From: an uncultured Pelagibacteraceae bacterium
GTDB taxonomy: Bacteria; Pseudomonadota; Alphaproteobacteria; Pelagibacterales; Pelagibacteraceae
Direction of reading: 5' to 3'
NCBI GenBank assembly: GCA_902557235.1
Contig: CACDZR010000005.1
Location: 16,613-80,612, forward strand
Length of the DNA: 64,000 nucleotides
The notes under the pieces were generated by a model, which did not search any database, was not told the DNA's origin, and worked only from the letters and a program-made list of their open reading frames with translations. Position numbers and translations under genes: made by a program. Of this stretch, positions 1-64,000 are shown piece by piece (positions within the stretch are counted from its first letter, which is position 1; each line of letters starts with the position of its first letter).

Positions 1-2
1 CA

Positions 3-209
3 AAATTGAAAACTGTATTACAAATGGTTTCTATAGGTCTTTTGTTGTCGGGTGAAACTGGAAATAAAATTATTAATTTCCAAGACTACAATGCACAAAC
101 TATTGGCATAATTCTCTTATGGCTTTCGGCTGCTTTAACTCTTTTCACTGGATATGAATATATGCGGAAGGGAATTGATCACGCAATTTCAGAGGACAGC
201 AAAGATTAG
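3..209 (+). CDS. pgsA: CDP-diacylglycerol--glycerol-3-phosphate 3-phosphatidyltransferase, C-terminal fragment (5' truncated by window)
   Basis: Frame open to window start; KLKTVLQMVSIG...LWLSAALTLFTGYEYMRKG resembles the PgsA C-terminus. Confidence 0.7.
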   Translation, partial: KLKTVLQMVSIGLLLSGETGNKIINFQDYNAQTIGIILLWLSAALTLFTGYEYMRKGIDHAISEDSKD

Positions 210-1087
210 GCTGCTTTTTTTTTTCTAACTATTTGCTGATAACTTTCGTTTAAACCAATTATTAAATCACAAACTTTAAATTCATTTTCAGCAATACACG
301 ATACTGGAGTCACTTCTGCTGCAGTCCCCGTTAAAAAACATCCAACAAAATCCTTTAATTCTTTAGGATTGATTTTTCTTTCATGAACTTTAATATTTTT
401 TGATTTTGCAATTTCAATTACAGTCCTTCTTGTAATTCCATCCAGAAAAGAATCTGGAACAGGTGTGTGAAGCTCACCGATCTTATCTTTGAAAAAAATA
501 TTTGCACCAGTTGCTTCAGCAATATTACCTTCATGATCTAACATTAGAGAATCTGTATAACCATTTTTTTCCGCTTCATGTTTTGAAAGTGTACATATCA
601 TATATAGACCTGAAGCTTTTGTATCCCATGGAATTGTATTGGGAGCTGGCCTCCTCCAATTCGAAATATTCAATTTAATTCCCTCAACTTTTAATTTTGG
701 GTCAAAATACGAACCCCATTCCCATGTTGCAATTGCAACATGAATTTTTGTTTGTTGAGCAGAGATTGCCATCATTTCACTTCCTCTCCAAGCTACTGGT
801 CTCACGTACCCATTTTCAACTTTTTGATTTTTTATAATAGAATTTGAAGCAGCATTAATTTCTGCCTCAGAGTAAGGTATTTCAAATCCCATTCTTCTTG
901 CTGAATGAAAAAATCTTGAAGTATGCTCCTCTAGTTTAAAGATTGAACCATCATAAACTCTTTCTCCTTCAAAAACACAGCTAGCGTAGTGTAATCCATG
1001 ACTTAAGACGTGTAATTTAACATCTGACCAATCTACTAGTTCGCCATTGTACCATATTTTACCAGATCTTTTATCGTAAGGTATCAT
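206..1087 (-). CDS. ilvE: Branched-chain amino acid aminotransferase (class IV PLP)
   Basis: 293 aa; motifs YDKRSGKIWYNGELVDW, WDTKASGLYMICTLSKHEA, EATGANIFF, DGITRRTVIEIA. Confidence 0.93.
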   Translation of the reverse strand: MIPYDKRSGKIWYNGELVDWSDVKLHVLSHGLHYASCVFEGERVYDGSIFKLEEHTSRFFHSARRMGFEIPYSEAEINAASNSIIKNQKVENGYVRPVAWRGSEMMAISAQQTKIHVAIATWEWGSYFDPKLKVEGIKLNISNWRRPAPNTIPWDTKASGLYMICTLSKHEAEKNGYTDSLMLDHEGNIAEATGANIFFKDKIGELHTPVPDSFLDGITRRTVIEIAKSKNIKVHERKINPKELKDFVGCFLTGTAAEVTPVSCIAENEFKVCDLIIGLNESYQQIVRKKKAA

Positions 1088-1153
1088 GTATGAAATATAA
1101 AATTATTACTGAAAAATATCTATGTATATATAATATGTCAATATAACTTACCT

Positions 1154-1594
1154 GTGATGAAAGAGCTTTTATATTTAAAAGATGAACAATTAAAACATTT
1201 AATTGAAAAATTATTTATAAGTTATAGAGAAACTTTTTCAGACTCAAAAAAAATTCTCAATAAATACCATATTGGTTTAGCCCACCAAAAAACTATTCAT
1301 CTAATATCTATGTATGAAGGAATATCAATTTCAGAACTTATGAAAAAACTTAAAGTATCTAAGCAAAGTTTAAATAGGGTTTTAAAAGACTTGATAAAAC
1401 TTGAGATAGTTTTTTTTAATAAAGATGAAAATGATACAAGAATTAAACATATTTTTCTAAATGAAAAAGGAAAAAAAATTTTTAAAGAGATTTTTGAGAT
1501 ACAAAAAAAAAGGATTTATAACGCATTACTAAATTCAAGCTCTCAAGAAGTTCTTAATTTTGATGAAGTTTTAAATAGAATAATAAATGGATAA
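1154..1594 (+). CDS. MarR family winged-helix transcriptional regulator (PetP-like position)
   Basis: 146 aa; wHTH LMKKLKVSKQSLNRVLKDLIKLEIV; overlaps the response regulator start. Confidence 0.8.
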   Translation: MMKELLYLKDEQLKHLIEKLFISYRETFSDSKKILNKYHIGLAHQKTIHLISMYEGISISELMKKLKVSKQSLNRVLKDLIKLEIVFFNKDENDTRIKHIFLNEKGKKIFKEIFEIQKKRIYNALLNSSSQEVLNFDEVLNRIING

Positions 1595-2264
1595 TTTTCA
1601 AGCTCATATTTTAGTAGTGGATGATGATGAAGGTATAAGATCATTAGTTAAAAAATATTTAAATGAGAAAAAATATTTAGTTACAACAGCTGATAATGCA
1701 GAAAATGCATCTGAAAAAATAAACATCATTAAATTTGATTTAATAATCTTGGACATAATGATGCCAGGAAAAAGTGGATTAGATTTTTTGAGAGAACATA
1801 AAGAAAAAATAAATACTCCAATAATATTATTGACAGCAAAAGGTGAGCCAAATGAAAGAATAGAAGGGCTTGAGATGGGAGCAGATGATTATCTGCCGAA
1901 ACCATTCGAACCCAAAGAACTGGACCTAAGAATTAAAAATATAATTAATAAAACAAAAAAAAATAATTTAAAAAAAGTTATAAAATTTGAAAACATTAAA
2001 ATTGATTTGAACAAACAAATAATTTTTCATGGAAATTCAGAATTTAAAATAAATAATACTGAAAAAACAATATTAGAAAAAATGATTAACAACCCAGGAA
2101 AAGTATTTGAGAGAGAAGAAATTGGTAAATTAATTGACTTAGACAAAGAAAGATCAATTGATGTTATTATAACAAGATTGAGAAAGAAAATTGAAATAGA
2201 TCCAAAAAATCCTAAATTTCTTCAAACTATAAGGGGAGCTGGCTATGTTTTATGGATTGAATAG
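1587..2264 (+). CDS. OmpR/PhoB-family response regulator
   Basis: 225 aa; receiver DDDEG...LDIMMPG...LTAKGE...KPFEPKEL plus C-terminal wHTH VIITRLRKKIE...TIRGAGYVL. Confidence 0.93.
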   Translation: MDNFQAHILVVDDDEGIRSLVKKYLNEKKYLVTTADNAENASEKINIIKFDLIILDIMMPGKSGLDFLREHKEKINTPIILLTAKGEPNERIEGLEMGADDYLPKPFEPKELDLRIKNIINKTKKNNLKKVIKFENIKIDLNKQIIFHGNSEFKINNTEKTILEKMINNPGKVFEREEIGKLIDLDKERSIDVIITRLRKKIEIDPKNPKFLQTIRGAGYVLWIE

Positions 2265-3564
2265 ATTGGTAAAAAATTTACTGCCAAAAAGATTATTCTA
2301 CAGAGCTTTATTGATAGTTGCTATTCCTGTGATCTTAATTCAATTAATAATTACAATAGTTTTTTTTGATAGTCTTTGGATAAAAACAAATAAAGGAATG
2401 ACACGAGCGTTAGTTAGTGAAATTCAAACTTTTATTGAAGTTTATAGTAATGATAATTACGAAAAAGATGACATTAAAAACATTTTTTCATTATATCAAG
2501 ATTTGAATATTGAATTTATTGAAGATAATAATTTTAATTTTTCTTACAATGAAAGATGGTTTAGCCCAATTGATAGAACATTGAGGAGAGAATTAAAATC
2601 TAGATTTGCATTAGAAATATTTTGGTTTGATACAACAAGCTATAAAGAGCTAGTTGATCTAAGAATAAAATATCAAAATGGATATTTCAAATTCATTGTT
2701 CCTAAAGATAGACTGACAAGCACATCTGCAAGATTGTTTGGATTATGGATAACTGTTCCAGCATTTATCGTTGTCATTATTTCACTAATATTTTTAAAAA
2801 ATCAAACAAGACCAATTACAGCTCTGGCTAAAGCTGCTGAAAAATTTGGAAGGGGCGAAAATGTTGATGAATTTAAACCTTCAGGCGCAGCTGAGATACG
2901 TCAGGCGGGCTATGAATTTGATAGAATGAGAAAAAGAATAATGAGACATTTAAATCAAAGATCTGAAATGCTATCTGGGATTAGTCATGATTTAAGAACA
3001 CCTTTAACAAGAATGAAATTACAAACTGAGTTTATAAAAGATAAATCCTTAGCTAGTAAGTTAACTGAGGACATAAATGAAATGGAAAAAATGCTTAATG
3101 AGTATTTGCAGTTTACAAGCTCTTCATTTATTGAAAAAGATGAACTTTTTAATCTTAGTGATTTAATCGATGAAATTATAATCAAATACAATAATGGAAA
3201 TATCACGAAAGAGATACCACCAAGAGTTTACTTAAATGGACGAAAAAATTTAATTAAAAGATGTCTGAATAATCTTATAGATAATTCTATTAAATATGCG
3301 AACAAAATAAATGTTGAACTTACAAAAAATAAAACAAACTTAGTGATTAAAGTTGAGGATGATGGTCCAGGAATACCAGATAGTGAATACGATAATGTAT
3401 TTAAACCTTTCTACAAAATAGACAAAGGAAGAGCAGACTCAAAATCTAGTGTTGGTCTTGGTCTATCAATAGCGTCTGATATCGTTCGTTCTCACGGTGG
3501 TAATATAAAATTAAATAAATCTAATTTGAACGGACTTGAAGTTAAGATTTTTTTGCCCGTTTAA
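2245..3564 (+). CDS. EnvZ-like sensor histidine kinase
   Basis: 439 aa; two TMs, HAMP-like region, SGISHDLRTPLTRMKLQTEF H-box, N/G boxes DNSIKYANK, DDGPGIP, GLGLSIASDIV. Confidence 0.93.
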   Translation: MFYGLNRLVKNLLPKRLFYRALLIVAIPVILIQLIITIVFFDSLWIKTNKGMTRALVSEIQTFIEVYSNDNYEKDDIKNIFSLYQDLNIEFIEDNNFNFSYNERWFSPIDRTLRRELKSRFALEIFWFDTTSYKELVDLRIKYQNGYFKFIVPKDRLTSTSARLFGLWITVPAFIVVIISLIFLKNQTRPITALAKAAEKFGRGENVDEFKPSGAAEIRQAGYEFDRMRKRIMRHLNQRSEMLSGISHDLRTPLTRMKLQTEFIKDKSLASKLTEDINEMEKMLNEYLQFTSSSFIEKDELFNLSDLIDEIIIKYNNGNITKEIPPRVYLNGRKNLIKRCLNNLIDNSIKYANKINVELTKNKTNLVIKVEDDGPGIPDSEYDNVFKPFYKIDKGRADSKSSVGLGLSIASDIVRSHGGNIKLNKSNLNGLEVKIFLPV

Positions 3565-3790
3565 TCTTTTTTTTCAAAACCTGTTTTTTTTCAAGTCTTT
3601 TCTCCAAATTTTCGACTCTTTTGGAAAGAATATCAAATTCATCCTTACTCGTTAATTTCATTTTAAATACAATTTCATCTCTTTTTGATTTTAAAATGTT
3701 TACTATCTCATTTTTTAAGTCTCTAGATGAGACTAATCCTTGTTCTAAAAGTTTAGTAAATTTATCAAATACGAATTTTGAATTTTTCAT
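3542..3790 (-). CDS. UbiK/BMFP (YqiC) family accessory factor
   Basis: 82 aa; short N-terminal helix and C-terminal coiled coil ILSKRVENLEKRLEKK; convergent overlap with the kinase gene. Confidence 0.6.
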   Translation of the reverse strand: MKNSKFVFDKFTKLLEQGLVSSRDLKNEIVNILKSKRDEIVFKMKLTSKDEFDILSKRVENLEKRLEKKQVLKKKIKRAKKS

Positions 3791-3840
3791 ATATTTATTA
3801 AATAAGTTAATATATCTTTACTCTATTATTATAATTAAAA

Positions 3841-4617
3841 ATGTTCATTAATAATTTTGACCCAGTTGCATTTAGTTTATTTTCTTTAGAGTTTAGGTGG
3901 TATTCTTTATCGTATATATTTGGAATTCTTGCTGGATGGGTCTTAGCAAAAAGAATTTTTATAAAAGACGACAGCTTAAAAGAAAAATTCGACGATTACA
4001 TTACTTTTGTAATCTTGGGTATTATAATTGGTGGCAGATTAGGTTACGTAATTTTTTATAATTTTGATTACTATTTAGTAAACCCTGTTGAAATTTTTAA
4101 AATTTGGAATGGGGGAATGTCATTCCATGGTGGACTATTGGGTGTAATTGTTATGAGTATATGGTTTGCAAGAAAGCATAGTCATAATTCATATATTTAT
4201 CTTGATGTTGTCTCTTTAGTTGCTCCTATAGGAATCTTTTTTGGGCGTATTGCAAATTTTATCAATTCGGAGCTTTATGGGAAAGAAACTGCTTTACCAT
4301 GGGGAGTTAAATTTGAAAAAATTGATGAAATATATCGTCATCCATCTCAACTTTATGAAGCTTTTTTTGAGGGGCTGTTATTGTTTTTTATATTGATATA
4401 TTTTCATAAAAGATCATCAGCTAAAAATCCTGGCTTCATATCAGGAATATTTTTAATATTTTACTCTACATTCAGATTTCTAATAGAATTTTTAAGAATT
4501 CCAGATGAACAATTAGGTTATGTCTTGTTTAGCTTGAGTATGGGACAAATTTTATGTTTAGTATTTTTTATATTTGGTTCTTATTTGACTTTAAAAAAAT
4601 ATGATCATCAAAAATAA
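3841..4617 (+). CDS. lgt: Prolipoprotein diacylglyceryl transferase
   Basis: 258 aa; polytopic, GGRLGYVIFYN, GGMSFHGGLLG, GRIANFINSELYGK, HPSQLYEA. Confidence 0.96.
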   Translation: MFINNFDPVAFSLFSLEFRWYSLSYIFGILAGWVLAKRIFIKDDSLKEKFDDYITFVILGIIIGGRLGYVIFYNFDYYLVNPVEIFKIWNGGMSFHGGLLGVIVMSIWFARKHSHNSYIYLDVVSLVAPIGIFFGRIANFINSELYGKETALPWGVKFEKIDEIYRHPSQLYEAFFEGLLLFFILIYFHKRSSAKNPGFISGIFLIFYSTFRFLIEFLRIPDEQLGYVLFSLSMGQILCLVFFIFGSYLTLKKYDHQK

Positions 4618-5650
4618 TTTTGAAATCTCTTTAGATAAATTTATCAATTTTGCTCTGTATGATAAAAAAAAAGGATACTATATGCAAAAAAGTCCTTTCG
4701 GACGAAAGGGTGATTTTATAACTGCACCAAATATTTCCAGAATGTTTTCTGAGATGATAGCTATTTGGATTTTAGGATTTTGGGAAAATTTAGGAAATCC
4801 AAAAAAAATTAATTTAGTAGAACTTGGTGCAGGAAATGGTGAAATGATGAAAATTTTTCTTGAAACTTTTAAAAAGTTTCCAATATTTTTTGACTCATGT
4901 AATATTTTAATTCATGAAAAGAGTCTAAAACTAAAAAAAATTCAAAAAGATAAATTAGACAAAGATAAAATAGTTTGGATTAACAATCTGAAAGAAATAA
5001 AAAAATTTCCAACAATCTTTATTGCTAATGAATTTTTTGACGCAATGGCAATAAAACAATTTATTAAAAAAAGAAATATATGGTTTGAAAGATATGTAAT
5101 TTTTAAAAATAAAAAAAAAGCCTTTTTTAATGAAAAAAGTTTTAATATGAGAAAATTTGAGAAAGAAATTGGTTACAATATTTCAAAAAATCAAAAATTT
5201 ATTGAATACTCATTAGTTGGAGTAAGTTATTTAAAAAAAATCACTGATATAATAAAAAAAAATAACGGTGGTCTTCTAATAATAGATTATGGGTATGTTG
5301 AAAAAAAAATGAAAAATACTCTTAAATCAATTTCAAATCATAAACACAGTAATGTTTTAGAAAATATTGGTAAATCAGATATTACTCATAATATAAATTT
5401 TTACCTTTTTAAAAAAATAATTGATCAATTGGGTGGCTTAAAAGATTTGATAACAACTCAAGGAAGCTTTTTAGTAAAATTAGGAATAAAAAATAGAGCT
5501 GAAATAATTTCACAAAATCAAAACTTTTCAAAAAAAGCAGATATTTATTATAGATTAAAAAGACTAATAGATGATAAAGAAATGGGTGATTTATTTAAGG
5601 TAATGTTTATTAAAAAGAAAAATAATAAATATAAATTGGGGTTTAATTGA
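4601..5650 (+). CDS. Class I SAM-dependent methyltransferase, MidA/NDUFAF7 family
   Basis: 349 aa; KKGYYMQKSPFGRKGDFITAPNISRMFSEM, VELGAGNGEMM, ANEFFDAMAIKQF, IDYGY. Confidence 0.88.
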   Translation: MIIKNNFEISLDKFINFALYDKKKGYYMQKSPFGRKGDFITAPNISRMFSEMIAIWILGFWENLGNPKKINLVELGAGNGEMMKIFLETFKKFPIFFDSCNILIHEKSLKLKKIQKDKLDKDKIVWINNLKEIKKFPTIFIANEFFDAMAIKQFIKKRNIWFERYVIFKNKKKAFFNEKSFNMRKFEKEIGYNISKNQKFIEYSLVGVSYLKKITDIIKKNNGGLLIIDYGYVEKKMKNTLKSISNHKHSNVLENIGKSDITHNINFYLFKKIIDQLGGLKDLITTQGSFLVKLGIKNRAEIISQNQNFSKKADIYYRLKRLIDDKEMGDLFKVMFIKKKNNKYKLGFN

Positions 5651-6405
5651 TAGTTTCAAAAAAATTATCTAAATTAAAAGAAATCAAACATGGTTTTTTC
5701 AATAATAAAGGCGGGTGCTCGACAGGTATTTATAAAAGTTTAAATTGCGGACCAGGTTCTAATGACTACAAAACAAAAGTTTTTAAGAATTTAAGAATTG
5801 TTAAAAAAAAAATTAGCAAAAATTCAAAAAATATTTTTTTACTGCATCAAATACATAGTAATAAATTTATTTTCATCAATAAATATTCTAAGTACCTAAA
5901 AAAAAAGAGAGCAGATGCAGTAATTACTGACATTCCAAGATTGCCAATTGGAATTCTTACAGCTGATTGTGTACCAATATTAATTTACGATAAAAAAAAA
6001 AAGATGGTAGCTGCTATTCATGCTGGATGGAAAGGTGCATATAAAGGAATTATTTCAAAAGTAATAAATTTCATGATTAAAAAGGGCTGTAAAAAAAAGA
6101 ATATAATTGCTGTTATAGGTCCTTGTATTGCCCAAAAAAGCTATAACGTAAAAGAAGATTTTAAAAGAAAATTCCTTAAAAAAGACAAAAGAAATAAAGT
6201 TTTTTTTAAAAAAAGAAAAAACTTAATTTATTTTGATTTATCAAAATATGTTAAATTACAACTCAAATTAATGAAAATTACAAATTTAGATACGATAAAT
6301 ATTGATACTTTTCCCAAAAAAAATAATTTTTTTAGTGCAAGAAGGTCTTTGCATTTAAATCATGATGATTATGGTAGAAATATTTCATTAATTATGATTA
6401 ATTAG
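5647..6405 (+). CDS. pgeF: YfiH/PgeF (DUF152) purine nucleoside phosphorylase / laccase-domain protein
   Basis: 252 aa; LHQIHSN, ADAVITDIPRLPIGILTADCVPIL, AAIHAGWKG, IGPCIAQKSYNV, SARRSLH. Confidence 0.9.
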   Translation: MIVSKKLSKLKEIKHGFFNNKGGCSTGIYKSLNCGPGSNDYKTKVFKNLRIVKKKISKNSKNIFLLHQIHSNKFIFINKYSKYLKKKRADAVITDIPRLPIGILTADCVPILIYDKKKKMVAAIHAGWKGAYKGIISKVINFMIKKGCKKKNIIAVIGPCIAQKSYNVKEDFKRKFLKKDKRNKVFFKKRKNLIYFDLSKYVKLQLKLMKITNLDTINIDTFPKKNNFFSARRSLHLNHDDYGRNISLIMIN

Positions 6406-6414
6406 AGTTTTTCA

Positions 6415-7347
6415 ATGAAATTATTAACTGGAAACAGCAATAAAGTTTTAAGTAAAAACATTGCTAAATATTTAAAAACAAAACTTGTAAATTCAAGTAT
6501 TAGAAAATTTGCTGATGGCGAAATTTATATTGAAATAAATGAAAATATAAGAGGTAACAGTATTTTTATTGTTCAATCTATCTCTTCTCCAGCAAATGAT
6601 AATTTAATGGAATTATTGTTATGCATTGATGCTCTAAAAAGGTCATCAGCAAAAAATATAACGGCGGTAATACCTTATTTTGGATATGCAAGACAAGATA
6701 GAAAAGTTGTTCCAAGGACTTCGATATCTGCAAAACTTGTCTCAAATCTAATTACTAAAGCTGGTGCTGATAGAGTGGTAACTGTAGATTTGCATGCAGG
6801 TCAAATTCAAGGTTTCTTTGATATTCCTGTTGATAACTTATTTTCTACTCCAATATTTGCAAGACACGCTAGAAAGAAAATTAAAAGTAAAAAAATTATT
6901 TGTGTTGCACCTGATGTGGGAGGAACTGAAAGAGCTAGAGCACTTGGAAAACTTTTAAATGTAGGACTAGCTATTGTTGATAAAAGAAGACCTAAACCTG
7001 GACAATCGCAAGTTATGAACGTCATTGGTGATGTAAAAGGTCAAACCTGTATTATAGTTGATGATATAATTGATTCAGGGGGTACAATTGTTAATGCAGC
7101 AAAAGCTTTGAAATCTCGTGGGGCAAAAGATGTGTACGTTTATATTACTCATGGAGTTTTAAGTGGAGATGCAATTAAAAAAATTAAAAACTCAGTAATT
7201 AAAAATTTAGTAATAACTGATACAATAGACAATGTTCATAAAACTAAAAATGTCAAAAATATTGAGGTTTTGCCAATATCAGGTCTAATGGGTGAAGCAA
7301 TAAAGAGAATTTCAAATTCAACATCTGTATCAGATTTATTTAAATAA
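6415..7347 (+). CDS. prs: Ribose-phosphate pyrophosphokinase
   Basis: 310 aa; FADGEIYIEINENIRG, PYFGYARQDRK, VTVDLHAGQIQGFFDIPVDN, IVDDIIDSGGTI. Confidence 0.97.
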   Translation: MKLLTGNSNKVLSKNIAKYLKTKLVNSSIRKFADGEIYIEINENIRGNSIFIVQSISSPANDNLMELLLCIDALKRSSAKNITAVIPYFGYARQDRKVVPRTSISAKLVSNLITKAGADRVVTVDLHAGQIQGFFDIPVDNLFSTPIFARHARKKIKSKKIICVAPDVGGTERARALGKLLNVGLAIVDKRRPKPGQSQVMNVIGDVKGQTCIIVDDIIDSGGTIVNAAKALKSRGAKDVYVYITHGVLSGDAIKKIKNSVIKNLVITDTIDNVHKTKNVKNIEVLPISGLMGEAIKRISNSTSVSDLFK

Positions 7348-7390
7348 ATTCCTTGATTATTTATAAACATGAGTTAAAAAGCTCTGTTTT

Positions 7391-8128
7391 ATGAGTTCAA
7401 TAGAAGCAAACATTAGAGACAATACTACCAAAGGACAGTTAAACGCTATTAGAAATAGTGGAAATGTTCCAGCTATTATATACGGTGGTAAAGATAAAAA
7501 TCAAAAAATATCTATTTCAAAAAAATTACTTAAAACTTTTATTGAAAAAGAAAATTTCTTTTCAAGCATAATTACTCTTAATGTTGATGGAAGTAACCAA
7601 AATGTATTACCAAGAGAGATCAAATATCATATCATAACCGATGAACCAATTCATGTAGATTTTTTAAGAGTACTTCCAGGTGTAAAAATAAAGATAGAAA
7701 TACCTGTAAATTTTATTAATCACGACAAGTCGCCTGGTCTTAAAAAGGGTGGAGTTTTGAATATTGTAAGAAGAAAAGTAGAATTAAAATGTCCAAGTGA
7801 AAAAATACCTGAAAATTTAACAATAGATCTAGATGGTGTTGATATTGGAGAAAGTTTCAAAATCTCTTCAGTAAAATTAGATCCGGAAGTTGTTCCAACA
7901 ATTCAAGGAAGGGATTTTGTAATAGCAACATTAGCAGCTCCAACGGTTATGAAAGAACCTGAAAAACCTGCTGAAGCAGAAGCTGCAGAGGGTGAAGAAG
8001 GTGCTGAGGGTGCAACTGCTGCAGCGGCCGATGGGGATAAAGCTGCTCCTGAGGGTGATAAAGGAGATAAAAAAGAGGGTGATGATAAAAAACCTGCTGA
8101 CAAAAAACCTCCTGAAGAAAAAAAATAA
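7391..8128 (+). CDS. rplY: 50S ribosomal protein L25/general stress protein Ctc with acidic/Ala/Lys-rich C-terminal tail
   Basis: 245 aa; N-terminal L25 fold and C-terminal Ctc domain HVDFLRVLPG...PVNFINHDKSPGLKKGG; low-complexity tail. Confidence 0.92.
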   Translation: MSSIEANIRDNTTKGQLNAIRNSGNVPAIIYGGKDKNQKISISKKLLKTFIEKENFFSSIITLNVDGSNQNVLPREIKYHIITDEPIHVDFLRVLPGVKIKIEIPVNFINHDKSPGLKKGGVLNIVRRKVELKCPSEKIPENLTIDLDGVDIGESFKISSVKLDPEVVPTIQGRDFVIATLAAPTVMKEPEKPAEAEAAEGEEGAEGATAAAADGDKAAPEGDKGDKKEGDDKKPADKKPPEEKK

Positions 8129-8158
8129 TCAACTAAATTGAAAATTAATCAATAGATC

Positions 8159-8719
8159 ATGCTTTTATTTGTAGGATTGGGTAATCCAACACCAGACAGT
8201 GAAAATAATCGACATAATGTTGGGTTTAAAATTATAGACGCAATAAACAAAAAATTTAGTTTATCAAAACAAAAACCAAAATTTAAAGGCCTATTAACCA
8301 CTGGCAATATAGGAAATGTTAAAGTTTATGCCATCAAACCTTTGACCTTTATGAATAATTCAGGAATTTGTATTAGAGAGCTTATTGAATATTTTAAAAT
8401 TGATGCTCAAGATGTAATAGTTTTTCATGATGATCTAGATGTGGAATTTGGAAAAATTAAAGCTAAATTTGGAGGATCAAGCGCAGGACACAATGGAATT
8501 GCATCGATTGATAAGTTTATCGGCAAAGATTATTCTAGAGTTAGAATAGGTATTGGTAAACCCAAAGGAAACATCGAGGTTGCAGATTATGTTTTACAAA
8601 ATTTTGACGAAGATGAGTCATTAGGTATTGAAAAAATATCAAACCATATAAATGACTCAATTTCTTTTCTTGTCGAAAAAAAATTAGATCTTTTTTCTAG
8701 TACAGTAAATAATAAATAA
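8159..8719 (+). CDS. pth: Peptidyl-tRNA hydrolase
   Basis: 186 aa; VGLGNPTPDSENNRHNVGF, KPLTFMNNSG, HDDLDVEFGKIKAKFGGSSAGHNGI. Confidence 0.96.
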   Translation: MLLFVGLGNPTPDSENNRHNVGFKIIDAINKKFSLSKQKPKFKGLLTTGNIGNVKVYAIKPLTFMNNSGICIRELIEYFKIDAQDVIVFHDDLDVEFGKIKAKFGGSSAGHNGIASIDKFIGKDYSRVRIGIGKPKGNIEVADYVLQNFDEDESLGIEKISNHINDSISFLVEKKLDLFSSTVNNK

Positions 8720-9792
8720 TGAGTTTCAAGTGTGGGATCGTTGGTTTGCCAAATGTGGGTAAATCTACTCTCTTCAATGCATTAACTAATTCCAATAAAG
8801 CTCAAGCAGCTAACTTTCCATTTTGTACAATTGATCCAAATATTGGTGTAGTTAGTGTGCCTGATTATCGATTAGAAAATTTAGCCAAAATTTCTAAATC
8901 AAAAAAAATTATACCTACTACTATTTCTTTTGTTGACATAGCTGGTCTTGTGAAGGGTGCATCTAAAGGTGAAGGTTTGGGAAATAAATTTTTATCTCAT
9001 ATTAGAGAAGTAGACGCTGTAATACATATGATTAGATGTTTTGACTCTAGTGATATTCAAAATGTAAATCCTACAGTTGACCCTGTTAGAGATCTTGAAA
9101 TAATTGAGACAGAAATGAAACTTGCAGATTTAGAGTCCATTCAAAAAAGACTTGAGAAAAATAACAAAAAAAATATTGATGAGGATCAAATTAAAATTCT
9201 TCAAAGTTGTTTAGACTTAATTAATAATGATCAAGATTTAACAAGTTTAAAATCAGAGTTTAGCAAAAAACAACTAAATTTAAGTGGTTTATTGTCTTTG
9301 AAGCCCAAAATATTTGTTTGTAATGTTGATGAGAAAAGTGTCCAAAATGGAAACGGTTACACTAAATCATTCTTAGAAAAATTTGGTTTAGAAAACACTT
9401 TGATTGTATCGGCTGATATTGAAAATCAAATCAATGAGTTAGATAGTGAAGAAAGAAAAAACTACATGGAAATGATTGGTTTAAAGGACACTGGCTTGGA
9501 TATGTTGATACAAAAAGGTTATAAGATTTTAGAATTAGACACTTTTTTTACCTCAGGTCCTGAGGAAACAAGAGCCTGGACTATTCAGAAAAATTGTTTA
9601 GCTCCAAAAGCTGCTGGTGAAATACATACTGATTTTGAAAAAGGATTTATTAGAGCTGAGACTATTTCTTATAATGATTTTGTTGAAAATGATGGATGGG
9701 TAAATTCTAAAACAAATGGAAAAATGAGATTAGAAGGTAAAGACTATATTGTTAAAGACGGTGACGTTTTAAACTTTCGTTTCAATACGTGA
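8719..9792 (+). CDS. ychF: Redox-regulated ATPase YchF (Obg-like)
   Basis: 357 aa; GIVGLPNVGKSTLFNALT, FVDIAGLVKGASKGEGLGNKFL, TGS-domain C-terminus. Confidence 0.97.
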   Translation: MSFKCGIVGLPNVGKSTLFNALTNSNKAQAANFPFCTIDPNIGVVSVPDYRLENLAKISKSKKIIPTTISFVDIAGLVKGASKGEGLGNKFLSHIREVDAVIHMIRCFDSSDIQNVNPTVDPVRDLEIIETEMKLADLESIQKRLEKNNKKNIDEDQIKILQSCLDLINNDQDLTSLKSEFSKKQLNLSGLLSLKPKIFVCNVDEKSVQNGNGYTKSFLEKFGLENTLIVSADIENQINELDSEERKNYMEMIGLKDTGLDMLIQKGYKILELDTFFTSGPEETRAWTIQKNCLAPKAAGEIHTDFEKGFIRAETISYNDFVENDGWVNSKTNGKMRLEGKDYIVKDGDVLNFRFNT

Positions 9793-10548
9793 CCAGATTC
9801 TCTTCATGCTGAAATAAACTAAAACTGTTAATATAATTAAGTAAACTATTGCTTTAAAACCCATTTTATGACGTGTCTCTAAATGAGGTTCTGCAGTCCA
9901 CATTAAAAAAGTTGTAACATCTTTTGCCATTTGTTCCACAGAGGCATTCGTACCATCTGAGTATTCTACCAAACCATCAGAAAGTTGATTGGACATTTTA
10001 ATCTTATTTCCATACATGTATTTATTGTAGTAAACACCATCATCTAAAGTCACTCCAGCTGGAGGATCCTCATATCCTTGAAGGAGTGAATAGATATAAT
10101 CAACTCCACCTCCTCTAGCTTTTACTAAAACAGTCATATCAGGTGGATATGCACCACCATTTGCTGCTTGAGCGGCTTTTTCATTTTCGTAAGGCATTAC
10201 AAATTTATCTGACAACCTTCCTGGTCTCATAAACATTTCACCATCCGCATTTGGTCCATCTTTTACCTCGAAAGATGCTGCAATGGCTTTTGCTTGTTCC
10301 ACTGAAAACTCAGGCCCACCCTCTTCTACTAAGTTTCTATAACTCAAATATTTCATAGAATGACATGACGAACATACTTCTTGATAAACTTGATATCCTC
10401 TTTGAAGTGAGGCTCTGTCAAATTTTCCAAAAGGACCTTTAAAACTCCAATCTGTTTTCAAATATTCAACTTTTTCAGCCGCATTAGAATTAAATTGAAA
10501 TCCAAGTAATAGTGCTATTAAAAACGATAATCTAAAAAAATTTTTCAC
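9769..10548 (-). CDS. petC: Ubiquinol-cytochrome c reductase, cytochrome c1
   Basis: 259 aa; CSSCHS haem motif, [31 protein letters not shown]-terminal TM. Confidence 0.95.
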
Positions 10549-11810
10549 TGATCTTTAAAAGTATCCTTTTTTTTCACCGCAGCAAGATTTGGTGATCCAC
10601 CTAAAATAGGTTCGGTAATACTCAAAGGAACGGGTGTGGTTCTTTCCTTAAATCCTAAAATTGGTAGCACAACTAAAAAATGAAGGAAGTAATATGCTGT
10701 AGCAACCCTTGCAATTAACAAGTAAAGGCCCTCTGCTGGCATAGCTCCAACGTATCCTAAAATTAAAACATCAGCTACTAAGATCCAATAGAACTGTTTA
10801 TACAAAGGTCTAAAAACTGCAGATCTAATTTTTGATGTATCTAACCATGGTAATGCAGCTAATATCAGAATAGCAGACAACATCGCTATAACTCCTAAAA
10901 GTTTATCTGGGACTGATCTCAAAATTGCATAAAAAGGTAAAAGATACCACTCTGGAACAATGTGAGCTGGTGTTACAAGAGGATTAGCTTCAATGTAATT
11001 ATCAGCATGACCTAAAATATTTGGTGTATAGAAAACAAAAAAAGCAAAAACAATCATAAACATCAACAACGCAAAACCATCTTTAATAACTATATATGGA
11101 TGAAATGGAACTGTGTCTTTTGATGGTTTTTTTATATCAATACCAATTGGATTATTATTTCCAGGCACGTGAAGAGCCCAAATATGTAAAACGACTAAAC
11201 CTAAAATTAAAAAAGGAATTAAGTAGTGTAGAGTGAAAAATCTTGTAAGTGTTGGGTTATCTACTGAATATCCTCCCCATAACCATGTTACTATTCCCTC
11301 ACCTACTAAAGGAATTGCACTAAATAAATTTGTAATAACTGTAGCTCCCCAAAAACTCATTTGTCCCCATGGCAAAACATAGCCTAAGAAAGCAGCTGCC
11401 ATCATAAGAAGATAAATGATTATACCAATAATCCATATAATTTCTCTCGGTGATTTATATGAGCCGTAAAACAAAGATCTGAATATGTGAATGTATACTG
11501 CTAAGAAAAACATTGAAGCACCATTTGCATGTATATATCTTATCAACCATCCGTAGTTTACATCTCTCATTATATGTTCGACACTTTGGAACGCCATATC
11601 AGCATGTGCAATATAATGCATTGCTAAAACTAATCCGGTTACAATTTGAGTAATTAAACAAAAGGTAAGAATTCCACCAAAAGTCCACCAATAATTCAAA
11701 TTTTTTGGTGTTGGGTAATCTGTTAAATGATTTGCTAAAGTTAAAAGAGGTAACCTATCGTTAAACCATTTTCCAACTTTTGATTTTGGTGTGTATTCGT
11801 GTTCACTCAT
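10545..11810 (-). CDS. petB: Ubiquinol-cytochrome c reductase, cytochrome b
   Basis: 421 aa; [59 protein letters not shown]. Confidence 0.97.
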
Positions 11811-11816
11811 AAAAAA

Positions 11817-12323
11817 TTATCCAATCTTAATTGTGTTAGCATCAACAAATTTATATTCAGGGATTTCCATATTTGTTGGGGCTGGACCTTTTCTAATTCT
11901 TCCTGAAGTATCATAATGAGAACCATGACATGGGCAGAACCATCCATTATAATCTCCTTTTTGATCTAAAGGCACACAACCTAAGTGCGTACATACTCCG
12001 AGCATAACAAGCCACTCTGGATCTTTTGCACGATCTTCATCTTTTTCTGGATGCTTTAAATCTTCCATCTTGACAGCTTTAGCCTCTGCTATTTCTTCTT
12101 GTGTTCTTCTTCTGATAAAAACTGGTTTTCCTCTCCACAGTACAGTAATAGTTTTTCCAGGATCAACTGCACTTACATCAACTTCAGTACTCGCTAGTGC
12201 TTTTACCGAAGCATCTGGGTTCATTTGATCTATCATAGGCCAAATCACTGCACCTGCTCCTACAGCTCCCACTGCATAAGTGGCTGTAAATAAAAAATCT
12301 CTTCTTTTAGTTTTCTTTTCCAC
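11817..12323 (-). CDS. petA: Ubiquinol-cytochrome c reductase, Rieske Fe-S subunit
   Basis: 168 aa; RRDFLF Tat-like N-terminus, CTHLGCVPL and CPCHGSHYD Rieske motifs. Confidence 0.97.
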
Positions 12324-12414
12324 TATCTATAGGTTTTTATAATTCTATATGTTGATTTAGGTAGTTAATATATGATTACATATAATAAAAAAGTATTATT
12401 TTTCTACTGATAGA

Positions 12415-12888
12415 ATGACACATAATCTAATTAATGATGGGCCAAAAATTGCACTATTTGAACCTGATATTCCTCAAAATACTGCTGCGATCATAAGAAC
12501 TTGTGCCTGTTTAGGGGCGAAATTAGAAATAATAGAGCCTTGTGGTTTTTTATTAAATGATAAAAGATTTAAAAGGGTTGTGATGGATTATATGGATGAA
12601 AAAGAGATTAGGTATTATGAGAGCTCCGATCAATTTTTTGATGAAAAACAGAGTCAAAGAATTATACTCATGACAACAAAAGCCTCTAGCTCATATACAC
12701 AATTTAAGTTTAAAAAAAATGATACAATTTTATTTGGAAGAGAAAGTGCAGGAGTGCCTGAATATGTGCATAAAATGATAAATAATAGGTTAAAAATTCC
12801 AATGAGAAATAATAAGCGTTCTCTTAATATTTCTTCTTCTGTTGCAATAGTATTGGCTGAGTGCTTAAAACAAAATGAATTAATTTAA
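12415..12888 (+). CDS. trmL: tRNA (cytidine(34)-2'-O)-methyltransferase
   Basis: 157 aa SPOUT; FEPDIPQNTAAIIRTCACLGAKLEIIEPCGF, LFGRESAGVPEYVH, RSLNISSSVAIVLAE. Confidence 0.93.
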   Translation: MTHNLINDGPKIALFEPDIPQNTAAIIRTCACLGAKLEIIEPCGFLLNDKRFKRVVMDYMDEKEIRYYESSDQFFDEKQSQRIILMTTKASSSYTQFKFKKNDTILFGRESAGVPEYVHKMINNRLKIPMRNNKRSLNISSSVAIVLAECLKQNELI

Positions 12889-13716
12889 ATGGATCTAGAA
12901 ATAAAACAAAAATTAACAAGTAATTGGTTTAAATCTTTGCAGGAAATGTTTTGTAAAACTATTGTTGATTTTGAAAAAAACAAGATCAGTTTCAAGTCGA
13001 CTACATGGAGAAGAAATTTAAAAAAAGATGAAGGTGGTGGTGAATATAGAATTTTAAAAGATGGAAAAGTTTTTGATAAAGTGGGTGTTAATTTTTCAAA
13101 AGTTTATGGAAAATTTCCAAAAAAATTTCAACAAAATATACCAGGTGCTCAAAAAGATCCTAGGTTCTGGGCATCGGGTATATCTGTAGTAATGCATATG
13201 AAAAACCCTTTAATTCCCGCGATGCATTTTAACACTAGATATATTTGTACGACTTTTGATTGGTTCGGTGGAGGTATTGATGTTACGCCTTCAAAAAAAG
13301 ATAACAAAGAAAAAGAGGTGTTTCATAAAACACTTAGGGATATGTGCAATCGACATGACAAAAGTTATTATAAAAAATATAAAAAGTGGTGTGATGAATA
13401 TTTTTATCTACCTCATAGAAAAGAACCTCGTGGAATAGGTGGTATTTTTTTTGATTATAAAAAAGATAATTTTGAAAAAAATTTTAAATTTGTCAGAGAT
13501 GTTGGTGTTACTTTTGAGTCTATTTTTCAAAAAATTATAAGTAAAAAAATTAAAAAAAAATGGACTTCTAAAGATAAAGAAAATCAATATATTAAAAGAG
13601 GGAGATATGCGGAATTTAATTTATTGTATGACAGGGGTACAAAATTTGGATTACAAACAGGTGGTAATGTTGAGGGAATATTAATGTCATTACCTCCTCA
13701 TGCAAAATGGAAATAA
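12889..13716 (+). CDS. hemF: Oxygen-dependent coproporphyrinogen III oxidase
   Basis: 275 aa; [64 protein letters not shown]. Confidence 0.96.
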
Positions 13717-14194
13717 AATGGATAAAGAACCAATTACTCTAAATGGATTAAATAAATTGAAAGAAGAACTAATTTTTTTAAAAGAAAAAAAAAGACCTGA
13801 AATAGTTGCTGCAATTGCTGAAGCAAGATCTCACGGAGACTTAAAAGAAAATGCTGAGTATCATGCAGCAAAAGAGGAACAGTCTCACAACGAAGGCAGA
13901 ATAACAGAAATAAATGATATTATAGCAAGAGCAAACGTTATTGATGTTACTAAAATTAATAATGATGGCAAAGTGATTTTTGGTGCCACTGTATTTCTAG
14001 AAAATTTAGATACTGGTGAAAAGATAGATTACAAAATAGTTGGAAGAGATGAGGCAGACTTAAAAAAAAAATTATTATATTTTCAATCACCAATAGGTAA
14101 GGGTCTTATTGGAAAAAATAAAAAAGATCTTGTGGAGATAAATACTCCCGCTGGAGTAAAAAACTTTGAAATTAAAGACGTCAAATATCTTTAA
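13700..14194 (+). CDS. greA: Transcription elongation factor GreA (start likely 13718)
   Basis: [48 protein letters not shown]. Confidence 0.95.
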
Positions 14195-15465
14195 CCTTTA
14201 ACAATATTATCGATTTGTTTTTCAGTAATTTCAAAATTATTTCTTACCCACTCTTCCTCAATTAATTTAAGCATACTTCCCAATTGTCTTCCCTCTGGTA
14301 TTTTGTATCTTGTCATTAATAAATCAGCTCCAACAGGCAAACTTGGTGTAATCTTATTTTTATAAAGTTCTAATAAACTTAACATTGTCTTATCTAATTT
14401 CTTTGATTTTATAATTTTAAAATTTAAAATATCTAACACTGCTTGTTTGCCATTATAATATAAAACTTTATTTAAGTTGGCTTCATTTAAAGTTTTTATT
14501 CCTTCCTTTTCATTATAAAAATTATTAATAGCATAAGCTCTTTTTTGATCTTTTTTTGAAATATTATATTTGTATAAGAAATATTCTAAATTATCTGTTC
14601 CATCTATTATCATTAAAAATAAAATAAATATAAAATCCAATTCAACAAAAAATTCTTTCTTAACTTTGATTGAATTAATAACACTTTTGATATTCTTTAG
14701 CTCTGGAAAAATCAGTAATATTAATTCGATGCTGAATTTATCTTTTGATAATTTTTCTAATTGATTTGATTTTAATAATTTTTTTAACTCATCTAATAAT
14801 CTTTCTTTAGATATTATAGAAATACCACTTATATTGATTTTTATTGTTTTAATTATTTCTTCTTTGTGAGGTTGTTTTGAATAATTTAAAAAAAATCTTA
14901 AGTATCTTAATATCCTTAAATAATCCTCTTTAATTCTTTTTTCAGGATCACCAATAAAGTTAACCTGCCCCATTTCAATATCTTTTTTTCCATTATGAGG
15001 ATCGAATATATTTCCATCTAAATCAGCATAAATAGAGTTAATAGTAAAATCCCTTCTCGCAGCATCTTTTTTCCAATCTTTTGAGAATTTTACCTTTGCA
15101 TGTCTACCATCTGTAAAAATATCTTCTCTTAGAGATGTTATCTCAAACTTATGATCATCTAGAATTGCTGTAATTGTTCCATGCTCAATTCCAGACGCAT
15201 AAAAATTTATTTTATTTTTTTTTAAGATTTCGGAGACTTCTATAGGATTTAAATTTGTTGCTAAATCTATGTCATCAACTTTCTCATTATTAAATATTTT
15301 TCTCAAACAACCTCCAACATACCTAATCTCACTTTCAGATGAGTGAGAATTAATAGCCTCAAAAATTTTTTTCACAGGCGTTGTTATTGAAAGTTTTTTG
15401 ATATTATTCTTAAATGAGTAAAGGTTTTTTGAGCTCGAGAAAATTTTATTAAAAAAGTTTTTCAT
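14191..15465 (-). CDS. CCA tRNA nucleotidyltransferase / poly(A) polymerase family
   Basis: 424 aa; [52 protein letters not shown]. Confidence 0.92.
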
Positions 15466-15468
15466 ATT

Positions 15469-15542
15469 TGGCTGGGGCGCTAGGATTCGAACCTAGGATG
15501 CAGGTACCAAAAACCCGTGCCTTACCGCTTGGCTACGCCCCA
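15469..15542 (-). tRNA. tRNA-Gln (UUG anticodon), CCA encoded
   Basis: Reverse complement TGGGGCGTAGCCAAGCGGTAAGGCACGGGTTTTTGGTACCTGCATCCTAGGTTCGAATCCTAGCGCCCCAGCCA folds as a cloverleaf; anticodon loop TTTTGGT. Confidence 0.95.
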
Positions 15543-15573
15543 ATCTAATTTCGTATAACACAAAAAAAAGAGT

Positions 15574-16419
15574 TTATATAGTTTTTGCAACTTTACACCA
15601 GCAATTTTTATATTTTCTACTGAATTTTTTTTTTACATCATCGCATAATTTTTTAGATTTAAAATATGCGACAATTGCTGAACCTGATCCTGTCATTCTT
15701 ACAAAACTCTTATTTGAAGATTTTTCAAGAAAATGTTTGATATTTTTTAATTTTGGAAACTTAGATAAAGAAATTGCCTCAAGAGAATTATTGAGTTTTT
15801 TCAAATTATCAAAGTTAAACATTTTCTTAGAAAGTTTATTAAATCTTGGTTTTGTGAATTTTTTAACACCTGAATATATCTCTTTTGTTGAACATCCAAA
15901 ACTAGGTTTAACAATCAGCACATTAAATTTTTTGCAGTTTTTAAACTCTTTAATCTGATTGTTGGATTTAAGAATTGTAAAAGTAGAATTAAGACCGAGA
16001 GCTACATCTGAACCTATTGATTTACAAATTGAAATTAATTGTCTTTTATTGGGATTTATAAATTTTTTTTTAATCAAATATTTTAATATGTTTGCAGCAT
16101 TCATGGATCCGCCTCCCAATCCAGATTTTGATGGAATATATTTATTAACTTTTATCTCAAACTTAGAACTTGTAAGTAACTTTTCTTTCTCTAAAAATTT
16201 AAACAATTTTGAAATTGTGTTTTTTGGGCCGATGTTTTTTGAAAATTTTCCTTTAAATGAAATTATATGTTTTTTAGATTGAATTTTTTTAATCAAAATA
16301 ACATCATGTAACGTAACAAAACCAACAACACTCTCAATTTTATGTAACTTGGAAGTTTTTCCAGTGATGTTAAGAGCTAAGTTAATTTTAGCATAAGACT
16401 TTATCCTGGAATAACTCAT
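15574..16419 (-). CDS. ispE: 4-diphosphocytidyl-2-C-methyl-D-erythritol kinase
   Basis: 281 aa GHMP kinase; YAKINLALNITGK, IPSKSGLGGGSMNAANIL, RMTGSGSAIVAYF. Confidence 0.92.
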   Translation of the reverse strand: MSYSRIKSYAKINLALNITGKTSKLHKIESVVGFVTLHDVILIKKIQSKKHIISFKGKFSKNIGPKNTISKLFKFLEKEKLLTSSKFEIKVNKYIPSKSGLGGGSMNAANILKYLIKKKFINPNKRQLISICKSIGSDVALGLNSTFTILKSNNQIKEFKNCKKFNVLIVKPSFGCSTKEIYSGVKKFTKPRFNKLSKKMFNFDNLKKLNNSLEAISLSKFPKLKNIKHFLEKSSNKSFVRMTGSGSAIVAYFKSKKLCDDVKKKFSRKYKNCWCKVAKTI

Positions 16420-16420
16420 C

Positions 16421-18091
16421 TCAGAGACCTTTTATAATTTTTTGATTTATTTTTTGTAATAATTCTTCATCCACATCTTCCATTTTAGATACACTTTTCC
16501 AAAAATATCTTGCTTGAATTTTTCTCCCCAACTTCCAAAGAATATCTCCATAGTGATCATTTACTATTGCATCGTCTGGCATTAACTCAACTGCTCTTTT
16601 TAAATATGTCTCTGCTTTTACATAGTCATCTGTTAAAAAATAAGCCCAACCAATTGAATCTATTATGTAAGGATCATTTTCCTTTAAAGAATATGCTTTC
16701 TCTAACATCTCCATTGCCTCTTTAATTTTATGATCTCTCTCTAACCACGAGTATGCTAAGTAATTAAGAACATAAGCATCATCAGGATCAATTTCTAAAG
16801 ATAAAAGCATATCCCTATCAGCTTCTTCATAATTTCCCATTCGTTCATTACTTGCTCCTCTTCTGTAAAATAAATCTGATTTAATTTGTAAATCATCACC
16901 AACTATTTCTAAAACTTTGGTGTAATATTTTATAGCTTGCTCATATTTTTTTGCGTTCTTATAAAAATTAGCAATATCAAATAAAAATTTTTCATTTGGT
17001 TTTTCGATTTTTTCAAAATTAGACTTAATAAATTTTAACGACTCTTTTTGATCAATTTCTTTTGAGATTATTTGAGCTTCTTTTTTTAATCTATACCAAT
17101 AATAAAAGTCATCTTCTTTTTCAAATTCTCGTAAAATCTTTTTAACACGATCAAATTCTTCATTTGAATATTGATTTTCAGTAAGCAATGATAAATTATA
17201 ATAAAATTTTGGATTTAAATAATTAGACAAATATAAATAAAAGTTAGATTTTATATAATCGTCTTGAGCAGAATATAAATTAGATATTAAAAACAAAAAT
17301 TCACTTATTAAATCATTATGGTTTTTGCATGAAAAAACAGTGTTTATTTTTTTTTCATTGCCATTTTCGATCCAGCTTTTCCCTTGAGATAAAAGTAACG
17401 ATGTATTAATAAATTTAATACCCTCAGTTATTTTTTTGGCTTCCTCTATCTGATTATTTTCAATTAGATATGCTAAATAAAAAAAAGTGTATCTAGTTAA
17501 GTCTGCATCATCATTATTTACTAATTTAGAGAAAAAAGTTTTTGTTTTAGCGTCTCCTAAATAACACCGTTGAAAGGTTGTTGAAATAATTGATAGATTT
17601 CCATAATTTTTTAAATCATTAGGCAATCTTTTTTCATTAAATACAAAAACGTAGTCTCTCAAATTATCTAAAACTGCTGAGTTAAATCGGTTGAGCTTAA
17701 TATATTTTTTGGTCTCAGATATATAATTCAATGCTTTTGAAAAATCGTCTCTTCTTAGACTGTCTATTGTTAATAATAAGTATTTTTCAAAAAATTCGGA
17801 GTTATTTTTATTTTGTTTAATAACATTTATTGCTTGATTAACTTTATTTTCTAAAACTAAAGAATAAACATATCTCTTTAAATAAGGCTCATGCTTATTT
17901 AATAAAATTTTAGAGGTATTAAAAAAATTTAATGCCTTTGAATTATTTTTATTTTCAAATGCTACAATTCCTGAAAAATATTTTGATAAATTTTTGGAGT
18001 CAAAATCATCAAAACTAGCACTTTTAGAATGCAAAGGATTTTGGTAAAGTAAAAATAATATCAATAAAAATTTTATATTTTTGAAAAACAT
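16421..18091 (-). CDS. Tetratricopeptide-repeat protein with signal peptide
   Basis: 556 aa; C-terminal TPRs (EEADRDMLLSLEIDPDDAYVLNYLAYSWLE..., IDSIGWAYFLTDDYVKAETYLKRAVELMPDDAIVNDHYGDILWKLG). Confidence 0.85.
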   Translation of the reverse strand: MFFKNIKFLLILFLLYQNPLHSKSASFDDFDSKNLSKYFSGIVAFENKNNSKALNFFNTSKILLNKHEPYLKRYVYSLVLENKVNQAINVIKQNKNNSEFFEKYLLLTIDSLRRDDFSKALNYISETKKYIKLNRFNSAVLDNLRDYVFVFNEKRLPNDLKNYGNLSIISTTFQRCYLGDAKTKTFFSKLVNNDDADLTRYTFFYLAYLIENNQIEEAKKITEGIKFINTSLLLSQGKSWIENGNEKKINTVFSCKNHNDLISEFLFLISNLYSAQDDYIKSNFYLYLSNYLNPKFYYNLSLLTENQYSNEEFDRVKKILREFEKEDDFYYWYRLKKEAQIISKEIDQKESLKFIKSNFEKIEKPNEKFLFDIANFYKNAKKYEQAIKYYTKVLEIVGDDLQIKSDLFYRRGASNERMGNYEEADRDMLLSLEIDPDDAYVLNYLAYSWLERDHKIKEAMEMLEKAYSLKENDPYIIDSIGWAYFLTDDYVKAETYLKRAVELMPDDAIVNDHYGDILWKLGRKIQARYFWKSVSKMEDVDEELLQKINQKIIKGL

Positions 18092-18102
18092 AACTGCACT
18101 TT

Positions 18103-18822
18103 ATGACTAAAAAGATGTTAAATCAAAATGCCAAATATGATCAAAGATTTTTAGATAAAGTAGAGCCAAAATTTGAATTTAGTAATAAGCCAATAAATAG
18201 ACTTAAAGTTGTTAAGGAAAATAGCATTCAAAATAAAACAGCAAAAGAAGAGAGGATTTTAAATCTAAAGAAAAAAATCAATTCAATTCAAGATTGTAAT
18301 TTAAAAGATAATTCTAAAAATTTAGTTATGGGAGATGGTGATATAAATAGTCCTATAATGTTAATTGGAGAAGCTCCTAATGAGAAAGAGGACTTGGAAG
18401 CTAAAACATTTTGTGGCGATGTTGGTGTACTTTTAACCAAGATGCTTTTAGCAATTAACATCAAAAAAGAAAAGGTGTACTCTACTTACTCAATAAATTT
18501 TAGACCTCCGAACGATAGAAAGCCAACCGCTCAAGAAATAAAAAGATATTCAATTTTCCTTAAAGAACATATTTCAATTATTGATCCAAAAATTTTAATA
18601 TTAATGGGTACCACTGCAATGGAGGCTGTAACTGGTCTTAGCAATCAAATTACAAATGAAAGAGGAGATTGGAAAGAAATCATAATTAGAAACAAAACAA
18701 TTCCAGTAATTATCACTTTCAATCCATCTTATTTAATAAGATATCCAGATAAGAAAAAATTCTCATGGGAGGACCTAAAAAAAATAAGAAAAAAAGTAGA
18801 AGATTTGAATATCAAAATTTAA
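18103..18822 (+). CDS. Uracil-DNA glycosylase superfamily protein (type 4-like)
   Basis: 239 aa; IMLIGEAPNEKEDLEAKTFCGDVGVLLTKML, LILMGTTAMEAVTG, ITFNPSYLIRYP. Confidence 0.85.
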   Translation: MTKKMLNQNAKYDQRFLDKVEPKFEFSNKPINRLKVVKENSIQNKTAKEERILNLKKKINSIQDCNLKDNSKNLVMGDGDINSPIMLIGEAPNEKEDLEAKTFCGDVGVLLTKMLLAINIKKEKVYSTYSINFRPPNDRKPTAQEIKRYSIFLKEHISIIDPKILILMGTTAMEAVTGLSNQITNERGDWKEIIIRNKTIPVIITFNPSYLIRYPDKKKFSWEDLKKIRKKVEDLNIKI

Positions 18823-19382
18823 TGAAAATAATTGCTGGGGTTGATGAAGTCGGTCGAGGAAGTTTAGTTGGACCAGTCTATGCAGCTGCAGTTATTTTAA
18901 AAAGTTCTATAAATACAAAATTACTTAAAGATTCGAAAAGCATATCAAGTGCTAAACGCAAAGTCTTATTTGAACATATCAAAAAAAATTCAATATGGGC
19001 AATTGGAAAAGCATCATTAAAAGAAATTGAAAAATTAAATATTTTAAATGCCAGTTTATTAGCAATGAAAAGAGCAATAAAAAAACTCAAGAAAAAACCA
19101 TCACACGTTTTAATTGATGGAAATAAATTGCCTAATATGAAAAATTACAAACTTAAATCTATTATTAAGGGTGACCAAAAAATTCCATCTATTTCAGCGG
19201 CATCAATTATTGCAAAAGTTATACGTGATAAGATGATTTCAGATTTAGGTAAAAAGTTTAAAGGCTATAATTGGCAAAAAAATTTTGGATACGGTACTAG
19301 TCAACATTTAAAAGCTATAAAAATCTTAGGAATTACAAAGCATCACAGAAAAACTTTTTCTCCTATAAACAAATTGAAATAG
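18822..19382 (+). CDS. rnhB: Ribonuclease HII (start trimmed from the ORF track start 18765)
   Basis: MKIIAGVDEVGRGSLVGPVYAAAVIL, LIDGNKLP, GDQKIPSISAASIIAKVIRD; start overlaps upstream stop as TAATG. Confidence 0.95.
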   Translation: MKIIAGVDEVGRGSLVGPVYAAAVILKSSINTKLLKDSKSISSAKRKVLFEHIKKNSIWAIGKASLKEIEKLNILNASLLAMKRAIKKLKKKPSHVLIDGNKLPNMKNYKLKSIIKGDQKIPSISAASIIAKVIRDKMISDLGKKFKGYNWQKNFGYGTSQHLKAIKILGITKHHRKTFSPINKLK

Positions 19383-19452
19383 TTTTCACGTAAAAACACC
19401 ATATGTAGTTGTCGCCATACAAAGTCATACAAAACTAATCTAAATAATTCAA

Positions 19453-19500
19453 TCCTAGGTTGACCCAGGAATCTTTTTGGAGTCTAATTTGTTTTTATAA
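19453..19500 (+). promoter_or_regulatory. Predicted ccrM promoter: TTGACC (19460-19465) - N17 - TCTAAT (19483-19488), with GANTC sites at 19469-19473 (GAATC) and 19480-19484 (GAGTC)
   Basis: Direct motif reading; 17-bp spacing; one GANTC in the spacer and one reaching the -10 hexamer. Confidence 0.6.
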
Positions 19501-19501
19501 A

Positions 19502-20572
19502 ATGAATTTCAACTTAAAAAATAAATTAATTAATGGAGATAGCCTTCAGGAACTTAAAAAAATTCCTGATGAAACTTTTGATTTAATCTTTGCCGACCCT
19601 CCTTACAACCTGCAACTAAAAAGTGAATTAACAAGACCTGATAGATCTAAAGTAAGTGCAGTGAATGATAAATGGGATCAATTTGAAAATTTTAAAAAGT
19701 ATGATGACTTTACATACTCATGGTTAAGCGAATGTAAAAGAATTTTAAAAAAAGATGGGGCTATCTGGGTAATTGGTAGTTATCACAATATCTTTAGAGT
19801 TGGGGCAGCAATTCAAAATTTGGGTTTTTGGATTTTAAATGACGTCATTTGGAATAAAAAAAACCCCATGCCAAATTTTAGAGGAACACGTTTCACGAAT
19901 GCCCACGAGACTTTAATTTGGGCATCTAAGTCTGAAAAATCAAAATACACTTTTAATTATCAATCCTTAAAGTGTTTAAATGACGACCTCCAAATGAGAT
20001 CTAACTGGGAATTGCCGATTTGTAATGGTTCCGAAAGACTAAAAAAGAACGGTAAAAAAGTGCATTCTACCCAAAAACCTGAGGCACTACTTCACAGAAT
20101 TTTATTAGCAACGACAAATAAAAAAGATTTTGTTTTAGATCCTTTTTTAGGATCAGGAACAACAGCAACAGTTGCAAAAAAATTAGGTAGAAATTATTAC
20201 GGGATTGAAAAAGAAAAAACCTATTTTAAAGCTGCTAAAGAAAGATTAAATAAAGCAAAATCTATAGAAGATGATAACTTAGATACTATTCAGAACGGTA
20301 GATCTAAACCAAGAATACCCTTTGGTTCTTTGGTTGAATTAGGAATAATTAAACCAGGAGCTACTATTTTTGATAACAAAAAGAAAATTAGTGCAAAAAT
20401 TAGAGCTGATGGCAGCATCAAACATGCTCAAACTGAAGGCTCAATCCATAAAGTAGCAGCTACAATCTTAGGTGCTGAAAGCTGTAATGGATGGACCTAT
20501 TGGCATTATAACTTGAATGGAAACGCAGTTCCTATCGATCATTTAAGACAAAGATTAATTTCTAGTAATTAG
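19502..20572 (+). CDS. ccrM: CcrM-type DNA adenine methyltransferase (GANTC)
   Basis: Start at MNFNLKNKLINGDSL; DPPYN, STQKPEALLHRILLATTNKKDFVLDPFLGSGTTATVAKKLGRNYYGIE, C-terminal RAMA-like GSIHKVAATILGAESCNGWTYWHY. Confidence 0.95.
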   Translation: MNFNLKNKLINGDSLQELKKIPDETFDLIFADPPYNLQLKSELTRPDRSKVSAVNDKWDQFENFKKYDDFTYSWLSECKRILKKDGAIWVIGSYHNIFRVGAAIQNLGFWILNDVIWNKKNPMPNFRGTRFTNAHETLIWASKSEKSKYTFNYQSLKCLNDDLQMRSNWELPICNGSERLKKNGKKVHSTQKPEALLHRILLATTNKKDFVLDPFLGSGTTATVAKKLGRNYYGIEKEKTYFKAAKERLNKAKSIEDDNLDTIQNGRSKPRIPFGSLVELGIIKPGATIFDNKKKISAKIRADGSIKHAQTEGSIHKVAATILGAESCNGWTYWHYNLNGNAVPIDHLRQRLISSN

Positions 20573-21714
20573 TTCTTATATATTTTACCAAGATAGCTCT
20601 CTAAAAACTTTTTGTTTTTTACCAATCTTTTCAAAAAAATATTTCTCAATAAGGTTGTTAAAGGATTAGATAAATGAAAAGCAAATTGATTAAATTTTGA
20701 GCGATTATTAACCATTTTTGTTTTATTAACTCTATTTCTAAAAAAATTATCTTCAGTATTATTCTCTATATTCTCAAATAATTCATATGCACCCTCTATT
20801 GATTGTGATGCACCTTGAGCAAATGATGGTGGAAAAGCAAAAAAAGCATCACCTATTAAATGAATATTATTGCTATTAACTTCAAAAAAATCTCTACTCA
20901 CAAATACTGGATATATCTTTAAATCATTAATATTATCAAAAAATTCATTATTTAAGTGTGGAACTTTATCTAAAATTTTATTAATGAAAATATTGTCATT
21001 AAACAACGAGTAATCTTTTTGCTCATCCTCTGAAAGTTTAAATTTTATTAAACCTATAAAGTTTAAATCACCATTAGGAGATACTGGATAAATAACATAG
21101 TGAAAATTTGAACCTAAAAACAATGAGATGTTTTTTTTATCAGCCATGTTCAAAGAGCTTGGTATTATACCTCTAATAGCTAACGTATCATTAAATTTTG
21201 GTTCAATTTGGTTTTTCGATAACAGGCTTTTACTCTTTGAAAAAACTCCATCTGAAATAATTAAATAATCAAATTCATGAATTTCATTATTTTCAAAAGT
21301 AATTTTAACGATTTGATCTTGTTGTTCTATCTTTGAAATAGTGTGTTCAAATTTTATTTCTTTTTCTAAATCCTGTTTTAAAAAATTAATAAGTGATGAT
21401 CTTTTAAGAGTAGTATATTTACATTTTTCAGTATTAAAATTTGATATATTTAACTCACATATCTTATTTGAATTTTTGACTGAGTAGAAATTAATTTTAT
21501 CTGGATTAAATTTCTCATTATTTTCTAATTTATCAAACTGAATTTTATTTAATAGCTTGATGCTATTAACAGATAATTGAATACCATAACCCTCTTTTAA
21601 ATTGATTAAGCTATTTCTCTCAAAGATAGTTACTTTATATTTTTTGTTTCTCTTAAATAAATTGGCAATGAATAGCCCTGAAATACCAGCACCAATTACA
21701 GCTACTTTTTTCAT
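20569..21714 (-). CDS. FAD-dependent monooxygenase (UbiH/salicylate hydroxylase-like)
   Basis: 381 aa; VAVIGAGISGLFIANLFKR, LIGDAFFAFPPSFAQGASQSIEGAYEL. Confidence 0.85.
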   Translation of the reverse strand: MKKVAVIGAGISGLFIANLFKRNKKYKVTIFERNSLINLKEGYGIQLSVNSIKLLNKIQFDKLENNEKFNPDKINFYSVKNSNKICELNISNFNTEKCKYTTLKRSSLINFLKQDLEKEIKFEHTISKIEQQDQIVKITFENNEIHEFDYLIISDGVFSKSKSLLSKNQIEPKFNDTLAIRGIIPSSLNMADKKNISLFLGSNFHYVIYPVSPNGDLNFIGLIKFKLSEDEQKDYSLFNDNIFINKILDKVPHLNNEFFDNINDLKIYPVFVSRDFFEVNSNNIHLIGDAFFAFPPSFAQGASQSIEGAYELFENIENNTEDNFFRNRVNKTKMVNNRSKFNQFAFHLSNPLTTLLRNIFLKRLVKNKKFLESYLGKIYKN

Positions 21715-22694
21715 TAATTTTTTTCTAAATATTTGACCACTTTTTTAGTGAATGTTGGAAGCATATAATTATCTAATCTTCTTTTATCAAACCAATAAGA
21801 TGAGGGAAATTTTTTCAAATTTTTGAGATATTGAATTTTTATGTTCATATTCATGTTTGACATTTTAAAATTAAAATTTTCATTAAAATTTTTCGGTTTA
21901 GACAGTTCTTCCATTGGAAAAATTGCTAAATTTTTTAAAAAGTTAAATTTTGTATTTTTTACTAATAAGTATTTTTGATTTTTTTTATAAACTTTAAGAA
22001 TAAAATATTTTTCTTTATTTTTTTTTCTAATTTTAGCTAAATCAAAATCTTTCTTTTTGTAAGACTTGCAACTTTTAAGGATGGGACATGCGCTACATTC
22101 AGGATTTTTTGGTTTGCATATCATTGCTCCTAATTCCATTAAAGCTTGAGCATAATCACTTGCTCTTGATGAAATTCCAAAAATAGATTTTTTTTTTATT
22201 AGATTATTTTTTTGTATTTCGTTATTTTTTTTTAAATGAAGATATCTTTTTAAAACTCTTTCAATATTTCCATCTAAAGGAATGTAAGATTTGTTAAAGG
22301 CAATAGCTAAAATTGCATTAGCAGTGTAATTGCCGATGCCAGGTAAAGATATCAAATCCTCGTAATTGTTTGGAATTTTTCCATGATGCTTACTAATTAT
22401 GATTTTAGCAGTCTTTTTTAAATTTCTTGCTCTTGAATAATATCCAAGACCCTCCCAAAGTTTTATCAATTCATTATCCTGTATTGTTGAAAGTTTTTTA
22501 AGATTTGGAATTTTATTTATAAATCTATCAAAATAAGGGATTACAGTCACAACCTGTGTCTGTTGCAACATAAATTCACTTACTAATGTATAATAATGTT
22601 TTTTTGATTGTGAAACATTTTTTCGCCATGGTAATGATCTTTTATTTAAATCATACCAATTAAGAATTTTTTTTGTTATTATTTGATCTTTCAT
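21714..22694 (-). CDS. mutY: A/G-specific adenine glycosylase (start trimmed from 22736)
   Basis: SLPWRKN, SEFMLQQTQVVTVIPYFDRF, LPGIGNYTANAILAIAF, CX6CX2CX5C cluster CKPKNPECSACPILKSC. Confidence 0.94.
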   Translation of the reverse strand: MKDQIITKKILNWYDLNKRSLPWRKNVSQSKKHYYTLVSEFMLQQTQVVTVIPYFDRFINKIPNLKKLSTIQDNELIKLWEGLGYYSRARNLKKTAKIIISKHHGKIPNNYEDLISLPGIGNYTANAILAIAFNKSYIPLDGNIERVLKRYLHLKKNNEIQKNNLIKKKSIFGISSRASDYAQALMELGAMICKPKNPECSACPILKSCKSYKKKDFDLAKIRKKNKEKYFILKVYKKNQKYLLVKNTKFNFLKNLAIFPMEELSKPKNFNENFNFKMSNMNMNIKIQYLKNLKKFPSSYWFDKRRLDNYMLPTFTKKVVKYLEKN

Positions 22695-23180
22695 ATGCAA
22701 TTTAAAAAATATACTAAGCAGAGAAATAGCATTCAAGGCTTAAGATCCTTTAAAGACACTTTGCCAAAAAATATCAAAAAAGTCATCAATAAGAAAGGCC
22801 ATGTGTATTCTGAAGCTATCAACAATTGGAAATATATTGTTGGAGAAAATTTATTTAAAGTTTGTTACCCAAAATCATTTAAAACATTAAACAAGTTTGG
22901 TGCTAGCACTTTATTAATCAATGTAAAAAGAGGGCATGAAGTTGAACTAGAATATTCAAGAAAAGATATTTTAGAAAAATTGAATAATTTATTTGGTTAC
23001 CCTGTGGTTGAAAAAATCAAACTAACAAGTTTTGATGATGAAAAAATTGAACCCTCTTCAAATAATGACAATTCTTATGATGTGACAAATCATGATTATC
23101 AAAAAAAAATAAATAGTGTTAAAAATGAAAAAATTAAAAAATCTTTAATTCAGTTATCAAAAGTATTTAAAAAAAAATGA
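22695..23180 (+). CDS. DUF721 (DciA-like) protein (start trimmed from 22683)
   Basis: Small basic N-terminal domain, AINNWKYIVGENLFKVCYPKSFK...LLINVKRGHEVELEYSRKDILEKLNNLFGY; mutY-DUF721-dsbA-smc synteny. Confidence 0.8.
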   Translation: MQFKKYTKQRNSIQGLRSFKDTLPKNIKKVINKKGHVYSEAINNWKYIVGENLFKVCYPKSFKTLNKFGASTLLINVKRGHEVELEYSRKDILEKLNNLFGYPVVEKIKLTSFDDEKIEPSSNNDNSYDVTNHDYQKKINSVKNEKIKKSLIQLSKVFKKK

Positions 23181-23752
23181 AAAAAATATTTCTTATTTTC
23201 GTCTTATTTTTTGGATCGATAAATATTCTTAATGCTGAGACTAATAGAATTGTAGCCGGAAATAAAGATGCGAAGATTACAATAATTGCTTATGAGTCAT
23301 TAACTTGTAGTCACTGTGCAGATTTTCATAGAGAGGTATATCCTCAACTTAAAAAAGATTATATCGATACTGGTTTAGCTAAAATAGAATTTAGACATTT
23401 TCCATTAGATATAGCTGCTTTCAATGCATCAAAAGTTGCTCAATGCAAAAGTGATGAAGGTTTAAAAATTTTAAATAGTTTATATTCAAATCAACAAGAA
23501 TGGGTCAGAGGAAACACTGTGGAGGAGATTAACGATAATCTAAAAAAATTTATCAAAAATCAAGGCTTCGAAGTAAATTTTGAAAAATGTATAAATGATA
23601 AGAAAATAGAAGATTATGTATTAAATGATCGAATCGAGGGTACTAAAAAATTTAAGGTTAATGCTACTCCTACGATTATTATAAACGACAAGAAATTTGA
23701 TAAAACCCTCAATTATAAAAATTTAAAAAAATCTCTAGAAAAACTGATATAA
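23177..23752 (+). CDS. DsbA-family thiol:disulfide oxidoreductase
   Basis: 191 aa; signal peptide, CSHC active site in ESLTCSHCADFHREVYPQL, VNATPTIIIND. Confidence 0.92.
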   Translation: MKKIFLIFVLFFGSINILNAETNRIVAGNKDAKITIIAYESLTCSHCADFHREVYPQLKKDYIDTGLAKIEFRHFPLDIAAFNASKVAQCKSDEGLKILNSLYSNQQEWVRGNTVEEINDNLKKFIKNQGFEVNFEKCINDKKIEDYVLNDRIEGTKKFKVNATPTIIINDKKFDKTLNYKNLKKSLEKLI

Positions 23753-23759
23753 ACTCTTT

Positions 23760-26156
23760 ATGGAGTTTAAAAAAATCCAATTGAATGGATTTAAGTCTTT
23801 TGCAGATAAAACTAATTTCTTAATTGAAAATGGTTTGACGGGGATTGTTGGTCCTAATGGATGTGGAAAATCAAACATTGTTGAATCTTTAAGGTGGGTC
23901 ATGGGAGAAACCTCAGCAAAAAGTATGCGAGGATCAGGAATGGAAGATGTAATATTTTCTGGAACATCAAACAAAGCATCAAAGAATATTGCTGAAGTGT
24001 CAGTGACTGTAGCCAATGAAAAAAATGAGGGGCCTATTCAATATAGAGAATTAGATGAAGTTAACGTTAGAAGAAAAATAGAAAAAGATAAAGGCTCAAA
24101 ATTTTATATAAATGATAAAGAGGTTAGAGCGCGTGATGCTCAAATGTTTTTTGCAGATCTATCAACTGGAGCACATTCTCCATCGATGATAAGCCAAGGT
24201 CGTATAGGTGCGATTGTAACAGCTAAACCAACTGATCGAAGAGCCATCTTAGAAGAGGCTGCTGGAATTTCAGGTTTACATGTAAGAAGACATGAAGCTG
24301 AATTAAGACTTAGTGCTGCAGAAAATAATCTTAAAAGAGCAGATGAATTAAGACGCCAGCAAGAAAGACAGCTCGTTAATCTTCAAAAACAAGCTGAAGA
24401 GGCAGCTAGATATAAAAATATGTCTGAGGATATAAAAAAGATAGAAGCGGGCTTATATTATTTGAAACTATTAGAAATTGACAAAGAGATAAGAGTAGAG
24501 AATGAAATTAATGTTGAAGCAGAAACTGAGGTTACAGACTTTAACAAAAAAATCACAGATCTTGAAAATCTCATTAAGTCTGAAACTGAAAAGATCACAC
24601 CATTAAGAGAAAAGAATATTGAAAATTTATCAAAAATACAGCGACTTAATCTCGAGCTACAAAGTCTTGATGAGGAAAACACAAGGATACAAGATGAAAT
24701 TGAAAATATAAAAAAAACACTTCAAACATTTGAAGAAGACATTGGTAGAGAAAAGGGAATAGTAATCGATGCAAACTCAAATGAAAAAAGACTCAAAGAG
24801 GAAAAAAATGAGCTGATAGAAATTGACTCTAAATATTATGATACAGAAAAACAGTCAGACAATGACTTAAGCACTGCTAAAGAAAAATTACAAATTGAAA
24901 TTGATAAAGTTAAAGAACTTATAAATTCTCAGAAAAATCAAGAAGCTCTATCGGCTCTTGATAATTGCAAAATTTTAATTGAAGCGTACGCTGGAAGCTA
25001 TAGTAAAAATGAAAATATTAAAAAAGAGTCTGTAAAAAGAAATGAAAGAATTAAAATAATAGATACAGAGATAGAAAGTTGGAAGAACCTATTATTGAAT
25101 TCTGAAAAAATGGTTACTCAGCTTACTGAAAGAAGAAGTAAGTTGAATGATCAACTAAATAAATTGGATAATCAACCAAAGTTACAAGCTGAAAAAAAAG
25201 GCCAAATAACTGAAGGTTTAAGAATTTCTGAAAAAGAAAAAGATGAGAATGAGGAGATTATTAATTCAACAGATGAAAAAATAGAAAATTTAAGATCACA
25301 ACTGAATGAAATCCAAGAGCAGTCAATTCAAATTAGAGAAAGAAAAGCAAGTTCAGGTGCAACGATCGAAGGATTAAAAAAAAGAAAAAGTGATTTAGTT
25401 GATAGAATAAATTCTGAATTAAATTTATCTGAGGAAAATATTTTAGAAAATTCAAATCTTTTTGGAATTGAAGAATTGCCAGATGCTGTAAATCAAGAAG
25501 ATTTATTAGATAAGAAAAAACAAGAAAGAGAAAAGCTTGGTTCAGTGAATTTAAAAGCAGATGAGGAAACAAATAAGTATGAAACTGAAATCAAAAAAAT
25601 GGAAAGCGATCGTGTAGATTTAGTAACAGCGATAGTGAAATTAAAAGAGAGTATTAATGAACTTAATCAGAAAGGTAGGGAAAGATTAATTGAGGCTTTT
25701 GATAAAGTTGATAGAAAATTCAATGAGGTTTACACAAAACTATTTAATGGTGGAAACGCTAAACTCGAATTGGTGGATGCTGATGATCCTTTAGAGGCAG
25801 GATTAGAAATGTTAGTAAGTCCTCCAGGTAAACGTCTCCAATCAATTACTTTGTTGTCAGGTGGGGAACAAGCGTTAACAGCACTTTCATTAATATTTGC
25901 AGTTTTCTTAACCAATCCATCTCCAATTTGTGTACTTGATGAAGTGGATGCTCCTCTTGATGATGCGAATGTCACAAGATTTTGTAGTTTGCTTGAGGAG
26001 CTTACAAAAATAACTGATACAAAATTTATAATTGTTACACATCATGCTTTAACAATGTCTAAAATGAACAGACTTTACGGAGTCACAATGCCAGAAAAAG
26101 GTATTAGCCAACTTGTAGCTGTTGATCTTCAAAAAGCAGAAAGTATGGTTGCTTAA
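23760..26156 (+). CDS. smc: Chromosome segregation protein SMC, short form
   Basis: 798 aa; N head FKSFADKTNFLIENGLTGIVGPNGCGKSNIVESLRWVMGE, C head LLSGGEQALTALSLIFAVFLTNPSPICVLDEVDAPLDDANV. Confidence 0.93.
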   Translation: MEFKKIQLNGFKSFADKTNFLIENGLTGIVGPNGCGKSNIVESLRWVMGETSAKSMRGSGMEDVIFSGTSNKASKNIAEVSVTVANEKNEGPIQYRELDEVNVRRKIEKDKGSKFYINDKEVRARDAQMFFADLSTGAHSPSMISQGRIGAIVTAKPTDRRAILEEAAGISGLHVRRHEAELRLSAAENNLKRADELRRQQERQLVNLQKQAEEAARYKNMSEDIKKIEAGLYYLKLLEIDKEIRVENEINVEAETEVTDFNKKITDLENLIKSETEKITPLREKNIENLSKIQRLNLELQSLDEENTRIQDEIENIKKTLQTFEEDIGREKGIVIDANSNEKRLKEEKNELIEIDSKYYDTEKQSDNDLSTAKEKLQIEIDKVKELINSQKNQEALSALDNCKILIEAYAGSYSKNENIKKESVKRNERIKIIDTEIESWKNLLLNSEKMVTQLTERRSKLNDQLNKLDNQPKLQAEKKGQITEGLRISEKEKDENEEIINSTDEKIENLRSQLNEIQEQSIQIRERKASSGATIEGLKKRKSDLVDRINSELNLSEENILENSNLFGIEELPDAVNQEDLLDKKKQEREKLGSVNLKADEETNKYETEIKKMESDRVDLVTAIVKLKESINELNQKGRERLIEAFDKVDRKFNEVYTKLFNGGNAKLELVDADDPLEAGLEMLVSPPGKRLQSITLLSGGEQALTALSLIFAVFLTNPSPICVLDEVDAPLDDANVTRFCSLLEELTKITDTKFIIVTHHALTMSKMNRLYGVTMPEKGISQLVAVDLQKAESMVA

Positions 26157-26171
26157 TAGAGCTGATTTCTA

Positions 26172-26444
26172 ATGTCTAAAGATCCATTTAAAACTCGCTT
26201 AGAAATTGCAAAAAAAAAGGCCTTTGATAAAGAAAATAACAAGAAACCTGACCCCTCTCCCATTGGAAATGCTTTTAAACTTAGCACTGAGCTTGTTTCT
26301 GCTGTAGCTGTAGGGACAATTATTGGGTTTATTTTAGACAAGACCTTTGGTACTAAACCCTGGTTAATTTTAATATTTTTTTTTGTAGGTGTGATTGCTG
26401 GAATAATGAATGTAATTAAATCTGCTAAAAAAATGCAAAAATAG
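26172..26444 (+). CDS. atpI: AtpI-family F0F1-ATPase accessory protein
   Basis: 90 aa; AVGTIIGFILDKTFGTKPWLILIFFFVGVIAGIMNVIKSAKK two-TM motif, directly before atpB. Confidence 0.85.
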   Translation: MSKDPFKTRLEIAKKKAFDKENNKKPDPSPIGNAFKLSTELVSAVAVGTIIGFILDKTFGTKPWLILIFFFVGVIAGIMNVIKSAKKMQK

Positions 26445-26456
26445 ATCGAAAAAAAT

Positions 26457-27191
26457 ATGGCTGCAAATCCAATGACTCAATTCGAAGTCTATAGAATTGG
26501 TCCAGAAATTAAAATAGGTGCTTTCGATATTTCATTCACAAACGCTAGTTTGTTTATGGTTGTTAGTTCATTAGCTATTTTAATTATATTCAACCTTGGA
26601 TCAAAAAAAAATTCATTGCTACCAAACAAAGTTCAGTTATTAGCTGAATTAAGTTATACATTTGTCTCAAAAATGATTAGTGATACAGCGGGCTCTAAAG
26701 CTAAACCTTATTTTTCTTTTATATTTTCTTTATTTATGTTTGTCCTTTTTTGTAACATGTTTGGTATGATCCCTTATACTTTTACAGTTACAAGTCATAT
26801 TATTGTAACTTTTGTGTTAGCAGCTTTTATTTTTATTGGAGTAACAGTAATTGGTTTTATAAAACACGGTTTAGGCTATCTTAAATTATTTGTACCAAGT
26901 GGAGTTCCTATAGTACTACTACCATTAATCGTAGTTATTGAGATTATTTCATATTTAAGTAGACCTATTAGTCTTTCCGTCAGGCTTTTTGCAAACATGA
27001 TGGCGGGTCATACAATGATGAAAGTATTCGGAGGCTTTGTAATAAGTCTTGGAGTAGTCGGTGGATGGCTTCCACTGAGTTTTTCGGTTGCTTTAACAGG
27101 CTTGGAGATATTAGTTGCTTTTCTTCAAGCATACGTTTTTGCAATTTTAACCTGCATCTATTTAAATGATGCATTAAACTTACACCATTAA
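26457..27191 (+). CDS. atpB: ATP synthase Fo subunit a
   Basis: 244 aa; SLSVRLFANMMAGHTMMKVFGGF, LEILVAFLQAYVFAILTCIYLNDA. Confidence 0.97.
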   Translation: MAANPMTQFEVYRIGPEIKIGAFDISFTNASLFMVVSSLAILIIFNLGSKKNSLLPNKVQLLAELSYTFVSKMISDTAGSKAKPYFSFIFSLFMFVLFCNMFGMIPYTFTVTSHIIVTFVLAAFIFIGVTVIGFIKHGLGYLKLFVPSGVPIVLLPLIVVIEIISYLSRPISLSVRLFANMMAGHTMMKVFGGFVISLGVVGGWLPLSFSVALTGLEILVAFLQAYVFAILTCIYLNDALNLHH

Positions 27192-27209
27192 TTAACAGAG
27201 GAGGATATA

Positions 27210-27437
27210 ATGGAATTAGAAGCAGCAAAAATGATCGGAGCAGGTTTGGCGGCGATTGCCCTAGCTGGTGCCGGTGTTGGTATAGGTATTATTTTTGGTA
27301 ATTACCTTTCAGGTGCGATGAGAAACCCATCTGCAGCTCAAAAACAATTTCCTAATTTGCTTTTAGGGTTTGCCCTTGCAGAAGCAACTGGATTGTTTGG
27401 ATTGGTAGTAGCGTTAATCATTCTTTTTGCATTTTAA
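27210..27437 (+). CDS. atpE: ATP synthase Fo subunit c
   Basis: 75 aa; GAGVGIGIIFGNYLSGAMRNPSAAQKQFPNLLLGFALAEATGLFGLVVALIILFAF; GGAGG before ATG. Confidence 0.97.
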   Translation: MELEAAKMIGAGLAAIALAGAGVGIGIIFGNYLSGAMRNPSAAQKQFPNLLLGFALAEATGLFGLVVALIILFAF

Positions 27438-27441
27438 ATAA

Positions 27442-28032
27442 ATGATTAAAAAAATATTTTTTCAGCTAGTATTTTTTAATCTCTTTTTTTTAAAAGAGGT
27501 TTTTGCAGCTGAAAGCGGAGGTATGCCTCAATTAAATCCAGAATTTTGGATTTCACAAATTTTTTGGCTAACACTTACTTTTGGTATTTTGTATGTAGTA
27601 TTATCTAAACTAATACTACCAAAGATAAGTGCTAATCTTGAATTAAGAAAATCACAGATACAAGAAAATATTGAGGCAGCAGAAAAGCAGAGAGAAAGTA
27701 GCGAGGCTAAGCTTAAAGAGTACGACGATATTATTTCTAAAAGCAAATTAGAGGCAAATAATATTTTTAAAGAAGCTAGGGAAAATGTACTGAAAGAAAT
27801 AAATACCAAAAAAGAAACATTGGATAAACAGATTGATGAGGAAGTCAAAAAAGTAGAGCAAGAGATTAATTTACTGAAAAAAGGTGCATCAGAAAAAATT
27901 AATAAAATTGCAATTGAAACTACTTCAGAGTTACTAGTGAAATTAATTGGTACTGAAGTTAATAACAGTAGTATTTCTGCAATCGTTGATGATTTATCAA
28001 AAAGAAATGGGAATAAATATTATGGCAATTGA
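27442..28032 (+). CDS. atpF': ATP synthase Fo subunit b'
   Basis: 196 aa; GMPQLNPEFWISQIFWLTLTFGILYVVLSKLILPKI...LRKSQIQENIEAAEK. Confidence 0.9.
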   Translation: MIKKIFFQLVFFNLFFLKEVFAAESGGMPQLNPEFWISQIFWLTLTFGILYVVLSKLILPKISANLELRKSQIQENIEAAEKQRESSEAKLKEYDDIISKSKLEANNIFKEARENVLKEINTKKETLDKQIDEEVKKVEQEINLLKKGASEKINKIAIETTSELLVKLIGTEVNNSSISAIVDDLSKRNGNKYYGN

Positions 28033-28519
28033 TGCAACATTTTGGGTAGCTGTATCTTTTATCATTTTCTTTGGAGGTTTAATCTATCTTAAGGTTCCAC
28101 AAAAAATAAATGAAATATTAAATAAATTGATCTCTGATATCAAAAATGAGATTGATGAAAGCGAAAAACTTAGAACCGAGGCTAAAACTTTATTAGATAA
28201 TGCACAAAAAAAACTTGATACTGCACAATCCGTAAGTAAAGAAATATTAACACAAGCAAAAAAAGATAGTGATAATCTTATTATTGAGTTAAATGAAAAA
28301 TTTCATAAATCTTCAGAAATTAAAAAAAATTCAACAGAAAATAAGATTAATCAAATGAAAGATGCGGCAATAAAAGAAATAAAAGATGCCTCAATTAAAG
28401 TTGCGGTAGACTCAGTAAAAAAAATAATTACAACATCAGTTGATAAGTCCAAGCTTGATAACTTGTTTCAAAAAGATTTAGATGAAGCAAAAGAAGAGTT
28501 AAAAAAAATCAACTCATAA
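28022..28519 (+). CDS. atpF: ATP synthase Fo subunit b (start trimmed; 28007 also possible)
   Basis: MAIDATFWVAVSFIIFFGGLIYLKVPQKINEIL then coiled coil; track start 27947 overlaps b' too far. Confidence 0.88.
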   Translation: MAIDATFWVAVSFIIFFGGLIYLKVPQKINEILNKLISDIKNEIDESEKLRTEAKTLLDNAQKKLDTAQSVSKEILTQAKKDSDNLIIELNEKFHKSSEIKKNSTENKINQMKDAAIKEIKDASIKVAVDSVKKIITTSVDKSKLDNLFQKDLDEAKEELKKINS

Positions 28520-28559
28520 TACTCTTACAATTTTTCAAAAAAGACTATAAATTATAAAT

Positions 28560-30020
28560 ATGAATTCCGTTGTCATAGGTTCAGGATTTGGAGGAATAGC
28601 TGCAGCTTTACGCCTTAAAGCTAAAGGTCATAAAGTAACTTTAATAGAAAAACATAAGGATCTTGGAGGTAGAGCAAGAGTATTTAAAAAAAATGGCTTC
28701 ATTTATGATGGTGGACCCACAGTAATAACTGCTCCGTATTTGATAAATGAATTATTCGAATTATTTCAAAAAGACCCCAAAAATTATATAAAACTCACTA
28801 ACCTAAAAGTTTGGTATCAATTTATTTTCGAGGATAAGTCAAAATTTAATTACTCTGGGGATGAGTTGGAAATGAAAAAACAGATAAAAGAGATAAATGA
28901 AAAAGATGTTGAGGGTTATGAAAAATTAGTAAATTTTACAAAAAAAATTTTTGACAAAGGTTTTACGGAGCTTGCTGATGTACCCTTTGATAAACCTTTT
29001 GTAATGATTCAACAATTGCCAGCATTACTTAAACTAAAAAGTTACAAATCTGTTTATGCTTTAGTCTCATCATATATAGAAAATGAGAAATTGAGAAGAA
29101 TGTTAAGTATGCATCCATTATTAGTTGGAGGGAATCCTTTTTCTACAACCTCAATATATGGATTAATTTTATATTTAGAAAAAAAATGGGGTATTCATTA
29201 CTCAATGGGTGGAACAGGAAATATTATCAAAGGTTTTGAAAAATTGATGAATGAAGTTGGGGTTGAAATAATTAAAGGTCACGAAGTTACCAAAATCATT
29301 TCAAATAAAAATAAAATCACTGGTGTCCAATTAGATGATCAAACAATAATACAATCCAACAACGTAATTTGTAATGCTGATCCTCCTGCTGTTTACGAGA
29401 AAATGTTAAATGGGAATATGAGTAATTCATTTCTTTTTAAATGGAAAAAAAACAGAATGGAGTATTCAATGGGTTTATTTGTTTATTACTTTGGTACAAA
29501 AAAAAAATACGAAAATGTTGAGCATCATACAATTAAATTTGGAAATAAATATAAAGAACATCTAGATGATATTTTCAATAATAAAAAATTGAATGACGAT
29601 ATTAGTTATTATCTTCACAGACCATCTGCAACTGATAAAACTATGGCACCTGAGGGTAATGATTGCTTTTATGTTTTGGTCCCAGTGCCAAATAATCAAT
29701 CAAAAATTGACTGGTCTGTTGAGGGAGAAAAAATGAAAAATTTAGTTATCGATAAAATGCAAAAAGATTTAATGCCAAATCTTAAGGATAATATTGTAGA
29801 AGATTTTTATTTAACCCCTGATTATTTTGAAAAAGATTTAAATACAAAATATGGTTCGGGCTTTTCGATCCAACCAAAATTTTCACAGTCTGCATATTTT
29901 AGATTCCATAATAAATCTGAGATATACAAAGGACTTTATTTTGTTGGTGCAGGAACCCATCCTGGAGCAGGTGTGCCTGGAGTGCTTTCATCAGCTAAGG
30001 TGTTAGAAAAAATTTTATAA
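28560..30020 (+). CDS. crtI: Phytoene desaturase
   Basis: 486 aa; VIGSGFGGIAAALRLKAKGHKVTLIEKHKDLGGRARVF, YFVGAGTHPGAGVPGVLSSAKV. Confidence 0.96.
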   Translation: MNSVVIGSGFGGIAAALRLKAKGHKVTLIEKHKDLGGRARVFKKNGFIYDGGPTVITAPYLINELFELFQKDPKNYIKLTNLKVWYQFIFEDKSKFNYSGDELEMKKQIKEINEKDVEGYEKLVNFTKKIFDKGFTELADVPFDKPFVMIQQLPALLKLKSYKSVYALVSSYIENEKLRRMLSMHPLLVGGNPFSTTSIYGLILYLEKKWGIHYSMGGTGNIIKGFEKLMNEVGVEIIKGHEVTKIISNKNKITGVQLDDQTIIQSNNVICNADPPAVYEKMLNGNMSNSFLFKWKKNRMEYSMGLFVYYFGTKKKYENVEHHTIKFGNKYKEHLDDIFNNKKLNDDISYYLHRPSATDKTMAPEGNDCFYVLVPVPNNQSKIDWSVEGEKMKNLVIDKMQKDLMPNLKDNIVEDFYLTPDYFEKDLNTKYGSGFSIQPKFSQSAYFRFHNKSEIYKGLYFVGAGTHPGAGVPGVLSSAKVLEKIL

Positions 30021-30871
30021 TGTCTGATAAAAATTACTTATCAGTTTATGCTAAATCTTTTAATTGGGCAGGTTTTTTTTTACCCAAAAAAACATATAAA
30101 AAATGTTCTGCATTGTATGATTTTTGTAGAGTTGCTGACAATATTGCAGATGATGAAGAAAAATTAGAAGTTAAAGAAATTAAATTCAAACAATTCAAAA
30201 AAGATTTTGTTCAGAAAAATTTTGATAATCCAATTATTAAAAATATGTGGGATCTTATTGATGAATTTAAAATTTCAGTAAAAATTATCGAAGATTTATT
30301 AGATGGTATAAGTTCAGATATCAAAGATAAGGTAATATTAAATTCAAAAAAAGACCTTTTAGTTTATTCTTACAGAGTTGCTGGGACTGTTGGCTTAATG
30401 ATGGCAAAAATTTTAAAAGTTAATAAAATAAGCTCACTCAAGTCAGCTATTGATCTCGGTATTGCAATGCAACTTACAAATATATCAAGAGATGTAATTG
30501 AAGACTCAAAAATAAACAGATTTTATATAGATAAAAATTTCGAAGAAATTTCATCAACTATAAATCTAGCGGATACTTTTTATGAGAATTCCTTTTATTC
30601 TATAAAAGACATTCCAATAAGTTTTAGATTTTCAATTTTAGTCGCTAGAAGGATCTACCGAAAAATAGGCTATAATATTCTCAATAAAAAAACATTTGAA
30701 AACTATAAAAATTCTGGAAAAATTTACGTATCCAATATTGAAAAATGTGTTGAGACAATTTTTGCAATTTTTGATCTTATAAAGTTATCTTTAACCAGTA
30801 TTAAGGAAAATCAGATTAAACATGATCATTTTTTAATTAATGAGGAAATAAATTTAGATGAAAGAATTTGA
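30020..30871 (+). CDS. crtB: Phytoene synthase
   Basis: 283 aa; KSFNWAGFFLPKKTYKKCSALYDFCRVADNIADDEE, YSYRVAGTVGLMM, AMQLTNISRDVIED. Confidence 0.95.
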   Translation: MSDKNYLSVYAKSFNWAGFFLPKKTYKKCSALYDFCRVADNIADDEEKLEVKEIKFKQFKKDFVQKNFDNPIIKNMWDLIDEFKISVKIIEDLLDGISSDIKDKVILNSKKDLLVYSYRVAGTVGLMMAKILKVNKISSLKSAIDLGIAMQLTNISRDVIEDSKINRFYIDKNFEEISSTINLADTFYENSFYSIKDIPISFRFSILVARRIYRKIGYNILNKKTFENYKNSGKIYVSNIEKCVETIFAIFDLIKLSLTSIKENQIKHDHFLINEEINLDERI

Positions 30872-31925
30872 CTATGTCATTATTGGTGGAGGTTGTGCTG
30901 GTTTATCTTTAGCATATGAATTAGAAATTCATGGAAAGCTTAAAGATAAAACTTTGGCAATCATAGAACCGAGAGAAGAATACAAAAAAGATAAAACTTG
31001 GTCTTTTTGGAAAGTAACATCTCATAACTTTGATGATTGTGTAAAAAAAAAGTGGGAAAATTTTTCAATTAATATTCCAAATAAAACTAACTATTTACAA
31101 TGTAAAAATTCTCCATATCAAAGTATTGATAGTGGCTTATTCTATGAAAAAATTAATAACAAACTAAATGAAAACAAAAATATTTCCTTCTTCAAAGAAA
31201 TTAGTCAAATTAATATAAAAGATTCTTTTGTTTTTAATAGTGTACCATTTATTAAAAAAAATCATCGAAACCTTTGGCAACATTTCTGTGGGGTAGAAAT
31301 TGAGACTAAAAGTAATTTTTTTGATGATGAAATTTTTAATCTGATGGATTTTGATTGTGACCAGAGAGAAAGCGTACATTTTTTTTATACATTACCCTAC
31401 TCAAAAAATACTGCTTTAGTAGAAACAACTTGGTTATCTAAAATGAATGACAATTCTCAGAAGGATTATGACAAGCAAATAAAAGATTATATTGAAAATC
31501 ATTTAAATTTGAAAGATTACAAAATAATTTACAGAGAAGAGGGTGCAATACCATTATTTTATCCAATCGATAAGAATGAAAAAAATAAAATAAATATTGG
31601 TACTGCTGGTGGTATGACTAGATTAAGCACGGGTTATACTTTTTTAAATATTCAAGATCACAGTAAATATATTAGAGAGAATATTGAAAATATTTCTAGA
31701 GTTAAAAAATATAAAATAAGTGGCAAATATCAATTTTTAGATGAAATATTTTTGAGAGTTCTTGAAAAACATCCAGAAAAAATGTCTGATATATTCTTTA
31801 AAATGTTTAAGGCTTCACCAAAGACTGTTATAAAATTTTTATCTAATAAAAGCAATTTTTTCGAGGATTTGTCTATTATTTCAAGAATGCCTAAATTGAC
31901 ATTTATCAAAGCATTGTTTTATTAG
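30858..31925 (+). CDS. crtY: Lycopene beta-cyclase
   Basis: 355 aa; DYVIIGGGCAGLSLAYEL, DKTWSFWK, EGAIPLFYPID, GTAGGMTRLSTGYTFLNIQ. Confidence 0.94.
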   Translation: MKEFDYVIIGGGCAGLSLAYELEIHGKLKDKTLAIIEPREEYKKDKTWSFWKVTSHNFDDCVKKKWENFSINIPNKTNYLQCKNSPYQSIDSGLFYEKINNKLNENKNISFFKEISQINIKDSFVFNSVPFIKKNHRNLWQHFCGVEIETKSNFFDDEIFNLMDFDCDQRESVHFFYTLPYSKNTALVETTWLSKMNDNSQKDYDKQIKDYIENHLNLKDYKIIYREEGAIPLFYPIDKNEKNKINIGTAGGMTRLSTGYTFLNIQDHSKYIRENIENISRVKKYKISGKYQFLDEIFLRVLEKHPEKMSDIFFKMFKASPKTVIKFLSNKSNFFEDLSIISRMPKLTFIKALFY

Positions 31926-31947
31926 TAAATTAAAAAATAAATAATAA

Positions 31948-32871
31948 ATGAAAAAAATAAATTTCAATCATTCTTTCATTTTTTTTTTACTTTGTAATAT
32001 TTTTTCATTGATAGCTTTTAAGATTAATACTTTCACCATTTCACCATTTATTTGTTTGTTATTAATTTTAAGTATCGGTATATCTCATGGATCACTTGAC
32101 AATTTTAAAGGAAGAAAACTTTTTCAAATTTTAAAAATTGATAATTTTTCTATTTTTTACTTTGCATACATTTTAATAGCTCTAATAGTTATATTTTTAT
32201 GGATATTGATACCATATGTTTCTTTGATTATATTTTTAATGGTAGCTTCATATCATTTTGGAAAAGAAGACACTCAATTTTTAATAATTGAAAACTCTTA
32301 TTACAATCAATTTTTATTTTTCTTAAAAGGTTCTTTAATAGTTTTTGCACCAATGTATTTCCATTTTGATGAAACGATATCAATATTCAGATTGCTTTTA
32401 ATTGAAAATGAAACTTTCTATAAATTTTTAGATTTAATAGAATCTAACAGAGTATTGCTATATTGTGTTATTCTCTCAACTTTAGCTAACATTCTACTAT
32501 TTACAAAAAATTTTGAGCTAAAGAAATTCACAATATTTTTAGATTATTTTTCAATTCTAATAATAAACTATTATTTTTCACCGTTAGTAGCTTTTACAAT
32601 TTATTTTTGTTTTTTGCATTCTATAAGACACAGCATCTCATTAATGTCTGAATTAGATGAGAATAATCTTGGTAATGGATTTAAAATATTTATAAAAAAA
32701 GCTTTGCCTCTGACATTCATTACTGCTATTTTTTGTGTAATTGGACTTTATTTGCTAAATAATACTTACAATTTTGATAGTTCAATTCTTAAAATCATAT
32801 TTATAGGTTTGGCGTCTTTGACCTTTCCACATATATTGCTTGAGTATCTGATTGAAAAAAATGAAAAATAA
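31948..32871 (+). CDS. blh: Brp/Blh-family beta-carotene 15,15'-dioxygenase (retinal formation)
   Basis: 307 aa polytopic; GISHGSLDNFKGRKLFQ, ASYHFGKEDTQF, FCFLHSIRHSISLMSEL, TFPHILLEYL conserved His clusters. Confidence 0.9.
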   Translation: MKKINFNHSFIFFLLCNIFSLIAFKINTFTISPFICLLLILSIGISHGSLDNFKGRKLFQILKIDNFSIFYFAYILIALIVIFLWILIPYVSLIIFLMVASYHFGKEDTQFLIIENSYYNQFLFFLKGSLIVFAPMYFHFDETISIFRLLLIENETFYKFLDLIESNRVLLYCVILSTLANILLFTKNFELKKFTIFLDYFSILIINYYFSPLVAFTIYFCFLHSIRHSISLMSELDENNLGNGFKIFIKKALPLTFITAIFCVIGLYLLNNTYNFDSSILKIIFIGLASLTFPHILLEYLIEKNEK

Positions 32872-33805
32872 ACCCTTAAAGATATTGCTTTCTGCACCCA
32901 GAGGCTTTTGCGCAGGTGTTGAAAGAGCTATAGAAATTGTAGAAAAATCAATTAAAAAATATGGCGCTCCAGTTTATGTTCGTCATGAAATTGTTCATAA
33001 TAAATATGTAGTTGATGATTTAAAAAACAAAGGTGCAATCTTTGTTGAGGAACTCGAAGAAATAGCAGATAGATCAAGACCAGTTATTTTTTCAGCTCAT
33101 GGTGTCCCCAAAAAAATACCTGAGGATGCTAAAAACTATAATATGACTTATATAGATGCTACGTGTCCATTAGTATCTAAGGTACATAGAGAAGCTGAAA
33201 ATTTACATAAAGCTGGCTATCATTTGATTTTGATAGGACATGAAAATCACCCTGAAGTAATTGGCACTATGGGCCAGTTGCCTAAAGGCTCAATCGATCT
33301 TGTTCAAAATGAAGATGAGGCAAAAAAATATAAACCTCAAAGTAACAAAAAAATTTCATATGTAACTCAAACGACGTTATCAGTAGACGATACAAAAGAT
33401 ATAATTCAGATATTAAGAGATAGATTTCCTAATATAAAAGAACCACTGAAAGAAGATATTTGTTACGCTACAACAAATAGACAAATGGCTGTCAAAAATA
33501 TTGCAAAAAAATGTGATTTATTCTTTGTGATTGGCAGTAGAAATTCATCTAATTCAGTTAGATTAGTTGAAGTTGCAAAAAAATCCGGCTGTCCAAATTC
33601 ACAATTAATTCATTCTAAAAGTGAAATACCATTCGATTTAATTCAAAATTCAAATACAATTGGTATTTCCTCTGGGGCCTCAGCACCTGAAATTTTAGTA
33701 AATAATTTTATAAATGAGCTAAAAAATAAATTTACAGTCAGTATAGATGAAGTAGAAATAATTAAGGAAAACGTTGTTTTTAAAGCACCGAAAAAATTAA
33801 ACTAA
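32861..33805 (+). CDS. ispH: 4-hydroxy-3-methylbut-2-enyl diphosphate reductase
   Basis: SAPRGFCAGVERAIEIVE, YVRHEIVHNKYVV, FSAHGVP, DATCPLVSKVH, ICYATTNRQ, ISSGASAPE. Confidence 0.96.
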   Translation: MKNKPLKILLSAPRGFCAGVERAIEIVEKSIKKYGAPVYVRHEIVHNKYVVDDLKNKGAIFVEELEEIADRSRPVIFSAHGVPKKIPEDAKNYNMTYIDATCPLVSKVHREAENLHKAGYHLILIGHENHPEVIGTMGQLPKGSIDLVQNEDEAKKYKPQSNKKISYVTQTTLSVDDTKDIIQILRDRFPNIKEPLKEDICYATTNRQMAVKNIAKKCDLFFVIGSRNSSNSVRLVEVAKKSGCPNSQLIHSKSEIPFDLIQNSNTIGISSGASAPEILVNNFINELKNKFTVSIDEVEIIKENVVFKAPKKLN

Positions 33806-33806
33806 A

Positions 33807-34772
33807 ATGGCTGTTTATACGAAAATAAGTAAAAAAGATATTTCTTATATTAATAGAAAATTTGATATAGAAAAAATTTTAGAATTTAAAGGTATAAAAC
33901 AAGGAATTGAAAATACAAACTATTTACTAAAATCAAAGAATAAAAAATTTATACTGACAATTTTTGAAAAAAGAGTCGCTAAAAAAGAATTGCCTTTTTT
34001 TATGAATTTGATGGATAAATTAAACAAATCAAAAATAAATTGCCCAAAACCACAAACAAAAAAAGATGGTGGGTATTTAATTAATTTAAAAAATAAAGCA
34101 GCATGTATAGTTTCATTTCTTAAAGGAAAAGATAAAAAATCACTTAATTTTAAGAACTGTTATGACATTGGTAAAATGATTGCTGAAATGCACCAATCTA
34201 CAAAAAAAATTAATCTTACTAGAAAAAACTCTATGGGCGTCAGAAGTCTAAATCCATTGCTGAAAAGTATAAGATTTAAGTCAAAAAAATTTACTAATGT
34301 AGAAAAATTTTTAAAAAATAATTTTAAAGATATAAAAACAAAATGGCCTAAAAATTTACCAAGTGGAGTGATCCATGGAGATTTATTTATCGACAATATC
34401 TTTTTTAAAAATAACAGATTATCAGGAATAATTGATTTTTATTTCGCAGCTAATGACTATTTTATGTATGAAATTGCGATTTGTATTAATGCACTATGTT
34501 TTGATAAAAAAGGATCTAAGTTCGTAATGAATAAAAATAAAGTCAAAAATTTAATAAAGGGTTACGAAAAAATTAGAAAAATCTCAGATAAAGAAAAAAA
34601 ATCATTAAATATTTTGTGTCGGGGTGCTGCAATTAGATATTTTATGACTAGACTTTATGACTATTCAAACACTCCAAAGACAGCATTAATTAAAATAAAA
34701 GATCCAAGAGAATATTATCAAAAGCTTGTAATACATAATAATTTAAGAACATATAAAGATTATTTGAATTAA
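33807..34772 (+). CDS. thrB: Homoserine kinase (type II, ThrB/APH-like fold)
   Basis: 321 aa; GIENTNYLLKSKNKKFILTIFEKRV, GVIHGDLFIDNIFFKNNRLSGIIDFYFA. Confidence 0.93.
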   Translation: MAVYTKISKKDISYINRKFDIEKILEFKGIKQGIENTNYLLKSKNKKFILTIFEKRVAKKELPFFMNLMDKLNKSKINCPKPQTKKDGGYLINLKNKAACIVSFLKGKDKKSLNFKNCYDIGKMIAEMHQSTKKINLTRKNSMGVRSLNPLLKSIRFKSKKFTNVEKFLKNNFKDIKTKWPKNLPSGVIHGDLFIDNIFFKNNRLSGIIDFYFAANDYFMYEIAICINALCFDKKGSKFVMNKNKVKNLIKGYEKIRKISDKEKKSLNILCRGAAIRYFMTRLYDYSNTPKTALIKIKDPREYYQKLVIHNNLRTYKDYLN

Positions 34773-35194
34773 TGATTAAAATATACACCGATGGTTCATG
34801 TATTGGCAATCCAGGTCAAGGTGGCTGGGCAGCCATAATATTAGATGATGAAAAAAAAATTGAAATTAAAGGGAGTAAAAAGAATACTACAAATAATCAG
34901 ATGGAATTATTAGCGCCTATAGAAGCTCTTAAAAAGCTTCCAAAAGGAAGCAAAGTTCAAATTTTTACAGACTCTAAATACGTAAAATCTGGAATAACAG
35001 AATGGATATATAATTGGAAAAAAAATGGATGGAAAACTGCAAACAAAAAAGAAGTGAGTAACAAAGATCTTTGGACAGAATTAGATCTCCTTAATAATGA
35101 ATTTGAAATAAGTTGGAATTGGGTAAAAGCCCATTCAACTGATGAATTAAATAATGAAGTAGATTTACTTGCAAGATCAGCCGCTAATAATTAA
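34772..35194 (+). CDS. rnhA: Ribonuclease HI
   Basis: 140 aa; IYTDGSCIGNPGQGGWAAII, NNQMELLAPIEAL, TDSKYVKSGITEWI, WVKAHS. Confidence 0.96.
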   Translation: MIKIYTDGSCIGNPGQGGWAAIILDDEKKIEIKGSKKNTTNNQMELLAPIEALKKLPKGSKVQIFTDSKYVKSGITEWIYNWKKNGWKTANKKEVSNKDLWTELDLLNNEFEISWNWVKAHSTDELNNEVDLLARSAANN

Positions 35195-35219
35195 AGCTCA
35201 CGCTCGGAAAACGCATTGC

Positions 35220-35708
35220 TTAAAGTAAATTATTTAATAAATTTTCTGCAGAGGTTAAACCACACTCTTTAGTTTCTTTTTCTTCATGAATATTAGCAAC
35301 TGTGAAATTTTCAATTACCATTAAATAACGATTTGATCTAATTCCCATTCCTTTTGCATTTCGATCAACTTCTGCACCAATTGCTTTTGTAAACGACAAA
35401 TAAGGATCAGATAACATTTTTATTTTATCTCCTGTGTTATTTAACTCCCCCCAACCATTCATTACATAAGGATCATTTACTGATAAACAAAATATATTTT
35501 CTATTCCTTTTGCTTTGATTTTATCTGCATTTGCTACAAAACCTGGTAGGTGAAGTTTTGAGCAAGTTGATGTAAAAGCCCCGGGCAAACCAAACAAAAC
35601 AGTTTTACCATTTCCAATAATTTCTCTTAATTTATTTTTTTGAGGTTCTCCGTCAATAAGTTGAAAAATCTCTGTGTCTGGTAGTTGGTCTTTTATTTTA
35701 ATTTTCAT
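35220..35708 (-). CDS. Peroxiredoxin (Prx5-like)
   Basis: 162 aa; LFGLPGAFTSTCSKLHLPGFV, CLSVNDPYVMNGWG, RSNRYLMVIENFTV. Confidence 0.93.
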   Translation of the reverse strand: MKIKIKDQLPDTEIFQLIDGEPQKNKLREIIGNGKTVLFGLPGAFTSTCSKLHLPGFVANADKIKAKGIENIFCLSVNDPYVMNGWGELNNTGDKIKMLSDPYLSFTKAIGAEVDRNAKGMGIRSNRYLMVIENFTVANIHEEKETKECGLTSAENLLNNLL

Positions 35709-37078
35709 ATCGAATTCATTACATATTTTTTAACTTTTTCAATATTATTTGACAGAAGTTCAAATTTTTCTTTTCTGTCATTAACATATCTAAGACTTTC
35801 AGGTAAATTTTCAGTTTTTGAAATTGCATCCTCTATTGCTTTTGGAAATTTACACGGGTGTGCAGTTGATAATACAACACAATTTTTTTCCAATCCTAAT
35901 TTCCTTACAGCACCAATACCCACTGCGGTATGTGGGTCAACTACCATCTGGTGTTCATCGTTAATGGTTTTTATCATTTTAATAGTTTCATTTTCATCAA
36001 GCATTTCAGATACAAAATTTTTTTTAATTTTATCTAGATCACTTTTATCAATTTTATAAGTGTTATTTTTTATTTGAGCCATAACATTTTTTGTAACTTC
36101 TGAGTTACAATCTTTTACATCGTATAAAAGTCTTTCGAAATTACTTGCTATTTGTATATCCATACTTGGAGTATTTGTTTCCTCAACTTTCTTTTGACTA
36201 TAATCACCACCAGATATAGCTCTGTGCAGTATGTCATTTTTATTTGTAGCTACAATTAGTTTATCAATTGGAAGACCTAGTTTTTTTGCCAAGTAGCCAG
36301 CGTAAATATCACCAAAGTTTCCTGTTGGAACAGAAAAAGATAAAGGCTGACCATTTCCAACTTTAAAGTAAGCGTAAAAATAATATACAGATTGAGCAAT
36401 AATTCTTGCCCAATTAATTGAATTTACACCTGACATATTAATCGATTTTGAAAATTTTTCATCACTGAACATTGCTTTTACTAAATTTTGACAATCATCA
36501 AAGTTACCCTCTACAGCAATATTAAATACGTTACTCTCTTCATGTATTGTCATTAACCTTCTTTGTACCGGCGAAATTTTATTATTTGGGTGCAATACAA
36601 AAACATTTAAATTACTTTTTCCTTTTAAAGCATCTATTGCAGCTGCACCGGTATCACCAGAAGTAGCTACTATTATGTTAATTTTTTTTTGATCTCGACT
36701 TAAATGATATTGATAAAAATTACCTATTAATTGCATAGCAATATCTTTGAAAGCAAGTGTAGGACCATGAAATAGTTCTAAAACTTTCAAATTTCCTAAA
36801 TGAGAGATTTTTACAACATCATTAGATCTAAAATTAGAGTACGATTTTGAAATTAAAGAAATTAAGTCATCTTTAGACATGAAATCTCCGATAAATGGAT
36901 AAATAATTTCAGCAGCTAAATCATTGTAACCAAGATTTTTGAGGTTATCTAATTCCTCTTTTTGAAATTGTTTAATTGATTTAGGAACAAAAAGTCCTCC
37001 ATCGTCTGCCAAACCTTTGAGGAAAACATCTTTAAAAGTAAAGTTTTTTTGATTATTTCTTGTACTAATGTAATTCAT
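35705..37078 (-). CDS. thrC: Threonine synthase
   Basis: 457 aa; FHGPTLAFKDIAMQLIG, VATSGDTGAAAIDAL, VPTGNFGDIYAGY, LSTAHPCKFPKAI. Confidence 0.96.
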   Translation of the reverse strand: MNYISTRNNQKNFTFKDVFLKGLADDGGLFVPKSIKQFQKEELDNLKNLGYNDLAAEIIYPFIGDFMSKDDLISLISKSYSNFRSNDVVKISHLGNLKVLELFHGPTLAFKDIAMQLIGNFYQYHLSRDQKKINIIVATSGDTGAAAIDALKGKSNLNVFVLHPNNKISPVQRRLMTIHEESNVFNIAVEGNFDDCQNLVKAMFSDEKFSKSINMSGVNSINWARIIAQSVYYFYAYFKVGNGQPLSFSVPTGNFGDIYAGYLAKKLGLPIDKLIVATNKNDILHRAISGGDYSQKKVEETNTPSMDIQIASNFERLLYDVKDCNSEVTKNVMAQIKNNTYKIDKSDLDKIKKNFVSEMLDENETIKMIKTINDEHQMVVDPHTAVGIGAVRKLGLEKNCVVLSTAHPCKFPKAIEDAISKTENLPESLRYVNDRKEKFELLSNNIEKVKKYVMNSI

Positions 37079-37732
37079 TTAATAATTTTTTTTTCTAAAA
37101 TACAAATATAGCAAAAGAATTGAAAGCGCTAATGAAAACCAAGTAATCGCATATTTTTGATGATTATTAGAAATATTTGCAGTAATTTTTTTTGGTTTAG
37201 GGAATTGATAATTTCCATCTAAATAAATAATATATTTTGAAAAGTTTTTGCCTGTAAATTTAAAAATATCTTCTCTGTTTAAACTAAACCAGTAATTTTC
37301 TTCTAAATCATTATCAGGCTTAAAGATGTTCTTTTTGCCTTGTAGTTTTAATGTTCCAATAATATTTTTTTGATCAAATACATTTATTTCTTGAGTGCCC
37401 TTCTTTTCAAATGGTATCCAGCCTCTATTTATTAAATAATTTTCATCCCCAATGATAATTGGATTTATTACTTCAAATCCAGGAGTGCCAGATTCATTTA
37501 AATTGTATAAATAAATTTGTTTATCAAAATCTATTGACCCTGAAGTTTTGATTTTAAGAAAATTTTCTTTGTTTGATTGAGCTAATTCAACTGGAGGATT
37601 TTTTAATGAATTTTCAATCTCTAAAATCAAATTATTCTTCCAATTTAGACGAATAATTTGCCATGTACCTAATCCAATAAAAACAAGAATAAAGAAAATT
37701 ATAAAGACGGAAAATAAAAACTTATGTTTCAA
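37079..37732 (-). CDS. SURF1-family cytochrome oxidase biogenesis protein
   Basis: 217 aa; GLGTWQIIRLNWKNNLI, LINRGWIPFEKKG, NNHQKYAITWFSLA. Confidence 0.9.
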   Translation of the reverse strand: MKHKFLFSVFIIFFILVFIGLGTWQIIRLNWKNNLILEIENSLKNPPVELAQSNKENFLKIKTSGSIDFDKQIYLYNLNESGTPGFEVINPIIIGDENYLINRGWIPFEKKGTQEINVFDQKNIIGTLKLQGKKNIFKPDNDLEENYWFSLNREDIFKFTGKNFSKYIIYLDGNYQFPKPKKITANISNNHQKYAITWFSLALSILLLYLYFRKKNY

Positions 37733-37740
37733 GGATCAAA

Positions 37741-38529
37741 TTAACTTCCCCAAATATATATTGCAGCAAACAAAAATAACCAAACAACGTCAACAAAATG
37801 CCAATACCATGCAGCTGCTTCAAAACCAAAATGATGGTCTTTAGTAAAATGACCCAATTTTCCTCTCCATAAACATACTGCTAAAAAAATTGTTCCAACT
37901 ATAACATGAAAACCGTGAAAACCTGTTGCCATGTAAAAAACAGAACCATAAATATGATCTGAAAAGGCAAATGTAGCATGATGATATTCATATGCTTGAA
38001 GTGCCGTAAAAAATGCTCCAAGAATTACTGTTAGCACCAATCCTTGTATAAAACCTTTTCTATCGCCTTCTAATAATGAATGGTGAGACCAAGTAACTGT
38101 TGTACCTGATAACAGTAAAACTAATGTATTAATTAAAGGTATATCCCAAGGATCAAAAGTCACAATATCTTTAGGTGGCCACACATTTCCTACAAAATCA
38201 TTTGGAAAAAGACTTACGTCAAAGTATGCCCAAAACCACGCAACGAAAAACATCACCTCAGATGCAATAAATAAAGTCATTCCATAACGATGGTGAATTT
38301 GGACTACCGGTGTATGATGACCTTGATGTTCTGCTTCAATCACTACATCTCTGAACCACATATATGCACCATAAATTAGAAGAGCTAATCCAAGATACAT
38401 TCCCCATGAAACATCTGAATGCATATAATACACAGCACCTATAGCTAATACTAAACAAGAAAACGAGACGTAAATAGGCCAAGGACTTGGGTCTACTAAA
38501 TGATAATCATGTTTTTTTTCAGCTGACAT
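37741..38529 (-). CDS. ctaE: Cytochrome c oxidase subunit III
   Basis: 262 aa; KKHDYHLVDPSPWPIY, ASEVMFFVAWFWAYFD, ATGFHGFHVIVGTIFL, AAWYWHFVDVVWLFLF. Confidence 0.97.
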   Translation of the reverse strand: MSAEKKHDYHLVDPSPWPIYVSFSCLVLAIGAVYYMHSDVSWGMYLGLALLIYGAYMWFRDVVIEAEHQGHHTPVVQIHHRYGMTLFIASEVMFFVAWFWAYFDVSLFPNDFVGNVWPPKDIVTFDPWDIPLINTLVLLLSGTTVTWSHHSLLEGDRKGFIQGLVLTVILGAFFTALQAYEYHHATFAFSDHIYGSVFYMATGFHGFHVIVGTIFLAVCLWRGKLGHFTKDHHFGFEAAAWYWHFVDVVWLFLFAAIYIWGS

Positions 38530-38538
38530 TTTTTTGGA

Positions 38539-39072
38539 TTATGATTGTTTATAATAATCTGTCGAGAAAAAAGTATACGACATAGTTACATCTTCTAAGT
38601 TCTTAACGCTTGGATCATTGACCATTTCGGGGTCTAGGTAAAAAGTCATTACGTAAGTTGCTTTTTCTCCTGCTTTTAATTCTTGTTTTTCAAAACAAAA
38701 ACAGCCTAGTTTACTGTAATATTTGCCAAAACTTGCTGGGGATACATTAAAACTTGCTACTCCAGCAGTTGGTTCGCCACTATAATTTTCAACCTCAAAC
38801 TCTATTTTATTAACTTGACCAACTTTCACATCAATAACATTAGATTTCGCTTTAAATTCCCAAGGTAAATTATTTACATTGGTATCAAATCTAACACTCA
38901 CAACTTTATTAAGAACTACTTTAGGAGCGTTATTTGATATTTGAGTAGTGCCTCCAAAACCTGTTACTCTACAAAATAGATCGTATAAAGGTACTGCAGC
39001 ATATGATAAACCCAACATGAATACAAATATTCCTATAAGGACTAATGGTGTAAGACTCTTTTTTTTTATCAT
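38539..39072 (-). CDS. ctaG: Cytochrome c oxidase assembly protein CtaG/Cox11
   Basis: 177 aa; AAVPLYDLFCRVTGFGGTTQ, FSPAxFGKYYxKLGCFCFEKQ-like segment, MTFYLDPEM. Confidence 0.95.
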   Translation of the reverse strand: MIKKKSLTPLVLIGIFVFMLGLSYAAVPLYDLFCRVTGFGGTTQISNNAPKVVLNKVVSVRFDTNVNNLPWEFKAKSNVIDVKVGQVNKIEFEVENYSGEPTAGVASFNVSPASFGKYYSKLGCFCFEKQELKAGEKATYVMTFYLDPEMVNDPSVKNLEDVTMSYTFFSTDYYKQS

Positions 39073-39194
39073 ATTGCTCTATCAAAAACCCCAGTATTAT
39101 ATAATGTAAATAAGAACAAAAAAATCATGAAAGCAATAATTGCTAATGCGGTCTTGATATTTTTTTTCTTTGTTTTTTTATCTGGTATAATCAT
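39069..39194 (-). CDS. Unlisted 41-aa single-TM small protein between ctaB and ctaG (CoxF-like position)
   Basis: Manual translation MIIPDKKTKKKNIKTALAIIAFMIFLFLFTLYNTGVFDRAI; ATGA overlap with ctaB stop and with ctaG start; absent from the ORF track. Confidence 0.75.
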   Translation of the reverse strand: MIIPDKKTKKKNIKTALAIIAFMIFLFLFTLYNTGVFDRAI

Positions 39195-40105
39195 AAAATC
39201 TTATCTATCAAAAAAAGTACAAAAACCAAAAACAAATATAAGATAGAATAGCCAAATATTGATTTAGCTTTTTTTGCACTAAATTTATTTTTTTTAAATC
39301 TGTAAAGATCAAAACATAAATAATTATAATAAATAGTTAATAATAATGATGGAATTAAAAAAACAAGTCCAACAAAGTTAATTACATATGGAAAAATTAC
39401 CACTGGAAGCATTAACAAAGAATAAACAAAAATATTTGCTTTTGTAGTTTCTATCCCGTTTGTTAAAGGGAGCATAGGGATATTTGCTTTCCTATAGTCA
39501 TCTGATTTATATAAACTTAACGCCCAAAAATGTGAGGGTGTCCAAAAGAAAATAATTAAAAAAAATACAAAAGGTTCAAGAGATAATGATCCTGTAGCAA
39601 TGGTCCAACCAATTACTGGAGGAAGAGCTCCTGCTGCTCCACCGATCACAATGTTTTGGGAGGTTCTTTTTTTTAACCAAATTGTATAAATTAAAACGTA
39701 AAATATAATTGTAAAAAGCAATATGCCTGCAGATATTCTATTTGTAAAATAATCTAGTGCAACTACTGAAATAACCGATAAAGTTATTCCAAATATAAGT
39801 GCCTGATTTTTATTCACTTTACCTGTTGGTATTGGTCTTAAGCAAGTTCTACTCATCAAAGCATCAAGATCAGACTCGTACCACATATTCAATGCCCCTG
39901 CTGCTCCCGCACCCATTGAAACTAATAATATTCCAATTATTGCATCTTGAGTTGAAACTATAGTTGGTGCAGTCAATAATCCTACCGCACAAGTAAATAT
40001 CACAAGCGACATTACTCTTGGTTTCATCAATTTAAATAATTCAGAAAAATTCAGTAAGTCTTCCTGAGATAGATTGTCTTTTTTTAATTTTGAACTACTC
40101 ATCAA
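39191..40105 (-). CDS. ctaB: Protoheme IX farnesyltransferase
   Basis: 304 aa; LMKPRVMSLVIFTCAVGL, NMWYESDLDALMSRTCLRPIPTGKV, GGAAGALPPVIGW, FWTPSHFWALSLY. Confidence 0.96.
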   Translation of the reverse strand: MMSSSKLKKDNLSQEDLLNFSELFKLMKPRVMSLVIFTCAVGLLTAPTIVSTQDAIIGILLVSMGAGAAGALNMWYESDLDALMSRTCLRPIPTGKVNKNQALIFGITLSVISVVALDYFTNRISAGILLFTIIFYVLIYTIWLKKRTSQNIVIGGAAGALPPVIGWTIATGSLSLEPFVFFLIIFFWTPSHFWALSLYKSDDYRKANIPMLPLTNGIETTKANIFVYSLLMLPVVIFPYVINFVGLVFLIPSLLLTIYYNYLCFDLYRFKKNKFSAKKAKSIFGYSILYLFLVFVLFLIDKIL

Positions 40106-40122
40106 TTTTAAAGCTTTTATTT

Positions 40123-42572
<2,450 letters not shown>

Positions 42573-42632
42573 TTTTAATAGCTATATAAAGCCCTTTTAC
42601 AAAAATTACACTTTAGTTTTCGCGACAATTTA

Positions 42633-43334
42633 TCAATTAATCACATAATTTACGATCGAAATTGCAGATATGACCGCGGTTTCTGACCTTAAAATATTCT
42701 CATTAATTTTAACCGGTTGAACGCCCTTAAAAGAGAGAATCTTCTCTCTTTCGGTCTCTGAAAAATCACCCTCTGGACCTACAATTATACAAACAGGTTT
42801 ATCTGTAAATTTTGATTTATCAACTTTATTAATATTTGAATTTAAATCTGTAAAAATTAGATCCATGGAATTTTTTTTTAAAAAACTATTTAAATTTTGA
42901 GCGTCTTCAATATTTGGTACATTAATACGATTTGATTGTTCACAAGCTTCAATTACAATTTTTTCTAAGCGATCTTTGTTAATTTTTCTAACCACTGTTC
43001 TATCAAATATAATTGGTAAAAATTTTGTAACTCCAAGCTCTGTTGCTTTTTGCAGCATAAAATTCTGATAGTTTGATTTGATAGGAGAAAACGCTAACCA
43101 TAATTCTTTTGTTATCTCTTTTTGTCTTAGTTGTTTTATTATCTTAAATTCAACAATATTTTTGGATATTCCTAAAATTTTTGCCTCCCACTCTCCCTCT
43201 TTATTGAATAATGAGAAAACCTCATTTTCTTTTACTCTCATTACTTTGCTTAAATAATGTGATTGATCCTTATCAAGTTTATCAATCATGTTTGCTGATA
43301 AAGTGTCTGAAAAAAATAATCTAATATTACTCAT
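42633..43334 (-). CDS. rsmE: 16S rRNA (uracil1498-N3)-methyltransferase
   Basis: 233 aa SPOUT; HYLSKVMRVKENEVF, QKATELGVTKFLPI, IVGPEGDFSETE, LRSETAVISAISIV. Confidence 0.94.
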   Translation of the reverse strand: MSNIRLFFSDTLSANMIDKLDKDQSHYLSKVMRVKENEVFSLFNKEGEWEAKILGISKNIVEFKIIKQLRQKEITKELWLAFSPIKSNYQNFMLQKATELGVTKFLPIIFDRTVVRKINKDRLEKIVIEACEQSNRINVPNIEDAQNLNSFLKKNSMDLIFTDLNSNINKVDKSKFTDKPVCIIVGPEGDFSETEREKILSFKGVQPVKINENILRSETAVISAISIVNYVIN

Positions 43335-43351
43335 TTGTGTTAAGTTAATTT

Positions 43352-44015
43352 ATGAAAAATATTAAAGCAATAATTTTTGATGCTTATGGAACACTGTTTG
43401 ATGTCAATTCAGCTGCTGAAAAATGTAAAGATAAAATTGGAGATAAATGGGAGGGTTTTGCAAACTTTTGGAGAACTACTCAACTAGAATACACTTGGCT
43501 TAGAAGTTTAATGAAAAGACATAAAGACTTTTGGCAAATTACTGAGGACAGCCTAGATAAATCAATGAAGACCTTTAATATAAACGCTTCAATGAAAAAT
43601 GAATTATTGAATTTGTATAAAGTTCTTTCACCTTTTAAAGAGGTTCCAGAAACCCTTAAAAAATTAAAAGAAAAGAATTTTAAATTAGCTATACTTTCAA
43701 ATGGAACTCCATATCTTTTAAAAGAGTTGGTTGAAAGTAATAATTTAGATAAATTGTTCGATGATATATTTTCAATAGAAGAAGTTGGAATTTATAAACC
43801 AGACTCGAAAGTTTATGACTTGCCTATAAAAAAAATACAAAATTAAAAGTAATGAAGTTGCTTTCTTAAGTGCAAACACATGGGATGTTTCAGGGGGAGG
43901 AAATTATGGTTATCATTCTATTTGGGTAAACCGTAATAATAATATCTTTGACAATCTTGATTACAAACCTAATAATCAAGTTAAAAACTTAAGTGAACTT
44001 ATCGATTTAATTTAA
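43352..44015 (+). pseudogene. Type II haloacid dehalogenase-like HAD hydrolase, interrupted by a single-base frameshift in an A8 tract (43828-43835)
   Basis: ORF 43352-43846 AIIFDAYGTLFDVNSAA...LAILSNGTPYLL ends early; deleting one A restores PIKKYKIKSNEVAFLSANTWDVSGGGNYGYHSIWVNRNNN...LIDLI* to 44015. Confidence 0.88.
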
Positions 44016-44031
44016 ATTAAAAGAGGAGTAT

Positions 44032-44271
44032 ATGAATAAAGGACAAAGAGCAGGAGAAAGTGCAATTGCAGTAGATGTCGAAGAAGGAAAATCTTATTAT
44101 TGGTGCAGTTGTGGCAAAAGTTCTAAACAACCCTTTTGTGATGGCTCACATAAAGGTACTGAATTTAATCCTGTTGTATATAAAGCTGAAACGACAAAAA
44201 AAAAGTTTTTTTGTGCTTGTAAACAAACAAACAATCAACCCTTTTGTGACGGTTCACATAACAAAAAGTAA
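44032..44271 (+). CDS. CDGSH iron-sulfur domain protein (tandem CDGSH)
   Basis: 79 aa; two CxC...PFCDGSH motifs: YWCSCGKSSKQPFCDGSH and FFCACKQTNNQPFCDGSH. Confidence 0.93.
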   Translation: MNKGQRAGESAIAVDVEEGKSYYWCSCGKSSKQPFCDGSHKGTEFNPVVYKAETTKKKFFCACKQTNNQPFCDGSHNKK

Positions 44272-44309
44272 CATTGAAAATTTAGATTTAATAATTACTC
44301 TAGGTATAT

Positions 44310-45143
44310 ATGACAATTGAAATAGATAAAATTATCGACCCCATTCCAGCATCAGATGGAGCTGGAGTTAAATTAAAAAGAAGTATTGGTGTTGAACCAA
44401 ATTATTTTGATCCTTTTTTAATGTTAGATGAATTTGGTTCAGAAAATAGTGAAGATTATATCGCTGGATTTCCTCCACACCCACATAGAGGAATTGAAAC
44501 GGTTACTTATATGCTTGCTGGTGACTTTGAGCATGAAGATAGTACTGGTGGAAAAGGTAGAATGACCGCTGGTGATGTTCAGTGGATGAAAACAGGAAGT
44601 GGAATTATTCACTCAGAAATGCCTGCTATGAAAGAGGGAAAACTTCACGGATTTCAATTATGGATAAATATGCCAGCAAAATTAAAAATGAGTAAACCAG
44701 AATATATTTATATTGATGCAGATAAAATGAGTGTCCACAAAGATGGCGATAAGCAAGTAAAAGTTATCGCAGGTAAATTTGAAAAAGCTGAAGGTCCAGT
44801 TAAAGGACATAATGTTGAACCTGTTTATTTTGATGTTGAGTTAAATAAAAACAAAGATTTTAAATTTAGTCTTCCCTCTACGCACAATACATTTATCTAT
44901 CTTATAAAAGGTGAAATTAAAATTGGTGAAAAAAAACATGAAAAAGTTAAGGATAGTACTTTGATCTTACTATCTAAAGGAGAGAATTTAAAAGTCAGAG
45001 CACAGTCTGATGCAAAATTTTTAGTTATTTCAGGCAAACCTATCAATGAAGAAATAGCAAGAGGTGGACCATTTGTAATGAACACTAAAGCAGAGATCTT
45101 GCAAGCTGTTCAAGATTATCATAATGGTACATTTGTAAAGTAG
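44310..45143 (+). CDS. Pirin family protein
   Basis: 277 aa; FDPFLMLDEFGSE, GFPPHPHRGIETVTYMLAGDFEHEDSTGGKGRMTAGDVQWMKTGSGIIHSEMP. Confidence 0.95.
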   Translation: MTIEIDKIIDPIPASDGAGVKLKRSIGVEPNYFDPFLMLDEFGSENSEDYIAGFPPHPHRGIETVTYMLAGDFEHEDSTGGKGRMTAGDVQWMKTGSGIIHSEMPAMKEGKLHGFQLWINMPAKLKMSKPEYIYIDADKMSVHKDGDKQVKVIAGKFEKAEGPVKGHNVEPVYFDVELNKNKDFKFSLPSTHNTFIYLIKGEIKIGEKKHEKVKDSTLILLSKGENLKVRAQSDAKFLVISGKPINEEIARGGPFVMNTKAEILQAVQDYHNGTFVK

Positions 45144-45146
45144 ATA

Positions 45147-46118
45147 ATGAAATCAGTTCAAATAGATAAATTTGGTGGACCAGAAGTTTTGGTTGTTAAA
45201 GATGTAGAATTAGGAAAGCCTGGACCAAAAGAAGTTTTAATCAAAAATTTATCAATTGGTCTTAATTTTATAGATGTATATCATCGAACAGGTCTTTATC
45301 CTATCCCCTTACCAAGTGGTATTGGACTTGAAGCTTGTGGAGTAATTGAAGAAATTGGCTCTGAGGTAAAATTATTTAAAGTTGGCGACAGAGTTACTCA
45401 TGCATCAATGCCTATTGGAGCATACTCAGAAAAACAAATAATGCCTGAAGAAAAATTAGTTTCTGTCCCCGATGGAGTTTCTGATGAAGTAGCATCTTGT
45501 ATTACACTAAAAGGAATTACTGCAGAGTATCTATTACATAGAGCTTATCCATTAAAAAAAAGGGATAAAGTTTTATACCATGCTGCCGCAGGTGGACTTG
45601 GCCAGATTTTATGTTCATGGGCCAATGCTTTGGGTGCTGAAGTAATTGGGACTGTTGGCTCAAAAGCTAAGGAGGAAATAGCTAAAAAGAATGGTTGTCA
45701 TCACGTAATAAATTATTCTGAAAAAAATTTTGTTGAAGAAGTTGAAAAAATTGTAGGTAAAAATGGAATTGATGTAGTCTATGACGGGGTTGGTATCAAA
45801 ACATTTAAAGGGTCAATTGAAACATTAAAAATTAGAGGAATGATGGTAGCGTTTGGAAATGCATCAGGTTATGTTGATACGATTGACGTCAAAAAAGATA
45901 TAAATGCGAAAGGACTATTTTTTACAAGGCCATCTATTGCTCACTATACTGTTAAAAGGGAAGAGCTTGTAGAGTCAGCTAAAAAAGTTTTTGACGCAAT
46001 CTTATCGAAAAAGTTTAATGTTGAAATTTCAAAAAAATACTCACTTAAGGATGCTGCTCAAGCACATAAAGATTTAGAGGCAAGATTGCTAACAGGTCCA
46101 GCAGTAATAATTCCTTAA
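45147..46118 (+). CDS. NADPH:quinone oxidoreductase (MDR, QOR family)
   Basis: 323 aa; NFIDVYHRTGLYPIPLPSGIGLEACGVIEEIG, YHAAAGGLGQILCSWANALGAEVIGTVGS. Confidence 0.94.
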   Translation: MKSVQIDKFGGPEVLVVKDVELGKPGPKEVLIKNLSIGLNFIDVYHRTGLYPIPLPSGIGLEACGVIEEIGSEVKLFKVGDRVTHASMPIGAYSEKQIMPEEKLVSVPDGVSDEVASCITLKGITAEYLLHRAYPLKKRDKVLYHAAAGGLGQILCSWANALGAEVIGTVGSKAKEEIAKKNGCHHVINYSEKNFVEEVEKIVGKNGIDVVYDGVGIKTFKGSIETLKIRGMMVAFGNASGYVDTIDVKKDINAKGLFFTRPSIAHYTVKREELVESAKKVFDAILSKKFNVEISKKYSLKDAAQAHKDLEARLLTGPAVIIP

Positions 46119-46540
46119 TCTAAATTTACATCCATATCAGACATATGAAGTCTTAGAGCGTTCGTTGAAATGTGAATTTCTCGAATAAAAAATAGTATTG
46201 AAATAATCATAGATAAACAACAAGAACCAAAAATTATCCGAGCTAAAAAAACTTCGTCTAGGTAGAGAGCAAAAACAGTTAACATGTTAAATAAGAAGCC
46301 AAAGGCAGCAAACAAAATAGTCCATCTCAAAAGCGTAATTCTTCCACTTAAATTTATAAACTGCTTTTTCCATTCAGGAGGAATATGTTTTTCGTACACA
46401 TGTTCATCATGAAGCTGTCTTATAAGAATGCTTAATGAATGGAATCTATTACTATAAACTGACATCAACAATGGTATTGCTGGAAACATCAAAGCTGTCA
46501 CAGTATAATCAATATTCATACGAATCAATTTGATTATCAA
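46115..46540 (-). CDS. DUF2721-family membrane protein
   Basis: 141 aa; TALMFPAIPLLMSVYSNRFHSLSILIRQLH, RITLLRWTILFAAFGFLFNMLTVFALYL. Confidence 0.75.
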   Translation of the reverse strand: MIIKLIRMNIDYTVTALMFPAIPLLMSVYSNRFHSLSILIRQLHDEHVYEKHIPPEWKKQFINLSGRITLLRWTILFAAFGFLFNMLTVFALYLDEVFLARIIFGSCCLSMIISILFFIREIHISTNALRLHMSDMDVNLD

Positions 46541-46571
46541 TCTTGCCTTTGTTATTTACAAGTAAAATCTT

Positions 46572-47438
46572 ATGAACCAATTAAATCTTTTTGTAGAACT
46601 TACCAGACTTAAAAAACCGATTGGATACATGCTGTTATTTTGGCCATGTGCATGGGGGCTTACAATAGCATATGATTTTTCATTAAATTTAAATATTTAT
46701 TTTCTTTACTTATTACTATTTTTTTTAGGATCTGTTTTAATGAGATCTGCTGGATGTATAGTAAATGATGTTCTTGATAGAAAGTTTGATAAAAAAGTAT
46801 TAAGAACTAAAGATAGACCAATAGCTTCTGGAAAAATATCAATTAAACTTGCTTTACTATATTCGGGAGTTCTATGTTTGATTGCTTTTCTAGTTCTAAT
46901 CAATTTTAATTTTTTTACAATTATTATAGCTTTGGCATCTATGCCTTTAGCGTTTACTTATCCGTTAATGAAAAGATTTACCTATTGGCCCCAACTGTTC
47001 TTAGGCATAACTTTTAATTATGGATTATTGCTTGGATGGACATCTATTAATGAGGAAATAAGTCTTATTCCGATTATATTTTATCTTGGCGCCATATTTT
47101 GGACATTGGGTTACGACACAATATACGGATATCAAGATATTGAAGATGATGAAATTATAGGAGTTAAATCAACATCAATAAAGTTTAAACAAAATCCAAA
47201 AATATTTTTATCTACATGTTATTTTATTTTTACCCTTCTTTTTATTGTTACCGGTATCAAATTAGATTTTAATAATTATTTTTTTATAGGAACTATGGCA
47301 GTTTTCTTTCATTTATCAGTTATTCAAATTATGAATTTCAATAAAAAAGATAGGGAAAAATGTCTAAAAATTTTTAAAAGTAATAACTTTTTAGGATTAA
47401 TAATATTAATTTGTATTCTTGTAGGTAAGCTAAGTTAA
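46572..47438 (+). CDS. ubiA: 4-hydroxybenzoate polyprenyltransferase
   Basis: 288 aa; LTRLKKPIGYMLLFWPCAWGL, GCIVNDVLDRKFDKKVLRTKDRPIASGKIS, DTIYGYQDIEDDEIIGVKST. Confidence 0.95.
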   Translation: MNQLNLFVELTRLKKPIGYMLLFWPCAWGLTIAYDFSLNLNIYFLYLLLFFLGSVLMRSAGCIVNDVLDRKFDKKVLRTKDRPIASGKISIKLALLYSGVLCLIAFLVLINFNFFTIIIALASMPLAFTYPLMKRFTYWPQLFLGITFNYGLLLGWTSINEEISLIPIIFYLGAIFWTLGYDTIYGYQDIEDDEIIGVKSTSIKFKQNPKIFLSTCYFIFTLLFIVTGIKLDFNNYFFIGTMAVFFHLSVIQIMNFNKKDREKCLKIFKSNNFLGLIILICILVGKLS

Positions 47439-49169
47439 ATGACTAATACAGAAATTTTAATAGATCTTTATAAAAGATATACAAAAAAACATATTAAAAA
47501 AATTTTTCTTTCTGTGTTCTTTTCTGTATTGGTTGCAGGTAGTACTGCTATGATTGCATACCTGCTTGATCCAGCAATAGAAAAAATCTTTATTGAAAAA
47601 AATCAGAAACTAATGTTAATAATTCCCATTGTTATTTTAATTACATTTGCAGTTAAGGGCACTTCACTTTATTTAGCTAAAACCTTATTAATTCAAGTTG
47701 GTGGTGAAGTTCAAAAGATTCTTCAATTACAAATTATGCAATCAATATTAAAATCAAATGTTGAAAAGATTAATAAAAAACATTCAGGAAAATTTCTATC
47801 ACACATTAATTATGACTCGGGGATGGTTATGAAGCTTGTAACCGATACAATCTTATTATTTACCAAAGATAGTTTAACATTAATTGGTCTTATAGGTGTA
47901 ATGTTTTACCAAAATTGGAAGTTAGCAATATTCGCTATTATAATGATACCTTTAGCATCTATTGCTGCAAAATCTTTGGGTAAAAGAATCGGTAAAGTTT
48001 CAACAGAATCGCAAGAAATTGCAGGTTTTTTAAGTTCATTTTTTATAGAAATTATTAAAAATCATAAAGTCATAAAAATTTTCCAAACCGAACAATATGA
48101 AAATGAAAGATTAAGTAAAATTATAAATACTTTTAAAGAAAAGGTTGTAAAAATTCAAACCGTAATGACTAGAGCTACACCAATTATGGAAACTCTGACT
48201 GGTTTAATGATTGGAGGTTTAATTTATTATTCTGGTAACTTGATTATAAAGGGAGAGTTAGAATTAAATAATTTTTTTTCATTTTTAGCAGCCATGATGT
48301 TAGCTTACCAACCTGTAAGATCATTAGCGACTTTAAATATGGGTATCCACCAAGGATTGTCGGCTGCAAAAAGGTTAATCCCGATTATTGATGAGGATAA
48401 TACTGATAAAAATTATAATAATCACCTTAAAATTGATCAAGGGAATATAAATTTTAAAGATATAAGTTTTAAATATTCTGAAGGTTTAAAAAATGTTTTA
48501 AACAAAATAAATTTAGAATTTAAAAGTGGTCAAATGACTGCATTAGTTGGTCATAGTGGTGCAGGAAAATCTACTATACTAAATTTTATTCCAAGATTTT
48601 ATGAGCCATTGAACGGAAAAATTTATGTAGACAATCAACCAATCGACGAACACTCATTATCATCTTTAAGAGAAAATATTTCATTGGTTAGTCAGGATAT
48701 ATCGTTATTTGATGATACTATTAAAAATAATATAAAGTATTCTAGACTTACAGCCTCTGATGAGGAAATCGTTGAAGCAGCAAAATTATCCAATTGCGAT
48801 GATTTTGTAATGAATATGCCAAATGGATACGACACTGTAATAGGTGAAAATGGTGTAAGATTATCTGGCGGAGAAAAACAAAGATTGTCAATTGCAAGAG
48901 CAATACTAAAAAAAAGTAAAATAATTCTATTAGATGAAGCCACCTCCTCTTTAGACGCGGAAACAGAGGATAAAATTCAAAAAGCGATTAATTATCTTAC
49001 AAAAAATAAAACAACAATCGTAATTGCTCACAGATTATCTACTGTTCTAAATTCAGACAAAATTTATGTAATAGATTCTGGAAAAGTGGTAGCAGAAGGA
49101 AATCATAATGAACTATTAAATTCTTCATCTATTTATAAAAATTTTTATGATAAGCAATTAAAATCTTAA
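47439..49169 (+). CDS. msbA: Lipid A export ABC transporter, permease/ATPase
   Basis: 576 aa; TMD plus NBD ALVGHSGAGKSTILNFIPRFYEP, LSGGEKQRLSIARAILKKSKIILLDEATSSLD. Confidence 0.92.
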   Translation: MTNTEILIDLYKRYTKKHIKKIFLSVFFSVLVAGSTAMIAYLLDPAIEKIFIEKNQKLMLIIPIVILITFAVKGTSLYLAKTLLIQVGGEVQKILQLQIMQSILKSNVEKINKKHSGKFLSHINYDSGMVMKLVTDTILLFTKDSLTLIGLIGVMFYQNWKLAIFAIIMIPLASIAAKSLGKRIGKVSTESQEIAGFLSSFFIEIIKNHKVIKIFQTEQYENERLSKIINTFKEKVVKIQTVMTRATPIMETLTGLMIGGLIYYSGNLIIKGELELNNFFSFLAAMMLAYQPVRSLATLNMGIHQGLSAAKRLIPIIDEDNTDKNYNNHLKIDQGNINFKDISFKYSEGLKNVLNKINLEFKSGQMTALVGHSGAGKSTILNFIPRFYEPLNGKIYVDNQPIDEHSLSSLRENISLVSQDISLFDDTIKNNIKYSRLTASDEEIVEAAKLSNCDDFVMNMPNGYDTVIGENGVRLSGGEKQRLSIARAILKKSKIILLDEATSSLDAETEDKIQKAINYLTKNKTTIVIAHRLSTVLNSDKIYVIDSGKVVAEGNHNELLNSSSIYKNFYDKQLKS

Positions 49170-50404
49170 TGTTTTTTATTTATAAAATTTTAATTAATTT
49201 AGTATTTTTTTTTTCTCCAATAATTATTATTTTTCGAATATTCAAGGGTAAGGAAGACTTATTTAGATTTAAGGAAAAAATAGGTTTTTTCTCAAAAAAA
49301 AGAAAAGAAGGGAAATTGATTTGGTTTCATGGAGCCAGCGTAGGTGAAATCCAAAGTATTATTCCATTAGTAGAAAGATTTGAAAAAAATAAGAAAATTA
49401 AACAGATTTTAATTACGTCTAATACTGTAAGTTCATCGTTTATAATTAAAAATTTAAAATTAAAAAAAACAATACATCAATTTTTTCCTATTGATTGTAA
49501 CTTTATTTCCAAAAGGTTTTTAAATTATTGGAAACCTTCAAGGGTTTTTTTTATAGACTCTGAAATTTGGCCCAATACTATAAATAACTTATATAAAAGA
49601 AATACGCCAATATTTATTCTTAACGGACGAATCACGAAAAAATCATTTAATCGATGGAAAGTTTTTTCTTCTTTTGCAAAATCAATCTTTAGTAAATTTG
49701 ATTTATGTCTTTCATCAAATATTGAAACAAAAAAATATTTGAAAAAATTAGGGGTAAAAAATATAAAAACAATTGGTAATCTAAAATTTAGTCAATCCGA
49801 AAATGAAAAAACTAACTTAAATAAAAACCTGGTGAATTTAATTAACTCAAGGAAAACATGGTGTGCATCTAGTACTCACTATAATGAAGAAAAGTTTTGT
49901 GGAATAGCACACATAAAATTGAAAAAAAAATTCAAAAACCTGTTAACGATAATTATTCCAAGGCACATTAACAGAATTAATGCAATTAAGACAGAACTCA
50001 ATACCTTAAATCTAAAAGTTCATTTAGATGAACCTAAAAAGAAAATTGACCCTAATACAGATATTTATCTAGTAAATTCTTATGGAAAAACAAAATTGTT
50101 CTACAAAGTCTGTAAAAATATTTTTCTAGGAGGATCATTAATTAAACATGGTGGTCAAAACCCATTAGAAGCAACTAGATATGGTTGTAAAGTTTTGCAT
50201 GGTCCAAATGTTTCAAATTTTAGAGAAATTTATAGATTTCTTAATAAAAAAAATTTATCAAGAAAAATAACTAATCAAGATCAACTAATTAACTATATCA
50301 TCAAATATTTTAATTCCAAAAATAACTCAAAAAAAATAATTAAGGATTTACATTTGATAGGAATAGATATTTTAAATAAAACCTATAAAGAAATTAATAA
50401 ATGA
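49169..50404 (+). CDS. waaA: 3-deoxy-D-manno-octulosonic acid transferase
   Basis: 411 aa; IWFHGASVGEIQSIIPLVERF, FFIDSEIWPN, ASSTHYNEE, FLGGSLIKHGGQNPLEATRYG. Confidence 0.93.
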   Translation: MFFIYKILINLVFFFSPIIIIFRIFKGKEDLFRFKEKIGFFSKKRKEGKLIWFHGASVGEIQSIIPLVERFEKNKKIKQILITSNTVSSSFIIKNLKLKKTIHQFFPIDCNFISKRFLNYWKPSRVFFIDSEIWPNTINNLYKRNTPIFILNGRITKKSFNRWKVFSSFAKSIFSKFDLCLSSNIETKKYLKKLGVKNIKTIGNLKFSQSENEKTNLNKNLVNLINSRKTWCASSTHYNEEKFCGIAHIKLKKKFKNLLTIIIPRHINRINAIKTELNTLNLKVHLDEPKKKIDPNTDIYLVNSYGKTKLFYKVCKNIFLGGSLIKHGGQNPLEATRYGCKVLHGPNVSNFREIYRFLNKKNLSRKITNQDQLINYIIKYFNSKNNSKKIIKDLHLIGIDILNKTYKEINK

Positions 50405-51358
50405 TTTTAAAAAAACCAAAATTTTGGGATTTAAAAAAACCAAATTTTTTTGCGTATTTACTTTATCCTTTTACAATATTTGTTGAAATCAATAATATTA
50501 TCTCCACTCTTATACCAAAAAAAAAATTCACTGAAATAAAAACTTTATGTGTTGGAAACTTATATGTTGGGGGTACTGGAAAAACTCCAACTTCATTACT
50601 TCTATACAATCTTTTAAAGAAAATGAATATTAATCCGGTAACTGCAAAAAAATTTTATAATAATCAAATGGACGAACAAAAAACTTCTTGAAGATAATTC
50701 AAATTTCATCTCACTAACTGATAGAAAAAAAATAGTTAAAAAAGCTATTGAGATGAAATTTGATATGATAATTTTTGATGATGGACTTCAAGAAAAGTGG
50801 ATCGATTATGATATAAAGTTTGCTTGTTTTGATAGTGAGAAATGGATTGGAAACGGTCATTTAATACCCTCTGGACCATTAAGAGAAAAACTAGATACTA
50901 TAAAAAACTATCATGGAATATTTTTAAAAACAGTTAATGAGAACTCAAATTTAGATTATATTTTTAATAAAATCAGAAATATAAATCCAAATATTGAGAT
51001 TTTTGAGACAAATATTGAAATTAAAAATATCAATCAATTTAATATTGATAAAAATCATATTATTTTTTCAGGAATTGGAAATCCGGATAGTTTCAAAAAG
51101 TTACTACTTAAAAATCAATTTAAAATAATTGAGGAGATTACTTTTCCAGATCATTATAATTATCAAGATAAAGATATTTCAGAAATCATAAGTAAAGCAA
51201 ATTCCAATAATGCTGAAATCATTACAACTGAAAAAGATTTCAAAAGAATTCCTCAAAATTTTAAAGAAAAAATTAATTTTTTAGAAATAAATATCCAAAT
51301 TAAGGATGAAACTAAGCTTGTTCAATTTTTAAAAACCAAAATAAATGAAATTAATTAA
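50401..51358 (+). pseudogene. lpxK: Tetraacyldisaccharide 4'-kinase, split into two ORFs by a +1 A in an A6 tract (50678-50683)
   Basis: ORF 50401-50691 KTLCVGNLYVGGTGKTPTSLLLYNLL and ORF 50753-51358 FDMIIFDDGLQEKWIDYDIKFACFDSEKWIGNGHLIPSGPLREKL; removing one A joins ...MDEQKLLEDNSNFISLTDRKKIVKKAIEMKFDMIIFDDGLQ. Confidence 0.9.
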
Positions 51359-52211
51359 ATATTTTATACAGTTTATTTTAATTATTTTTTTATTTTTATT
51401 ATTTAAGATTTTAAGATTGAAACTATCGAAATCTTTTTCAAGTTTTATTTTCAAAACAATTGGCCCTCATTTTAGATCAAAAAAAATTTCTCATTCTAAT
51501 TTAACTATAGCTTTCCCTAAATTAGATGAAAATGAAAAAGATAAAATTGTAAACGATATGTGGGCTACTTATGGTAAAATCTTTGCTGAATATATTTTTA
51601 TAAAAAATTTCAGGCAATCTCCTAAATTTTCAAAAAAAATTATTATAGAAAATCAAAAAATCTTAGAAAAAATTAAGCAAAAAAATACTCCAGTAATCTT
51701 TATATCGGGACATTTTGATAATTTTGAATTAATGGCAATGCATATTGAAAAGTCTGGTGTTGATTTAGCTGCAATTTATAGACCTTTGAATAATAAATTT
51801 CTAAATCCGCTAATGGAAAATATAAGAAAAAATTATATTTGCAAAAAACAAATTCAAAAAGGAATTTCTGGTACAAAGCAGTTACTAAGAGAATTCAAAA
51901 ATGGGACGTCTATTGCTTTAATGATTGATCAAAGAGTTTCTGAAGGAATAAAATGTGATTTTTTTGGTCAAGAGGCTCTCACGACTACAATACCAGCTCA
52001 GTTTATCAAAAAATTTAATGCTGAAGTAGTTCCTATTAGTATTGAAAGATTAACAGATGATAATTTTAAAATTAAAATTTTTGATAATATTCAATTTTCT
52101 AAAAGTGACTCTGTTGAAAAAATTACACTGGAACTAAATAAAATTTTAGAAAAAATGATTATCGCAAACCCAAAACAATGGATTTGGACACATAATAGAT
52201 GGAAAATATAA
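51345..52211 (+). CDS. lpxL: Lipid A biosynthesis acyltransferase (LpxL/HtrB family)
   Basis: 288 aa; PVIFISGHFDNFELMAMHIEKSG, YRPLNNKFLNPLM, MIDQRVSEGIKCDFFGQEALTTTIPAQF. Confidence 0.9.
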   Translation: MKLIKYFIQFILIIFLFLLFKILRLKLSKSFSSFIFKTIGPHFRSKKISHSNLTIAFPKLDENEKDKIVNDMWATYGKIFAEYIFIKNFRQSPKFSKKIIIENQKILEKIKQKNTPVIFISGHFDNFELMAMHIEKSGVDLAAIYRPLNNKFLNPLMENIRKNYICKKQIQKGISGTKQLLREFKNGTSIALMIDQRVSEGIKCDFFGQEALTTTIPAQFIKKFNAEVVPISIERLTDDNFKIKIFDNIQFSKSDSVEKITLELNKILEKMIIANPKQWIWTHNRWKI

Positions 52212-52215
52212 TGAT

Positions 52216-52404
52216 TTAGTTTTCTGATTCTCTTTTTTGATGAGCTTCCTTATACGAAAAATAGGCCTCTTGAGTTTCCACATTCCAATAGTTTAAATTA
52301 TCCAAAGAAATTTTTTTACCTGAAACTGCACATAGAACATGGTCACCATTCTCAATTATTTTGAAATTATTTGGTAAATATTTTAATTTAGCTAATTTTT
52401 TCAT
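52216..52404 (-). CDS. DUF2093 family small protein
   Basis: 62 aa; AKLKYLPNNFKIIENGDHVLCAVSGKKISLDNLNYWNVETQEAYFSYKEA. Confidence 0.8.
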   Translation of the reverse strand: MKKLAKLKYLPNNFKIIENGDHVLCAVSGKKISLDNLNYWNVETQEAYFSYKEAHQKRESEN

Positions 52405-52428
52405 GATTTATAGTTTATATATAATTAT

Positions 52429-53691
52429 ATGAAAGTTGGAGTAATAGGAAGCGGTGGAAGGGAGCATGCCATATGTATATCTTTAAAAAAATCAAAAAAT
52501 ATTGACAAAATTTACTGTTTTCCAGGAAATGCGGGTACTAGCTTTATTGCTGAAAATATTGAGATTGATCTGAATAATTTTGAGGAATTAAAAAGAGTTA
52601 TAGAAGAACTAGGTATAGACATAATAATAGTAGGTCCTGAAAAACCTCTGGTAGATGGAATAGTCGACTTCTTGGAACAAAATAAAATTAAAGTCTTTGG
52701 TCCAGATCGTGTTTCTTCACAGCTTGAAGGTTCAAAGATTTTCACAAAAAATTTATGTAAAAAATATAATATCCCCACTGCAAAATTTGGTGTCTTTAAT
52801 ACCATTCAAGACAGTCTTTCATTCTTAAGTGAGTGTAAATTTCCTATAGTTGTAAAGGCTGATGGTTTAGCAGCGGGTAAGGGCGTCTATATCTGTGAAA
52901 CTCATGATCAATCAAAAAAAGCAGTTGAAGAAATTTTCAATGGAAAATTTGGAGAAGCAAAACAAATTTTAATTGAGGAATTTTTAAAAGGCGAAGAAAT
53001 GAGTTTCTTTATAATTTCTGACGGTATCAGTTATAAAATATTTGGAACAGCACAAGATCACAAGCGAGCTTTGGAAGGAGATAAGGGTAAAAACACGGGA
53101 GGAATGGGGGCCTATTCACCTTCTCGATTGGAAAGTGAAAAACTGGAAAAAAAGATAATAGAAAAAATAATCGAACCAACATTAAAAGGTTTAAAAGAGA
53201 TAAAAAACAAATTTAGAGGTTTTCTATATGCGGGATTAATGATTGTAGATGGAGAGCCTTTTTTAATTGAATATAATGTAAGAATGGGTGATCCTGAATG
53301 TCAAACAATACTTCCAAGACTCAAAACCGATTTTTTAGACATTGTGGTTGCCACTGTAAATGAGGATTTAAAAAATATAAATTTAGAATGGTTTGAAGAT
53401 AAAAGCATTTGCGTTGTTTTAGCTTCAAAAGGATATCCAGATGAATTTAAAAATAATTTAGAAATAAAAGGCCTTAAAGAAATTAAGCTTCAAGATAATG
53501 AATACATTTTTCATGCGGGGACTAAAGTAAATAATTCAAAAATATACTCTAATGGTGGGAGAGTGTTAAATTTTGTAATTAAATCTGATAATTTAAAAAT
53601 TGGTAGAGATAAAGCCATAAGTTTAATTAATAAATTAAATTGGCAAAATGGATATTTTAGAAAAGATATTGGTTATAAGATTATATCGTAA
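52429..53691 (+). CDS. purD: Phosphoribosylamine--glycine ligase
   Basis: 420 aa; VGVIGSGGREHAI, FPGNAGT, VKADGLAAGKGVYI, GGMGAYSPS, YNVRMGDPECQTILPRL. Confidence 0.97.
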   Translation: MKVGVIGSGGREHAICISLKKSKNIDKIYCFPGNAGTSFIAENIEIDLNNFEELKRVIEELGIDIIIVGPEKPLVDGIVDFLEQNKIKVFGPDRVSSQLEGSKIFTKNLCKKYNIPTAKFGVFNTIQDSLSFLSECKFPIVVKADGLAAGKGVYICETHDQSKKAVEEIFNGKFGEAKQILIEEFLKGEEMSFFIISDGISYKIFGTAQDHKRALEGDKGKNTGGMGAYSPSRLESEKLEKKIIEKIIEPTLKGLKEIKNKFRGFLYAGLMIVDGEPFLIEYNVRMGDPECQTILPRLKTDFLDIVVATVNEDLKNINLEWFEDKSICVVLASKGYPDEFKNNLEIKGLKEIKLQDNEYIFHAGTKVNNSKIYSNGGRVLNFVIKSDNLKIGRDKAISLINKLNWQNGYFRKDIGYKIIS

Positions 53692-54251
53692 TGAGAATAA
53701 TTTCTGGGAGATTTAAAGGAAAAAAGTTATTATTACCTAAGGATAAAAACACTAGACCTTTAAAAGATTTAGTGAAAGAGTCAATTTTCAATCTTCTAGA
53801 ACATTCAAAAAAAATGAATGTAAATTTAAAAAATTCTACAGTTTTAGATTTATTTTCCGGCTCTGGGTCTTTTGGAATCGAATGTTTATCAAGAGAGTCT
53901 AAATATGTATGTTTTTTTGAGAATTATTTTGAAGCAATTAAAGTATTAGAAAAAAATCTTCTTCTTTTCAAAAATGAAAAAAAATTTAAAATTTTGAAGG
54001 ATAATTGTTTTGAATATTTTGACTCTGAAAAAAAAATAGATAAAAAATTTGATATAATTTTTATTGATCCTCCTTACAAAGAAATAAAAATTAATATGTT
54101 AATTGAAAAGATTATTTTTAGAAAACTTCTTAAGAAAGACGGTATTTTAATTATTCACAGACATAAAAAAGATAAAATAGTAATAACTGAAAAAATTAAT
54201 ATTCTCGATACTCGAACTTATGGTGTCTCCAAGGTATATTTTGCTAATTAA
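53691..54251 (+). CDS. rsmD: 16S rRNA (guanine966-N2)-methyltransferase
   Basis: 186 aa; MRIISGRFKGKKL, TRPLKDLVKESIFNLL, VLDLFSGSGSFGIECLSRES, FIDPPYKE. Confidence 0.95.
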   Translation: MRIISGRFKGKKLLLPKDKNTRPLKDLVKESIFNLLEHSKKMNVNLKNSTVLDLFSGSGSFGIECLSRESKYVCFFENYFEAIKVLEKNLLLFKNEKKFKILKDNCFEYFDSEKKIDKKFDIIFIDPPYKEIKINMLIEKIIFRKLLKKDGILIIHRHKKDKIVITEKINILDTRTYGVSKVYFAN

Positions 54252-55405
54252 GATCTTTTTAAAAGTTTTTTTGTTTCTATTTTAATAAGTTCAACAGCTG
54301 GTTGATCGTAAGGGTTTATTTTCAAAGCCCTAGCTAAAAGAATTGTTTCTAAAATAAAATATGTAAATAATTCACCTAGCACTTCTTCATTTTTAGATTT
54401 TATAAAAAAACTTCTAAATGGTATATTTTTTTTTTGGAAAACTTTTTTTGTTGCTAGGATTTTGGAGTAAAGGATATCACCTAGATCCTTTCTTTTTAAA
54501 AATTTTAAAGAACCAGGAATCATATCTTGATTTAATTTTGGGTAATTTCGATCCTTCGTATAAAAAAATGTGTAAAAATTGTTTTTATTACCATCCAAAT
54601 ATAACTGCATTAAACTATGATTATCTTTAGGCATATTTGATATTATTGGAAAAATGCCATTTTCTTTTTTTCCTAAACTTTCGGCTACTAATTGTTGATA
54701 CCATTTTAAAAAATTATTCGCAGTTTCATCATAACTGAGGATTACTGAATTAAATTTTTTTCTTTTAACTAACTCTAAAATATTTGAAACATTAATTATG
54801 ATTGAATTTAAAAATTTCTTATTGGCCACTAAATTATTAAATTTTTTAAATTTCATAGTGTCCAACCCCATTAACTCTGCTGGTAACATGCCAACCTCTG
54901 ATAAAACTGAATATCTTCCACCAATAAAGTTATTATGATCAATAATATCCGCTCTTAGCTTCATACTTATTTCTCTTAAAATACTATCTTTTTTATCTGA
55001 AACTAAAATATTCTTATCATTTTTTTTAATATATAAATTAGAGTTAACAATTGTCTCTAACGTATTTCCAGATTTTGAGATTACTAAATTAAGATAATTT
55101 TTTTTTGGAAATATTTTTTTTTGATTTAGATTTTCAAGAAAATAAAAATTTTTATTTATTTTATGTTTTAAAAAATCATAAATTGCCATTGTTCCTAAAG
55201 AGGATCCTCCCATACCAAAAACTCTAATATCTTTATATTTTTTATATTTTTTAATAGATTTTTTTGTATAGCTGTATTTGTAGTTTTTTGATAAAGAATT
55301 TATAACTTCACTTTTCGAGGAAATTAAATCTTTTAAAAATTTTTTTAATTTTAAATTTACTTTTTTATTTATAAAATTTTCAAAAATAAGATTTTTGGTT
55401 GACAT
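54248..55405 (-). CDS. pgi: Glucose-6-phosphate isomerase
   Basis: 385 aa; RVFGMGGSSLGTMAIYDFL, LVISKSGNTLETIVN, GGRYSVLSEVGMLPAELMGLD, QPAVELIK. Confidence 0.9.
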   Translation of the reverse strand: MSTKNLIFENFINKKVNLKLKKFLKDLISSKSEVINSLSKNYKYSYTKKSIKKYKKYKDIRVFGMGGSSLGTMAIYDFLKHKINKNFYFLENLNQKKIFPKKNYLNLVISKSGNTLETIVNSNLYIKKNDKNILVSDKKDSILREISMKLRADIIDHNNFIGGRYSVLSEVGMLPAELMGLDTMKFKKFNNLVANKKFLNSIIINVSNILELVKRKKFNSVILSYDETANNFLKWYQQLVAESLGKKENGIFPIISNMPKDNHSLMQLYLDGNKNNFYTFFYTKDRNYPKLNQDMIPGSLKFLKRKDLGDILYSKILATKKVFQKKNIPFRSFFIKSKNEEVLGELFTYFILETILLARALKINPYDQPAVELIKIETKKLLKRS

Positions 55406-55716
55406 TATTGTTTTTGGATTTTTTCTGAAATACTTTTTTTAATATTAGATTTTGATGAATTCTGATTATTATCCTCCTCTGCACTATTTTGATTTCCATC
55501 AAACACAGATTTTATATTAATATCTTTATCTGTAGTTTCGGGTTGCTCATTAGGTTTTGGTAATTTAGAAAAGTCTGGTGGTAAAACCAAAGGATCTTTT
55601 TTTTCTATTAAAAATTCCTCACCTGAAGTAGCCTTCTTTTGTAGTTTGAAACCTCCACAAGAAAATAAAAATGAGGATAATGCCAAGATTAGGAAAGTAT
55701 TATAAATAAATCTCAT
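55405..55716 (-). CDS. Small lipoprotein, DUF3035-like
   Basis: 103 aa; lipobox LFSCGG; EFLIEKKDPLVLPPDFSKLPKPNE. Confidence 0.7.
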   Translation of the reverse strand: MRFIYNTFLILALSSFLFSCGGFKLQKKATSGEEFLIEKKDPLVLPPDFSKLPKPNEQPETTDKDINIKSVFDGNQNSAEEDNNQNSSKSNIKKSISEKIQKQ

Positions 55717-56187
55717 TTAAATTTTTTTACCAAAGATTTCAAAACATATTAAAAAAATTATGCCAATAGTGATAAATATATCAGCAACATTAAATATAAA
55801 CCAATGAAAATTGTTAATATGTATATCTATAAAATCTGGCACCGCAGAGTAAAATATTCTGTCAAAAATATTTCCGAGAGAACCACCTATAATCATCATA
55901 TAACTTAATTTTTCAAATCCACTAGATCTAAACATTAGCCAAATAATGATGACGGTTATTAGGCAAATAAAGATTGTTAGAAAATTATAATATAGTTTTT
56001 CATCAAAAGAAAATAAACCAAAAGCAATACCTTCGTTCCAAATCAAATTAAAATTTAAAAAAGATGTAACACTAATGCCATATTGTTCATAAGTTTCTGG
56101 AGAACTAATGATCAATAATTTACTAATTCGATCAATTAAAAAAATAAAAATAATTATAGAAAAATCTACTAAATGTTTTTTTAACAT
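55717..56187 (-). CDS. lspA: Signal peptidase II (start trimmed from 56277)
   Basis: Starts MLKKHLVDFSIIIFIFLIDRISK; NLIWNEGIAFGLFSF, IGGSLGNIFDRIFYSAVPDFIDIHINNFHWFIFNVADIFITIG. Confidence 0.94.
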   Translation of the reverse strand: MLKKHLVDFSIIIFIFLIDRISKLLIISSPETYEQYGISVTSFLNFNLIWNEGIAFGLFSFDEKLYYNFLTIFICLITVIIIWLMFRSSGFEKLSYMMIIGGSLGNIFDRIFYSAVPDFIDIHINNFHWFIFNVADIFITIGIIFLICFEIFGKKI

Positions 56188-56188
56188 T

Positions 56189-58909
56189 TTATTTGCAATT
56201 TGGTCTTTCACATGGTGCACTTTTGATTTTCCAACATATTGGACATTTTTCACCTGTTGCTTTACTTGTTTCCACAATTATTTCATTAGTATCACCATTC
56301 TCAATTTTGACTGAAGAAGTTATACAAAGTTCTGATAGATCAATATTTTTTAAAAATTTCTGGTTTTCGTTATTCAATTTTACGATTAACGCAGCTTCTA
56401 AACTAGATCCAATATCTTTGCTTGCTCGTTTTTGCTCAATACTAAGGTTACAAATATCTCTTATTTTGATTAATTGTTCCCATTTAGAATTTAAGTTCGA
56501 GTTATCAAATTTTTCGGGGAAATTCAAAAATTTCTCGAGATGAATACTTTTTTTATTTTTTGAAATAAGTTGATAAATTTCCTCAGTTGTGAAAGATAAT
56601 ATTGGTGCAAACCATCTTAGTAAAGAGTTAAGAATAACATTTAGCAATATAAGAGTAGATTTTCTTTTTTCAGAATTTAATGGATCACAGTACAAAGTAT
56701 CTTTTCTTATATCAAAATAAAAGGCAGATAGATCTACAGTACAAAAATTCAATAATTCTTTATACAAATTATGGAAATCATAATCTTTGAAATACTTGTT
56801 AAATTTAGAATTTAAATTGTAAATTTTATGAAGCATAAATTGTTCTAATTCAGGTAAATTCTCAATTTTAATTTTTTCTAAATCTATTTGTTCAAAATTA
56901 TCATTAAGATTTCCAAGCAAATATCTAAATGTATTTCTTATTTTTCTATAAGACTCAGCATGCTGATCTAATATTGAATAGTCTATTCGAAGATCCTCAG
57001 CATAATTTGAGGAAGCGACCCAAATTCTAAGTATATCAGCTCCATATTTTTTGAGAATGTCTTCAGGCGCAATTACATTTCCTAAGGATTTTGACATTTT
57101 TAAACCTTTGCCATCAACTACAAAACCATGAGACAGAATAGACTCAAAAGGTGCACGATCTCTAGTTCCGCAAGACTCTAAAAGAGACGAATGAAACCAT
57201 CCCCTGTGTTGATCAGAGCCCTCGAGATACATAGATGCAGGCCACTTTAAATCTTTTCTTTTCTCTAATACAAATGAGTGTGTAGATCCACTATCAAACC
57301 AAACCTCTACGATATCACTTAACTTTTCAAAATCTTCAGCTTTATATTTTTTTCCGAGAAATTTTTGTGGGTTGTCTGAAAACCAACAATCAGATCCCTC
57401 TTTTTCATAAATTTTCGCAATATTTTCAAAGACTTCATCATCAACCAAAATTTCACCTGTCTTCTTGTTAATAAAAATAGGTAATGGAACTCCCCATACT
57501 CTTTGTCTTGAAACACACCAGTCGGGTCTTGTTTCAATCATCGATTTTAATCTTTCTTTTCCTTTGCTAGGATAGAAAGTTGTTTCATCAATTGCTTTTA
57601 AAGCTTTATTTCTGAGTTTATGACTATCCATAGAAATAAACCATTGAGGAGTTGCTCTGTGAACTAATGGTGCTTTGGACCTCCATGAATGAGGATAAGA
57701 GTGAACAAGTTCACCACTCGATAATAATTTTTTTTGATCTTTTAATTTTTCAATCACAATCGAATTAGATTTAAAAATATGCATCCCTTCAAAAAGTGCT
57801 ACATTTTTTGTATATCTTCCATCGCCATCAACTGTTTCAATTGCTTTAATTCCATTATTCATACACAAATTAAAATCATCAGGACCATGACTTGGCGCGC
57901 AATGAACAATTCCAGTACCTTGTTCTGTAGTAACAAAACGTGCTTCCAGCATAGGTATGTCATATTCATAACCAAGTTTTAAAAAAGGATGATTACAAAT
58001 TGTTCCTTTTAAATCTTTACCTTTAAAATTTTTTAATTTTTTGAAACTTTGAATTTTGGTATCTTTTACAACTATATCTATTAATGCATCTGCAATAACA
58101 ATTTTTTTATTTTTAAAGTCTCCATCGTCATTTACCTCAATTAATAAATAATCTAGGCTCTCATTGTAAGCTAAGGCTTTGTTAGCTGGAATAGTCCATG
58201 GGGTAGTTGTCCAAATTACTATTTCACTATCATTTAATTCTTTAATATTTGATGATTTAACTGGAAAAGATGCATAGATAGTATCTGACTTATGATCTTG
58301 GTACTCAACTTCTGCATCTGCTAAAGCAGTTTTTTCAACAGTAGACCATAAAACAGGTTTAAAACCTCTATACAAACTTCCTTCTTTTAAAAATTTACCT
58401 AGTTCTCTTACTATTTGAGCTTCAGCATCAAAACTCATTGTAGAATAATAATTATCCCAATCTCCTACAACTCCTAACCTTTTAAATTGATCTTTATGAA
58501 TATCTATCCATTTTTCTGCAAAAGCTCTGCATTCTTTTCTAAACTCAACGATTGGAACTTCATTTTTGTTTTTTTTATTTTTTTTATATTGCTCTTCAAT
58601 TTTCCATTCTATTGGCAATCCATGACAATCCCATCCTGGAACATAGACTGAATCTTTTCCATCCATTTGATGAAATCTTACAATTATATCTTTTAAAATT
58701 TTATTTAAAGCTGTTCCCATATGTATATTACCATTCGCATATGGAGGACCATCGTGAAGGACAAATTTTTCTTCTCCTTTTCTCGATTTTCTTAATTCAT
58801 CATAAAGATTTATGTTTTGCCAGAGTTTCAAAATTTCAGGTTCTCGTGTTGGCAAATTTGCTTTCATTGAAAAAGCGGTTTTAGGAAGATTTATTTGAGA
58901 TTTGCTCAT
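56189..58909 (-). CDS. ileS: Isoleucyl-tRNA synthetase
   Basis: 906 aa; HDGPPYANGNIHMGTALNKILKD (HxGH region), GWDCHGLPIEWKIEE, KMSKSLGN (KMSKS), C-terminal CPICWK zinc-like motif. Confidence 0.97.
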   Translation of the reverse strand: MSKSQINLPKTAFSMKANLPTREPEILKLWQNINLYDELRKSRKGEEKFVLHDGPPYANGNIHMGTALNKILKDIIVRFHQMDGKDSVYVPGWDCHGLPIEWKIEEQYKKNKKNKNEVPIVEFRKECRAFAEKWIDIHKDQFKRLGVVGDWDNYYSTMSFDAEAQIVRELGKFLKEGSLYRGFKPVLWSTVEKTALADAEVEYQDHKSDTIYASFPVKSSNIKELNDSEIVIWTTTPWTIPANKALAYNESLDYLLIEVNDDGDFKNKKIVIADALIDIVVKDTKIQSFKKLKNFKGKDLKGTICNHPFLKLGYEYDIPMLEARFVTTEQGTGIVHCAPSHGPDDFNLCMNNGIKAIETVDGDGRYTKNVALFEGMHIFKSNSIVIEKLKDQKKLLSSGELVHSYPHSWRSKAPLVHRATPQWFISMDSHKLRNKALKAIDETTFYPSKGKERLKSMIETRPDWCVSRQRVWGVPLPIFINKKTGEILVDDEVFENIAKIYEKEGSDCWFSDNPQKFLGKKYKAEDFEKLSDIVEVWFDSGSTHSFVLEKRKDLKWPASMYLEGSDQHRGWFHSSLLESCGTRDRAPFESILSHGFVVDGKGLKMSKSLGNVIAPEDILKKYGADILRIWVASSNYAEDLRIDYSILDQHAESYRKIRNTFRYLLGNLNDNFEQIDLEKIKIENLPELEQFMLHKIYNLNSKFNKYFKDYDFHNLYKELLNFCTVDLSAFYFDIRKDTLYCDPLNSEKRKSTLILLNVILNSLLRWFAPILSFTTEEIYQLISKNKKSIHLEKFLNFPEKFDNSNLNSKWEQLIKIRDICNLSIEQKRASKDIGSSLEAALIVKLNNENQKFLKNIDLSELCITSSVKIENGDTNEIIVETSKATGEKCPICWKIKSAPCERPNCK

Positions 58910-58910
58910 T

Positions 58911-59837
58911 TTATTTTTTTGCTATTAATAAGTCAGTTTTAATTTGTTTTCTAAGTTGGTCGACATTTTTAAATTTTTTTTCTTTTCTAATAAATTTTTT
59001 AAATTCTACTGTTAAATACTTATTATAAAGATTTCCAGAAAAATTAAATAAATGAACTTCCAATAATATTTTTTTTCCATTAAATGTTGGTCGATAGCCT
59101 AAATTTGCAATCCCTTTTAAGTAATTGTTTTTGCCATATCTTTTTGCATTTACTGCATATACACCCGGGCAGGCTAAAATATAGTCTTTGATATCAATGT
59201 TTGCTGTTGGGAAACCAATTTTTTTTCCTAGCTGTCTTCCTTTTTGAACCTTTCCAACAATTGACCAATTTCTATTTAGAATTTTATTGGCTTTCTCTAA
59301 TTTTCCTTTTTGTAAAAGTTTTCTAACCAGCGATGAAGATGCTATTTTCTTATTGGTTAACAATGGTTGTGGTTTAACTACCTTATAACCACATATTCTC
59401 TCAAAATTAATTAACTGTCTAACGTTACCTTCTCTTTTATTTCCAAATCTAAAATTATTGCTTACAAAAATGAATTTTGGTTTTAACTTTTTACCTAATA
59501 TTTCTTTAATGAACGTTATAGATTTTATTTTTGAGAATTTTCGATCAAACTTTTTTATTATCAAAAAATCCACATTAAGATTTTTGAGATTATCAATTTT
59601 TTGCTGCAAATTAGAAATTCTAAAATTATCTAAATTCTTATTAAAAAACATTTTGGGCATTGGTTCAAAAGTCAACACACCAATTTTTGAGGAATATTTT
59701 TTTTTATATTTCTTAGCTAATGAGAATAATTTTTGATGTCCTTTGTGAACACCATCAAAGTTGCCAATCAATATAATTGAGTTTTTGTATCTTGGATTGA
59801 TATCAAAATTTTTATATATTTTCTTTGATTCTACCAT
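58911..59837 (-). CDS. ribF: Bifunctional riboflavin kinase/FAD synthetase
   Basis: 308 aa; GNFDGVHKGHQKL, FVSNNFRFGNKREGNV, KKIGFPTANIDIK, GIANLGYRPTF. Confidence 0.95.
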   Translation of the reverse strand: MVESKKIYKNFDINPRYKNSIILIGNFDGVHKGHQKLFSLAKKYKKKYSSKIGVLTFEPMPKMFFNKNLDNFRISNLQQKIDNLKNLNVDFLIIKKFDRKFSKIKSITFIKEILGKKLKPKFIFVSNNFRFGNKREGNVRQLINFERICGYKVVKPQPLLTNKKIASSSLVRKLLQKGKLEKANKILNRNWSIVGKVQKGRQLGKKIGFPTANIDIKDYILACPGVYAVNAKRYGKNNYLKGIANLGYRPTFNGKKILLEVHLFNFSGNLYNKYLTVEFKKFIRKEKKFKNVDQLRKQIKTDLLIAKK

Positions 59838-60652
59838 TTCAATTCTGATTGAATATAATTACAAATTGCTTCATAAGATTTTGCAACTTTTTCAATTCCT
59901 TTTTCTTTAATCTCATCCTTATGAATTCCATTTGAAATTATTAAAGAGTCATAATTTAAAAGGTTCGCTCCTTTTATGTCAGTATTTAAATTATCACCTA
60001 TGGAGAGAATTTTCTTATTTTTGTTATCGATAGATTGATTATAAACTTCAGGATAAGGTTTTCCAAAGTAAACAACTTCTCCACCCATTTTTTCAAAAAC
60101 CATCGCAACGGAACCAGCACAAAATTCTCTGGTGTTTCCTCTGTCTACAATTAGATCAGGATTTGTACAAATCATCTTTTTTTTTATATTTTTTTCAAAC
60201 AGATCTTTATAAAAATTTAAGTCCTCATTATGATCATCAAACAATCCAGTGCATAAAATATATTCACTTTTTTCTATATTATCTAATTTCATTTTTTTAA
60301 ATTCTTTAAATAAATCAAAATCTCTTGGTGGACCAACGTGAAAAAAATTTTTATTAATCAAATTTTTCTTTAAATAAATGAGAGCTGCCTCACCAGAGGT
60401 AAAAACATGGTCTCTAATTTCTTTTTCCATGCCTAGTTTTTCTAAAAAAGATTTAACTGCATGGTTAGGTCTGGGTGCATTTGTGAGTAAAATATAGTTC
60501 TTTTTTTTTTTATTGATTTCTCTAAGAGCTTTTATTGCTTCAAGGTGAAGTGTGACCCCATTATGGACCACTCCCCATAAATCAATATAAAATAGCTGAT
60601 AATTGTCTGCGATAGAACTTAGGCCTTCATTATCTAAATTTTTAGTCATCAA
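59831..60652 (-). CDS. HAD-IIA family hydrolase (TIGR01459-like)
   Basis: 273 aa; YQLFYIDLWGVVHNGVTLHLEAIKALREI, LLTNAPRPN, FGKPYPEVYNQSI, SIGDNLNTDIKGANLL. Confidence 0.87.
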   Translation of the reverse strand: MMTKNLDNEGLSSIADNYQLFYIDLWGVVHNGVTLHLEAIKALREINKKKKNYILLTNAPRPNHAVKSFLEKLGMEKEIRDHVFTSGEAALIYLKKNLINKNFFHVGPPRDFDLFKEFKKMKLDNIEKSEYILCTGLFDDHNEDLNFYKDLFEKNIKKKMICTNPDLIVDRGNTREFCAGSVAMVFEKMGGEVVYFGKPYPEVYNQSIDNKNKKILSIGDNLNTDIKGANLLNYDSLIISNGIHKDEIKEKGIEKVAKSYEAICNYIQSELKW

Positions 60653-60718
60653 ATTAATCTATAAACCAAAAAACCCTCAAATTCCTTTATTTTTTAACTA
60701 ACTAATTTTTAAGTATAT

Positions 60719-60747
60719 CTTGAAATAGTAAGGCCAATCTCTATATG
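60719..60747 (+). promoter_or_regulatory. Predicted RpoH (heat-shock sigma32) promoter upstream of groESL
   Basis: CTTGAAA (60719-60725); CTTG-N17-TCTATATG, one mismatch to alphaproteobacterial CTTG-N17/18-CYTATnTG; no CIRCE inverted repeat seen. Confidence 0.55.
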
Positions 60748-60772
60748 AAGACCATATTAATAAGGAGAATTT

Positions 60773-61063
60773 ATGAAATTTAGACCGTTACACGATAGAG
60801 TTTTAATAGAAGTTTTAGATAGCAGTGAAAAAACTGCTGGTGGAATAATCATACCTGATACAGCTCAGGAAAAACCTCAAGAAGGCAAAGTAGTTGCAGT
60901 TGGTGGTGGCGCAAAAACTGAGGACGGCAAAACAATACCAATGGATGTAAAAGTTGGAGATAAAGTTTTATTTGGCAAATGGTCAGGAACTGAAGTTAAA
61001 ATTGATGGCAAAGAATACAGCATAATGAAAGAGTCGGACATTATGGGAATTTCAAGCAAATAA
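60773..61063 (+). CDS. groES: Co-chaperonin GroES
   Basis: 96 aa; [51 protein letters not shown]. Confidence 0.98.
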
Positions 61064-61068
61064 TTTAA

Positions 61069-62748
<1,680 letters not shown>

Positions 62749-62772
62749 TCGTTCCAACCCAAATCAAAATTC

Positions 62773-62803
62773 AAAAAGGGCAGTTTTTACTGCCCTTTTT
62801 TTT
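62773..62803 (+). terminator. Intrinsic terminator downstream of groEL
   Basis: AAAAAGGGCAGT-TTTT-ACTGCCCTTTTT 12-bp perfect stem, T-tract to 62803. Confidence 0.92.
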
Positions 62804-62821
62804 ACCCTAAACAAAAATCTG

Positions 62822-62856
62822 CAATGAAGTTCACAATGAATGTTCAATGAAGTTTT
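62822..62856. repeat. Three short near-tandem CAATGAA-type repeats
   Basis: CAATGAAGTTCA / CAATGAATGTT / CAATGAAGTTT in tandem. Confidence 0.6.
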
Positions 62857-62922
62857 TAGAATCATAAAACGGTGCTGAAGGCAACCCTAGTTTATTATTA
62901 ATAACAAAAAATAATTAATTTC

Positions 62923-63999
62923 TTAAGCAGGATTTGGACATTCTATTACTCTGCCCATAGAATCTCTCTCACCACATTTTTTAGGTTGTACCTTATAACC
63001 CAATGGTACATACACTAAACTATAATAGTCATAATTTCTTTCAACAGAATGAGCAGTAATAATTCTGTTATTATCAAAATCAATAACTACTTGTTGACCG
63101 TAAGCACCATCCATCATTAAAATAGGTCTGTCTTCTAATCCGATTGGGTCAAAGTGAAACTGACCACCATAACTTTGTGCTGATCTATGATTGCCTTTAG
63201 ATGTACTATAATCACCATGTCCTTTATCAACTCTATTTTCATACATTGTTTTTAAATACTTACCAACGCAAGTATCATTGTTCCAATGATTCATAATCAT
63301 GTTAGCAATTCTTACATAATCATATCTGTCAGCATAGAAAGAATATCTTCCGTATTCACCAGATTTTCTGTTACCAGTTTTATTAGCATATAAAGTTTTA
63401 TGAAAATAAACTCTTTTAGCAACTTTAGCGTCTTCTACAAATATTTTATGTAATAACTTGTTCCAGTCATCACCAGTTTTGTAAATAACATAGTTCATAA
63501 TAACATTTGTTGTCATAGCACTATAGTTATAATAAGTACCAGGTTCTAAACCATCAACACCTTTAAAGTATTTCTTCATAACTTTTTTGATAGGTATAGT
63601 ATTAACATTAGGACCTTTACCTTTGATAGGGTTGTCCCATGCGTAAATTCTTTGTCCTACTATTTTATCATCACCTGCCTGCATATTAAGTAAGTTAATT
63701 AATTTTTGATTTTCATATAAAGTACCTGTAACCGTTGGGTAATCTATTCTATCAAAAACGGTATGATTAATATAACCACCACACATTGCATAACCTGTAA
63801 CTAAAGATACCAAAGACTTACCTATGGAATGTGAAGGATATGGTCCCCGATATTTACTTTTTCTATTTTCATCAACTAAAATTTTATTGTTTTCAAATAA
63901 GATGTAAGAAACTAAACCAGTATCTTTACGTGATATTTGTTCTTTAACTTTTACAGATAATTTATTAGTTTTTAAATCAAACTCAAAATCATAGGTTTC
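62923..63999 (-). CDS. Serine hydrolase, beta-lactamase/PBP (SxxK) fold, partial at window edge
   Basis: Frame stays open past the listed 63813 start: ETYDFEFDLKTNKLSVKVKEQ...GPYPSHSIGKSLVSLVTGYAMCGGYI; SIGK = SxxK, then PGTYYNYSAMTTNVI. Confidence 0.85.
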   Translation of the reverse strand, partial: ETYDFEFDLKTNKLSVKVKEQISRKDTGLVSYILFENNKILVDENRKSKYRGPYPSHSIGKSLVSLVTGYAMCGGYINHTVFDRIDYPTVTGTLYENQKLINLLNMQAGDDKIVGQRIYAWDNPIKGKGPNVNTIPIKKVMKKYFKGVDGLEPGTYYNYSAMTTNVIMNYVIYKTGDDWNKLLHKIFVEDAKVAKRVYFHKTLYANKTGNRKSGEYGRYSFYADRYDYVRIANMIMNHWNNDTCVGKYLKTMYENRVDKGHGDYSTSKGNHRSAQSYGGQFHFDPIGLEDRPILMMDGAYGQQVVIDFDNNRIITAHSVERNYDYYSLVYVPLGYKVQPKKCGERDSMGRVIECPNPA

Positions 64000-64000
64000 A

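Follow-up and report, generated by a model that had tools for sequence, protein, structure and literature searches.

Does the cell-cycle methylase gene of a SAR11 bacterium carry the target sites of its own product within its promoter, and might the methylation state of these sites control its expression? SAR11 bacteria are among the most abundant in the sea, and we examined the question in a 64-kb stretch of DNA (64,000 nucleotides; hereafter, the window) from an uncultured Pelagibacteraceae bacterium, in which two closely spaced GANTC sites precede ccrM. The reading that we favor, at a probability of roughly 0.7, is that the region upstream of ccrM is an ancestral, methylation-sensing core promoter that would tie autoregulation of the methylase to replication. 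The locus comprises the following features.

18822-19382, + strand: rnhB (ribonuclease HII), the co-directional neighbour upstream of ccrM
19448-19454, + strand: TTCAATC element directly 5' of the -35, with which it forms a TCAA-N7-TTGA dyad
19460-19465, + strand: -35 element TTGACC, whose TTGAC serves as the alignment anchor
19469-19473, + strand: GANTC site 1 (GAATC), in the spacer, centred at about -24 from the predicted transcription start
19480-19484, + strand: GANTC site 2 (GAGTC), overlapping the -10, read directly in the sequence
19483-19488, + strand: -10 element TCTAAT, separated from the -35 by a 17-bp spacer
19495-19501, + strand: predicted transcription start and very short leader
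19502-20572, + strand: ccrM, GANTC adenine methyltransferase, assigned by Pfam, NCBIfam and structure alignment

The ccrM product combines the Pfam domains N6_N4_Mtase (PF01555) and, at its C-terminus, RAMA (PF18755), carries DPPY in its catalytic domain and aligns over nearly its full length to the CcrM-DNA structure of Caulobacter crescentus (6pbd, E 2e-141). In this alignment the base-recognition residues of the Caulobacter enzyme (DPPY, Arg44-Pro45 and Met122-Pro123), whose roles in reading GANTC have been described (PMC6787082), are identical in the window protein. The NCBIfam CcrM model NF050803 scores the protein at 578 bits, below its curated equivalog cut-off of 830, which we read as the probable mark of a divergent CcrM rather than of a different enzyme because the model is named for the Caulobacter form. 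Relatives retrieved with this protein bear the names Pelagibacteraceae or Ca. Pelagibacter, which puts the window in a Pelagibacter genome. Among relatives, the cultured Ca. P. giovannonii NP1 has 99.86% of its GANTC sites fully methylated, and GANTC methylation is also documented in an environmental Pelagibacter genome (PMC9516812). Domains, structural alignment and recognition residues together support the CcrM-type call made in a first-pass annotation of this sequence, which had also described the promoter as TTGACC-N17-TCTAAT with GAATC in the spacer and GAGTC across the -10; reading the sequence, we find every one of these elements at the positions it gave. The promoter lies inside the 119-bp gap between rnhB and ccrM, the two GANTC sites start 11 bp apart and the ATG of ccrM is at 19502. 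Transcription would begin at about 19495, leaving a predicted 5' UTR of some 6-8 nt, in keeping with the leader of a few nucleotides envisaged earlier. An alternative in-frame TTG start upstream, at 19460, was rejected, as the lengths of the open frame differ among relatives.

The paired sites stand in a sequence that is otherwise poor in GANTC. A comparison with expected GANTC density, proposed at the outset, showed the window to be depleted (78 sites versus 177 +/- 12 in dinucleotide shuffles), and the pair at 19469 and 19480 is the only one within 15 bp across its entire length. In the coding DNA of a complete Pelagibacter relative (G012) the observed/expected ratio of GANTC is 0.43, a depletion more severe than for any of the others in a set of eight comparable motifs, and in its intergenic DNA the ratio is 1.13; depletion in coding and retention in intergenic sequence is the usual footprint of CcrM (PMC3973325). 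The same complete genome contains one match to TTGAC-N2..5-GANTC-N4..7-GANTC, at ccrM.

To follow the sites through SAR11 we anchored on TTGAC 126 Pelagibacter loci, representing 112 distinct promoters, and 24 loci of a second SAR11 family (f2), representing 14. Both GANTC sites proved strongly conserved in this alignment of related ccrM upstream regions, a check that the first-pass annotation had suggested: site 2 is kept in 110 of the 112 Pelagibacter promoters and all 14 of family f2, site 1 in 107 and 11, and both together in 105 and 11, respectively. Their spacing in Pelagibacter is 11 bp (76 promoters) or 12 bp (29), and the middle base of site 1 varies (A in 78, C in 20, G in 6, T in 3) while the flanking GA and TC are retained. 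On a tree of 112 tips, parsimony placed 3, 0, 5, 0 and 2 changes at the G, A, N, T and C of site 1, which shifted by 1 bp about four times without loss. These patterns support the view that selection keeps GANTC as a recognition site and not as one fixed sequence.

Across the 112 Pelagibacter promoters, columns +21 to +28 (AGTCTAAT) are nearly or fully invariant, the base before TTGAC is invariably G, the sixth base of the -35 is C in 79% and the TTCAATC element is essentially invariant. An additional upstream GANTC occurs in 58/112 Pelagibacter promoters, mostly at -24, and in 14/14 of family f2, at -14 or -15. The ATG follows 41-42 nt past the start of TTGAC in 107/112 Pelagibacter promoters and 35-36 nt past it in 13/14 of family f2. 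TTCAATC-NN-RRG has a single intergenic match in G012, at ccrM, and TTCAATC was rejected as a regulon motif, although it may also precede gcrA in some Pelagibacter.

Beyond SAR11, we sampled 88 more alphaproteobacterial genomes, taking a single ccrM upstream region per genome. TTGAC was present within 200 bp upstream of ccrM in 72 of them, and GANTC offsets from it peaked at +8 (22), +9 (13), +10 (9) and +19 (39), with at most 6 at any other offset. Site 2 (+18 to +20) was found in 42 of the 88 regions, in 39 of them at exactly +19, and site 1 was also present in 35; random anchors gave means of 5.4 (maximum 12) for site 2 and 1.75 (maximum 6) for both sites. The 39 promoters with GANTC at +19, which by hand count represent 27 families, all continue as C-A-N-N-N-T, whose A and T fall at -11 and -7 of a -10 hexamer spaced 17 bp from the -35. 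This continuation was not a criterion in their selection; it is found in 39/39, and GANTC is therefore fused to the -10 element. A second GANTC at +8 to +10 accompanies 32 of these 39, a third at -20 to -12 (near -16) accompanies 30, and in 11 the ATG lies at +35 to +37 from TTGAC. As transcription is expected to start near +35, many such ccrM mRNAs would be leaderless or nearly so. Relative to this class-wide form, site 2 of Pelagibacter is offset by 1 bp against the -10, hence the TCTAAT of the window, with C in place of A at -11, a critical position. In about half of the regions sampled across the class, site 2 is missing from its fixed place. An arrangement found in 39/88 regions and 27 families does not bear out the initial notion of a minimal loop peculiar to a streamlined genome.

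The architecture also looks nearly private to ccrM, as judged from pattern searches. TTGAC-N14-GANTC-A-N3-T, searched in 289 genomes of the class, is rare: no genome has more than a few matches, and many of these are at chance level. Of the matches listed, at least 48 lie directly upstream of ccrM, a lower bound obtained by hand matching, and listed matches with an extra GANTC at +6 to +12 sit at ccrM wherever the position of ccrM is listed, with two exceptions (G228:C23 and G320:C149). A wider Pelagibacter regulon of the same architecture was not found in G012, where other combinations of -35/-10 and GANTC looked like chance and the paired form occurred only at ccrM. One candidate, the mraZ promoter of the dcw cluster in G012 (L199:17449-17571), with three GANTC sites, one of which overlaps TTGACTC, was set aside, as it is not conserved in most relatives.

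From this anatomy and the selection that maintains it we infer a dependence on methylation, together with a likely sign of the feedback and candidate readers. Two CcrM targets, three in many relatives, would act within a -35/-10 promoter, the first lying in the spacer and the second joined to the -10, which places methyl marks where sigma70 and, if present, GcrA contact the DNA. Passage of the replication fork would leave the ccrM promoter hemimethylated, and CcrM would then restore full methylation. If the two states differ in promoter strength, synthesis of CcrM would be coupled both to replication and to its own product. The likelier sign is a burst in the hemimethylated state followed by shut-off, a negative feedback that fits the reported behaviour of Caulobacter ccrM (PMC10073500). 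The opposite, activating sign is argued by Caulobacter ftsZ and mipZ, where promoter methylation activates transcription (PMC3708114). The promoter would spend most of its time in one state, because nearly all GANTC sites are fully methylated in growing NP1 (PMC9516812). The marks may be read by GcrA, by RNA polymerase directly, or by both. Methylation-controlled autoregulation, as first proposed for this locus, thus fits the CcrM type of the enzyme, the conserved sites and the short leader, and loses its wording as a minimal loop and its exact Caulobacter parallel.

The reader is where the main alternatives lie. Plausible, though short of even odds, is activation through GcrA, in which the sigma70-bound protein would read m6A in the spacer and -10 so that the methylated promoter is on and the feedback positive. 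GcrA, which binds sigma domain 2 and methylated promoters (PMC7403470), was found in 85 of 101 genomes of SAR11 relatives, the window's own included (G000:C11:4238-4672, 137.7 bits), and the DNA-binding and sigma-binding domains of the SAR11 proteins are conserved and align to solved GcrA. As in GcrA-type promoters, GANTC in the window lies between the -35 and -10 of a sigma70-type promoter, and site 1, centred at about -24, occupies the same place as the GANTC of podJ P2 (PMC4287350). Read on the bottom strand, site 2 of the class-wide promoters is TGAKTCR, close to the extended GcrA motif YGAKTCG, and a 2021 motif scan, which looked for YGAKTCK close to genes in 13 alphaproteobacterial genomes, proposed that ccrM belongs to the core targets of GcrA and ceased to be one in Caulobacterales (PMC7987155). 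Against such activation, the Y and G flanks are missing from the Pelagibacter sites, and in the window neither gGAATCt nor gGAGTCt matches YGAKTCG on either strand. C. crescentus GcrA regulates many genes, whereas this pattern is almost exclusive to ccrM. Site 2 is moreover retained in genomes without detectable GcrA: the architecture occurs in 35/74 class genomes with GcrA versus 7/14 without (Fisher p = 1.0), that is, with no association between the two in this sample. When the 14 genomes apparently lacking GcrA, some of them incomplete, were searched again with the DNA-binding domain, no credible GcrA emerged, while a positive control matched.

Since the architecture persists in half of the sampled genomes that have no detectable GcrA, RNA polymerase itself has to be considered as a direct sensor, with m6A in the -10 (and spacer) changing how sigma70 binds or how the promoter melts and no reader protein involved. 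We regard this as somewhat doubtful when taken alone. It would account for the fixed register in which site 2 is fused to the -10, with C-A-N-N-N-T in 39/39, and has precedents in IS10 and perhaps in MamA sites of Mycobacterium that overlap -10 elements (PMC3701705), but by itself it does not account for the conservation of site 1 in the spacer or for a third site near -16, and with the 1-bp shift of GANTC against the -10 in Pelagibacter the methyl groups are not identically placed. Quite improbable is a third alternative, in which spare CcrM would bind the paired sites and block RNA polymerase, methylation state being secondary: targets about one helical turn apart across a core promoter, nearly private to ccrM, would suit an enzyme that is a dimer and opens DNA at GANTC (PMC6787082), but CcrM would have to stay stably bound after methylation, and over a thousand rival GANTC sites compete in the genome. 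Chance, or conservation of promoter sequence independent of methylation, can hardly be right and is already contradicted on the sequence evidence: conservation of TTGAC and of part of site 2 is to be expected from their place in the core promoter, but GANTC is depleted across the genome, the GA and TC of site 1 persist while its N varies and its spacing shifts, and the class-wide positional peaks rise far above the random-anchor controls.

The methylation-sensing promoter that we favor resembles several known systems in part. The ccrM promoter of C. crescentus reportedly has two GANTC sites and is expressed when these are hemimethylated (PMC10073500), so that the parallel drawn in the first-pass annotation holds for the gene and for the presence of GANTC in its own promoter. 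It does not extend further: Caulobacter-like upstream regions (L353 and L354) have a CtrA box, TTAA-N7-TTAA, with two adjacent GANTC sites and no TTGAC, whereas a search for this box with at most one mismatch found none in the 190 bp upstream of a ccrM 98% identical to the window's (L351), and Pelagibacter reportedly has no ctrA ortholog (PMC2877005). GcrA-activated sigma70 promoters of C. crescentus (mipZ, ftsZ, podJ and ctrA P1) likewise place CcrM sites near or between the -35 and -10, mipZ with two juxtaposed GANTC sites (PMC3667746), and SAR11 too encodes GcrA. In contrast to these promoters, the ccrM promoter has GANTC joined to its -10 in one fixed register, a pattern that is nearly confined to this gene and that also occurs in genomes without detectable GcrA, and neither GANTC site at ccrM in the window matches YGAKTCG. 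In MamA-affected genes of Mycobacterium tuberculosis and the IS10 transposase promoter with its Dam site, m6A likewise falls in or next to the -10 at a fixed position (PMC3701705). There, however, other methylases and sequences are involved and the regulated gene is not the methylase. Some restriction-modification methylases, e.g., CfrBI, have their own recognition site in their own promoter, so that the methylase product marks its own promoter as at ccrM, whereas CcrM, a cell-cycle methylase, is an orphan with no partner restriction enzyme.

A broader proposal, rather unlikely in our estimate, is that in Alphaproteobacteria the promoter of ccrM arose as an epigenetic thermostat private to the methylase, with RNA polymerase-sigma70 itself reading CcrM methylation of the GANTC fused to the -10. 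GcrA would on this view be an add-on and not the founding reader, and the CtrA version of Caulobacter a later replacement. Our results agree with the earlier motif scan (PMC7987155) on ccrM as the gene concerned and Caulobacterales as the exception; new relative to it, from sequence comparison, are the exact architecture, the fusion to the -10, the near-privacy to ccrM, the evidence from the N position in SAR11 and the lack of association with GcrA. A literature search, with most subscription journals outside its scope, found no earlier description of this ccrM architecture. The findings suggest that SAR11, reportedly without CtrA, may still tie production of its cell-cycle methylase to replication, and that the textbook ccrM of Caulobacter appears to be an exception within its class. 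The rule of TTGAC-N14-GANTC fused to CANNNT offers a testable sign of ccrM autoregulation across the class.

Other Pelagibacter promoters showed GANTC patterns of their own. Upstream of gcrA (L151-L160 and L259-L268) there is hardly any GANTC; subsets of these loci carry a DnaA-box-like sequence, TGTTGATAA, or GATTGAA, the reverse of TTCAATC. In Caulobacter, gcrA is under DnaA control. Upstream of clpX (L309-L338), GATTC occurs shortly before the start codon in 30/30 loci, as GATTCG in nearly all, and the promoter contains GAGTC in about half of the 30; an earlier study had singled out clpX as the sole gene for which a GcrA motif was predicted in most alphaproteobacteria (PMC2877005). A locus with three GANTC sites, considered as a replication origin, was rejected as such: the GC-skew minimum lies elsewhere, and the locus is the umuDC promoter, preceding genes for a UmuD-like S24 peptidase and a Y-family polymerase. 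Its three sites, spaced 12 and 11 bp, are conserved in the 27 loci examined (L380-L406), next to a DnaA box (TGTGGATAA) and a LexA-type GTTC-N7-GTTC box, a layout that suggests possible input of methylation and DnaA into SOS mutagenesis.
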